Assembly: GCA_023053545.1 (NCBI GenBank)
Contig: JAKZAN010000001.1
Span: forward strand, 10,746,565 to 10,810,564
Length of the DNA: 64,000 nt
DNA from: Lepidurus packardi
Taxonomy: Eukaryota; Arthropoda; Branchiopoda; Notostraca; Triopsidae
Reading direction: 5' to 3'
Shown here: in pieces, positions 1 through 64,000 of the stretch
Numbering within the stretch: the stretch's first letter is position 1
How the letters are laid out: the number at the start of each line of letters is the position of its first letter
Notes under the pieces: model-generated
The model's input: the letters and a program-made list of their open reading frames with translations, nothing else
Told to the model about the DNA's origin: nothing
The model's database searches: none
Made by a program: the position numbers and the translations under genes

Positions 1-119
1 ATAGATTCTAAAGTTTAATGATATAATTTTCTTTACATGAAATAATTATGCAATTTAATGCAATTTGTTTAATTTGAAAAATAAGAGAAAAGAAATTTTG
101 TTTCTTTAAAAAAACCCAC

Positions 120-3100
120 CTCTTTGAGTTCGAGATGCGTGGTGAATTTGCTGGTAGATACGGTGACTATACTGTTCATGGTAAAAGAGCCCTGGCCAAA
201 CATTTCTTGGATTTGAACCCAGCGTGACTTTAATTGGCGCCAGACGAGCCACGAGCCTAAAGGATTCTCTGTAACGCTCTCGATTACCACTCGAAAATCT
301 TGGGGCCGAATGATGTTCTTATCTAAGCTATAGTCCAAATATCTAAAAAATGGGGGAAATTTTTTTTTTTTTCAGAGTCAGTATATTGAAAATACTGTTG
401 CAAAATCCAAGGTTCGCTCGCTTGGCCCAAGGCTCTAAGTAGAGTGATCTTCTTGGAAGGATCCGTGGTCGTATTACATTGCTCCCAACAATGATCCCAT
501 TCAACCATTCCGCCGTATTTAATTCCTAGTTAAGACCCAAGCGTTAACGATAAACATTACATAACTTGGAACAACAATTTCTCCTTCGCCTGACTTAAAA
601 GTAACTATGTAACTCACAAATATTTAAAATAAAAATAGGTATTTCTTAATTTATAAAGTAGAATGCTTTAATGTGTTAATTGTCTTAGCTATTAATTTTA
701 AAAATATGATTGGTAAAAATTACCTGCGGAATAAACCGTGGTTTGCAAATCGGGGTTAATGGGTTTCTTTTGAAGCATCCATTCTTGGAATAATCTTCTG
801 GCGTTGAGAACTGCGTCGTCGATTCCAAAATGAACCGCGGCGTCCAAAATAATAACTTGCAGCAATCTGCGTAAAGTAGTTTATTTTGTTTTGTTAAAAG
901 AAAATTCATATTGAACTAAATTTGAGACAAGAAAAATAAAATCGACTTTGAACTTAAGCTTTTCAAGAATTTCTCTTTCGTTCCTTAAAGGGAAAGAAAA
1001 AAGGAGAAAAGAGACCGAGAATCTTTTATTTTCACCTGCGGACGTGATTTTTAGGAGTTTGCCAACCCAACTCTATATAGGAAGGCCGTAATAATCCTCG
1101 CACTAAACAGTGCCATGCTCGACGAGCGGGTTTGAGGGCGAGGATGGAATCCCAGAGTCGAAAATGGGTTAAGGCTGTGGCCCAGGGAACGTACTCGGTT
1201 TCGTTGACCAGGTACAGTGCCATGGACAAGGGAACTGTCACGTTCAACAATCCAGCCCTATTAATTTTTTTTTTTGTACAAAATATTGTACAACAAGAGT
1301 TTTAAATTCGATATTTCGTTATAATGTATCTATGGGTTGTGCTTTTATATTTTTTAATATAATAAAAAGGAATTACATAAAAAAATGCCTACCTGCTGAG
1401 AGTGAAGGCGTCATCAAGTAAATTAGCCCGATCCGCAGGGGAGAAAACGGTGTAGTTGGTCTGAAGAACGTTCACCAAAGCGAGCCATGTATTCAGGTCA
1501 TAATTGACTCGATAATAGCCTGTCTGGTTCAGGTTCAATTTGACCCACTTTGCGGTGTCGGCGACATCCAGCGTTGCTAAAACACCAGAATAATTACGAA
1601 ACTAATTTAAAAAATACGTTTCAATTTAAAAATTCAGAAAAGAGATTATAACTTTAAAAGAGATTCTGATTGAATCTATGCTAAATACATAAAGAAAAAT
1701 TGACGTCATTCTAAAAATTAATTCCTCAATTTCAGTCTTACCGTTGAAATTAAACATCCAAGAGTGAAGTTCCTTGTTGGGATTGTCGCTCGTGATGTAG
1801 CTAATCGGCACGTACCACTTAGATGGAGGGGCGGGGTCTAGAGGAGCTTCGCTGGTATCAGTCGGTCCTTTTTTCTGTGCTTTGGTCGAAGTCGGAGTCA
1901 TCAGAAAGAATTGTTCTTGGTAAATTAAGAGTTTCCTCGATTCGCGTTTCACGTTGAGAACGGGGAATCCCATTTGCCGATTCCAAGAATCCATTACTGT
2001 CTGGCGTATGAAAATATATATTTTTTGTTTTGCGGGTCTTTTTACTATTATGTTGGAAATTTTTTTCTTAAGGCACCCGTCCACATTGGAAGTTCTTGTG
2101 CAAGTTCCTTGCCGGGCCTCCCATCTCGGTTGAAATGGCAATGTGTAAGCGCCCTCAGGATCGAGCAAAAACACTCCCTCTGGGACTTCGTCGAAGATAC
2201 AAATATTGTATCTTTTGGTGGGAAGTTCTTAGTCAGCTGGGGCAAGGTCCCAAAGATTTGCGATGTGTAAGCGTGACTTTCCCCTCTACTTGGAAGTTTT
2301 CTAAATCGTCAGCCAATCAGAATCGACCTTCACTTTTACCGCGTTCTGTTCAAAAGTAAAGTGGCTTCTAGAAGCGCTCCCTTGGCTAAGAGATTAAGGT
2401 CTCAGAGGCGCAAAATGCCCAAACGCTTACACATTGGACTTTCAACTGGGAAGGAAGGTGCGGGAAGGAACTTGCGCAAACATGTCCAATGTGGACAGGC
2501 GCCTTAAAGCGATAACTTGGTGGCTTACTTTGACGTCGATTGAACGGGACGAGTTGCGAGCGGCCAGCGTCAGAGCCACCCAGAGGTCGTCAGTAATAGT
2601 ATTGTTGAGTTTATGGCGCGTGAGGTAGAAAGTTAGCCCTTTCTTGAAAACCTCTTCACCTAACATTTGCTGCATCATGTAGAGCAACGCCGCGCCCTTT
2701 AATTAAGAAAAACGAAATACATGCATTCACATTAAATATTCGTAATATTAAAAGGCCAGTTTCGTAAACAGATGGCAGATAGGAAATCAGACCAGCAGTC
2801 GTTTTCAAACCTTGCTGTAAGAAATGGTGTCGAAAATGGCTTCAATATCTCGGGGGTCTTCTACAGGCAAAGAAATGGGATGGGAAGTCGACAAAGCATC
2901 CAAGGTCAGAGCTACTTGGGTCTTGCCCACCAGAAATTGGTCCATCATGTTCCACGTGGGAAAGAGTTTCTGAACGCCTAGGTTCTCCACCAGAGTCGCA
3001 AAACCCTCATTCAGCCATAAATCGTTCCACCAGCGCATTGTTACCAGGTTCCCAAACCACTTTTAAGAAATACGTATTAAAAAGAGATAAGAAATTTTTA

Positions 3101-5346
3101 AAGTAAAGATACATGGTCTTGTGTTTTTTTTTTATCATAAAGGAGAATAAATCAATAAAAGATACCTGATGAGCTAATTCATGAGCGACGACAACCGCAA
3201 TCCATTGTTTCGCCTTGGCGGACGCTTGCTTCGCGTCAATTAAAATCGAGGTCTCCCGATAGGTAATTAAACCCCAATTTTCCATCGCTCCAGCCCCGAA
3301 ATCAGGAATCGCAATAAGATCTATTAGTTAATAACATAAGATAAAATTGAGAATGCATTTGTATGCTAATTTCTATACGAATTCGTAGAACTAGTTCATT
3401 ATTTCATAAGTAATTAATCGATTCAGCCTGACCTAGCTTGGGTAGAGGATAAGGTACACCGAAAAAGTTTTCGTAGTAGTCCAACAATTGGGTAGCGACA
3501 TCCAAGGCGAAAGTAGCTTGAGATAGCAAATGTGTGGGCGTGAAAACCGATACTGCGATGCCACGCTGAGTTTGGTTGCTAATGGATCCAAAATCCGAGA
3601 CCACAAAAGCGACCAGATACGTGGACATGGCCAACGATTCCTTAAAATGATCTTGAACCTTGTAAAATAAAAGAAATTTATATTATTAATACAATTATCC
3701 AAGATATTCCTGGGGTTTCTTTTCTTTTTTTTTTAAACGAAAGGATTCTACAATTATTTTTTTTTATTTCTTATTTTTTTTTAGATAAATGTGTTAAGTC
3801 GAACGGAAGAAAATAACGAACCAAGCCAGCGCCGAGGTAGAAACCCACGTCTTCGGTATAATCCAAGGGCATATTAGACAAAGCCATCAATTCTTTGCGT
3901 CTGATAATCGAAAGTTTAAATTTGGCTTTAAATTGGGGTTCGTCGAAGCAGGGGAACGCTGAACGAGCATAGGTGGGTTCAAAATGAGTCGTCGCAAGAT
4001 ACCTACAAATAAATAAAATTACATAAAAAAAATCTCCGAAACTCCTCATTACCAAAATCCTTCCTATAATGTATGACTTTGCTGAATTGAAAGACAATCT
4101 GTTTAACTTTCCGTTTGATTGGTGTTCTTTTTAAAAGACAGACTCTAATTCTTCAAGAAAATTCTCCCAAGAAAGTGGAGGATAAAATTAAGAAAATAAA
4201 AGTACAGACTAAGAAAAAAAAGAGTAAAAATGTTTCTAACCTGGTTTGGCCTTCAGGGGTGCGGTAGCTGGACAGGTAAATTCCTTCTAAATTGGTGCCA
4301 ACTTTGCCCTCGTAACGGATTCCAAGCGAGTAATTTTGACCCGGCTCGAGATTACTGCGCAATTCGAGGTACACTTGCTGTCGCGCGGGGAAATAAAGCA
4401 ATCTGCGAGACAAGATCTCTTTGCCGTAACTGTCCCGCACGAGGGTATCAGTGAGCACTAAATTATTCGCGTGCAAAACGACGAAATCTTGTGCTGCCGT
4501 CACTGAAAACACAATTTCCATTTGACCTACAACCCCATGCGAAAAAGGCTTTCAATTAAACAACTCAATAATGCGAGTTAAATCATAGAATTATTTGGTC
4601 AAAAATTTATTTAGAATGGATTTCAGAAAATGAATCATTAATATAACATCAAAATCACAATAAGATAACATTTGGAAGTTAAGATAGTAAGAAAATGTGA
4701 CAAAAAATTAACCTTTCAAGTGCAGAGTGGTCAGATTGGGATGGACGAGAATACTGTATTTGAAGGGGGATAGAGTCTCCGGTAGTCGGATATTGTCCCA
4801 TGGAAAAGCTTCACCGTTGGTGGCAGTGGGCGTCTCCCAGGGTTTGGGGGTAGGCTCTAAATCGAACAAATCGTCCTCGTTTTCCGCTGGACTGCATTCT
4901 GTTAAAGGTCTGACGAACGCGATAATGATGGAGCAGACGATGAGCGTAATGAGCACGGCGCCCGTAATGACTATCGCGCGTTGTTTGGAACAGGTAGCCA
5001 CTGGCGTCGAACGATCATAATAAGGAGCTTTGTTGTTGTAGCCGAATCGAGCGTCTCCTTGAAAGTGAATAGGAAAAGTGAACAGGATAATCCGTTTTTA
5101 TGCGATCAGTAGGATTTCATCTTTATAATTGCGAATTTAATACTCGCTAATTTACTCGCTCTAGTCCTTTCAATGTTTCTTTTTTAATTTTAATATATTA
5201 AATAGTAGTAAAAATACCGCAAAACATTCAACTTTCCCTTTTTTGGCGGAGAAACACAAGTTTGTATAAGTTCGGCGAAATTAAAAACCTGTCAAAACTG
5301 TCGCATCGTCAGCCTCTTCTTGGTCGGTGGGATATTGAGTGCCCAT
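120..5346 (-). CDS. Aminopeptidase N-like M1 zinc metallopeptidase (3' end beyond window)
   Basis: Type II membrane ectopeptidase of the gluzincin M1 family, which trims N-terminal residues from peptides at the cell surface. Fourteen exons, read on the minus strand: 5289-5346, 4713-5057, 4241-4526, 3822-4002, 3433-3658, 3166-3320, 3059-2811, 2696-2529, 2000-1742, 1576-1393, 1257-1036, 866-724, 525-396, 342-120. They give 943 residues in frame. The start at 5346 gives [14 protein letters not shown], a short cytosolic tail, then one hydrophobic anchor at about residues 46-65. The exopeptidase motif GAMEN is at about 376-380. The zinc site HELAH is at about 412-416, with the third ligand in NEGFA at E435, which gives the exact HEXXH-X18-E spacing. 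The HEXXH motif and its tryptophan are split by an intron. A Ser-Tyr pair in ISYSKGAA fits the catalytic tyrosine. The active site looks intact. The last exon ends in phase 0 at 120 and the final C-terminal exon lies off the window. An inverted-repeat element fills most of the 2001-2528 intron. Confidence 0.93.
2072..2503. mobile_element. MITE with long terminal inverted repeats and TTAA target duplication, in an aminopeptidase intron
   Basis: About 80 bp at each end are imperfect inverted repeats. The left end begins GGCACCCGTCCACATTGGA and the complement of the right end begins GGCGCCTGTCCACATTGGA; both arms run on to a shared CAATGTGTAAGCG block. TTAA flanks both ends (2068-2071 and 2504-2507), as in piggyBac-type insertions. 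There is no transposase ORF; small ORFs here follow the repeat. It lies entirely within the intron 2001-2528, so it is spliced out. Confidence 0.8.
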
Positions 5347-6825
5347 TCCCGGCGTCCGACGACGGGCATGACCGTCAACACTACGTTTCTCCAGTTTGAG
5401 AATAGATTGTCAGAATCGTTTCTGTTTTGTTTCTTTAAAGAGTTTTTAACTATTTTCGCGCCTTTCTCAATATTCAGGCTTGCATCCGCTCGGAAGCACA
5501 CACGCAATACACTAGCTCAGGAGAAGAACGCCACAAAGGGTCACAAGGATTTGCACTCACACACATCTATGGATATAGGGTGGAAAGAGAGAAGGGAGGG
5601 GAAGGGAGGGTGGTCAACAATGAAAGCCGATCAATAAATGGGTGGGGTTGGACAACTTTTAGGCGTACGTACGATTTTCGTAACGTTTTTAACCCTTGAG
5701 AACGATATTAATTGCTGCTTAAAGTGTGCTCAAGGTGAAGGGAAATATTTTTCTATTACTGGCGAGTTAGGATAGGAAATTATTTGTTACTTTGACTTGA
5801 GTTTTTGCCGAAACACTGGAAAGAGGATTGTGGGGAGGTCTGGTTGTACCAAAGCTTGCATCGTTTCCTTTTCAACTGCGCAAGACTGACTGAGGTTTAT
5901 AGCTGCTGGGAAAAGACTTGACTACGAAGAAAAAGATTAGGAAAAAGGAAAACACGGCGGCGAAGTACAAAAGACGCGTTAAATCGCGGGTTTCAGCGCG
6001 TAACATTTAAAATCGGAGCCAACTCTTTTGCTTTCGCTTACTGGCTATAGTTACTTCCCTTTTTGTAATTTTTCTGTCTCGTATGTCTTTTTTTTCTTAG
6101 CTTCGTTTATCAGTAGTTAATAAATTGCTAGTTGGGAATAACTTGTATTTGGTAACTAAAAAACCCGTTATGTTGTAGAGGAGTCCCGTTTAACCTTAAA
6201 AATTTTTCTGTATTGTTGTTGTTGGACTGTTTTTAGTCAAAACTGTGCCATCTAACGGGCACATTATCGACTATTTCTGACCATTTAATATAGTTTTCTG
6301 TATTAAGGCTCCCGTATACCCTAGCCTATTGATGGGGAAGAGTCACAGATGGGACTGATGTTTGTTATTGTTTTGCAAAAGCCTTGCGTAAGGAATTAAA
6401 AAATAAATACATAGATAGCTAATTACCGGCAAACTTTCAAGGCTTGTTTTGATTCTAAAAAGTATAGCTTGTCACCACAATTTGCTGTTGCAGCACAATA
6501 TACCAAATCAAGTCGTTGAGCTTTCTGAACAAGACTTTTCATAAATGGCTTGTCAGATTTGAAAGCAATGGAAAACAAAAGTTTTCTTTTGTTAGCAGTT
6601 AGTGTGTAATCCAAGGGCATATTTTTAGGCAACGTATTTCTCATAGTTTCAAAATTCATTTGCATATTGTCAATTTATTACTCATTGGGAAAAAAATTGC
6701 ATTGGTTGGACACTATCTGTTAGAAAGTTCGAGATTACTGTAAGAAAATTTTTCATTAAATGAACTGGTTTTCTCAAAAAGTTGTTCCCAAATTCTCCAC
6801 GCTAACCGCCTATACCGAGCTTAGG
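5347..6825. other. Non-coding stretch upstream of the aminopeptidase
   Basis: Likely holds the promoter and 5' leader of the minus-strand aminopeptidase. No other gene is visible. A minus-strand ORF at 6423-6665 (80 codons) has no recognisable domain and looks like chance. Confidence 0.5.
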
Positions 6826-6990
6826 TATAGAGCCTTTACCAAATTCGCTCCCTAGCGGCAAGAATGGGCAACATCCACCATTTTAAGTACGTTTTGTACA
6901 AGGTTTTCTACAAGGTCTGTAGAAAACGCACGTAAAATGGTGGATTTCGCCCATTCTTGCCACTAGGGAGCGAGTTTGATAAAGACTATA
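6826..6990. mobile_element. Hairpin MITE (near-perfect inverted repeat)
   Basis: Two arms of about 65-80 bp face each other around a small spacer near 6905. The left arm holds CGCTCCCTAGCGGCAAGAAT and the complement of the right arm holds CGCTCCCTAGTGGCAAGAAT. Both continue into CCACCATTTTA. The outer ends are TATAG and CTATA. There is no coding capacity. The structure is typical of a short non-autonomous DNA transposon; the family is not assigned. Confidence 0.7.
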
Positions 6991-7268
6991 CTGGAACATT
7001 AACTGAGTGGTTTCGTGTTTTCAGCAAGGAATAAGCAGCGAGGGATATCCTATTGTAGAACAAATAATTTGGTAGCATCTATAAGTATCACTTGCTAGAG
7101 TGTACGATGACATCGTGTCCCAGGTTTTTCTAACATTAAAATCTTAGTTTTGCGAGCATGAAACTACTTTGAATATTGGAAAGATTAATTTGACACAGAA
7201 AACTTACAATAGCATCAAAAGAAGTTTTTTTTTTGTCTGTTACACAGGATGACGTCATCACGCCTCAA

Positions 7269-7685
7269 TTAAAAGACAAATTGATTCCCGGAATGACTCA
7301 TGCATTTGGAATTGAAATTGTTTGGAATTCTTGAGCATTTGTTTCTTTTTCCTTTACCTTCAGGCTGTAACGTCATAGATGACGAAGTGGATCCCATCAT
7401 ATTGGTATTGCCACTGCCGGGTGCTGCACTGTCACTGTAACTAGCACCGGTATTTACAGAAGTTGAAGACGATAAACCAGAGTCCATACTATTGTAATCT
7501 GGCAATTGGCGGAGCCTTTGCAGTTTCACACGAACACTGTCCATCACCACATTCTTTTGTTTGAAAATTAATTCTCTCGCTAAATAATTTAGATGCGAAA
7601 TGCGGGTTTTCTCTGTACAGGGAGTAGGAAGAACTTGGCGAGCGACGATATAATGCAGGACTGTGTACTCTGCAATTGAGAACAC
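7269..7685 (-). CDS. Unrecognised ORF, possible exon or gene remnant
   Basis: An open frame of about 138 codons with no ATG at its start (it opens with GTG). The first half is helical and basic and includes HYIVARQVL and FKQKNVVMDSVRVKLQRLRQ. The second half is rich in Ser, Gly and Thr. Upstream (about 7720 on the minus strand) is a pyrimidine-rich stretch ending ACAG that could be a splice acceptor, but the frame there differs. I do not recognise the family. It could be the last exon of an unseen gene, a retro-fragment or chance. The region 6991-8379 otherwise shows nothing clear. Confidence 0.25.
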   Translation of the reverse strand: MFSIAEYTVLHYIVARQVLPTPCTEKTRISHLNYLARELIFKQKNVVMDSVRVKLQRLRQLPDYNSMDSGLSSSTSVNTGASYSDSAAPGSGNTNMMGSTSSSMTLQPEGKGKRNKCSRIPNNFNSKCMSHSGNQFVF

Positions 7686-8379
7686 CTGTTTCGGCTTCCG
7701 TTTTGTACAAACCTAACATATGACACAGCTGTGTAAATGAAAAGAAAAATTACGGAAACGATTAAACGAAATAAGGTTAAAAGAGGGTGGGGCTTCTGTG
7801 CCCCAGGTGCTTGTTTAGTCGCTTGCCAGGTAAATTGAGGCTAATTGGGATTAATGCTTTGATTCGCTTTCGAGGCTCTGTATTAGTTTACCATTTGAGA
7901 GTTCGACCTTAAAGTCTCGGCCGTCACACAAAAAGCAATGGAGGAACTTGCAGAAAATCACAAAAGAAATCGAAGAAATCAGACTTTTAGCACAGAAAAT
8001 CAAAGGAGTTGGCGACAATATAAGAACAGTACTTTAAGAGATCATGTCAAAGAACATTAGAGCATTCTAGAAACACATTAATTACACAATTTCTCAATCC
8101 GGATTAACTGGAAAAAGGAAAGCTGCTCAAATCTTCGCGCTCAAGGTGTAAAAGCTTATCTTCTACGTTGTTATCACTCGTCTTGACACTCACAATATGT
8201 GTTATCTAGCTTCAGAAACCGAGAATGCAACCCAACCCAGCTTTAGATACAGTTTATATACTTCTTTTTGTGATCACCCGTGGAAAAAACTCTTTACACT
8301 TTCGCTTCTTGCCACGAATATCTAATATTGCAAATAAAGAGTACATTGTATTTGTTTGTAATAATATTTGCCGTCAAAA

Positions 8380-11300
8380 ATGGGCTGGACAAGGAAGCTC
8401 CAATTTCCCTGGCAGCAACCAACTGAAGACAAGCAAGAAATCCAACCACCAGATGAAGAGGACGAATACAAACCTAAAAGTAACACAAATACAATAAATA
8501 ATTAACTACAAAACTTTGTCAAGGAAAAAATTAAATCAAGAATTTTTTTTCATCGTAATTGCTGTATAAATGGTTTCCAGAACCTAAATGGATTGATTAC
8601 CTCATTTGGGATACAAAATTCCGTATTATCTACGTCCTTGTTTTGTGCGTCATTCTGGGAATCGTTGTACCGATCCTCTACACCTATTACAATCCACTGA
8701 TTCCTCCGGATCCTAATGACACTGGCTCTTGCGTCATCGACGAATCACTCAAGTATGTTTATAAATAAAATAATTTGGAGCAATACATCGCTCAGCAAGT
8801 TCAAAATATAATTCATCATTAAAATCACTCAAATACATTAACAGATTCCGCTGCCTGTCCGGAGCGTCATTCAACGTCAATGAGTCTTCCTGTACCGCCG
8901 CGGGCTGTTGTTGGAACCGGAATTCTTCAGCGATCGTACGCTGTTTTCATACTTACCCTTCGCGCCAGGCCTACGAGATCATATCCACCAATGAATCCCT
9001 TCAAGGCCTTTCCGTTATCTCTCAGCCCGCCTATCGTTCTACCGATCCCTTCGGCGAACGTTTAGCTCCTTTCATCCACATTTCCATCCGAGCGATTGAC
9101 CCCCAACATCTCGTGATTCGCTTCGATTCTGACCAGGAGTCACTGGCGGACTCCTTCAGCGATTATATTCCTTTAAACCAAACCGATTTCAATGTAGGTC
9201 TGGCTGACAAACTCGAAGGAACCAAACATCTTTTCAAGTTCGAAATAACGCGGAAAAGCACTGGCGAAATCCTTCTAGGTACCAGCGAAGGGCCGTTATT
9301 TTTTGGAGAGAACTACGCGGAATTCTCGACTCTGGTTCCTACCAAACAACTATACGGATTCAGCTCTGGGTTAGAACACTCGACACTCTCCAAGCCTTTC
9401 CAATTTGAGCGTGATACGCTTTTTATCCAAGATCCAAGTATCGGCATGGAGAATACTGGGTACCATCCTTTTTATATGGCCTTTGAAAAGTCCGGATTGG
9501 TCCATGGATTGGTTTGGGACGATTCTCATCCCTTTCCGCTCGAAGTCGAGTACCTAAGCTACCCAGCGTTAGCCATTCGAGCCATGGGTAGGGCGAAATC
9601 ACTTCAACTCCACCTTCTGGCTGGCCCGACGCCCATGCTAGTATCCCAGCAGTACAAGGCCGTAGTATCAGAGCAATATCCTTCGGTGTTACCACCATAC
9701 TGGCAATTTGGGCTCGGGTTATGCCGGGAATCGTTGAGTGGCTCAAATTTCGAAGATCAGCTGGCTCGGATGCAGAGGTTCAGCGTTCCGTATGATTCCG
9801 ATTGTATTGATTTGAACCTGTATCGAACTGGATTCAATTCACTAGATGGTAGTGGTGCTTTCAACGGAAACGCTCGAGTGTATCGTGAAAACCTGACGGA
9901 GAATCAGATCAAGTTTAACCAAGCGATACCACCCTACTTGAGCTTGACAAACGCGGATGACTCTCTCTATCCAGTAATTTTGAATCCAAACGGTACTGGA
10001 AGTTTCCTGGGAAGCAGTATGGAGCGACCAGTAGTGTATGTTGATTTTTCATCGAAGGATTTACCGACCGTACCGACTTTGGCACCCTTATTGGACTTGA
10101 ATCCGGACGGCTTGATGCTAATTGACAATGTACCGGTTAATAAAGATCAAGCGAGGGTTTGCGACGACGAGTATCCATTTGTTCCCTTAAATCGCAGTTA
10201 TTTGGAAAAGAATACGATCTGTATGACTGCAGTAATGGAAGGGAATGTCACGCATTTGAGCGGGCATAACATTTATGGGCGCTCCCATGTGGAAAGGGTT
10301 TTCGATTTGGTCAAAAACGAATCCAAAAGAATTCCATTGCTGAGCGAGTCATCCGCGTACGGAAACAGAGGATTGGCTGGCACTTGGGTGCCGGATTCCA
10401 CAGCGGATTGGGCGTCTTTACGCCGTTCGTTAGTCCAGGTATTCATAAAAATCTTTTTTCATATTCATACAGTTTACGTCGCAGTGATTCATAATTAACA
10501 TTGCTCGGAATAAGGAAATGGACGTTAGTGTAAACCGTTTTATCTATGAAGTGTTTAGTATTTAAAATTAACTGCTTCTTCGTTTAATATATAGTGTTTT
10601 AACTTATGAAAAAGGTCCTCGAAACGGGTTTGATGGGTATTCCATGGGTAGGAATGCCCATTTGTGGAACCCTAAACGCCAAGTCCATCAACACCACGGC
10701 TATGCAAGAGATTCTATGCCTCAAATGGTATCAAGTAGGCCTTCTGATGCCTTTCGCTCAAGTTCTTTCCCGCCAAAACCAGTTCCAGCGCAGTCCGGCA
10801 GATTTCTCGGGTAGCTTCGCGCGCTACGTGCGAGGTTTCATGCGCCATCGCTACTCCTTACTTCCCTACTACTACACATTATCGTATCAGGTAAGGAATT
10901 TATACATTAGTACATATTATTAATAAAATCAATTAATAATAAGATCTTTTTTAGTCGGCTTGGTATGGATTACCCATCATTAGACCTTTATTCTACGAGT
11001 TCCCAGGCGATAACCAGACGTTTGCCATTCAAGAGCAGTTCATGATTGGCTCCGCCCTCCTGGCCTGTCCTTCCCTATACCCCAACCAAGGGATAATTGA
11101 AGCGTACTTTCCCCAAGCTACATGGTACGACTGTTTCTCGGGTGATTTGCTAATTAACGCCACAGCGGGGGGGAGTCTAGTCCAATTAGCTTCTTCTGAC
11201 TCCCAAGTTAGCATTTTTCTGAGAAGTGGAACTGCCTATGTCACACAGGTTGTTTTTTTTCCTGTTCATTTCTTTATTTAAGGTTTTTATCCAAAATTAT

Positions 11301-11726
11301 TATTATTGTTCTAAATAGGAGCCTGGCAAAAATGCAGAATTGAGCCGGAATTCATCGTATACCATCACTGCAGCCTTGGGGGCGGGTCACATGCAAGCTG
11401 AAGGGAATCTGTACGTCGACGATGGTATCAGCAATCACGTCTTCTACGATTTGATCCATTTTTGGGTCAATACTACTCACGCGGAACTCCAAGTGGTGGA
11501 GCAATACTTTTCCGCGTTTGAAAACAAGGAAGTAATCAGGGGCGTGGCTACGGCTATAGACCGCTGGCGCATCATGGGGTTTCCTTACGAGCCCCACAAC
11601 GTCACGTACTGTTACCAAAACACTAGTGGTAGAATTGAGTTTACTTATTTGGAGAACCAGATGCTGATTCTTGACTCGAACTTTGATTGGTCCGTTGCGA
11701 ATCATATGATTATTCAATTTAATTAA
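8380..11726 (+). CDS. Trefoil plus glycosyl hydrolase family 31 protein (alpha-glucosidase/maltase-like) with altered active site
   Basis: Exons 8380-8479, 8581-8752, 8845-10438, 10615-10890, 10955-11248 and 11319-11726 give 947 residues in frame. The start gives MGWTRKLQFPW, an acidic cytosolic tail, then one membrane anchor (about residues 43-62). A P-type trefoil domain follows (FRCLSG to AAGCCW, about 91-115), then a single GH31 catalytic unit. This is the layout of sucrase-isomaltase-type brush-border enzymes. Conserved family landmarks include PPYWQFGLGLCR and GIPWVGMPICG. The expected nucleophile (D518, in LMLIDN) and acid/base (D608, in WVPDST) aspartates appear present. The usual WxDMNE signature, the RS(T)xxGxGRYAGHW stretch and the aspartate of ADICGF are not. 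It may be a pseudoenzyme or have changed specificity. The acceptor used at 10615 avoids an in-frame stop at the tempting TAG near 10594. Confidence 0.85.
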
Positions 11727-12156
11727 AAAGATATACTCAGCGCTATTAGAAAGAAATAACCATATAGAAAAGAAATAACTATATAAAAATAACCATTTCT
11801 ATGCAATAAAACTCCTTAAATCCCTTTTTTCACATCCTAAATTTCCTTATTTCTCTTCAGTAATTCCCCTAATTATAAATATAAACTAATTAGCAATTAA
11901 AATCATTTAATAAAAAAACACAATCAACGAATATTCCAAGAAATTACTTCCTGGATACATATGTCCACTAATAAATTTAAAAAAAAATCTATCCTCCTGT
12001 ATCTTTTTAGCATTCGCGATGCTCAGGCCAAGACTGACTGTATTGAAGAACATGGTTACATCTATATACAAAGTCAGAAGTAAAAGGTCCATTAGTCAAC
12101 ATAGTCAACGTAGGTTGCTTAGTCAACCTCTGCGTATTAGTCACGTAGTCAAGGTC
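11727..12156. other. Intergenic AT-rich stretch with short AGTCAAC-type repeats
   Basis: No gene seen. Around 12088-12185 the motif AGTCAA and the phrase AAGTCTCAAAG recur several times. This may be the decayed left end (3' LTR side) of the neighbouring minus-strand retrotransposon. Confidence 0.4.
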
Positions 12157-13188
12157 TCAAGTCTCAAAGGGAATATCAAGTCTCAAAGAGGCTCGGTTAC
12201 TGTCGGGGTTTCTTCGAAAAGCCTCACAACGTTCGATGGTATTAAAGTGTGCCAATCTGCGAGCTCCAGTAGCCTTGTTTATAACCCGGAAAACTTCTTC
12301 GGAGATTTTCTTGATAATAACACAAACGGACCAACCCACGGCCTATGAAATTTTGGAGATCTTCCTCTTATAGGAACGGGAGCATGCAACCACACGAGAT
12401 CACCCACTTGCAAGGTCTTTTCAGCAACATAGCGATCATAATACTGCTTTCGCCGAGCTTGAGCTGCCAGCAAACGTTCGTCTGCTTTTTCGTACACCGT
12501 TTTCAATCTTGCTCCAGATTTCTGGCATACTCAGAAACCGAAGTTCCTGCCTTAACCACGTTTCCTGCCTGAAAAACTATATCAGCAGGAACAGCAATTC
12601 ATGCCCTAAATGTAACTTAGCCGGAGTAAAATCGGTGGACGCTTGAACGCCAGACCGGTAAGCTAAAAGGACCTTTGGCCCCAAACTGTCTCATGTTTCC
12701 ACAGCTTGGTCAAGGAGCTTACACAATCAGGCCAATATCGTCCAACTCGATCGCTCCACAAAACCATCACTCTGAGGATGATATGGCGTAGTTCTCGTCT
12801 TGTTGATTTTTAGTATTTCGCAAACTTCCTTTACAACGTTTGCGTCGAAATTTCTACCTTGATCTGCGTGCAGTTGCTCTGGTGCCCCGAACAGACACAC
12901 AACCTCGTTGAGGGACTTGTTGGCATCGTCTCAGCTTCTTGATTAGGAATGGGATACGCCTCTAACCATTGGGTGAATAAATCGCCAGCAACGAGAATGT
13001 ATCTATTGCCCCACTTCGTTTCAGGCAAAGGACCCAATATATCCATGGCCACAATTTCGCCAGGCCGTTTGGCAGACAAGGATCTTAAAGGGGCACGGCT
13101 CTTCTGCTGTGGCGAGTTACTCTGCCCACAAGTGATGCACATCTTGCACCACGCCATCACATCTTCCTGCATTTTGGGCCTGTAGAAC
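12157..13188 (-). pseudogene. Ty3/gypsy-type retrotransposon, left half of split host copy: integrase core and C-terminus
   Basis: On the minus strand this encodes the integrase zinc-finger end (CITCGQ), the catalytic core start (VAMDILGPLPE, GDLFTQWLEAYP) and a pol C-terminus (YYDRYVAEK, VGDLVWLHAPVP, FNTIERCEAFRRNP). Several frame breaks lie between 12340 and 12950. The reading frame at 13188 continues directly into the minus-strand copy that resumes at 18538, so both are halves of one element separated by a later insertion. It is non-functional. Confidence 0.85.
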
Positions 13189-13690
13189 TGTAATATAATG
13201 AAGAGATTGTAAATCCTTGCTTTCCCTTTGTTATTGCCCATGAGAATATCACTTAACTGGCTAATTCTTGTGAACCAGGAACTTTGTGCCTTTTACCTTT
13301 TGAAACCCTTTCCCTTGTATATTGTGGCGTTCCGTACCCGTGTTGAACCTTGTTGCTCGCCAGGCTCCTTGGCTGCTTTCCTTGAAGCGTCGTCCTTGGG
13401 GAGTCGATGGGGTATGGCAAGGTGATTGCGGAGAGGACGACAAGCCGAGGCTATCGAGGGGGATAAAACACGTTGGCCTTGCTTAATTTGCACGTTTTGG
13501 TAGTGGGTGGCGGATTCTTGGCGAAGGGCAAGGCCGGGTCAATGAAGGACCAACGTTGGAAGAGGGATATTCTCTAAAGAAAGTTCGCCAAGTTATATAA
13601 AAAGGGGAAGGAAATGTAAAAGGGGTGAGTCCGGTTTTGGACGGTGAAGGAAATACAACATTTGGAACAGACAGACCGCGACAATATGTA

Positions 13691-15127
13691 CAGTCATGAG
13701 CAAAAAAAACTGCTCAGCCAAAGCGCAGAGGTCTAATTAGGCTTCTTGAGGCTGATTTACCTTCATTAGTGGGTGAAAGAGCTTGAACCAATTGGTTACA
13801 AGGTGCGCCCGGGAAATTGAAAGGTTTTGTTGATATATAAAAATCTTCACGGGAGATAGCAAGAAGACTCAATGTGAGTAAAAACACTGTTAACAAGTGT
13901 CTCAACAGATTTTGGAATGAAGGCAACGTGAACCGAAAGGTAAAAATATTTTTGGAAATTACCTTCTATCTTATTTTGTTATAATTAGGCAGGATCAGGT
14001 CGTCCACACAATTTAAGTGATGACGAAAAAATAAACTTGATTGCAGCAAGTGTCTCGAACCCGGCACTCAGTATGAATAAAGTTATCGATATGGTTGGCG
14101 TTAGTGCCTCGAGGTTTACGGGATACCGTGTGTTAAGTGAGGCTGGGTTTAACTCGAGAAGGCCAGCTCGTAAGTTCTTACTGTCTGAGAGACATAAGGA
14201 AGCAAGGATGTGGTTTTGTGAGAATTTCGTTAACGTCGACGAGAACTACTGGATGGCGGTCGTTTTTTCTGACGAAAGCACGATTTCCTCTGAACCAAGT
14301 GGTCCAGTTCGTGTTTACAGAGAAGTAAGGTTAGATTTTGAGTAGTAGTTTTTAAAAATAAGCTTTCTGTTCGTTAGAAAAATCAGCGATTTTCAGAGCA
14401 AATGGTTCGGGAAAACGGCAGGAGCGGGCGGTATTCAGTTCCAGTATTCGCATGGTTTTCGGCGGTAACCGGGTTAAGCCCGCTAATAAGACTACCGAAG
14501 AAGTTTCACGGAGTCGAATATCGCGAAATTCTGGCAAGCGAAATTCCTGTCATGCGCACGCTTTTAGGTAATGCACTCGTATTTCAGCAAGACAATTCGC
14601 CGATTCATAAGGCGAACACGGTTATGACCTATCTTGAGAAAGAAGGGGTGCCACTTTTACCCCACCCACCGAGGTCGCCAGACTTGAACCCTATTGAGCA
14701 TATCTGGGCCATGCTTAAACGAGAAATTAAGTAATTTTAATTTCCTTTATTTTAAACTCCAATAACGTGCCTTTTTAGCCCATCCAACATAAGAAACGAA
14801 GATACGCTCTGGGAAGAGGCAAGCCGAGTATGGGAACAATTAGCTGATAATTCAGATTTCTGGCTAAAGCTGGTTGACTCTATGCCACGGAGACTACATG
14901 CGTGTATTGAAAATAATGGTGGTATAACAAAGTATTAACAGATCACATGAAACGAAGGAATATAGTCATACATATTTTTATACATAAACAAAACCTTTGA
15001 ATTTCCCGGGCGCACCTTGTAACCGATTGGTTCAAGCTCTTTCACCCACTAATGAAGGTAAATCAGTCTCAAGAGGCCTAATTAGACCTCTGCGCTTTGG
15101 CTGAGCAGTTTTTTTTGCTCATGACTG
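13691..15127 (+). mobile_element. Tc1/mariner-type DNA transposon with long terminal inverted repeats, TA duplication
   Basis: The element is 1437 bp, flanked by TA at 13689-13690 and 15128-15129. Terminal inverted repeats of about 143 bp (13691-13833 and 14985-15127) begin CAGTCATGAGC and differ at only about four positions by eye, which suggests a recent insertion. It encodes a DD34E transposase on the plus strand. It lies inside the 5' LTR of the gypsy copy, so it is the youngest layer of the nest. Confidence 0.92.
13841..14938 (+). CDS. Tc1-type transposase, apparently split by short introns
   Basis: Cut-and-paste transposase. Four blocks join in phase across GT-AG boundaries: 13841-13939, 13989-14324, 14378-14730 and 14779-14938 (stop). 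The introns are about 49, 53 and 48 bp. The first block is the helix-turn-helix (REIARRLNVSKNTV). GSGRP follows at the linker. The first catalytic Asp is in FSDEST, the second in FQQDNS and the Glu in NPIEH, with exactly 34 residues between the second Asp and the Glu (DD34E). No initiator ATG is in frame with the first block (a TAA precedes it), so the N-terminus must come from the inverted repeat through another splice, or the gene has lost its start. Spliced transposases are unusual for this family. Confidence 0.75.
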
Positions 15128-15190
15128 TACATACATATTCCTCCCTTTCAAATACAGGGTCAGTCTCAGCCTAAGCACGAAAACGTTACA

Positions 15191-18100
15191 ATGGCGCAAC
15201 CGGTAGGATCGAAAGCTGAGAAAGTTCGTTTTCCAAAATTCGCTCCCGAACTGTTCTATATTGGAACAGGAGATGAGTGGGAAGCGTGGAGTCGGCATTT
15301 CGATCGTTACGCAAAGTTTAGTGACTTAGAAGAAAGAAAAAAAACAAAAGAAAAAAAAAGACTTGCGGAAAACGTGTTTACACTTTTGGACAAAGACATA
15401 TAAGCTAACTATAGTCGTGCAGTGGCCACTATGAGTGATATCTTCAGAGCAACGGACGTGAGTGTGTATCGGCAGAAATTTGACACTATGATCAGGGTTA
15501 AGGGCGAAACGGTGCTAGAGTTTGTTGGTCACCTTCGTATCACCTTGAAAAAAGCGTATCCTACGATGGATGCTGTGAGTCAAGAAAGGATGATTGTCAA
15601 CCGTTTAGTCGATTCTTTGGATTCGACGGAGCAGCGATTGGTCAAAATTGAAGAATTGATGGAGCAGCGACTTAGTGCCATGAAGAAGCTTATGGAGAAG
15701 ATGACAGCAAATCCTCCCAAGCCAAACAACAGATGGAACAAACCGAAGACTTGCTACAATTGCGGAGAATTTGGCAATTTCAGAACGACATGTACCAAAC
15801 CCGGACAGGCTAATGGCGCTGCGAATAGCATCCCGAAGGACAAGGGAAACTACCACTAACTGGAACTTGGGCTCCGTCTCCAGTTAATCCGTCAAATGGG
15901 GCCGTTACTGATTTTGCTGTTTCGCATGTGACCCTACCTGGTTTTGTAAAAGGTTATTGCAGCAAGACGTTTGTTTCTATGCTTGTAGACTCTGGTTCGG
16001 GCATTACACTAGTGAAACGGTATTTTGTGAATAACTCAGTTTTACAACTAGTCAATTTTCACGCTGAAACAGTGAAAAGTCAAGTTATGAAAATTTTGTG
16101 CAGAACTGTCGTTTCTTTCAAGATTGACGAAGAAGAATTTTCCTTTGATGTCCTCGTACCAATGACATGAAGCAGGAAGTCATTTGGGTAGAGACTTTTT
16201 GAACCGATTTAAAATGATAGTAGACTTCAAGGACGACGTGTACTGTTTCGGGAATAAGCAAGTATCTTTGGCAGAGAAACCCTCATGAGGTAGCTGTTAT
16301 AGTGTCCGAAACATGTGTGATTCCAGCTCAACATGAAATTTTTGTGAGAGTTTGTGTGCCAGATTCAATCACTGCTCAAGGATTGGTAGAAAAATGACTA
16401 ACAGTTCAGATTCGAGTGGTTGGTAAATTGCAAGGGAACTGGTTTCGGTTGAAGATGGACTAATTCCGGTGAGATTTATGAATGTCACTGATCCGCCTGT
16501 TCGACTGAAGTCCGGTATAACCGTTGGTGTTTTCACACCTATGGCAGATATGGTTATCAGCCGGTAATGTCAAATGTCAAAAATGATTTAAAGTGGCACA
16601 GGATCAACGAAGTTAACCAGACTAGCCTGATCGAAGAATTTGATGGTCCATTCCTCCCTCTTTTTGATGAACCGTCTAAGAAATTAACGATGAGTCAATT
16701 GGATGAATTAGAAACTTTCCTGTGTAAATACTGGGGTATTTTGTCGCTATATCCAAATGATTTGGGTAGGACAAACTATTTCAAACATCGGATCAACACT
16801 GGAACCCAGCCGCCTGTTCGTGTTCCCCCAGGAGAATTCCGGCACATTGGAAGCCACAACTGGACACCATGGTTAACGATCTACTGGAACAGGGAGTTAT
16901 TTCGCCTTCTTCAAGTCCTTGGAATTCGCCTATTGTTATGGTTAAGAAGAATGATGGAACCCTTCGCTTATGTGTGGATTACCGGGATTTAAATAACGTG
17001 ACAATCAATGTGGGTTTGGGTGCGGTTCTGTCCCAATGTATTGATGGAGTGGAAAGGTCGATAGCATTTGCAAGTCGCGTCTTGTCATCAGCAGAATCTA
17101 GGTACTGCGTTACCCGAAAAGAACTTTTGGCAGTAAAATTTGCATTAACGCAATTCAGCCATTATCTCTTGGGTAAGCCATTGAAGCTTCGAACAGACAG
17201 TGCAATGACTTGGATGAGGAGATGCAAAAACCCTTCAGGACAAATTTTTTTATGGCTTCGGCTAATTGCTTCCTACCAATTTGAAATCAAGCATCGCCCA
17301 GGGGAAAAGCACGGCAATGCTGATGCGTTATCAAGACTTCCGTGTACGCAGTGCGGGATGAATAACGACAATCCTGAGAATCAAGAAGAAGACGAAGAGG
17401 AAGATATTCCTGATATACCATTTAGTAGTCCTCTGGCTGATCCGATAGTGAATGCTTTGGAATCATGTGAGACATCGGTCACTTTTCATCAGAAATATGA
17501 CTAAGACCTCAAAGTTATTTTCGGATGGCTTAAGACACCAAGCACCTTCCCAATCTCACCGCAGAGTTTGAACTCATCGTTGAGGAGTTATTGGACCCAG
17601 AAAAGTAAGCTTTTGTTGGATGATGGGGTTTTGTATCGAAAATAGTCTTGTAAAGTGGGGGAGCGTCTTCAACCTCTCGTACCAAAGAAAGTCGCGGAGG
17701 TTCTCCTTAGAACCTACCACAACGATGAAACCGCTGCACATATGGGTGTCAGGCGGACTCCGGCGAAGTTCAGACAGAGATTTTATTGGCTGAAGATGCA
17801 GGAGGATGTAACAGCATGGTGTCGGAAGTGTATTACATGCGGACAGTAACCCGCCGCAACAGAGAAGCCGCGCCCCATTAAGGTCCTTGTGTGCTAAGCG
17901 TCCTAGTGAAATTATAGCCATGGACATTCTTGGACCACTTCCTGAAATTAAGTGGGGCAATAAATACGTTATGGTCGTAGGGGATTTGTTCAGCAAATGG
18001 TTGGAGGCTTTCCCTATTCCCAATCAAGAGGCTTCGGTAATAGCCGAATAGTTTCTCAACGAGTACGTGTGTAGACATGGGGCACCAGAACAACTGCTTA

Positions 18101-18425
18101 CAGATCATGCCAAAGGTCTTACTAGCGTATAGGACTGGTGTACAAGCATCAACCGATTACACTCCGGCGAAGTTACATTTAGGTCGTGAATTGCTTTTGC
18201 CTACTGATGTAGTGTTTCAAGCGGGAAATGTGCATAAAACGGGGACTTCGGTGTCTGAGTATGCCAATAAGTAGGAGAAAGATTTGGAAGCAGTATACCT
18301 AAAGGTAGGGGAACGTTTTCTTGCAGCTCAAACTCGACAGAAGCAATATTATGTTCGCGAAGTTGCTGGGGAATCGTTCCAAGTTGGTGTGATCTTGTGT
18401 GGGTTCATGCTCCTGTTCCTAAACT
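15191..18425 (+). pseudogene. gag-pol of the inserted gypsy copy, broken
   Basis: Plus-strand order is gag (15191-15859), protease (VDSGSG near 15990), reverse transcriptase start (16870-17010), RNase H (near 17150-17350, with chromodomain-free pol) and integrase (17655-18420). The CCHC knuckle reads CYNCGEFGNF, with Asn in place of His. Stops or shifts occur after 15400, at 16170, near 17505, near 17850 and near 18054. The reverse transcriptase lacks its palm: RDLNN is followed at once by RNase H sequence (GLGAVLSQ), so the YxDD box is gone. It cannot move on its own. Confidence 0.85.
15192..15209 (+). other. Primer-binding site of the gypsy copy (tRNA-Ser-like)
   Basis: TGGCGCAACCGGTAGGAT directly follows the LTR end (one base between). 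Its complement reads as a tRNA 3' end: half of a T-arm (ATCCTAC), an acceptor strand CGGTTGC, discriminator G, then CCA. G73 with CCA fits a serine-type tRNA, but the tRNA is inferred. Confidence 0.75.
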
Positions 18426-18534
18426 AGGAACTTTGTGCCTTTTACCTTTTGAAACCCTTTCCCTTGTATATGTACATATATATTCCTCCTTTCAAATACA
18501 GGATCAGCCTTAGCCTAGGCACGAAAACGTTACA
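18426..18534 (+). repeat. 3' LTR remnant of the inserted gypsy copy
   Basis: It matches the 5' LTR from AGGAACTTTGTGCC to CGTTACA but lacks the first roughly 88 bp of the LTR. It also lacks a central block of about 365 bp, deleted between GTATAT repeats near 18470. It ends exactly at the GAAC target duplication. Confidence 0.8.
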
Positions 18535-20990
18535 GAACCTCTGTCTTAACTTGAATATGGTACGCTCTACACACATGTGAGCAGCTGTTGCATCATCATG
18601 GTAAGCCTTTAACAGAATGCTCACCACCTTTCGAGGAACCAGGGGTAGGGGACGTTCCCCCTCTTCGGAAATCCACTTCCGGTACAGAAACCCCTCCCGT
18701 AAGCAAATCTTACTTCTTTGGGTCCAGTAACTCCGCAGTGTAGGGTTCAGACCTCGCGGTGAATCTGGAAAGGTGTTCGGTGATCGGAGCCATCGAAAAA
18801 CCACTTTAAGATCCTTGTCACTTTTCTGCTGAAAAGTCATCGACGTCTCTTCTTGATGGGGTTCCAAGGAACTTACAACCGGGTCAGCTGATGGATTAGC
18901 ACAGGGCATGCCTGGGATATCGCCATCTTCCTCTTCTTCTGAACTCTCAACTCCGTCGTATTACATTCCACACTGTCCACAGAGACGTCTAGATAGCGCA
19001 TCAGCGTTTGTGTTTTTTCCTGGGCGATGTTCTATTGTGAATTGATAAGACTCGAACAGGCTCAGCCAGCGAAGGAAGTGTCCTGAAGGGTTCTTGCATC
19101 TTTTAACCCAGCTAGTTGCACTATTGTCAGTACGAATCCTAAAAGGTCGTCCCAGCAAGTAGTGGCTGAACTGTATTAAAGCAAATTTGATTGCCAGTAA
19201 CTCCTTCCTTGTTACACAATAACACGTTTCCGCTCTTCGACTAGCAAATGCAACTGGTCTCTAAGCCCCATCGATTACTAGTGACAAAACACCACCTAGG
19301 CCCACGTTACTTGTATCCCAGTCCACAATAAACGGCTTGGACAGATCAGGGAAAGCCAAAACGGGGTAGAAGATAATAGCCGTTTAAGCCGTGCAAAAGC
19401 TTCGTCGCAAACGGTGGACCACTCAAAATTTACACTTGCCTGGTTAACTTGTAGAGGGGCTTCGCAATGTCAGAAAAATTCAGAATAAACCTTCTGTAAT
19501 ACGAAGCCAATCCTAGAAATTGAACCGTCTGATCCGCGTTATCAGGTCTCGGCCATTCCACAATAGCCCTGGTCTTCTCCGGATCTGTTTTTATGCCATC
19601 TTGAGTCACCACATGCCCAAGGAATGTGACTGTTTCCCGGAACAACTTGCACTTACTCGGTTTGATCTTCAAATGGGCATCTCGCAACCGCTGGCAAACT
19701 TCGTCAAGTCTGGCTAAATGCTCCTCAAAAGTTCGGCTAAAGATAACGATGTCGTCCAAATAAATCAGACAAACTTTCCACTGTAATCCTCTAAGGACTA
19801 GCTCCATCAGTCTTTGGAAACTGCTTGGTCCATTGCAAAATCCAAAATCCGAAGATCCTGGACCATGGTTTCAAATTGGGGCTTCCAATGTGCAGGTATC
19901 CTCCTGGGGTGCACACGAACAGATGGCTGCGTTCCGGTGTTAATTCGATTTTTGTGATACGTTCTTCTCCCCAAATCACTTGGATGCATTGCCAAGATAC
20001 TCTTGTATTTCTGCAGAAATTTCTCCAACTCATCCCTCTGACTTGCTGTTAAAGTTCGAGATGGTTCTCCAAACATGGGAAACCGAGGGCCTTTGTGTTC
20101 ATTAGTCACACCGTTGTCTTCGGTATCTTGAACGTCCTGCGATGTGGTAGCGTACCCAACATTCGAAGTGATTACCTGGTTCACCGAATTCGCTAAAACT
20201 GTAAAAACTCCTACAGTAGTCCCCGACTTCAAAGGAACGGGTTGATCTGTAACGTTCATCAGTCTCACTGGAATACGGCCGTTGTTAACTGAAACAAGTG
20301 CCCTCGCAACAAAAAACCCACTCGTTTCTCCATGGGTACGGGGGAAGACCTTCTACCAATCCTTGGCCAGGGAATGTATCAGGCACTCGTGCTGTTGTCA
20401 GAATTTCATGACGCGCTGGTACATAAAGTGCTTCCATCAATACAGCAGCAACCGTATCCGGAATGTTTTCTTCCAGAAGCATTTGGTTGCTCCCAAAACG
20501 CAACACACAGTCTTTAAAATCTATCACCATTCCAAACTCCTGTAAGAAGTCCCGACACAAGATAACTTCTTGACTTATGTCGTCAGTAACGTAGACATTA
20601 AAAGATAATTCCTTCTCATTAATCTTAAGTGAAGCAACGGTGCAGCCCAAAATGTTCATAGTTTGACTGTTCGCTGTTCTAACCCGAATTGTCACTGACT
20701 CTAAACTTAAGTTTTGCACAAGATAGGGTTTCATCAATGTAATTGCCGACCCAGAGTCTACAAGCATGGGAACAACCGTCTCGCCACAGTGACCCTTTAC
20801 AAAAGCAGCTACATTCACATTCGCAGTGACAAATTCTAAATCTGCTCCTTTGGGAGACGCAACTGGAAACGGAGCCGAACTTCCAGTTACTTGGAGTTTC
20901 CCGACCTGTTGTTGCGTTTAGGCTTCTTGCAGTCAACTTTAAAATGCCCTTCTTCACCGCAGTTGCAGTTATAAATTTCTCCGGTTTCAT
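18535..20990 (-). pseudogene. Ty3/gypsy-type retrotransposon, right half of split host copy: gag zinc knuckle to integrase N-terminus
   Basis: Read on the minus strand from 20990: gag zinc knuckle (CGEEGHFKVDC), aspartic protease (MLVDSGSAITL near 20765), partial reverse transcriptase with the YLDD box (near 19750), thumb and connection, RNase H (RTDNSA, DALSRR near 18970-19150) and the integrase N-terminal HHCC region (HDDATAAHM) up to 18538. About 60 residues of the reverse transcriptase fingers are missing near 19800-19860 with a frame change, and other shifts occur near 20270 and 20880. Gag and the 5' LTR are cut off at about 21000. Confidence 0.87.
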
Positions 20991-21293
20991 AATACTTTAA
21001 ATAGGTCCATAAGATTATTGCAAATGGGACTTTTAATCTAATTTCGGTTTCCTTCCCTTCATCTTTTTGTTTCTCATTTCCCTGTTTCTTTGTTGTTTTT
21101 TTGCTTTCTATTCTTGGTTTCCCTTTCCTTTCCGACGTGTTTGTAAGCTTTTTTGTGGATTTGAAAGGAGCACAGAACCCGGGTTCTGAACAGAGGATTC
21201 AGTCCTTTTTCTGTTGTCGTAACGCGTGGTTGGATGAACTAGGCGTTACAAGCTCGATTTCCTCAATCTTTGTTTAGAAAAATCTTCTTAAAC
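20991..21293 (+). promoter_or_regulatory. Probable promoter region of the cytokine-like gene
   Basis: Pyrimidine-rich DNA with a perfect 14-bp palindrome, AGAACCCGGGTTCT, at 21174-21187, about 107 bp before the start codon. No TATA box is obvious. The retrotransposon remnant ends just upstream. Confidence 0.35.
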
Positions 21294-24092
21294 ATGTTGC
21301 TAACATCTTTCTTTATGTTAATTATTGTGTCGATTTGGGAAGCGGGTGGTTCTACACGTTCTAAACATTCGCTCCCAATCCCTATATGTGCAGGAGGTCA
21401 TTCCCTACGTGGTTTGACCTCAAATCAGTGGCCAAGACCTGACAAACCTTTAGTTTGTTGTGAAGAAAATGGCGTTTGTTATGAAAATCAACCACTGACG
21501 GAGTTTCCAAAGGAGAGCGCTATATTCGACTTCAATTCGACGCACTGGAAAAATTTAGTACGGAATATCCATGTGCGAACTAAACGGTAAAAAAATCCAA
21601 ATGAAAAAATCCAAATGTTAAATTATGAATATAAATATAGAGAAAAATGAAATACATGCTGATTTTTTTTTTCAGGCAAGCCACGTCTTGTTCTGGTGCC
21701 TGCTCGCTACCGTCGGAAATTACAGTCTGTCCCACCAATACTTCAATTTTATTTCCCTTGTCTGGAATTTCCATCACGAGACGTAATTATTCCAACTTAA
21801 TTTAGTCTTAATAATTAGCGACATCTACATAAATAATTATATTACTACTTTGTAATAATTTGCTTAAAATGTTTTCTTCACAGAAAGTCGAGTTAATATT
21901 GCCCAATATCCTCCCGTCTTTATCCAGCCTGTAATTTACAATCGTTGTCTGAAAACCGATTGCCAATTGTTGGGCGGGTTATGCAGTCAGGTTTGTAAAA
22001 CTAGATACTTGTTCCATTCTGTTTAATTAAGTTTAATTTGAGTATATTATTTCCCATGTATGAAAGGCACAATGCAGATCTAACGTTTTTTTAGATTAAG
22101 GACACTACTCCGCTATAAATTAAAAAAAAAATATTGCTTTATATCGTATGCGCAGAATCTATGCGCGTTTACTTAAGTCCATAGTAAAGGTGTGCCGCCA
22201 CCTATCGAGCATACGGAAACATAGTTATAGGAAATAACCCAAGTTCTAAATTTCGTAAATTGCGTTTCAAGTTCTAATGTTTAATTTTGTATCTTCAAAT
22301 TTTTCGGAAGGTTCTGGTACCGCAAGCTCTATTTATATACATCCAAAAGGACGAGAAGATAGTCACGGAGCTGGATTTTGTGTATGTTGAAGGCGGATGT
22401 CAATGTACCCCGAATTTGGGGGGAAATCTGCAAGGACTCACTATTGGCGTTGATCCAATATTTTCGACCGTCTTTCGAGCCGTCACGGGCAGAATCCTCG
22501 ATTTTACCAAACTACAGGCTCATCTGAATTCTTCCCAAGTTGTTACCAGTTCCCCCATCAGTACTCTACCTGGCCCGATTCCGAGGATCAAAACTTCTGT
22601 TAAGGCCACTGGAGTTAATACCACGTTATTCCAATCAAAGCAGTCGAGTTCAGTTAACACCACTGAGACCTCACAAGGTCGTCGAGCTGTAGCAATGGAT
22701 GACGAAGACTTAAATTTTCAACCAGCCATTCAGGATGATTTCGACGAAAATGATAATGAGTTGGAATATCCAAAATCACTAAACCAAGTCCTTGAATTTG
22801 AAGTTAGTCATGATCAATCCGAGCTAAGTAATTCTCCTGCCTATTCAGATGACTCCGAAGGATCAGAAACCCTAGATTCACCGTCTCCTGATTGCGTCGA
22901 GGTTCACGAGGAAGAGGGCGACAGTGATACAGAGTTAAAGGCTCTCCCTCCAGCTTACAACAATCCGAAAATAGATTTGAGCGATTCTGAATCGCTTACT
23001 CATTCTGAATCATTGGCTCACAATTTAGCAGGAATGGATGAACACAATGACCTGCAGCATTTTGCACTTGGCGAGGATTCGTCTGACTCCGCTGATCTGC
23101 AACACTTTCAACTAGATAGTGATTCTCCTGATTCTCATAACCTTCAACAATTTCAACTAGATAGTGATTCTCCTGATTCCCATAACCTTCAACAATTTCA
23201 GCTAAACGATGATTATACCTATTCTAACCTCGAATCCAGCCACCCCGAATCACCTTTCCTCGATCCTGAAGAACTTAACCAAGCAGCGGAGAGTTTCCAG
23301 CCAGATTTGGAAGAATCCAATGATTTTAACGCTGCTGAACCGTCTGAACACTCAGAAGAAGCAACTCTAGAAGAAATTTCTGTTTTTCAGATTGATGAAG
23401 AGAATTCCCAGTCCGATTTCAGTGTCTCTCTTCTTGATTCCGACGACCTTGAATCAGCCAATTTTCCAGAATCAGTATCACTCCATTCTAACACAATTAA
23501 CGCAGAACATGTCCATAGTGATTCCGAAGTCGACGATTCTCCTCCAAATGTTTTCAGTTTTGAATCCTCTTCGACTTCAGAACCATTGCTACCCGAGTTA
23601 GCGGATACTGACCCAGAACCAGACCATTTTTCCTTCGAGCTAGAAAATTCTATCCCCGATACCAGTGATCTTATGTTCGGTGCTAATCCGGAACCAATCT
23701 CGTTATCTGAAAGTACTGATTCTGTAGTAACAGGTCAAGGATCGAAATTGACAGCTGGTCCGGAAGCCGAAGACACTGTCAAGAAAGACGTTGATCAAAA
23801 TCAGAACCAAATCTCATCCCTCTTCAATTCTTTCACTCACCTTTTCACCAAAGTAGAGTCTAATTCCTACCACAAAATCATTCCTACAGCTGCCTACAAC
23901 TACCACGTGATGCAAGCGTCTCCTCCTCCCAAACGCCCCATGGTTACCACCGATTCTCCGCCCCCACAAACCCAACTACCGAAACCCATGCAACCCCTCC
24001 CCGCGGAATCCTTACCGTGTACCAACTGTCCGATTCTGATTCCGCCGAAATTCTTCGATCCTATCAAGTCACTACTCGGCAAACATTCATAG
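21294..24092 (+). CDS. Secreted cystine-knot cytokine precursor (IL-17-like) with long acidic C-terminal tail
   Basis: Exons 21294-21586, 21676-21782, 21884-21990 and 22311-24092 give 762 residues in frame. The N-terminus is a signal peptide (MLLTSFFMLIIVSIWEAGG). A cysteine-bearing prodomain of about 80 residues ends in the furin-type site RTKR, formed across the first intron. The next roughly 105 residues resemble the IL-17 cystine-knot fold: a Cys-Pro start (VCPTN), QYPPVFIQPVI before the first knot cysteines, VPQALFIYI, and a final GCQCTP matching the family GCTCV/P end. From about residue 225 the chain becomes a roughly 500-residue Asp/Glu/Ser-rich, apparently disordered tail with a 15-residue tandem repeat, closing with a proline-rich stretch and a CTNC pair. 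The tail is in the same uninterrupted exon as the end of the knot. A Spatzle/neurotrophin-type knot is the main alternative. The ATG at 21294 is chosen because it opens the signal peptide. Confidence 0.6.
23041..23211 (+). repeat. 45-bp tandem repeat in the cytokine tail
   Basis: Nearly four copies of a 15-residue unit of the form LQ(H/Q)FQLDSDSPDSHN. The two central copies are almost identical at the DNA level, so the array probably varies in copy number. Confidence 0.8.
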
Positions 24093-24224
24093 ATTGATTA
24101 ATCCTTTCCCTCTAACGTTCGTTGGTTAAGAAGACTTTTATTTCTGTTATCTGATCTTGTTGATTCTTCATACAAACCTTAACGTAAAATTCTTAGAAAT
24201 TTCTTTGGAACAAGTCTAGGTTTA

Positions 24225-27200
24225 TTATGAGGTGGAGCCATTCTGGTGGGCGCTACGGAACTCGAGGTCGGAATCACGTCTTACAATGTGATACGACAAT
24301 AATTGTACTGCGTCAGGATCGTACTCTGCCGAGTTCTGAGTTTCCGCAATGATATCTGCTAGGAGTGTGTTCTGTGGCTCGGAAGCGGCCTCCAGAGGCG
24401 AAGGTAGGGGGAAATCTGGGTCTGACGAAGTCATGGACGGAGCGTGAAAATCGTCCTCGTCAGCCAAGGCATTTCTGCGAGCCATCTGTAGCGGTATTTC
24501 TTCACCCGGAGCTGCTGAAGCGGCTTCCAGATTGTACTGGCCTTTACTGGCTCCTCCGCGGAATGTTTTGAAGGATTTTGCGTGCCAGTTTCCCAAGACC
24601 TCTTTTAAGCTCCGTCTTCCAGCACTATTACGCGACCAGGTTGGACTCGCAGGCGTTCGAGCGATTCCTAATTCGTCAGCTAGTTCAAAGCTCACTTGTT
24701 TCTCTAAATTGGCGCCGTTCTTATAATTTACACTGGCTCCATGGAACAGACTTTCGTTATATTCTATGATAGAAAAAGAACTGAATCAGATTCTACTCAA
24801 ACTAATTTCACGGTAACATCGACAATCAACCGTAGAAGGGAATTACTGATGGGTTTGTCATAGCCTACGGGAGGCCAACCGGGTTTCTTCATTAACTGAA
24901 GTTCTAATTTTTCAAAAGCGTACCGCGGTCCCTTCCATTGCTTAATTATGGGCATTAAGACGTGGAATACCCATCCTTTTAAGAAATATTGCTGTGGGAA
25001 TCAGTTTACATTAATTTTCTTTAAGTGATTTTGGGCGAATTATTTTTCTAAAACTTAAAATGTACCTCCCAGATGAAACAAAGGATCCCACCAGCCACGC
25101 CCAGTCCCAGCAGTACGCCTGCATAGTCTGTATAAGGAAACGGTTTGAAATTGAATGCTTCTTTAAAGCTTGGAGTGTCGACAAAGAAAAGCACACAGAC
25201 TGCAATCACCGCCTCTAGCGCCCATGCCATGAAAACCCCTACCAATTTGTACAGGAAATTTCAGTAAATCATTAGCTTGTCAAGCAGGAATTAGTTGACT
25301 CAGTAAAGTGAATCCTTACAATTTTTATAAAAGGGCTGGGCGTAGGGAGCAGCTGGTGAGAAGACGAAGGCAGAAGCGGAAGTACCGATCATAAGCAAGA
25401 GGTAAATGGTGGTTTCCTCATAGGAGGGGTTTGGAGGGAATTTCCCAGCCTCGAAAACGAAGGGTTCGAACCTATGAAATGACATTAAAATGAAATATTT
25501 TGGGTTCTTTCAAACGCTTAAAAATTATGTCCTTCTTACCAAGGTTGCTGTAAGCAGTAGAACCAGCCCACAACGAGGACCAATATCTGCCAGACAAGGA
25601 ATGAAACGAAGGAAAATAGTGGTAAAACTGCCCATAGGTGACGTGGAGGGCGTCGAGGGTGCAGATAAGGGAAAGGTTGGGCTTTTCCTATTGAGAAAAA
25701 AGGGACGATGAAGAAGCAGAGGTCGAAGATATAGTATTGGAAGTCGCTGGGTTCAGAAGAAATCTACATAGATGTTTCTGTTTAATTAGACTTTTCTTTA
25801 TGTTTACAAATTTCTGGAGAATTTACGCTGAAAAGCAGCATGACACCCGCAAGGAGTACAAATGAAGCCGATACGGCGAAGAAGAACGTAGAAAATGCCG
25901 AAGTAACAGCACAGCGGCCGTGACGGATAAGGTAAGGAACGCAAGCAATGTTGGCTTCTAATTCCATCAAAAATGTAAACACGTGAAGTAATTCTTATTT
26001 CTGTTTTTACTTTGGGATGTGAATGGAGCTGCGACAGAAGCTTCCGCGGCGGACAAGGAGATGCCTGCGTGGGCTGTTTTGAGTGCTGAACTGTCATTGA
26101 ATCCGTCGCCTACCATTCCCACTTGATGTCTAAGTACATTATTGGCAGAAATAAGGGTAAATTTGCTTTGGCCGAACTAAGTAACTCACCCTTGGTTCTG
26201 CAGGATTTCGATGAGCTGAACTTTCTGCTCTGGCAGCATTCGCGCAAAGACTTTACCTCGGTGCACTGCAGTTTCTAGTAAAATTTGGTCCTGGGAATGC
26301 AGTAATTCGAACGTTTTACCGTCCATGATGAAGGAGTAATGTCCTTGGTGGATATTTCTCAATCCACAGTCCTACAAATGTGTAGCTTACATTTTTTTTA
26401 ATTCGATTAACTGATTTTTGGTTCTTCTTTTTACTTTTCGGCTGAGTAAGCTAATTTCTGCTATAGGATCAACGTACTGGACGTTGAGATGTTGTGCAGC
26501 GTGTATGGAAGCTTCCACAACGTGAGCTCGCATTTCGATTACGTTATCATTAGCTTCAACCATATTGCAAGCTCTTGCCATCGTCAATGCCGTTTGCAGG
26601 TTGTCACCTTAACCAATTATGTTTAATTTCTATTGCTTTAGTTTAAGACACTGCAGTAACATAACTTTAGTTCGATTTTACTGAAATGGTAATAGCATTT
26701 CTTAATTGTTATCTATATGTTAACTACTAAAAACTTTTATACAATAAGCGTAGCCTTATGTGTCTGGTTAGGTCTCTCCTAATTACTACGGCATTCATTC
26801 ATAATACCTTCTTAATTATCTACGTATACATAACTGTCCGATTTTCTTAAACTTACCGGTAACCATGACGGTACGGATATTAGCTTGGTGCAGTTCATGG
26901 AGGGTGGGCGTGGTCTCGGGTTTTAACTGGTTTTGGGTAAGGAGGAGACCCAGTAATTCCACATCTACCTCTAATTCCTCACGGTTGAAAGTATTGAGCT
27001 GACTCCATGCCAAGTCCTTAAGATCCCGTCTGCCTATGGCCAGTACGCGGTACCCTTGCTTGGTATAATAGGTTAGCACTTGCTCATAATTATTAGGCAC
27101 TGTAAAAGATTTTTAAAAAACGAAAGTCGAAGAATTTTTGTGTGGTTTAAAGAAATAAATTCTTCAAGTAGTTTTTTACCGGTCAAAGGGTCAGCCAAGG

Positions 27201-30200
27201 AAAACAACATTTCAGGAGAACCTTTCATGTACATTTGGTATCCGCTTTCATTCTTACTTTGTACCAACACAGACATTCGCTGTAATGCTGATTCGAAGGG
27301 AAATTGCTTCAGAATGGCTATTTCTGTCTCTGTATCGGCTTGGCCTGGTGGCGGATGAACCAATAGGGGCGTTCCCTTACCATAATTTGGGTTATCCCCC
27401 AACGGACCCTCTTCTAGGATCTATTTTTATATAAAAAAAAGTTATCCAAATATGTCATGTTTTTGGAAGTCAAGAATTATTTCGCGGATTTTAACAGCAA
27501 TAATTTACCCAATGAGTGGCTTCAAACATTTTCTGGTCCACAGTGAACCCAGATAGCTTCCCGTCGATAGTAATTAACGAGTGGCACGTCGTCAAGGCTT
27601 GTAATAGTTTACTACCACGAGGCAGAATCGAAACGTCATTCACCATTCCTTGGAATTGTTGATCTTTGGTGGGCAACACTCCTTCCAAGTCCAAATCCCC
27701 TTCAGTTAATGTTCCGGTCTACGGAATTGTATTATTTAAATATATATTCCAGAATATAACTTGCAGTAACTATTATTAAATTAAATGAGTTAAAATGCAT
27801 TTTTTCTTACCTTGTCAAAACACATGACATCAACTCCTCCGCAGAGATTTATATATTTGGAATTCAAGCAGAAAATTCCTTCTTTTTTTAGCCGCTTTTG
27901 CGCCATAGCATTAATAGTTGTCAAAGCGGCCGGTAGGATGGGCGGAACCACAAACGTTACCAAGTCAATACTATTGAGAATAATTTCTGTCACTGTGCCC
28001 TATTTAAAAGGAAAAAATGGAATCAAAGCAATAGGTATAGGACATCATAATATTATTTTTTAAGAAAAGAACGTACGCCGTTTAGAATCCAAACATAAGC
28101 GCTGTAGCACATGGCTCCCAAGCCAATCACGAAGAAAGCCACAACACATTTCATGAAATCTTGGTACAAGTGAAAATCCACAGGTTTCGGAAACAAGATG
28201 GATCGCACTAATTCCCCTTTCAAGGACATGAACCCTTAAAAGACAGGAAAGACTCTAATCTAAAATCTGACCTCTAAAACTGGTTTAAGGAAAACTGTGA
28301 TTGCTTTTCTCTGATTGTAATTAACAGTTTTTATATCGTTTTTACCCTTACCTGTGCGTATAACGACCACGTGGAGGTACTGGGTATCGTCACCTGTGCC
28401 TCTGCCTTGGATGAACTGTGTTCCCGAGAAGAGAACATGTCGTTTGTGTGCCTCGCAATCGAAATTCATTTGGTTATCACAAGGCAATGGCGTCTAAGAA
28501 TAATGTTTTACGTTAAGCATTTAATTAATTATAATTTATGACAAATAAGCCAGTTTTATAGTAAGGCTCAATTGGCTCAGCTAGCTTGTGTTATAACTAC
28601 CGCTAGATGACAGGTCTTACTTTGCAGGGCCCATATAAACGCTCTTAGTTAATTTGGCGCATACAACAGCGCGTGTGAAACCGTTTACCCAATTTGCATG
28701 AAATTTTTGTGAAGGATACAGTAACAAATTATATCTACTTTAAGCAATATAAAAGCCTTAGACAACTGAATAAAACTAAAAATAACAATAATTATACTAT
28801 CTTACTTTTGTAATTGGCACGGATTCACCAGTAAGCATCGATTCATCCATGGAACAGGTGCCTTGGATTAAAACGCAATCGAAATGGATAGGCTGGGATC
28901 CTTGGGCGAGAATTAGGACTCTGTCGCCCGGTATAACTTCCGTAGAATCCACAATTAATTCTAAACCAATATTCGCTTAGTTTTTCTTTAAATGATTAAA
29001 AAGCATAAGAAATGAGCAAACCTTGACCGTTACGCCTTACTGTAACTTGGCCAGCAGTCCTCATTTTTTCTCTTAATGCCCTAGTTTGCTACAAAAAACA
29101 AACAATTCCATTAATTTCATGGTGATACTCTCCTTTTTTTATCTTACTCGACGAGTTTCCCAAACAGACATACTAACCGCTACGAGGGTCATCAGAATAA
29201 TCACCGCCGATAGATAATAAAATCCTTGGACTGCCCATAGGATCGTCGTGTATGTTTGAAGTAGATAAAATGGATTTGAAATCTGTTGCAAAAATCCACG
29301 TTTACATATAAGAGCCAGCATTCATGAACTTTCTAATGAATTATAATAAATTACTATTTTTTAAAATCATCTTAAAATTTATTTTCGAATAGCGTTTTCC
29401 TTTGGGAACCCTAATGCTAAACTTTCATCCACTGAGTGCACTTAGCATTTTCCATTCGGAATGGACTGCAAGTTTAGTGGCACTGGGCAAATTCAATTGG
29501 GAAGTGCGATGAATTGCAACTTTTCCTGCACCGAGTTTTTCAGCATTGCTACAGTTCGAGTGCGGTTGTTTTTGACGCCAAATATAAGCATAACAGTTGT
29601 TTTGGCACTGGCTGGGTGCTTTGACGTCATAGTGGCGAAAACTCAGAAACTGATGCAGCACTAAAAATGCACTCAGTGTTCCCAAAGGAAAACGATAAGA
29701 ATAAAAGCCCACATTAACTTCAAGTAGGTGACATTTAATATGCAATTCCTCTCATTGAGACGGATATATTCCAAGAAATACTTACTTCTTGCCAAACTAG
29801 TTGCCACGCGGGTGATACGATGACGTCAATCGAATTAGAGCCATATAAAGCGAACATTTCCGCTGCTGAGGCTGCTTCTAGTCCTTGGCGCCGCTCGTAG
29901 AACTGATCACAACTTTGATCAAGGTCGTAAGGTCTATACAGGTTATCAATTAATCCCCCAACTTTTCTTTTTACTTTTCTTGTTATAAACAAAAATTACC
30001 TAATTTTCACGAAATGCATAATACCAGCGTCCCAGGCATACTTAATGTTCTTGTTATGGAAATACTTCTCGTACGGCAGATTCTTTTGGGTGTCGGCATT
30101 GGCATAAACAGTTTCCTCGAATAATTGCCCGAAAGAATCCTGAAATTACACGAAAGGCGACGATAACTAGCTTCTCCTAGCGTATTGGTTGAAACAAGGA

Positions 30201-30664
30201 AACTCGTAATCCCTAGCACTATTAGCATAATAAGATTGTATGTATCTAAAACAATAGCGCAAAAATATCTATAATCCATGCTGATTTAATCTTGTTGTTC
30301 TAACTTTCTTAACTGCTCCAAGTCAAGCACTTCTGTAGCCTTTCCAATAGTTTATGTGAAAAAATACTTTACTTTAATGAGCAGTGTCTTTGCCTGGCCA
30401 AGTTTGCACCGTTCATAAAGGAAGTTAAGCTTCCATTGCTTCTTCCAGGACACAATCATGAACATTATTCCTCCAGTAAGCACTATGGCAGCAAGAGCCA
30501 AGCAGAACTTGGTCTTGTTTGCTCGAAAACTCTCCACTTCCTAATAAAACACTTTAGAACCTGATATAAAAGTCTCGAAGAAAATGATAAAAAAGTAATT
30601 AAAATACCATTTCGTCTTTTTCGCCAATATTAAGCTTAATGGGCAAGGATGTTTTTTGCCCCAT
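24225..30664 (-). CDS. P5B-type cation/polyamine-transporting ATPase (ATP13A family)
   Basis: Endolysosomal P-type pump of the ATP13A2/3 group. Twenty-two exons (minus): 30664-30608, 30540-30373, 30139-30000, 29933-29786, 29282-29148, 29088-29022, 28960-28806, 28493-28352, 28234-28077, 27999-27811, 27718-27509, 27420-27180, 27099-26857, 26607-26435, 26371-26190, 26129-26011, 25957-25827, 25763-25540, 25471-25320, 25238-25066, 24991-24847, 24763-24225. All phases agree, giving 1296 residues. Motifs: TGES (about 282-285), the P5B membrane motif PPILP (about 409-413), the phosphorylation site DKTGTLT split by an intron (Asp about 452), and [11 protein letters not shown] in the hinge. The N-terminal spike (NRTE-like region), the ten-helix layout and a short N-terminus fit the family. 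The last exon adds an unusually long hydrophilic tail of about 170 residues. It converges with the cytokine gene (132 bp apart). Which ATP13A paralogue it is cannot be told by eye. Confidence 0.92.
29393..29694. mobile_element. MITE-like inverted-repeat element in an ATP13A intron
   Basis: The ends CGTTTTCCTTTGGGAAC and its complement (GTTCCCAAAGGAAAACG) bound a 302-bp AT-rich segment without an ORF. The arms continue imperfectly into GAGTGCA. It lies within the 29283-29785 intron. Flanking bases ATA(A/G) may be a target duplication, but this is unclear. Confidence 0.65.
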
Positions 30665-31835
30665 TTTTATTTTATTTTTAAATAGAAAAGTGTCACTGTT
30701 TTGGGATCAGAAGAACGTCTCAATTCTCCATGACACAACTTCCACTAAATAAATATCTTCACTAAGCAAATAACTTTCACTAAGCAAATTAGTCTGTCTT
30801 ATAAGACAGCTTAAACGAAATATTGTTTGTCTGTGGAACCTGCGAGGTGAGCTGAGCTTATCACCGGTACATGTTAAGATTCTTTCAGCACATTATCTTA
30901 TTTTATCTTATCCACATATGAACACATTCTACTTTGTCCCTCCTTTAAGGAATTACCTCATATTTAAAAAGATTAGAAAAACGCGAGAACAACAAAAAAG
31001 TCGATAAATTATGTTTTGTATGTCGAATCCCTTATAGATCACTCTTTTTTGTAATTATACTGATGTATTTGGATGTAATCAGTAACGTCTACACTGCACA
31101 AAGGTCAAACTGATGCACTTCTAAATTCAAGACTGCGTCAAAAGAATGCTCGATTTTCTCTTGAAGAACTGTGATCTGAATTTCACCAGAAATAAACGCT
31201 TTTCAGGGCCCGGACAGATCCCAGTCTTGTATAGGAAAGATTTCCGTTTTTGTAAATTAAAAGGAAGTTGGTTTAATAAGATATTTCCGTTTGGGCAAAC
31301 AAACTTAACTTCCATTTCTCGATTTTTAAATGTACATAGAACTTCGAAAACCCAAAACTGAAAAAGACACATTTCCTTTAATTAATTGATTTTGTATATT
31401 CTTAAGGAACAATTTTTCTATCTAAAAGGAAACGGCTGTTTTCAAAGTTTTTGTTTACTTAATTACAATCACAACATCCACAGCTAAACTTCCCCTCACA
31501 TGCAAAAAATTGCAAAGTTGGGGGGAGGGGAGGGATTCTACAGAACTTCGATAAAAAGGGGAGTATTATAGATATATATTACTTTAAAACACGCATAACA
31601 ATTAGCATCCACGCCAGCAGTATTTTTTCCTTAAAAAATTACTGCTGCTTTTTTGTCATTCGCACGCTTGTCTTGGAATGTTCGAGTTTCGTATGGAGTT
31701 TTTTTTTTACTTACTGAGAAGTATTTTTCACAAAATTATAATGTTAATAAATTAAAACAATTATTGCTGCCTTTTAAAAAGGGAGGGTTGAGGGGGATAA
31801 ATAAACTTGACCACATTAAGAAAGCTTTGCAGTTT
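30665..31835. other. Intergenic region between ATP13A and MFSD6-like genes
   Basis: AT-rich. No coding exon or RNA gene recognised. It should hold the ATP13A promoter and the MFSD6-like 3' UTR. Small ORFs on both strands near 31130-31370 overlap each other and show no domain. Confidence 0.5.
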
Positions 31836-34800
31836 TTAGTAATTGCTTTTATAGTTAGTAGAATGACCTGATGACCCGCGAACGTAATCATCATAACGTG
31901 CATCGATATTCGATTGGTGTGCCGCGTAAGCCACGCCCCCGGTACCGGCAGAAATAGTAATGCCGCCACAACTATCTGTAGCTGGGTGGTACTGATCAGC
32001 TCCATAGCCGGTATTTCCATCCACAAAAGGATTTGTTCCTATTTTAAAAATAAACAAGTTCATTTACTTAGAACAATTTCTGTGAGCTCAAAAGTTTAAT
32101 ACTTTAAATTATGTTACTTTTATTTTCTACAGTATTTTTCAATTTTTATAGAGGGTTGAATTTAACCAAAGATAAGATTTTACCAGCCGCGCTAGGAATG
32201 TTCAAAGCCCCATTGTTGACAGAATACGTGGTAGGGCTCGTTGTGCCGTTGTTGACCAGGAGATAGGCATTGGAAGGAGTACGCGGAATCGTAGGATTGG
32301 CAGGTACTCCATGGGGAGCCAAATGCGCCATTTCTTCTGCCACCTTTGAAAGTTTTTTGGGTTAATTAAAGAAGAAGAATTCTTTTTCTTTGCTATTATA
32401 GATTTTTTTTTATTTACGTGATGAGGATCGTCAGTTTGAGGGAGATCGGACACGAACCCTTCCTCGCGCTTGTAGTATGTGATGATCAGGAAAGCGGCTA
32501 GTACTATTATACAGGCAAAGCCATATCCTCGTAACACGGCAGTCGTACCTGACAGCAATACACAATACCGATAATATAAATACTCAAAATATTAAAAAGA
32601 CATTCTTTGTCAATCGAAATCTACTGCCGTTCCACTGTAAAGATGTTTAGCTAAATTAATGATAATGTTTTGTTTAATAATTTTGTCTAAATTAAAGTTT
32701 TGTTCCTCTTTCAACCTTACTTACCATATGCTGTAGCTAACATCCCTCCGAAAATCGTTCCGCAAGCTCGCCCCAGGCCATGATGGATAAACTGGAGAAC
32801 GCCTTGGGCTGAAGCTCGTAACTCTTGAGGAGTATTATGGGCAATGTATGAGCACGCAGCTGCCCATACGGCGGAGTGTGTAATTCCTTTTATAAATAAA
32901 TTGCATTATATTTAACGATAATTAAGATTAGTTATATGTTTCATTATTAAAATTACATTACATTACATTCTTTTTTACCTTGAATGAGTTCAAAGGGCAT
33001 GACCCACCAAGGGCCAGTAATCCAAGAAATGTACAAAAATCTCAAGATATTGCCCACGAGACCCAAACACAAGACTTTGATATGTCCAATTTGCCTAATT
33101 AGCGGGAAACTCAGGAAATAGGCCAGCATTTCCGAAATGTGGTTCACTACCGAGGCCACACCAAAAACTGTCGAAGTTCCTCCGTAATCCTAATTAGTTC
33201 AAATAAGCCATTTTAGTTAAGTATATTTTCTTTCGTTATTAAAAAAACGTGAAGAAAAACTTGCTTGCAAATGCCAAAATAGGAAGGTGAAGATGAGTCC
33301 GATGCCGAATCCCATGAACCAGGCGACGAACATGAAGGCCCCGCATCTCAGGTTCGCAAAATGTTTAAGTACTGGCATCCATTCAGGGATTTTCTTTGTA
33401 TTTTGGGCAAAAACCTTGCTCTAATGGAAAAATAAAATGCAAGTAAAATTAAATAATTAAGTATTATATTCCTTACTTTGCCCAGTAAATTTTTCAACAC
33501 GTCGGTCATCACTTCCTTAGATTTCCCATTGGCGGCAGCACCAGGCATCGGCACGACTACCGGTGGAGGATTCTTGCCCTGAGGCTGGAACTGTATTAGC
33601 AATAATCCAGTTTATATTCAGTATCCAGTCATATTCTTAATTTATTTCTTACATATTTTGAACAGAAAATATAAGAAAAATAATAATGGAAACATGGGCT
33701 TACAGGGTTGTGGGCCGTAGTTTCATTTTGCAAACTGGCATTGGATTGACTGCCTTGCATGGAATAGTCGAAAGGAAGCCGAGTAGCTACACCCATTGCA
33801 CAGAGCATCAGAATTGTGAATGCAGTATAGCAAGGAGTATAATTTCTTTCTTTTTCGTGAACCTAGAAGCCAAAAATATTTAGACTCAAACAAAACTTAA
33901 TTTAATAGATTTCTTTTTTAATCAAGTTGCGGATTTGCCTAACCTGGCAGGGATGGTCGCTAAAGGAATGCGAGTGGTCTAGGATGAGGCAGATTATGAA
34001 CATGGTCAACCCCCATCCGACGGATGCAAACATACGCTGGCGACCGTACTGATCCGCCTTGTCTTTACCCAGCAAGGTCAGAACCGCGGAATCTGCCAAA
34101 GCCAGACTCGGGCAGCAGAAAAATTCGCCGACGACAATGAGAAGGAAAAAAAGGAAAAACACCTTGCGAATATCTTCTAGCTTAAAGACCGTAAAGGAGA
34201 AAGTGGGCGAGACCAGGTTTCCATGTATAGACGGGTCGTAGTTTTCCGCAAAGTCCACCGGGTATGGGGATTTCCCCACGAAATGTGTTGGCTTCATGGG
34301 CGACGTGTGACGCTTCAATCGCACGAAGGTTTTCTCATCCAAAGGAATATCGCGACCGTCTTCTAAGCGCAGAATTTGCTTCCAATTATCCGGTAAATCT
34401 TCGTCTTGTAAGATAAGGGGCGTAGTTTGGGTGGTGGCGTCTTGTAGTTGCTGCAGAAGTTCGTTGCTATTTTCATCACTCAGTACAATCTCATCGTAAT
34501 TCGCCAGTTCCAAGTTATCTTCCCCTTCGTAGGCCTAAGCAATATTTTTTTTTTTAGTGATGAGAGTTTAGCAGTTTTGAAAAAGGTGGGGGGAGCGTAA
34601 GTCCAAACCTGAGTGGCGGCGTTCCAAGGAAGAAGATTATAGTCATCAACAGAGGCACTGCGCTTGGCCATGCGGTTATTACTGGAGCTCGGGATTTGAA
34701 CGTAGAATTCACTGTTGTTGTATACCAAACAGGAAGCAGGGGGAGGGTGAATAAATCCCAAGGGCACGTTGAACACGATCCACGCCCCGAGAGAGCATAG

Positions 34801-35867
34801 TAACAGTAGTTTTCCTTTACGGAATCTGCAGAATTACAGAAAAAATCAAACAACTTATCGAAAAATTTCTTAAGTTTAATAATTTATTTTCGCATTGTTA
34901 AGTACACTTACTGAAATGAGCGAATTTTTTGTTTAGCAATAGACTAGTTTTATAATTCTAATCACGGTGCTTAATTCTATTCTTGTTTGGTTGTTTTAAC
35001 GGACAGTCCTCACAGTCCTGATTTGGTAGAGTGGATAAGTATGTTGCATAAACCGTGAAGGTGTTGGACAGAAAGGTATAGTAAAATTCCCACTGAGAAT
35101 AGTTTGTATCAAGAGGCTCTCTTCCCCACAAAGTATTGATCCACCAGCCCTAACCTTTTCTCCTCCCTTTCAGTCTTTGTTTCTCTCTTCTTTCGCGTAC
35201 TCGCTAACCTTTTAAATTCTTCAAAATATCCCTAACAGTTTATAGTTAATTCTCAAAAGTCTTTCCGCAAAATCTTTGCAAAAATACCAAGAAACCCCCA
35301 CAATTCTAAAAAAAAAACTAAAAGTAAAGCCGCAGAAACAAGATACCTTTCCGCCAAATCTGCCCAGAAAGGCGCACTCAGGTACTCGACGAAGGGTCGA
35401 ATTCCAATGAGGACGCCCGCTTGACCAGGGGTCATGCCCATATTCTTGAAGTAGATCGCCATTAAGGGTAATAGTGATCCGAACGCCGAGAAAAAGAAGA
35501 AATAGAAGGCTTTGGCGATGAGAAGTTCGCGGTTGATGGGCCCCGCGAAGAACATTTCCAGCAAATCGGATTTCCCGCGGATTTTCTTGGTACTGTCCTT
35601 TGGCTCCGGGTACTTAGCCAAGTCCACTGGACCCGTTGCATCCGGGTCCACCGGGGGGCGAGGCAAATTGTAACTGTTGACAGTGTCCTTGTCCGTACTT
35701 CGATTAAAGTTGTGTAGCGGTTTGGTGGTCTCCTGATAAGGGTTCGAGTACGCAGAGGAGGACGTGGAATCTTCATTGCTGATGCTGGCGAAGTAATTAG
35801 GAGTCGGGTTGAGAGCAGAAGGGTCGCTAGTGTTCGTCCCGTAATAGTTATAACTGTCGTTATTCAT
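31836..35867 (-). CDS. Major facilitator superfamily protein, MFSD6-like
   Basis: Multi-pass transporter-like protein of the MFSD6 group (substrate not established). Exons (minus): 35867-35347, 34825-34609, 34534-33944, 33862-33704, 33590-33477, 33420-33265, 33189-32979, 32886-32725, 32548-32418, 32343-32184, 32038-31836, giving 874 residues in frame. There is a long polar N-terminus, then MFS helices starting near residue 115 ([21 protein letters not shown]), and a large extracytosolic loop before [17 protein letters not shown]-terminal MFS half follows, with the family-typical stretches [10 protein letters not shown] and RASAQGVLQ...GLGRACG. The C-terminal tail is polar and rich in Gly, Ser and Tyr. 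One intron (33190-33264) appears to use a GC donor, because only that junction restores the frame. The first exon starts at [10 protein letters not shown]. Confidence 0.9.
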
Positions 35868-36927
35868 TTTCTGGATAGATTATTTTGGGGGCAAAATTAT
35901 GGGGAAAATTCTTTGCAAGAAATTTCACTCACTTTTAACAGATTGCCATGTTCTAGAAATAAAGATCACCGAGTGAAGGAGATAGCAATAATCCAAAGGA
36001 AGAAAATGCAGAAAAGACCTGCAATCAATACCCGAGTCCGCGTTCGACTAAACTGGCTTCGTCTTCAACCCACACTCGCACGCAGTTCGTGAGATAATCA
36101 ATATTGGTGCGCCGAAGCATTCTCCTTGGTACTGCCGAACTAAACGCTTATATTTTGAGCTTTTGATACCTAATTTTCTAAAGTAAATTGTAGACTTCTC
36201 CTAATATTTTGAATTTTGTTTCGTGTAATTAGCAAGGCTCAATTCTACTTTTTCATTTCAGAATAAATAAAAGCCATAGAAAAACTTAAACTCGGAACTC
36301 TCGCTCATCGACTCAGTACCTTAAGAGGGACTTCTCGAAAATGTAAGAACAAATTCAACCCAGAATTAATGCTCTTAGTCATGAGCCTTTCGATATTTTT
36401 CCTATAGTAAGAACTGGTTTCCTACTGCAATGTAGAAGCTGTTATTCAATGGATTTATTTTCGTAATTGTAAAATATTAAACTCGATTCACGAATTCTGG
36501 TTTCATTGAAACCGAATTCTTTTCACAAGTAAAACACTACACCCCTAAAAATCCCTTGAGTTGTAGGTTGTAAGCTAGTAAGGCAAACCAAAAATGCGCG
36601 CAGTCTATAAGCTCTGTATAAAATGGGAATGTCAAGTACGCCAAGAACTGAAGCCCAACCAGGGGTGTGGATGTCAAATTTACTTAATTATTTATTAAAA
36701 GAAGTCCTAAAAGTTAAAAGCAGCTTAACTATGATTTAAAACACTTATGTTATTTTATTATGAAACTAAGTAGGCTAAAGGCTTAAAATTTTGCATATTT
36801 CCCTAACTTAGCAACGTTCGGACTTCCATTGTTTTGCTTACCTCCAAGAAACGAAAATTAATTATTTTTAATTGAAGGAATTTCTTGTAACTTGTTTACT
36901 TAATAACAGTGTCATTTAGGATTCAAA
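35868..36927. other. Divergent intergenic region between MFSD6-like and MIC13-like genes
   Basis: About 1 kb between two genes read in opposite directions. It presumably contains both promoters. No ORF with a recognisable domain, and no clear TATA box or repeat, was seen. Confidence 0.5.
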
Positions 36928-37487
36928 ATGGGTTTGGTCCGTAAATTATTTGTCCTAACAAAGTAATCAATCTTTCAAAATATGTAATACATTAAAAAAA
37001 AATATATATTTTTTTTTTATATATAATTAGGGTTTCAACCAAATTGGGCCTAGCGGGAGGAGCAGTTTATTTTACTCATAAAGAAGGGCTTTGGGGCGAC
37101 GCTGAAAGCACTGCTGCCTTTATGCAACGCTTGGGCCCACATTTGCCGTCGTTAAACACAGTTCTGCCAGAATCCATCATTCAAAACGCCCAATCTTTCA
37201 CGGAAAAGGTACAATCTCTCTCTGAATTTATTGTGTAATTAAAATTAATCATATTCTATAATTTTTGGCATTCGTTCCTCACCTTTTGTTGAATGTCATC
37301 CGAAAAGATGGAGATTTGGGCCAACCCGAACCACAAATCCTTACCTGAATACTGGAACGGCGGAGTATTTGTTGTTACCCGTACTTTGGACAATCTTCCC
37401 ACATGTGCAGTTTCGGCCAAAGACAAAGTGGTTACATGGGTATCTGCCGCCCTGGACCAAAGCAGCTCAGCAAGTCAATCCGACTAA
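36928..37487 (+). CDS. MICOS complex subunit MIC13/QIL1-like
   Basis: Small inner-mitochondrial-membrane protein of the complex that keeps crista junctions. Exons 36928-36962, 37031-37208 and 37308-37487 give 130 residues. It starts MGLVRKLFVLT, followed by a glycine-rich membrane segment (KLGLAGGAVYFTH) and the family-like phrase EGLWGD, then a helical soluble part. The third exon begins at an AG after a weak pyrimidine tract, and the phase agrees. Length and layout fit MIC13. The family is fast-evolving, so the assignment rests on the N-terminal pattern. Confidence 0.7.
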
Positions 37488-37544
37488 TGTAGCAAATCTA
37501 GCTTGAAAAACTAAAGTCATAATTACGAAAAACATAAGAATAGG

Positions 37545-37550
37545 AATAAA
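37545..37550 (+). terminator. Poly(A) signal of the MIC13-like gene
   Basis: AATAAA, 58 bp after the stop codon, leading into an A run. On the other strand AATAAA at 37604-37599 lies only a few bases past the RNase H2A stop, so the two 3' ends face each other within about 60 bp. Confidence 0.55.
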
Positions 37551-37609
37551 AAAAAAAAAAACAGATGCGGTGTATTAAATCCATCCCAAATCCATAACTT
37601 TATTGTCAA

Positions 37610-38799
37610 TTACAAATCAGAGGTCACTTCGAGCTTGCGATCAGTCCAAAACCTGTGCCTAGGCTCGACTACTGGCCCAGTTTTAGACTGTTTAGCGAAA
37701 AAGGAGAGAACGGAAGGAGTGGAAACATCCATTTGTGCCTCGACATCTTCCCATTCTACTTTGGCAGCTTTTGGCTCCAAGATAAGTTGGGCAGTCGACC
37801 AGGAAAACCGCACCAACTGCGGGAATCCGAAAACCGGGTCGACATTATTGGCCAGAAACTTTTTCGTGGCTGGATCTACGATATTTTGATAACGAATGAT
37901 TTAAACAGAGGCAATGTCAGAGAAATATTTTTTTTGTTTAAATTTCGGATTAAAAGTACGATGTTTTAAAGGGCGCTAGATGTACCTCCAGGATAGCCAC
38001 TCCCCCAATTCACTTCTTCGCTTCGAGAAATTAGATTTTTCTCTTGGAATGTCCATTCTTTTAACGCTCGATCTCGAGCTACTTTGGCACAAATACTGGC
38101 AGCGCTCACGACCGGGAAAAGGGCGTCAGCTTTCTTGGAGACGGTGATCTTCAATGTGGGAAACAGTGCAGACAATTTGGCCTAAGAATTAAGAGGAATT
38201 TTCTCTTTAAATTTTCGTCAACATAGCACGTAAGAGTATAGCTTACTTGATACTTCTCTGGAAGGCCTACCGTGTCCACAAATACGGATGACACCTTAAC
38301 GCCCAATTCGATCGCTTTTCGTATCAAACTGATGGCAGAGCTGTGCGAGACTTCGTTGAGGCTGTTTTTGCTACGACGGTGCATGTTATTGCAGATGAAA
38401 TTGGGCGAAAGGACTTCAACCGCCCAGCCAACGAATGCCTGGCTATCATTAATTTTCTTAAATAAATTTTCGCGCTGTTCTTCCGTCAAAGTTTTGGAGT
38501 CTGCGCAGCCCAAGGCTTTTAATTCTGGCTCTCGAAGTTCCGGGCAATACGTTATGCCGTAAACCATTGGACCTGAATTTAATAAAGGCAACATAAAACA
38601 AATTATGAAAATTTCAAGAAGGTTGTCAAAATGTCTCCCACATTTTAGTTTTATCATCATCGTTACCTAACACTGGTCCTCGACCAGCTTCGTCTATTCC
38701 TAACGAACAAGGCGTGTTCTTGCATGCTTCAGGCACGTTAGAGTAAAAAAGACAGTTCCTGCTATTATCCAACCTATAACTTTCAATTCCTACGTCCAT
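37610..38799 (-). CDS. RNASEH2A: Ribonuclease H2 subunit A (catalytic)
   Basis: It nicks DNA at embedded ribonucleotides and degrades RNA-DNA hybrids in the nucleus. Exons (minus) 38799-38667, 38572-38247, 38181-37986 and 37875-37610 give 306 residues, the usual length of the eukaryotic subunit. The active-site motif [12 protein letters not shown] spans the first splice. [15 protein letters not shown] and [12 protein letters not shown] follow in family order, then GSGYPGD formed across the last intron. C-terminal residues include a degenerate PIP-box-like segment (SVLSFF). All catalytic acids expected by family knowledge look present. Confidence 0.95.
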
Positions 38800-39129
38800 T
38801 TCTCAATAAGAAATGTTTAAAATAACACACGTTTATTTCAAATTATGTCGATTCAGCTGCTCTCCCAACGCACGAACCGCGATTGGTGATGGTAAAATGA
38901 TTAGTAAACGGTGAGCTCAGTTCGCTGGCTGAAAAGGGTTACCTTGCGAAACCAACCGAACGAAATCCCGCCAAACGTGCCGAGCACACATAGGCAGAGC
39001 TGCAGATTGCTCGTTTTTTTAGAGCGCTCGTTACATATCTTCACGAGGGCGCCTTCTCATCGCTCGTAATTTTAAAAAACGAGTGTCTCGCGCTCGTTTT
39101 AAAACGCAATAGAAAAAAGAACTTTGCCA
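38800..39129. other. Upstream region of RNase H2A
   Basis: Short non-coding stretch. GCTCGT or its complement recurs several times between about 39010 and 39100, including facing copies around an A-rich spacer. It could be promoter elements or a small decayed repeat. Confidence 0.35.
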
Positions 39130-40155
39130 CAAATATTGTTTGAGCTCCGAAAAGTTTGTTAGATAGGTGCAGGAAGCCAAGGTTTGCAAATCGATTTGCA
39201 GGTTAGAAACCTTGTTGTACCATTAAAAGTAATTATTATAAAAATTATATAGTTATACTTGATTAATTGCTTTATCTGCAAAGTAGGAAACGGCAGCCAA
39301 GTTGAAAACTGACTGGCAAAGGACGACATTGTAGTAATTGTAAAGAATTCACTTGTAAAGAATTCCTTGTCTGCACTGTTACTTAGGAAAGATGCTAAGT
39401 TAAACTAAATAAAACGAACATTTCAAAGAAATTATAACGAAGACCAATCACTTGTTTCAACTGGAAACACAGCGTTCCTAATCTTTGTTGCAAAAGAATG
39501 GATCCCAAACAGAACTGAGCAAGAACCGCCGTTTCCATGATCATATCCAAACAGCACCAATTTACGACCAGTGAACCAATGGGTAAATTCTGCACATTGG
39601 AGTCATACCAACTTATAACGTTCTGAGAGAAAATTGCTAGCAATGGGGTCTATTTTTGTCGTAAAAAAGTATTTTAAGTTCGTCTGCTGGACTTGACTGT
39701 TCTTTTGTCTTGATGGCACAAAGCTGTCTATACTTACAATTAGCTCTGTTACAAGAATGGCTAAAAATGTAAACATTTGAGGTTTACGGCAGTAGGTCAT
39801 TGTATCATGAATACCCAGGACGGATTACCCGGTTCAATGGTCGTACGCTGAAGATAAGGGCGTAAGGCGCGTAAACAATTCTCAACCAAGTGTAACCAAT
39901 CTCAGCCACATACGACACAGACATGGGCAAAGAGTTTGTCATAAACATTGTCGCAAAGAGTACATACGACATGTAACCATAAATGAATATGCGAAACAGT
40001 AGCAGACCGACGAAATAAAGGAATAGCGGGTGGTATCAAGGTGCTACATGCCATTGACCCTGTTTTTCGTTCCAAATCACTGATAAGTGCCCAATGCATC
40101 TTGCAAACCAGACGATAGGTTTAATAGAACTAACTAGCACAGAAGAGCACTCCAT
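39130..40155 (-). pseudogene. Seven-helix receptor pseudogene, gustatory-receptor-like (copy A)
   Basis: Paralogue of the gene at 40988-42244. The first exon (start 40155, MECSSVLVSSIKP) carries an in-frame TGA at 40036-40038, where the paralogue has a Cys codon TGT. Later pieces line up with the paralogue: a helix in PQMFTFLAILVTELI (near 39760), LDMIMETAVLAQFCLG (near 39530) and VVLCQSVFNLAAVSYFADK (near 39290). A remnant with ANRF near 39170 lines up with the paralogue's SANGF. Frames do not join cleanly. The SANGF-type C-terminal motif and helix pattern suggest the arthropod gustatory receptor family, but identity is low. Confidence 0.5.
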
Positions 40156-40987
40156 TGTTCGCAGTTGTATACGGAACACGCGACGCTTTTAGGCACTGAA
40201 CGTACTTCCTATTATCTTCCGTGACGGTTTAATAAGAAAATTCCAATTAATGAAATAAATTCCAAAAAATAAATTCCAATTAATGGGGATAGGTCACACG
40301 CGAAAAAGAAAATTTTCAAATTTTGCTTCAATAAATTGGACGGAACAATGGTATGAGGGACAAGCAAACAACGAATTACGTGTGCGCCCTGATCCTTTTT
40401 TTGCGCGAGCTACTTTTGCATGGCATAAACATTTCATAAGCAGAAAAGACAAGTGAAAATTTTTATAAAAACCCATTAAATAATATGACATGGGCGGTTT
40501 CTGGGATGATCGCATTTAGCTAATGGTTTTGAGATAGTGGGTACTAGTGGGTATAGGCATCAAAGACAAATATAAATGAAAAGAATACTAAAGCATCTTT
40601 ATACGAAAAAGGAAGCCACTGCTGCGACGAGGTTAGCTTCTGATACCACACTATGGACCTTTCACATGGAACGCATAAAGCAATTTTATCCGATTTTGAT
40701 CCCCGCCTATGCTTCAAGGAGAGAGTTGCGAGTAATTTGCAATATACAACATGGTATCCGAGGCTAAAAACCATGGCCCTTGTAATTCAAATTAGGTTCA
40801 CAATTATATCCCATTGAAATCTTTCATTAAATCTTTACACTGTTGGATGGGAAACACATGTTTGCTTGAAAGAGTTATTTTGGCCTTTTCCGGATGTTTC
40901 ATACTGCAGCAAGACGACAGCGTAGGTCACAGCCACACCCAGCACCTAGACGGAGTAAACAACTCGCCTTATTAACGTTCTTGTGGT
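40156..40987. other. Spacer between the two receptor-like copies
   Basis: No gene recognised. ORFs of 60-76 codons on both strands near 40544-40774 are antisense to each other and show no domain. Confidence 0.4.
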
Positions 40988-42244
40988 TCATCTTAATACG
41001 TTTTGCAGTTTGTTTACCGCAGGTAGTAAGTTTCGTCTCACGTCGTAAAATCGAGCAGCAGTTGGTTTTTCAGGCGGGCTCATGCACACTGTCAGGTAGA
41101 ACTGCCAAAACTCAAGGCTCAGCTCTAAACTACAGCGTGCAAGCGATTGGTGGGAAATCAATGCTTGTAAATCCATTTGCGGAGAAGAAACCTTAGTATC
41201 AGCATGGTCACTGTTAAAATTAATTTTTTTATTTCCAAGTATAAAATAGTCTACTTCATCGTTAACTTTGTCGGCACAGTAGAAGAGGACAGTCAAATTG
41301 AAAAATGAATGGCAAGTGAGGACGATCCAATACTCCGTTAGCATGGCATCATTCGTCTTTAACACGGATTCAAAAGAGTAAAGAACTGTCAGATTCCATG
41401 CCTTTCGATAGGCTGCATAAGAAAGACACCGGTCAGTGAAACTGGAAATTGAAAATTACGAATTATGAAAAAGCTAATTCAATGTCCGCTGCACCACTTT
41501 CAAATGGGAACTCAAGAGTGTTGATCTGCAGCAAAATTGTTCCCAGACAAAACTGAGCAAGAACTGTCGTTTCTATGATCAGATCCAAGCAACTCCAGGG
41601 TATGAGCATCCGAGCAATTGGTACATTGGCAAATAAGAATCAAACCAATGTTGAAAACTCCACGATTACCACGCTGTGAGTACCACCTATTCATTGTGAT
41701 CTCGGTTAACAATAGTTCTCGGCTATATGGTATAGTACTGTTGTATAAACAACGTATTGTAGGATCCTTTTGAAAATAAAATACTTACAAATAGGATAGC
41801 TACAGACATAATGAGGAGTGTAAATATGTGAGGTTTGTAGCGGTGACTCTTTGAATTCTGCATCGTCTAGCTGGATTCCATTTCTTGTAGTTTGTATAAC
41901 GCTTTACCCAATGGTTGTAAGCTGATGAGAAAGGCATACGGTGCTAAAAAGTGTCTTAACCAAAAAGAACAAGGCTTGGCCAAATAGGACATGGCCATGG
42001 GGGTGAATTTCCTTTCGTGAGACATTGACGTAATGGTCGCATACAACATATAGCCGTAAACGAACAGGCGAAAGAGTAGAAGACCGACGAAGTATAAATA
42101 TTGTGCGCGGTAACAAGGTGCTACTTGCCATCGACTCTGTTGTTCGTTCCATATCACAGGTAACTGTCCAACTTCGAAACTTCTGCACTTCGAAACCAAG
42201 ACGATTGGTTTTATAGAACACGTTAAAACAAAAGAATACTCCAT
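40988..42244 (-). pseudogene. Seven-helix receptor, gustatory-receptor-like (copy B), probably decayed
   Basis: First exon from 42244 (MEYSFVLTCSIKP; an upstream in-frame Met is at 42268), with helices YLYFVGLLLFRLFVYGYML and WLRHFLAPYAFL. Further helices: PHIFTLLIMSVAILF (near 41830), LDLIIETTVLAQFCLG (near 41580) and YWIVLTCHSFFNLTVLFYCADK (near 41300). An FFSANGF segment near 41180 matches the C-terminal pattern of arthropod gustatory receptors. A one-base frame change around 41620, between HWFDSY and NVPIARM, and a stop soon after the SANGF segment argue for decay. Exact exons could not be fixed. Confidence 0.45.
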
Positions 42245-42268
42245 CTTGTCATCTATAAGGTCCTTCAA

Positions 42269-42918
42269 TTTGCGGAGTGCGTTTTAACCATACAAGATCT
42301 TCCTTATAGTTCATAGTAGGTCTTTAAGCTAATACTGCGGTTGCGCTCATCTTACAAGGAGGGATACAAGCAACATTTTTACAAGTGACCTCGAATGATA
42401 AACCTAGACGAAAAGGTGGGTCCAACTTTCATAAAATTCAATGACATAACGGGCCCACCCCCGAAAGACAATTGAAGTTAAAAGCTTTGAAGTTTATAGG
42501 TTACTCTGCCGTGTATGGGTTATTATATAGACTGACGTCTTAAGTGACCTTGTTTATAATTGTAATCATCTAATGGACTGTTAACACCAATGTGCGTCAC
42601 ATAATCAATCGGTCAGTGAGCAAAGCAGGTCACTGGAATAGCCATGCTGATCCTCCTGAGCAACACGCCAGTTCCAGTACCAAGAACTAAGTTGTTTGAC
42701 ATTTACAAAAGAACAGAGGAGCCAGGTATTTATACTATCTTCCTAGAATTCTAACATGCCTTTATAGATGCTCAATAAAACGGGACATAATGTACCTTTA
42801 ATTTGAATCTTAAGCGACAATCATGTATTCCCTCCACTATGGGGCCTACATATGTTCAACCTTGTGGGAAAAAAAGACTTCATGGAAAAGTCTGCATAAT
42901 GCTCACACACTTCTAAAA
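42269..42918. other. Intergenic region before PSMD3 3' end
   Basis: No gene seen. The plus-strand ORF near 42823-43020 is antisense to the last PSMD3 exon. The upstream part may be the former promoter of the receptor-like copy B. Confidence 0.45.
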
Positions 42919-45097
42919 TCAAGGAAAGCCGTCATCTTCCTCCTCTGCCATTTCTTTGGCATACTCCAAGTCTTGTTGTTCGCGTTCTCGGCGTTCCTAC
43001 GATACAAACCACGTTATTAAACAACCCACAAACTCCACCTTTCTTCCCATTTTAAGCCAAAGCTCAAATTTGTGGGTATTTTAGTCAGTTTTTAAGGCAA
43101 TATTTTGTCAAGTTTACCTCAGCTGACTCCAAATCTTTGTTGTATGACTTCGGAGGGAACCTCATAGCTTTCACACTCTGGTTATGGATGTCCAAGCAGA
43201 AAGAAATGCGTTGATGGAAAGCCAACTGCGGTTCGCGTCCACTATACACATCAGTGCTTTCTTTGCTCTTCATAAAGCCGCCTTCATGGTCAATCGAAGC
43301 CTCAATCACACCATCTCGTATGGCCTGTTAGAATTTTGAAATAGAATAGTTTGTTTTATCACATACACAATTTTTTTAAGATATAGTTAAAAAAGCGTTT
43401 CAGTCCAAGTGAAAAGAAAACGCATTTTACTTTGGCCACGATAAACTCGGCATCAATAGGCGAATCCAGTATAAGCTTGCTCGCAATGTCACTGAGCGAG
43501 ATGCGAGAGTAAGACAAGCTAATGGAGCGCACGGCAGTCTTGATGACATTGTGACGTAGGCGCAAAATTAGCATATAGGTATGATCAGCTTGAAACTTGG
43601 CCCCAAACTGGTCCAAAACTTCCCCAAAACGCTGCAAGTTGCCCATCCTGACAGCTATTTACAATATTAATAATAATAAGATATCGAATCAGTTCAAATT
43701 TATCTAATTAATAAATACCTTGAGTCAACTGGAAGTATGGAATTAATGCACGACGCACCGTGGGGTGGCGAAACGTGTTTCGCTCAGGAATATCTCCCAG
43801 CAACAATTCCACAGTTACGGCCAACTTTTGCACCTATAATTACCAACAAAAATACATTCTTGTAATACAAAATTTTTTTATTAAATACAATTTATGCACT
43901 CTACCGTTTGCTTAAATCCTACGGCTGTATGCTGAGGTGCTTTACGCAAAGCCTGCACCAAATGGGTATGAGCTTGAGAATACTCCAATTGCATAGCCTT
44001 AATGCGACCCAAGCTGTACAAATAACGGGCCCATTCATTATTAGAAGCTGATTCTGGGAAAACTGATTTAGAGACCAGTTTATCGGCCTGGAAGAAAGCG
44101 TTTTTATGATTTCACTTTCCATTTTTTTAAAATCTTTTCTTTTTAAGATTCTAATTACCTGATCATACAAATTATGGCTCAAGTAATTGCGTAGGAGGCA
44201 ATTAATGAGCACGGCTTGGCCTTCGAAATCGCTGCGTAAGGTACACGTCCTTAGACGACTATGCAAAAAGCTGAAAAGATGGAAAATTCTTATTTTTTTT
44301 GCTCTTAATATGAAAAATAAAAAAAAATAAAAATAGAAAGCAAGGAAAAATACCTTCGGGTCTTGTCTAACTGTCCGTTTAGCTCATAACTCCTGGTGTA
44401 GTAAAAATAACACCTTGCAGCGAGTAAATCCAGCGTACGGCGGTTCAAAGCCACCACTTTCTTGATCAATTGATCTATAATTTCGGGGAACAAGTACAAT
44501 AAGTGAGTTAGTTTAGTATTTTAGTGGGTTTTTACCAGCGCAAGCGACTGCTTCGGGGTATTTTTTGTGGTCAATCAAGTACAGATTCAGCAAAAGGTGG
44601 ATGTAAACGTCCAGTTCAGGTAGAAGAGGCGTCGAAGAAGATTTGGTGGTCCTTAGACGCTGCTGAGAGCCTGTCTCGGATTCCGGTGTCTGAGAAAAGA
44701 CGAAAAATTTGAGTTTTTTGAAGACTGTCAGTCGAGACTAAGCGTTAATACATAAGTTAAGAGACTCTCGCGTTCTTTAGGCAGATGGGCGTAGTATCCG
44801 TTAATAATCCTTCGCAGGACAGTCGGATTCAGTCGACGACGAGTGTTGGGTAAAGCTCTTAACACCCGTAAGGTGTAACGCGGTTCTTTGCTGCTCACAG
44901 CCTTCTCAATTTGACGCCCATGTTCGCGAATTTCTACACCAATCGTCGAGTTAGACTCCAACTTTACTAGATTGCTATATACCATCTGTTGTAGTGATGT
45001 CAGGGTCTTTTTTGACATCTTCAACAGCAGGAGTAGCTTCATCTGACGCCGGCATTTCCACATCGGTCGTAGCACTCGTGCTCGTTTCAATTGCCAT
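42919..45097 (-). CDS. PSMD3: 26S proteasome non-ATPase regulatory subunit 3 (Rpn3)
   Basis: PCI-domain subunit of the 19S lid. Exons (minus): 45097-44983, 44933-44752, 44689-44536, 44474-44354, 44270-44159, 44087-43905, 43833-43719, 43654-43431, 43324-43118, 42996-42919, giving 496 residues in frame. Near-invariant stretches of the family are visible: [71 protein letters not shown], and the C-terminal [18 protein letters not shown]. The acidic N-terminus is variable. Intron 1 (44934-44982) is only 49 bp, and skipping it is required to reach the conserved [11 protein letters not shown]. The gene is divergent from MTR4. Confidence 0.96.
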
Positions 45098-45475
45098 GGT
45101 TACCAAACTAGAATAGCTAACATAATGAATGAAAATGGAGAAGTTTGACTTCGAAATTAAGCTAAGTTTGTTACGTTTCAGTTTATTCAGCAAGCCAGTA
45201 TTCTTTGTTGTTAAAATCTGTCTAGTCATGAAGCAGATTCGTAGGAAATGACTAGCGAATAGTGATCAAACAGAACTGTGAACCAAAACCGGTAGCAGTT
45301 CGAAGGGCCGCGTTCTTTCCCGACTCGGGTTACTTCTTTAACAAAAGTTCCATTTTCGAATACTTATGACCCTTCGACGTATATAAAATAGGGAGGTGTT
45401 GAAGTCAAAATAACACGTGGGAGTTTGTCAATTTCGTTGGTTTGTGAAGCTAAACATAACTGATTTAAAACTGCA
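45098..45475. promoter_or_regulatory. Divergent promoter region between PSMD3 and MTR4
   Basis: Only 378 bp separate the two start codons. A TATA-like TATATAAAAT at 45379-45388 lies about 90 bp before the MTR4 start on the plus strand. Both are housekeeping genes, so a shared bidirectional promoter is likely. Confidence 0.5.
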
Positions 45476-48400
45476 ATGGCAGAGCTTGATGATTTCTTTA
45501 GCTGTTTTGAGGACGATAGCACAAAAACCCCAGCAGCTAGCATCAGGTGATTATTATTCCCCTTTATTTTAGTCCAGTAAAGGTAAAACAGTTTTTGTTT
45601 TTGTTCAGTGAAAAATTTCAGATAAAGCGCGAACTAGAAGATGACGAAGAGTACGAGGACAGTAAACGACTTAAAGTGGAAGATAACGTCGTATTGGATG
45701 AGAAGTACACAAAAAAAAAACTTTTTTTTATTTCATCTGTTGCATTACTAAGTTTTTCCATTTTTTTCGTCAACAGACTGCTTGATTTGGGACCTAGAAT
45801 CATGGTCCATAAAGTAGAAACCATAGAATCTTGCACACATGAAGTAGCCATTGCTCCGGACGAAGCTTACGCGCCTTTAAAGCCGTATATAGGCGAGCCA
45901 GCCAAAGAATACCCCTTTCCCTTAGATCCGTTCCAGAAAGAAGCGATTCTCTGTATTCAAAACTACCAATCCGTCTTGGTTTCCGCCCACACCTCAGCTG
46001 GCAAGACTGTAGTAGCAGAGTAAGGCTATGCAACCGCTAAGGCAGACTAGTTAAGTGCTAATATTCCATGTTGCTTGTCTTTTAGATACGCCATTGCTAT
46101 GTCACTCAAGGAGAAACAAAGAGTCATTTATACGACACCTATTAAAGCTCTATCGAACCAGAAATTCCGTGAATTTACCGAAGAATTCAAGGACGTAGGA
46201 CTCATGACTGGCGACGTGACCATTAATCCTACGGCTTCCTGCTTAATCATGACTACAGAAGTACTTGTTTGACGATTTTCTTTACCGTTTTTAGAAAAAA
46301 TGTGGCGCTTGTGGAGTTTACCCCCACATGCTATACAGTAGCCCAGGAACCTGCATATTATAGCGGGTTTCGTGCCCGTTTCGTACCTCAATCGCGTTTC
46401 GTAGCATGCGAACCACTCGTGGGCTGCTGACAAAAAGCTAAACTAACAATTTCTTTTTCATTTCACAATAAGTCAATCACACACTAAGCCACCTAACCCT
46501 GTGCAAAATGCATCGTACAGAGTCACACGAAAAGTTCTGCACTATGAATGCCACGCATACAGTCCATTCGCGGGTTAGTATGTAGCATGTGGGTGGTAAA
46601 CTCCACAAGTGCCAAAAAGGTTATTGAGAGTCTTTTTCAATGAAAATTAATTGATCATACTGCTAGATTCTGCGGAGCATGTTATATAGAGGCTCGGAAG
46701 TAGTCCGGGAAGTTGCGTGGGTGGTTTTCGACGAAATCCATTACATGCGTGATAAGGAAAGGGGCGTGGTTTGGGAAGAAACGCTGATCTTGTTGCCAGA
46801 CAACGCTCATTTCGTTTTCTTGTCCGCCACGATACCTAACGCTCGTCAATTCGCCGAGTGGATTTGTCATTTACATCATCGCCCTTGTCACGTCGTCTAT
46901 ACCGATTATCGACCGGTTCCTCTGCAACACTATGTGTTCCCTGCAGGTTAATTCCATAAACATTTAATCAATTAAATGGAGTTTCCATTCGACGAATGGA
47001 CTTTTTATTCAATTAAGGAAAAATTCGTTAAACTGATATATATTTTGCTTTTCTTTTGTTCTTTTTTTCCTAGGAGGAGATGGAATCCATTTAGTGGTGG
47101 ACGAAAAGGGAATTTTCCGAGAAGACAACTTTAACAAAGCCATGTCTGTCTTACATGCTGGAGGAGACGCGGCTAAAGGCGATATGAACAACCGTGGGCG
47201 AAAGGGCGGGGCTAAAGCTGACGGCAGCTCTTGTTTCAAACTCGTCAAGATGATTATGGAGCGTCAATTTGCGCCAGTTATCGTTTTTTCATTTTCGAAG
47301 AAAGAATGCGAGTTCTACGCCATGCAAATGTCCAAATTGGACTTCAATTCGCGTAAGTACTTGAAGATCAATACTCGTAGATGTGCACAAATTGTGCACT
47401 GAAGTACACTGCATTGGCGAAGGGCTAAGAAAATCACATTTGTTTCCTAAAAATGAAACAAACATTGATATTGTTTCCTTTTTTTCCAGAGGACGAAAAG
47501 AAATTAGTAGAAGAGGTGTTTAAAAATGCAATGGAAGTGCTCTCCGAGGAAGACCGCAAGCTGCCGCAAGTGGAAAACGTGTTACCCCTACTTAAAAGGG
47601 GGATTGGTATTCATCATGGCGGTTTGCTCCCCATTTTAAAAGAAACGGTAGAAATTCTCTTCGGCGAAGGCCTTATTAAAGCTCTGTTTGCCACCGAAAC
47701 GTTCGCCATGGGTCTTAACATGCCGGCCAGGACTGTCTTATTTACAAGTGCGCGTAAATTTGATGGCAAAGAAATGCGATGGGTATAAAATCTTGAATTT
47801 TTGTTTCCAAGAATTGACTTTCGTGTTTTGGGGATTGAAGGTGACTTCGGGCGAGTACATTCAGATGTCAGGTCGTGCTGGAAGACGTGGCTTGGATGAT
47901 AAAGGTATCGTCGTCTTGATGGTCGACGAAAAGGTCAGTCCGCAAGTCGGACGATCCCTGGTGCAAGGCAAAGCAGATCCGATCAATTCCGCCTTCCACC
48001 TTACTTACAATATGATCCTGAATTTGCTTCGAGTGGAAGAGATTAACCCCGAGTACATGCTCGAACGCTCTTTCTTTCAGTTCCAGCAATTTGCATCGAT
48101 TCCACACTTGGTTGAAGGTGAAAGATTCTTTTTTAAACGTTACTGAGTTTATTTTGTTTGTTTTTGGGTTGTTTTTAGTGGTGAAAGAGCGTCAAGAGAA
48201 ATTCGCAGCGCTCAAAGTACCCCAGGAAGAAGCGGTGACTTCGTATTATGTGATCCGACAACAGCTGGAAGTGCTAGAACGCGATTACCAACGTTATATC
48301 GTCCGGCCGACGTATGTCTTGCCCTTCTTACAACCTGGAAGGATGGTCCACGTGAAAAACAAGACAGACGACTTTGGATGGGGCATTGTGGTCAATTATA

Positions 48401-49939
48401 ACAAGGAGGGCGCCGCCAATAGTAAGGAGGCCAAGAAGGAGACCAATCCGGTTGAGGAAACCTACATCGTCAGCGTTTTATTGTGCGTCTCGAGAGAATC
48501 TGCTGAGAAAAAGGTGAAATCTTGTTGTTGCGTGATCGACTCTAGAAGGCACCAATCTTAACAAATTCGTGTGCATTTGGTTAGATTGTGGCGGAACTGA
48601 AGCCTTGCAAAGACGCAGAAATTGGCGAGATGAAGGTAGTTCCTTGCTTTCTGCATCTGATCCACGATATTTCTTCCGTAAGGCTGTACTTCAACGCGGA
48701 TTTGCGCTCAGCCGATAACCGCGCTGCAGTCAATAAAAGCATTCAAGTAACTTAGCCGTAACAATTTTATAAACAAATTTTAAAGAAATTCGGGTTCTAA
48801 TATGAGGCATGGTTAATATAATTAGGAAGTGAAGCGTCGGTTTCCCCAAGGAGTGCCTAAATTAAATCCTATTGATGACATGAAGATTAAAGAGCCCGAG
48901 TTCGCCGAGCTAGCCAAGCGCATTGAGGCGTTAGACGAGCGGTTGAACGCACACCCGATTCATCAAGACCCTAAATGTGCCTCTCTCTTTGCCCTTCACC
49001 AGCAAAAGCAGCAAGTACGAGATCATTTTCTCTCGAGTTCGTTTTGAAGAACGCTTTCAATTCAATTTTTCTTTAAAAAAAATCTCCTTTTTTGAAACAT
49101 GCTAGTTGAATGCACAACTAAAAGCGGCTCAGGATGACTTGAAGAAAGCGAAATCTTTGCTCCAAATGACTGAATTAAAGTCCCGGAAGCGCGTGTTGAG
49201 ACGATTGGGCTATTGCAACGCGACTGACGTCATCGAAGTTAAGGGTCGCGTGGCTTGCGAGCTCAGCACGTAAGGAGAGGAAGCGACTTATTCTGAGCTC
49301 GTATTCATTCATTTAATTTAAAAAAAAAAAACCTTTTTTTTTTTAAGCGCGGATGAGTTGTTACTGACGGAAATGATGTTTAATGGCTTATTCAATACCC
49401 TGGATGCGATCCATTGTGCGGCCCTCCTCTCTTGTTTCGTTTGTGAAGAGCGAGCTAATGAGTATCCAAGGCTGTCAGAGTCCTTGTCTGGTCCTTTGAA
49501 GCAAATGCAGGTAAACAATTTAGAGAAACATTGATCTTCCTCTTAGAAATAAGAGAAAAGTAAAAGGAAGTTAAGGCGTTTGCGTTTCACTTATTGCATT
49601 TGGTCTTTCTTTTCGCAGGATTTGGCTCGGCGGATTGCTAAGGTTTCGGCGGGAGCCAAATTAGAGCTCGAGGAAGATGCTTATGTGGAGAAATTCAAGC
49701 CTTTTATGATGGATTTGGTGGCGTCATGGTGCAAAGGTGCAAGTTTTGCAGATTTGTGCAAAATGACAGACATCTTTGAAGGCTCCATTATCCGGAGCAT
49801 GCGACGCTTGGAAGAGTTGCTCAGACAGATGATTGCAGCAGCCAAGAGCATAGGCAACACCGAGCTGGAAAACAAATTCAGCGAAGCGGTTAAGTTGCTC
49901 AAGCGAGATATCATCTTCGCGGCTTCCTTGTATCTTTAA
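45476..49939 (+). CDS. MTR4: Exosome RNA helicase MTR4 (SKIV2L2)
   Basis: DExH (Ski2-like) helicase that feeds RNA to the nuclear exosome. Exons 45476-45546, 45609-45704, 45777-46019, 46086-46260, 46667-46946, 47074-47352, 47490-47782, 47841-48117, 48179-48513, 48585-48746, 48826-49014, 49106-49269, 49348-49510 and 49619-49939 give 1015 residues, all phases consistent. Motifs: AHTSAGKT (Walker A, about 126-133), DEIH (about 217-220), SATIPN, HHGGLLP, and [10 protein letters not shown] (about 487-496). The arch/KOW region is present ([14 protein letters not shown]). The C-terminal winged-helix and ratchet domain includes [38 protein letters not shown] and the exact family ending [11 protein letters not shown]. 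The 406-bp intron 4 holds an inverted-repeat element. Confidence 0.96.
46301..46616. mobile_element. MITE-like inverted-repeat element in an MTR4 intron
   Basis: The left end has GTGGCGCTTGTGGAGTTTAC and CCCACATGCTA. The complement of the right end has TGGCACTTGTGGAGTTTAC and CCCACATGCTA. It is about 316 bp with no ORF that fits a transposase. It lies inside the 46261-46666 intron, so the coding sequence is unaffected. Confidence 0.7.
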
Positions 49940-50265
49940 AACAGATATGGCGATGCTACACGTGCTCTTTGTCTATTGTCATCAGTTTCTTGCGGAAATA
50001 AGATTATGCCTTCTGTCGAGTTTTTCTTCCCAATTTTGGACAGCATTTCTTCATTATTTTCCAATTCTTTCCCAATTTACCAGGGGATACGGGATTCCCT
50101 ATTTTTCAGAGATTCAGAACGGTTCTATTTTTAAGAGACCGTGAATGATTATCTTTTTAAGTAATTGAGTAATTGTTGAGTAATTGAAATATTGCAAGGC
50201 ACGCGTGGAATTTTCTTAGAATTATTCAGAACAAACCATTTCAAATTCCGCACAGTTCCGGACTT
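49940..50265. other. MTR4 3' flank
   Basis: AT-rich. No gene. Contains the MTR4 3' UTR. Confidence 0.5.
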
Positions 50266-50440
50266 CGCCATCTGGTGGCGCGAGTTTTGACGCCTGCGCA
50301 GCCCCCTCGTGGCCTTGTTCCGCAGTTATCGCTTGCTTATTCCGTTGTCAAGGTGTGGCTGTCAGTCATCTTTGTTTTGTGCGTGAATTGGTGTGAATTT
50401 CTGGGTCCAGAAGCGTCAACAAGACATCTTAAGACCTTCC
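50266..50440 (+). promoter_or_regulatory. Candidate neuroglian promoter and non-coding first exon
   Basis: The GC-rich island holds CGCCATCTGGTGGCG (50266-50280), an inverted repeat containing the GGTGGCGC core known from insect CTCF sites, followed by CCTGCGCAGCC, which resembles an NRF-1 half-site. A good splice donor, TTCCCAG|GTGACT, ends at about 50441 without an open frame from an ATG. A 5' UTR exon splicing to the acceptor near 55466 is an inference. Confidence 0.4.
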
Positions 50441-53400
50441 CAGGTGACTCTTTCATCTTTCTCTTAGATACTTGGGCGATAAACCACATTTAAACCGAGG
50501 ATAAAGTCCCTATTTTGAACCTAAACCGCAACCGGTCTTTGTATTGCTTTCGTTTGTTTTTGCCCGCCAGAGATAAGACCCAAGTTTGTTTTTTCAACCC
50601 TTTTTTAAACAAATTTATCTCTGTTAGTAGGGCTAGGACACAGAGCCTTTCTGACTGTGTGACTATGAAGCATGATTCATTCCCATTTTTTACCTATGAA
50701 GAGATGGAGAACACGCCGTTTTCGCTCGTTGATGGGCAAGGAGTTAATGAGTTGATTTCCTGTGGGGTTGTTTAGCGTCCCTGGATCCTTGTTGAAAGCG
50801 GAAAAGCCTCTAGGGTTTACAAATTTGTTCATAGGTTTGGTTTCCGATAGAGTTTGCCAATCCCAAAGCTTTCCTAACGTCCTTTACATTCTTTTTAGAA
50901 TCCGCTTTTTATCTGGGGTAGATACATTTAGTTGAGACGCTCATTATGCCAAAAAAACAAGGGTTCAATTAGCATAATCCAAAATGCAACCTCACGCCAA
51001 CTATTAACGTGCTAGCTCCAAGAAAACGTTTGGCAAATATTGATTAGTCCAGCTCTGCGTCAAAAGTAGCAGCAGTTTTCATTAGCGGTGGCCTTTGGAC
51101 ATATTTGCCACTTATCTCCTTAACTAATCTGGCGACTTTTCGCTAACTAGTGCACATCTTTACAGTCCTCTGGTAGACCAGCCTATTGTAAGAACGAATT
51201 CCTGCGGTTCCTGTCTTAAGAATAGCTGGCTATTCCGCATCTTGGATTCTTTTCGGTGTGATTTTAAGCAGTTGCTTTTCCATTTCGACGAGGTGTTTCT
51301 TTTAGACACCCAAATATGAAAGAAAATCTTTGGCTTCAAAACTTGCGTCACTCAACTTGAAAGTTATTCTTCAGTTTAAGAATTCATTTTTTGACGAAAT
51401 AAGGTTATTGACTTAACAACTAAAAAAAAAAACTCAAGAAAGCTGAAAGTTAAGCGCTTCAAATCAACTCAACTCTCAATTATCCTGGTTATATTGCGAT
51501 TTTTTAAACAGGACGTCACTAATTTACAAGAATCCTTACTTTTCTCGGTCGCGAAACTTCCGAAAGAATCCTCAGAAACTTACATGATAGTTTCGACCCA
51601 AAACTCATCTCCTTTCCTTTTTTCCTCTCCCTTTAGGATTTCCTGTGGTTGGCGGAAACCCCATAGAAGAGGAAGAAGATTTATGTTTTCAGCATTCGGA
51701 TTCCCAGAATAAAAAACATAATAAAAGAAAAATTTGACAAAGTTCCTGTGGATCATTACATTCTTGCGGGGAAACAAGGATTACTTTGACTGTCCACGTA
51801 AGTTGAACCTCTTTATTTCTAGAATACGTCTGATTTTGTTTCGAATTAATTTTGATTATATTTTGTAGTTAATTCAGGTTTGGCTTTGGTTTAATCTGGG
51901 ATGTTTTCTTGTAATTTTGGCGTGGATTTTAATTGATTTTGATTTAATTTCAAATTTTAGACTTAGTTTTTATATCATTGTCTATATTTATGAATCCTGT
52001 TTATTTTCATTCCTCTTATTTTCGAAATTTTGGAAAGTTAGAACATGGAATTTGCCCTTGGATCCCAACTTGCGTCGAACCAGGAGTGTTATAAGGGGGG
52101 AGTTAGAGTATACACATGCTCTTGGCTGTAAACGTAATTTTAAACGTGCAACCAAAGGAATTTCCCAAACAGTTCGAGGAAAAGTAACGTGAGGATTAAA
52201 GTGTCGTAAATTTTAACGTAGGTGTAAGCTTAAACTGCTCCAAGTTGGCCAAGAAAGTTGCTGGAAAAGCTCTTCTTGCATAAGCTTCTCAGGTTGTCTT
52301 CGACTACTACTACTATTTCTTGGATCAATAGCTGGTAAGTGTAAGACTCAGCCTCGTCTAAAGCTTGGGAACGTTTGGAGTGGATTACACTCGCCCAAAT
52401 TTTCCTATTTTTGGGAGGGACTGGCTACAACTTCGTTTTGGTTAAGGGAAGGGCTAAAGGAACCAAGTGGAATTGAACCGACTTGCCCAGCAGTGTATAA
52501 GGGGCAAAGACAGACGTTAATTGACTCGCTATTAACAGCCTGCAGGTCCCCTTGGCTCCATATTTTGAGGGAGAGCGAAGACAAAAAGAGTAAAAGGGTA
52601 TGAGATGAGCTCGTTCGCGTGGCAGTGAGAGGATTACAACGGAAACGAGACATATGGGTGAGACTCACGACATGGGAGTTCGCCCCTATATCCGTCAACT
52701 ATGGCCCTTTGAACGAACAGGAACACACAAAGCAGGCTTTTACTGATAATCTTGGGGTCCTCGTCCTGCCCATTGGATGACACCACGCCCTGAAAGTCAA
52801 TGTTTTCGCGTTCCGTTCCCCTTATTTCTCTTTACACTTGAGGCTTTGGGACGTAGATGCATTTAGAGTTTTAGAGTCTTCTAGTAGGGGGGCTGAGCAA
52901 GCGGTTTTTCGGTCTATGGATAATGGAAATGATTTGTGAGACAAATTGTAGGAATTGGAGGGTGGGTGAGCTATGAATGGCCAATCAGGGCTCCGTAAGT
53001 TGCTAGTTCTTTATGGTTTTGCGTCGATCCTAGGGGGTGAGGAATAGCTGGCCATAAATTGGGGTACCAATTCTTGATGATAGGAGAGGTGGGGGATTTC
53101 TGTTGCTTTTGATTCAAAATGGATGTAGTTCAATAATAATGGAGGGATTTTTCTTATGTATTTTTGATCGGAGGAGGATGTCTCGAACTTTAATGGCTGT
53201 AGGGGTGAATTATTTATTTCTTTGGCGTGGAATCTTAGGATTTAATGTGTATATACTATTCATGTATACATAGCGTATAGGGGATAAAGGAGACTTCAAC
53301 GATGCTGTTTTACCTCTATCTTGATCCTTTTGATAAGTTTTGGGAGAAAAATTGTTTTATTTAGATCTAAGTCACCAAAGATGAAGCATTTCGTATTCCG

Positions 53401-53950
53401 GGGCTTTTTAATCTTAATGTAAGTTAAGCGATTTAAATAAATAAAGCAAACAAAATGTATTAACAGAAGCCCAGGCTGGAAATGCAATTTACTGCTGAAA
53501 TGGGTCAACATTTTAAACCCAAGATGGGAAATTGTGTAAAATTTCAGCATTTCTGGCCGTTTAGATCTTTGCTTAAGCTCTCCTTTAAAGTACAATCGGC
53601 AATATTTTGGATTCGGTCGTGTAGTTTTGTGTCGCCAAGAACGATTGAGATGTATTGCATATTTTTGCTGAAGAAGCGTTCAGGAGTTATAGGCGACGTT
53701 TGGGTTGCGAGCTTGCGACGTAACGAAAGTGATATGGTGTGGCGTGTGAACGCTTGTTACCATGGGTTGTTTTCACTCTCGCATACTTTACCGTCACGGG
53801 GTATCTATCTTACAGTTCTTGCGTGTTGTTCTTCAAGAATCGCTGCAATGCAAACACATTCGATTTGTCTTTGTCTCGGGGAATTTGTGTAGAAGACAGA
53901 TTTCTTAATATTTAGCATTCGTCTTAAAGGGGGAGTAAGGTTTGAAAATG

Positions 53951-54440
<490 letters not shown>

Positions 54441-55485
54441 ATTGAGTTTTTAAGTTAACCAAAACACTTTAACGAATTTTTTAAGCATTCGAAAGAATGA
54501 GTCCATGGACCGATTTTGAATGTGCTCATAGATGAAGTCGCTAAGCCTTTGGCCAGCTGTCCCCCAATTTTATAAGGATAGGAAAATTTAAAATTTGGAG
54601 CAAAGTGACGGAGCTTATTCGGCCAAGTAATTAATTACTCTGTTAATATGCATATTGACATAGGGGTTCTTCAACCAGAAAACTTAGTTTGGTTTATTCT
54701 GTAACATATGTTTTTATATATTTTCATTTTGAAACCGTACTCCCCCTTTCATAATGAAAGATATCGCAATAAGAATAGTTTAGTACGGTCAGTCTAGATA
54801 ACTAGGGAAAAGGTTTTGTTTCCTCTTTTAAAAAACTGTGGCTGTGGCAACATTGCACTGGGAATTCAACAATAAATACGCTTTTTTACGAGTCTGTTGC
54901 ATCGAAATGGGCTATAAAGGTACACGACCTCGCGTTTTCTCTGTTTTGGGCTTTCCTCGAGAGCTGGAACAACCAACAGACACCCGTAAGACCCACCCCT
55001 TGGTTTTCCATTGTCCGTTGGTTATCGATCCTAACCGAAACCAAGTTCGGTTTTAGGCTGGCGACTAGATTGTTAATGTTTTGTCTTTTTTTTTTCTTTA
55101 AACTTACTGTTTGAGTCACCACTTAGTTAAAGAGTACAGACACTTAAAGAGTGTCTACTTCGACCGCCTTTTCACTTCGCACCCCTGCGTTTTTTCTAGG
55201 GAAAAAAAGAAACAAAAAAAGCAGTACCAAACTTGCTTGAGAGGAAAGTTTTGCAGTCCAAGCTATAAAACTTCACTTGGGAAGCAATTTTTTTTATAAC
55301 AAGACTGTTTAGGAATTTACGTCAGTTTTGGAATCGTTTTATAAGGCGAATTTATGCGTTGGCTAATTAATTTGTCATGCTTTAAAAACATTTTTATTGT
55401 GATTTCAGGCCGTTTATTGATCAACAAGGGTGTCAACCCCTCCCTAATACCCCCAACAACTCTTTAGGAAGAAGAAATAGGAGGT

Positions 55486-58400
55486 ATGGCTCGACCGGGG
55501 TTGCCGTGGTCGTTACTCTGTCTCCTGCCATTCACAGCGGCTTTAGGTAAGTGATAAACAACGTAACAAACGACTTGGGGCTTTTCCGCTCCATTCATAA
55601 CTCGTCCTTTTTCATTTTTATTTTATTTTTGCTTTTGTTTTTCCAGTTCAATCACCGCCCAGGATTGTCAAGCAGCCTCCCACGGACGAATTGCTGTTCC
55701 AAGTGGCTCAGCGCCAAGATGAGAATGACAAGCCGTTTATCATCGAGTGTGAAGCAGAGGGAGAGCCTTTACCCGCGTAAAAACCAAGAACAACAAAAGA
55801 AAATGTTAATTAGAGGAATATATTTTTCTTATTTTTGCATTTTGTGTTTTCTTAGGTATAAGTGGGTGAAGAACGGATTCGATTATCAGTGGCAATCATA
55901 TGACGATCGTATTTCGCAGCAGTCTGGCAGAGGAACGTTGGTCATTACGAAACCTCGAGATGAAGATATTGGACAGTACCAATGCTTTGCGACAAATGAG
56001 TGGGGCACGGCAACGTCTAATTCGGTTTTTGTCCGCAAATCCGAGCTGAACAGCTTCAAGGACGAGCCTTCGTTCACCCTTTCGGCCCAAGAAGGTCAAC
56101 CCAACTCTCTGAAATGTCAACCGCCTGATGGCTGGCCCAAACCCTCTGTCTACTGGATGATCCAAGTACTGTCTTTATTAACGCTATAATTTTAATCGAG
56201 AATTTTGTTAAAATCGAAATACTATTTACTTATTTGTGTGTAATTCTATTCTTTGTGTTTTTTACTTATTTCATAGAATACTAACGGCGCCTTGAGGAGT
56301 ATTAACTCGTCGAGAATGACGGTGGATCCTGAAGGCACTTTGTGGCTTTCTAATGTGACCCGCGATGATGCCAGTGACGACTTCGTTTACGCTTGCTCGG
56401 CTACTTCGTTATTTCGGTAAATAGCCATCGGAACCTTCTTGAATAAAAATAATGAAAGAACATATTTTTATTGTGATTACTATTTATTACTTTGGCAGAA
56501 ATGAATACAAGTTGGGCAACAAAGTCATCTTGGAAGTAATCCCGACTGGAAGTGCTGCAGCTCAGAACAAGCATGAACCTGTACAACAGTACGTCTCTAG
56601 GAAGAACCAAGTGGCCTTGAGAGGCAAAAAACTGGAATTGTGGTGCGTTTTCGGTGGTACGCCGTTGCCACAAGTGCGGTGGAAGAAGCAGGGCGGGGCT
56701 TTGCCTCGTGGACGAACCACGTACTCCAATTATGGCAAGACCTTGGTCATCAAGAGTGTCGACTTTGAAGATGAAGGCAATTACGAGTGTGACGCCAGCA
56801 ACGGAGTGGGATTGGCCAAATCCTACTCTATCGATGTCAAAGTTTGGGGTACGCTTTTAAAGCCTTTAAAAACTGCATTTTCTGTTATTACGTGAACTTT
56901 CCTGTGAAGGTTTTCTAGGAATTTAGAAAGTTGATTTATTCTTTTCTTTTTATCCTGCTCTAGCTGCTCCGTATTTCACGGAGGAACCTAAAGAAATTAA
57001 CGCAGCTGAAGACGAAACAGTGGAATTCAAGTGCGAAGCCAAGGGACTGCCCGCACCGGAAATTAAGTGGATCCACAACGGGAAACCTATCGAAGATGCA
57101 CCTACCAATCCTCGTCGCAAGATTCTACCTAATTCCATCATCATGGAGAAGCTCGCCAAGAGCGACACTGGCAACTATGGCTGCAACGCCACCAACAGTT
57201 TGGGCTATGTCTATAAAGACGTCTATTTGAACGTTCTAGGTCGGTCAAAACTTGTTTGTTTCTTTATCTTTTTTTTTCTCTAGCCTTGGCTTCTTTTTGG
57301 TTATTTTAATACGTCGTTGTGTAACACGTATCTTTTCTTTATTCCCAAAACATAGCCCTCGCTCCGGAAATCGAAGAATCGCCGCGAGACCTAGCCACCG
57401 TGGATGGATCGTCTGTCAATCTGACTTGCAAAGTCTTTGGCGCACCTAAACCTGTCGTAAAATGGGTACGAGATGGACAGGAATTGACGGGTGGCCGCTA
57501 TCAAGTGTTGCCTGATGGCGGATTAGGAATTAAGTAAGGAGTTTAATCAATTTATGCATTTTTAAAAATCTATTTGATTCAATAACAGAAATGTAAATAG
57601 TTTTTTCTTACATGCTTAAACTATCTCTAATTTTTCCCTAGGGAAGTGACCTTTACTGATGCTGGGGCGTATACTTGTTATGCTACCAACAAATTGGGCT
57701 CTAAGAGCGCCCAAGGTACCATGATTGTCAAAGGTGAGTTCAACAAATTAAACTCTCAAAAAAAAAAAAAAACTTTTCCATTAACGAAAAAAATTGTTTT
57801 CAATTCTGAAAATTATTTTGTTCTTGCTTGATAAGAACGAACGCGTATTGTCGACCCACCCGAGAATTACGAAGTTCCAGCTGGCAGTACCGCCACTTTC
57901 CGCTGCAATGCGATTGCCGACTCTTCCCTGAATCTGACAATCGACTGGCTCAACCAAGGCGAACTCATTGATTTCGAGCAAGAACCGCGTTTTGTCCAGT
58001 CCCAGGACTATTCGCTCACCATCACCAAAACCACGGAATTAGATACTGGTGACTTTACTTGCGTAGCCCGTACCCAATTGGATAATGCCACCGCCACTGC
58101 GACTCTAATCGTCGAAGGTATGGAAACCTTTTTTTTTTATTTACCAGTAAACAAAATTTTTGTTTGTTTCTTTAGATGCACCTAATCCGCCGCGCTTAGA
58201 GGATGTACAGTGCAACGCACGTGACGCTTCCATCCATTGGACTCCCATGGGTGATAACCGAGCTCCCATCCTCACTTACACGCTGCAGTACAACACCAGC
58301 TTCACGCCCGATTCTTGGGAAGTCTCCTTTGAAAATGTTCCCGCCACCGAAACACGTTTTAAGGTTGAAATGTCTCCGTGGGCCAATTACACCTTCCGCG

Positions 58401-61033
58401 TCATTGCGCGGAACAAAATTGGGCCGTCAACGCCTTCAGGCCACTCTGCCGTCTGCTCCACGCCCCCTGACGTGCCCTTTAAGAACCCAGACAACGTAGA
58501 AGGGCGTGGGACCACGCCTACCAATCTTGTCGTCACTTGGAATGTAAGCTTTAATTATTATATGGTATTATGGATTATTTATTATTATTATTATTGGCGT
58601 TTGGGGAATTCTTACGTCTAGACGGTCGCAGAAATTGATCATAACGCGCCGGGGTTTAGGTATCGCGTGTATTGGCGAAAGGATATACAGGGCGAGAGTT
58701 GGAATATCGAGGATATTACGGATTGGCGCCAAGGGTCCTTAGTGGTCCCGGATCAACCCACTTTCCGGCGTTATCGTATGAAAGTAGTGGCCATCAATTC
58801 CAAAGGAGAAGCCAATGTGGCGGCTCAAGAAGTTACGGGCTACTCGGGCGAAGACGTGCCTATGCAAGCACCCACTAATTTCACCCTAATTGAAGTGATG
58901 GACGCCAAAAGCGCCTTGCTGTCGTGGAATCCAGTGGCGGAAGACACAGTCCAAGGACACTTTAAAGGCTACAAGGTAAAGAAACCAAGTCAAAAAGCAG
59001 ACATGTGCATTTTTATTTTCCATTACTTTTTCAGTATTTTTCTTCAGTAGTTTATTATAACTTACTATGGACTCATTAATGAACTCGTTTTAGATTGAAA
59101 CCTGGACAGATAAGGAAGGGGACGCGCGACCACGTGAATTGGTGGTCTCTAAGGACGCCACCAAAGCTTTGGTACGCAAGTTTGTGCCCCATTCGGTGAA
59201 CCGAGTGCGCGTGCGCGTCATCAACTCGGCGTACCATGGTCCCGCCTCCGAAGTTTTAACGTTTAACACGCCCCAAGGCCGTCCGGGAGCGGTGGATAGC
59301 TTTGAGGCACTCTCCATGGGTTCCTCGGCGCTTTTACTCATGTGGAAGCAGCCAGAAGAGCCCAATGGTATCCTGACGGGCTATCGAATCTACTACCAGA
59401 AGGTAGAAAGCACCCAAGTAGGTCCTTTGCGCGAAAGGGAACCGCCCATTATGGATCCCTTCGAGACCAGAGCGAAATTGGCGGGATTAGAGCCCAATAG
59501 CAAGTACCGGCTCCATATTAAGGCCACGACGATGGCTGGCGAAGGCGAAGGGTACTTTATCGAGCGCAATACCGGTGGCTTGACGCCCTACGCACCAGAC
59601 GCGCCCCATTTTGCCTGGCAGCAAGTCGAACTCGACAATGAAATGCCAGGAATACGAGTCAAGTGGATGCCCAATGTGGACGGACGGCCTGGCGCTCATT
59701 TCTACGTCCAATACAAGTAACTTAACTTTCCATGAACATTTCTTGAATTTTTTGTTTATTTTGGATTTCTTGCAGGAGGAAGGGCGAGACGATGTACGAG
59801 TCCAGCACTGAAGAGTTTTATGAGACGTTTATCATCGTCAGAGGCTTGGAATCAGGACAGTTGTACGATTTTAGAGTAGTTTCGGTTGATGGTGACCATT
59901 CTACCCCCAGTGATCCTGAAGAAGTTGAAATTTATTCTGCGGGTAAACAAATGAACGACATTTTTTGTTTGATTCAGAATTCTCCTTGTTTCTCTTTTTT
60001 TTTATTTGCTTAATTTTTTCTAATTTTTCTTAGTAATGGGTAATTTTGATTTTTTTTTTTTTTTTTTTTTTAAATAGATGGTCCATATGTCCAAGCCAAC
60101 GAGAGTGTAGCCACGGCAGGCTGGTTTATTGGGATGATGCTAGCCTTGGTTTTCTTACTGTTGGTCCTTGTCCTGGTATGCGTGGTAAAACGCAACCGCG
60201 GAGGAAAGTACGCCGTCCATGAACGCGAATATGCGCAAGGAAGAAGCGAATTAGATGAACCTGGATTCACGGAATATTCCAATCCGTAAGTTTTTATTTC
60301 CTGACTTATTTTCAGTTTTCATTTTTTCCTGCTTTTTTTCAAAAGAAATATTTTCTTCTTTAATTTATTTGTTATAAAATAAATTTCTGAATTAAGATTT
60401 TTTATTGGGATAAATTTCTTGTTTAGTTTTTAATCAATGAAATTGTTTATTTTTGCCTAAACGGCTCATGTTTCTTTCTCGTTAAGCTTTCATTTTCGTA
60501 TTCCCAACTTGGGTTTGCGAAATGTTGACTTTAGTTGACTCAGTTGTTAAAAATGAATGCCTTTAGTGACTTCACGGTGTACTTAATTTATCTGGGAGTT
60601 TTCTTCACATAAAGTTTCTCTTTCATCTCTCACATTTCAATTAGCGTGGGCAGTAGTCGGTCACAAAGTAAAGCTTCGATGGGCAGTGATGTGAAGATTC
60701 CGCCTGAGAGCGACACGGATTCCATGGCGGAATATGGCGATGGAGAAGCAGGTAACTGTTTTGCTTTGAAATATTTTTTTTTCCTTGTTATTGACTTACA
60801 ATGAGAATCTCTTTTAATCCTATTGCAATTTTGGAATGACATGAATGCCATAATCAAGCATGTGAGGCATGAGAGGAATTTATTTTTTCTACGTTATTTT
60901 TGTGTTGGATTGGTTTGTTTTTATATTTCCTTGACATGCAGATGGTGGTATTGGCGAAGATGGCTCGTTTATTGGCAAGTACGGCCGCCCACCACGGAAT
61001 GACCAGTCCTCGGCCTTTGCTACTTTAGTTTAA
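55486..61033 (+). CDS. Nrg: Neuroglian (L1CAM-family cell-adhesion molecule)
   Basis: Homophilic neural and epithelial adhesion receptor. Exons 55486-55546, 55647-55776, 55856-56165, 56277-56416, 56499-56848, 56964-57239, 57356-57533, 57642-57733, 57836-58117, 58176-58543, 58622-58975, 59094-59716, 59776-59942, 60078-60285, 60645-60751 and 60942-61033 give 1245 residues in frame. Order: signal peptide (MARPGLPWSLLCLLPF), six Ig domains (each with a DxGxYxC-type end, such as DIGQYQCFATNEWG and DEGNYECDASNG), five fibronectin III domains, one membrane helix (about 1123-1148, WFIGMMLALVFLLLVLVLVCVV), and a cytosolic tail with KRNRGGKY. This last exon encodes the ankyrin-binding motif as FIGKY. 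The cytosolic exons and an alternative last exon follow the fly gene plan. The start was chosen for the signal peptide and its acceptor-flanked 5' side. Confidence 0.95.
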
Positions 61034-61653
61034 GAACCAAAATATGTGTTTGTAGCAAGTTACATAGTGCCTGCAGAAGTCGTCTTTTTTTCATACATTC
61101 CACCGTTTTCCTTTTTTGTTTCATCAGGTAAATAATACTTTGTTTGCTAATCTTTGTTTATTTTGAAGGAGCATGGAGTTATTGTTTATCCTTATTTTTT
61201 TCGATGAGAGCATACTAAATAGCTTAATAGTGCTATTTTTGCTAAAATAATGCTACTTTGAAAAGGCATTTTTTCTTCCCAATTTTTGCATTATTGGAGA
61301 AATGGATTGTATTTATAAAGGCAGCAGTCCTTAGTAATCAATGTTCAAATAACGTGCGTTTTATATGAATAATGTCGGTAAAATGAACTAGATAAGTCAT
61401 TTGAAGATTAGAGCGATTGGATTCAGTTTAGCGCTGAATCTGATCTTTAAAGATTTTTTTAAATAATAATAACCGGCTTAGCTCTGAAATCGGATTTCAT
61501 AAAAATTTTCGCTTTAGTATTTCACTTTCAAATTTAACTCAAGTTGCTTGGCGTTTGAAAAATGTTTTGACCACTTTCTGTGCAAACAAGACTTGAAACG
61601 ATGTCCACGTAAATGAAACAGACAACTAATTTCGGGCTTTTGGATTTCCCTAG
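61034..61653 (+). other. Nrg: 3' UTR of proximal neuroglian form / intron before the distal exon
   Basis: Non-coding, AT-rich. It would be 3' UTR if the proximal exon is used and intron if the distal exon is used. No other feature was seen. Confidence 0.5.
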
Positions 61654-61742
61654 GGGAGTTTGCGGAAAACGGGTCTTTCATTGGACAGTACGGACCGCGG
61701 AAGGGGGGCCATCCTTCTCCCAATTTGGCCACTTTTGTGTGA
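61654..61742 (+). CDS. Nrg: Alternative last coding exon of neuroglian (FIGQY form)
   Basis: An acceptor, TTTCCCTAG, at 61653 opens a frame in the same phase as the 60942 exon. It encodes a second, different tail with GSFIGQYG and the ending LATFV before a TGA. The proximal exon has GSFIGKYG and ends FATLV. The parallel ends show that the two exons arose by duplication and are used as alternatives, giving a protein of 1244 residues with this one. Fly neuroglian likewise has two C-terminal forms. Confidence 0.85.
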
Positions 61743-64000
61743 GCGGGGAAATGCCACAATTACCACACACACACATACACAGACACGCGTATCTAAACCA
61801 ATTCAACCCACGTCCTCAATAAGTATTTCGTCGATTTCATTAGCGAAGTAGTGGGCGGAGTTGAAACCAGATCAAATCTCCCAAAGCAAGTTTTTATCCA
61901 GCAGCAGCAAAAAAAAAAAAATATGGGCAGGGTTTTTTAATCAACAAAATTTGCGCTTTTTCGGATAAGTGCAATGGGCTGCTAAGTTGAAATAAGAAAT
62001 TTTTGGAATTGGGGAGGTTAACTTATGTGTTGGTGCGTTTAGCGCTCGTTTTCCTCAGTAACAAATTCGTATACCTCTTCGCTTTTTGTTATAGTGATGT
62101 GCACGTGTGTGGAAATTGTTCTTTTGACTTTTTCTTCGAATTTTTTTTCCCGAAAATTTTCCGTTTTGGTGCAAAACAAAAATCCGCGTTTCTTAGCCCT
62201 GCCTTTTTTGTGTTAAAAAATTTCGGGTGGAAATCGGAAGTTTTTGCTGTGCACAAACATTGGCCTTAGCGCAATTGAAAAAAGAGTGGAGAACAGGAAA
62301 AAATGTCAATATGTTTAAGAAAAGCGAAAAAGGCACAAGGGAAAGAGAAAAGGGGTGGAGCCAATTGGATGTCATTTTGGCCATTTAGATCTGAATCGTA
62401 GGGGCTTGACTTTTGTGATTTTGGAGTTAAGATTTTTTCATTATTTTTTTCTAATTAGAACAGCTAATTAGGGCAGCTCCTTAGTGAGTACATTTTTGCG
62501 AAAAAAATCTGCAGAACTGACCATTCCTCCTTTGCCAAAAAGAAAACGCGCCAGGATTTAATTTTTTTTTGTTTGTAATCGGTAATGACTTATTTAGTTT
62601 TGCCTGAGCATTCAAGTGCAGCTTTGAGTATTCACGTATTTTTTACAATTATTCTCTTTTGAATTTTTTTAAAATCCGAAACCCAGTGGCTTTAATTTTA
62701 AAAGGGGTGGGGGGGGGGGGCAGCCATCTTTGTCAATCCGTCTACATTTTGTGTAATAGCTTGTGGCAGCCGCAGACGAATTAATCTAGTTTGTTTTTTC
62801 TGTTCAGTTTAAATTTTTCATTTGTCCTTAATTGCGCAGTTAAATTTACCTCGTTTTGTAATTCCAGCTGATTCACCCGAATAAATGTGCCTCATCAGTT
62901 TCTTTTCAAAAATGCTCCTGGTTTCTTCTGGTTTTGCAATAATTCCGACCTTCTGTGGTCCAACAAAATAAATTAAACGAAAGAAAAAAGAATAACAAGT
63001 TCCGGCCGGAACTTTCCCTTCCTTTGTAACACAAACGTAAGCAAGGAAGGGCTTGGACTAATGTATTGAATGGTATGTTTTCTCTTTTAATTCTTTGATT
63101 GAGGTTAGGCTTTTTCAGCCTCTTTTGGAGGTAGGGGGGGGGGGGGAGTCAAGTGGCAAGTCGTGGATTTATCTCGGTCTGGTTTGGTAGTTTTTTTAGT
63201 TTGATGGTCGACATGCCAGAAAGAGACAAGAAATCGTGGGTATTGATTGGCTCTACGGGGAAGCGAGGAGTTAATGGACGAAGAAAGAGAGAGTCCTTGA
63301 GGGGCCTGATAATGACTTATTGGACCAAGTTTTTACTATCTCACGTCCCGTGCCAAGTAAGCACACTGCCAGATGTATATCTTTTAACTTAAGTTCCAAA
63401 CTTTAACATCACACTAGATATTTAGCGATATTTTTATTTTATATTACTTGAAGTGTGATAAAGCAGATACTTTACCACCCACCAATTCCTAAGCTGATAC
63501 TTTTGAGCGTATCAGTCTTTGACCTTGGGCGTTAATTATTAAGGTTAGTACCAGCTTTAGCACACTTCTAGTATTTACCTTTTTGCATTAGCGTTTGCAC
63601 TTCTTTTTGCTTTTTAGAGCAGGAAACAAAGCACTAGACTGTACAACCGTTTAGCTTCATATTGAGTTGTAGCACACTTCCAGCTCTAGATCTTTAGATT
63701 ATATTTAGCATCAGTTTTAGCCTTAACATTAGTCCTAGGGTTATAGCTCCATTTAACGATAGCGCTAAGAAAATTGAACATAGTGCTGGTAACCATTAAC
63801 GATAGCGTTAGCCGTAGCAGTTTGTAGTGTCAGTTCCATGGATTAGCTTTCAGTATCTGTATAGCTTTTACTGGACGGTCTTTTGCCTAATCAGTTTAGC
63901 CAAAGTGTCCGTGTTGGGTGACAAGGGAATTCCTGCTCTTGCAAGGTGCCTGTGTTGTTTGCTTATCTCCATAACTTCTCCCCAGTAAACGTTTCTGTGC
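61743..64000. other. Downstream non-coding region
   Basis: Probably begins with the 3' UTR of the distal neuroglian form. A CA run near 61764 and G runs near 62706-62720 and 63127-63147 are low-complexity. Between 63490 and 63850, TTAGC-type phrases recur loosely. No gene was recognised on either strand. Confidence 0.5.

Follow-up and report, generated by a model that had tools for sequence, protein, structure and literature searches.

Among the closest described counterparts of the gene analyzed here is the Drosophila ligand DNT1/Spz2, a protein of 886 aa in which a Spätzle-type knot is followed by a disordered COOH tail of 285-286 aa (PMC2586362). In that study, the recombinant DNT1 knot dimerized whether or not its COOH tail was present, and apoptosis in embryos was reduced by either form (PMC2586362). 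Mature DNT1 has also been studied as the knot together with a C-terminal domain (PMC5412559), and the post-knot extension of Spz2/DNT1 bears the motif NY(D/N)YHPIIDFF (PMC2772990). Spätzle itself has been described as having six knot cysteines, a conserved Pro after CysI and a Gln before CysII (Wilson 2009, PMC2772990). In Daphnia pulex, Spz1, 2, 3, 5, 6, 7 and 8 and a neurotrophin were reported (PMC2772990), and the table of a later survey gives 48 Spätzle proteins for the same species (PMC8296651).

We analyzed a window of 64,000 nucleotides, the whole stretch of DNA considered here (G000:C1:10746565-10810564), from the 108.6 Mb eukaryotic assembly of Lepidurus packardi. A ligand gene with a product of 762 aa, referred to below as the long-tail gene, occupies positions 21294-24092 of its plus strand. 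This gene is composed of four exons separated by three introns, all of which are GT-AG, with intron phases of 2/1/0. Exon 1 (21294..21586) encodes a hydrophobic N-terminus, MLLTSFFMLIIVSIW, which is a candidate signal peptide, and a prodomain with four Cys; RTKR, at residues 95-98, closes the prodomain, and intron 1 (phase 2) interrupts the codon of its final Arg. The mature region begins in exon 2 (21676..21782), which contains two extra cysteines (C103 and C107), CysI (C116) and a C-x8-P arrangement (P125). Exon 3 (21884..21990) encodes the conserved Gln148, CysII (C155), CysIII (C160), CysIV (C167) and Gln169. Exon 4 (22311..24092) is a single open exon that encodes the last knot strands with CysV (C199) and CysVI (C201) in its first part (22311..22406), the entire post-knot tail in its remainder (22407..24089) and the stop codon (24090..24092). 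After RTKR, the protein contains eight Cys, the last of which lies within GGCQC ending at residue 201. The original prediction of a secreted precursor, with an RxKR-type site, a cystine-knot region and a long acidic tail within a single exon, was confirmed as a gene model. The tail, which had been put at roughly 500 residues, is indeed long but measures 561. By homology, the precursor would be secreted, and a furin-type protease would be expected to cut it after RTKR.

The surroundings of the gene contain several mobile elements. A Tc1/mariner-like element at 13685-15133 has terminal inverted repeats of 160 nt with 96% complementarity, and DDE_3 was matched within 14378-14731; an ORF beside this match (13989-14342) is transposase-like by eye and lies in a different frame. 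Two diverged gypsy-like retroelement pieces stand in opposite orientation at 15404-17501 (+) and 18445-21198 (-) and share 314 nt at 71%; the latter contains an RVT_1 match at 19433-19870, and the remainder of the assignment was made by eye. Since the piece at 18445-21198 ends approximately 100 bases upstream of the ATG of the long-tail gene, the 5' flank of the gene may be derived from this element. Downstream, a P-type cation ATPase was found on the minus strand at 24225-27420, with a Cation_ATPase match in 27076-27420. The nearest minus-strand open frame, at 24225-24785, which has no Pfam match and may or may not be part of the ATPase gene, ends 132 bases beyond the stop of the long-tail gene. 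A very long two-base repeat, with the minus-strand reading (IY)n, is located at 53808-54257, and an Rfam scan of 19000-26000 gave no matches.

To place the cystine knot, the long-tail protein was compared with the Spätzle (PF16077; PDB 3e07, 4bv4), IL-17 (PF06083), neurotrophin (PF00243) and coagulin (PF02035) families. The full 762-aa protein had no Pfam match. Spaetzle was the best family in all five trimmed sequences that contained CysI-CysVI and ended at or before residue 234, with E-values of 0.0023-0.028 over nearly the full model and scores of 15.5-18.9 bits, below the 27 bits of the cut-off. DGF-1_5 was the only family matched by two shorter pieces that lack CysI, a result taken as chance. 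None of the scanned stretches produced an IL17 match in Pfam at E up to 10, in a search whose HMMER filters drop most weak matches, whereas L009 and L010, the two IL17-type genes of the same genome, matched this family (cut-off 24 bits) with 49 bits (E 8.1e-13) and 22.6 bits (E 1.4e-4). Of the two families that had been proposed for a profile search, Spätzle was matched weakly, its best E of 0.0023 coming from a match under the cut-off, and IL-17 was not matched. Neither NGF nor Coagulin matched any stretch of the long-tail protein that was scanned.

We also scored the knot against decoys in which the cysteines were fixed (5000 were made; the counts cover those that the search reported). With a Spätzle profile of 12 sequences, the long-tail knot scored 17.9 bits and none of the 4992 scored decoys was as high, while on a 3-sequence IL-17 profile it scored 3.9 bits and 237 of the 4971 scored decoys were as high; this contrast is uneven because the profiles hold 12 and 3 sequences. 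The Spätzle profile is not fully selective, the IL17-type gene L009 scoring 12.3 bits on it, and the two profiles are faintly alike. With hhalign, the long-tail knot alone gave 5.0% against Spätzle (P 0.0079, 86 columns; 2 of 150 decoys as high) and 0.5% against IL-17 (P 0.13, 45 columns). In pairwise comparisons with Cys-fixed shuffles, p 0.05 was reached with six of 12 Spätzle rows and one of three IL-17 rows (L009, p 0.01). PTTH identity was rejected, as the score with the single PTTH row was no better than that of decoys (p 0.923). The best single pairwise score was obtained with L008 (G000:C6:3724942-3725235, minus strand), a gene whose knot lies in one exon and matches Spaetzle with 37.7 bits and NGF with 33.3 bits; within the Spätzle/neurotrophin superfamily, it is an intermediate member.

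At the level of individual residues, the long-tail protein matched all seven invariant columns of the Spätzle alignment in an alignment of the four-member profile described below. In particular, C116, C155, C160, C167, C199 and C201 correspond to the six knot Cys, P125 to the Pro after CysI and Q148 to the Gln before CysII; equating P125 and Q148 with Pro13 and Gln44 of Wilson rests on the alignment of the present analysis. The Cys pattern, C-x8-P, the Gln before CysII, CysIV-x-Gln and CxC are all shared with Spätzle. In contrast to Spätzle, the long-tail protein has two extra N-terminal Cys in the mature region and introns at other positions, and the aromatic residue and Pro at positions 133 and 136 of the alignment of Wilson (-6 and -3 to CysV) are replaced by Val and Glu, in a register set by eye. 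A PDB sequence search gave no match for the knot and none for the four-member profile. In a phylogenetic tree whose bootstrap had not settled, the long-tail protein occupied a very long branch and grouped (90/95) with 11 of 12 Spätzle-type rows, and L008 grouped with BDNF and IL-17; this tree was uninformative. By itself, the long-tail protein leans toward Spätzle without settling the family.

Kinship became clearer from paralogues. A genome search with residues 1-212 returned the gene itself and places on C4, C1 and C3 at E-values of 0.001 to 1.5, which correspond to parts of three genes, A, B and C; each of these links is weak by itself. In reverse searches, A found the long-tail gene (E 5.7e-4), C and B, and C found A (5.2e-4); B found only itself. 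The long-tail gene is one of a four-gene subfamily found in the Lepidurus packardi genome, and no further members were present among the matches listed. All three intron phases of A are the same as those of the long-tail gene, and A also contains a similar CC..GxC stretch and an RKRRSKR site, although its own start was not established. B exceeds the Pfam Spaetzle cut-off (27.9 versus 27 bits, E 3.6e-6) and ends in IPSNCDC, so that it has the Pro before CysV (register by eye); A and C gave no Pfam Spaetzle match. A sub-threshold Coagulin match of B (18.6 bits versus 25) and the double match of L008 are the points of contact with the neurotrophin and coagulin families, in which the long-tail protein itself has no match.

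Both B and C carry a GT donor two bases past the CysII codon (a phase-2 intron). Six Spätzle loci with a split knot were examined (L014, L015, L016, L018, L019 and L021, the last of which scores just under the Spaetzle cut-off at 26.3 bits), and all six have a donor at this position. The knots of five other Spätzle-type loci (L001-L004 and L008) are unsplit. This intron is absent from the long-tail gene and A, and the introns of the long-tail gene are placed elsewhere. In hhalign comparisons, the four-member profile gave 90.6% against 11 Spätzle rows (E 1.3e-6, 87 columns), and none of 300 column-shuffled decoys was as high; against the three IL-17 rows, it gave 5.9% (P 0.0064, 50 columns), and 2 of 300 decoys were as high. 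The match to Spätzle remained at 75.0% without B, which ruled out B as its sole driver, at 51.8% with the long-tail protein and A only, and at 87.9% with A and C without the long-tail protein, none of 150 decoys being as high in each case. C alone compared with IL-17 likewise had none of 150 decoys as high. Taken together, the profile comparison and the intron position common to two paralogues place the subfamily with Spätzle.

The post-knot tail carries a net charge of -80. Its acidic core (residues 284-643; 22653..23732 of the plus strand) has a net charge of -87 and consists of 25.6% Asp plus Glu, with five Lys/Arg in its 360 residues. Within this core, a tandem repeat at 23100..23204 (+) is built from a 45-base unit in 2.3 copies with a 95% match and encodes DSPDSHNLQQFQLDS-type units, which suggests that the tail grew through internal duplication. 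An AlphaFold model of exon 4 alone from the single sequence, which is weak evidence, had a mean pLDDT of 37.5, as for a disordered chain, and contained four helices, the longest of which (residues 484-515 of exon 4) was of low confidence. A genome search with exon 4 matched only itself and one chance-level place (C5:6067550, E 0.08), which has stops in frame and showed no relation, and exon-4 patterns had no match in viral contigs.

We compared the length of the tail with that of other genes in the same genome. Past the last knot Cys, the paralogues extend by 51 (A), 21 (B) and 23 (C) residues, and the long-tail gene is therefore the only one of the genes compared to have a tail of 561 residues. 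Assuming no further splicing, nine other Spätzle-type loci extend 6 to 30 residues past the knot, and the IL17-type genes L009 and L010, whose domains are uninterrupted, end 17 and 15 residues beyond their last Cys. The Spz2-type gene of this genome (L018) carries NYDYHPIIDFF and 163 residues past the knot. The long-tail protein and Spz2/DNT1 share the same order of parts, namely a signal peptide (a candidate one here), a prodomain, a basic cleavage site, a Spätzle-type knot and a long disordered C-terminal tail, but the two tails are comparable in position and not in sequence. The knot of the long-tail gene is far more divergent, its tail is longer and strongly negative whereas the local Spz2 tail has a net charge of +1, and there is no Spz2 motif. 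SNSYHKIIPTA, which matches this motif best within the tail, was at chance level (8253 of 20000 shuffles were equally good). The best BLASTP match between the two tails (E 0.003 in a single comparison) was of low complexity and lay outside the motif except for its edge, and it was not counted. A relationship between the two tails was accordingly rejected on motif and charge. The proposal that a long post-knot tail would be a new architecture is weakened because Drosophila DNT1/Spz2 has a tail of 285-286 aa and the local Spz2 one of 163 residues; the tail of the long-tail gene is unusual, yet it is not the first on a Spätzle-type ligand. In a non-exhaustive literature search, no comparable long tail was found on IL-17 proper.

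The reading that we favor, at a probability of roughly 0.7, is that the long-tail gene encodes a divergent Spätzle-like ligand whose terminal exon has grown into a 561-residue acidic disordered tail that is most likely retained. By homology, the cystine-knot part would form a disulphide-linked dimer, which would signal via a Toll-type receptor. The tail, kept on the mature ligand, would most likely alter how soluble the ligand is, how far it spreads, which co-factors it binds or how it reaches the receptor. Gene structure, the kinship of the subfamily with Spätzle, the composition of the tail and its lack in the three paralogues were established computationally, whereas secretion, cleavage, dimerization, the receptor and the role of the tail are inferred.

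Other explanations were weighed against this reading. IL-17 proteins are secreted cystine-knot cytokines, and the original prediction had assigned the gene to this family by eye on the grounds of C-x4-C, VPxxxxI and GCQCTP. Assignment to a divergent, long-tailed member of the IL-17 family would also fit with the presence of two IL17-type genes in the genome, one of which has an RVKR site ahead of its domain, with a tree test in which the IL-17 grouping was not rejected (p-AU 0.214), with the residual similarity of the four-member profile to IL-17, and with the pairwise score against L009. Nevertheless, Pfam IL17 matched both local IL17-type genes and not the long-tail protein, the four-member profile aligned far better with Spätzle than with an IL-17 profile of only three rows, B matches Spaetzle, and B and C have the Spätzle intron position. 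GCxC and VP resemble IL-17 by eye, but an IL-17 identity is improbable, and the IL-17 label is most likely wrong.

Two further explanations concern the tail. In a Spätzle-like ligand as described above, the tail could be a second product that is cut off, for example between the knot and AVAMDDED at the pair of basic residues in GRR (near residues 293-294), and then acts or is degraded alone. This pair is located where the acidic core begins, and the core forms a compositionally distinct block. The furin pattern, however, is RxxR, which GRR lacks, and the only second genome match of the tail was at chance level; we regard a tail released as a second product as unlikely. Alternatively, the exon-4 frame past the knot might not be translated as one chain, owing to an alternative last exon, an early splice or non-functional read-through, and the tail would then be an artefact of the gene model. 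In line with this, the paralogues end 21-51 residues past the knot, and synonymous codon choice alone is neutral in the tail (-0.03 per codon). On the other side, 556 open codons in the tail would arise by chance with a probability of only ~7e-13 given its own base composition, and codon usage preferred the frame of the gene over the other two plus-strand frames in six of six tail pieces; when all six frames were considered, one of the six pieces tied with a minus frame. We consider an artefactual tail very unlikely.

Within the favored reading of a Spätzle-like ligand with a retained tail, a more specific and tentative proposal is possible, although we would not call it probable. The four genes may form a Spätzle-like subfamily that is not recognized in the portions of the literature consulted, and in one of them a polyanionic tail of 561 residues, kept on the ligand, may have arisen independently of Spz2/DNT1, yielding a Toll-type ligand that is auto-inhibited or is bound to matrix, calcium or a carrier.

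Should the tail be translated and retained, Spätzle-type ligands would have a second long extension, unrelated to that of DNT1. In that case, the role of such tails, which has been described for DNT1, could be tested by comparison with the three sister genes of this genome whose tails are short. The ease with which a divergent Spätzle knot is mistaken by eye for IL-17 bears on claims about the cytokine repertoires of crustaceans.
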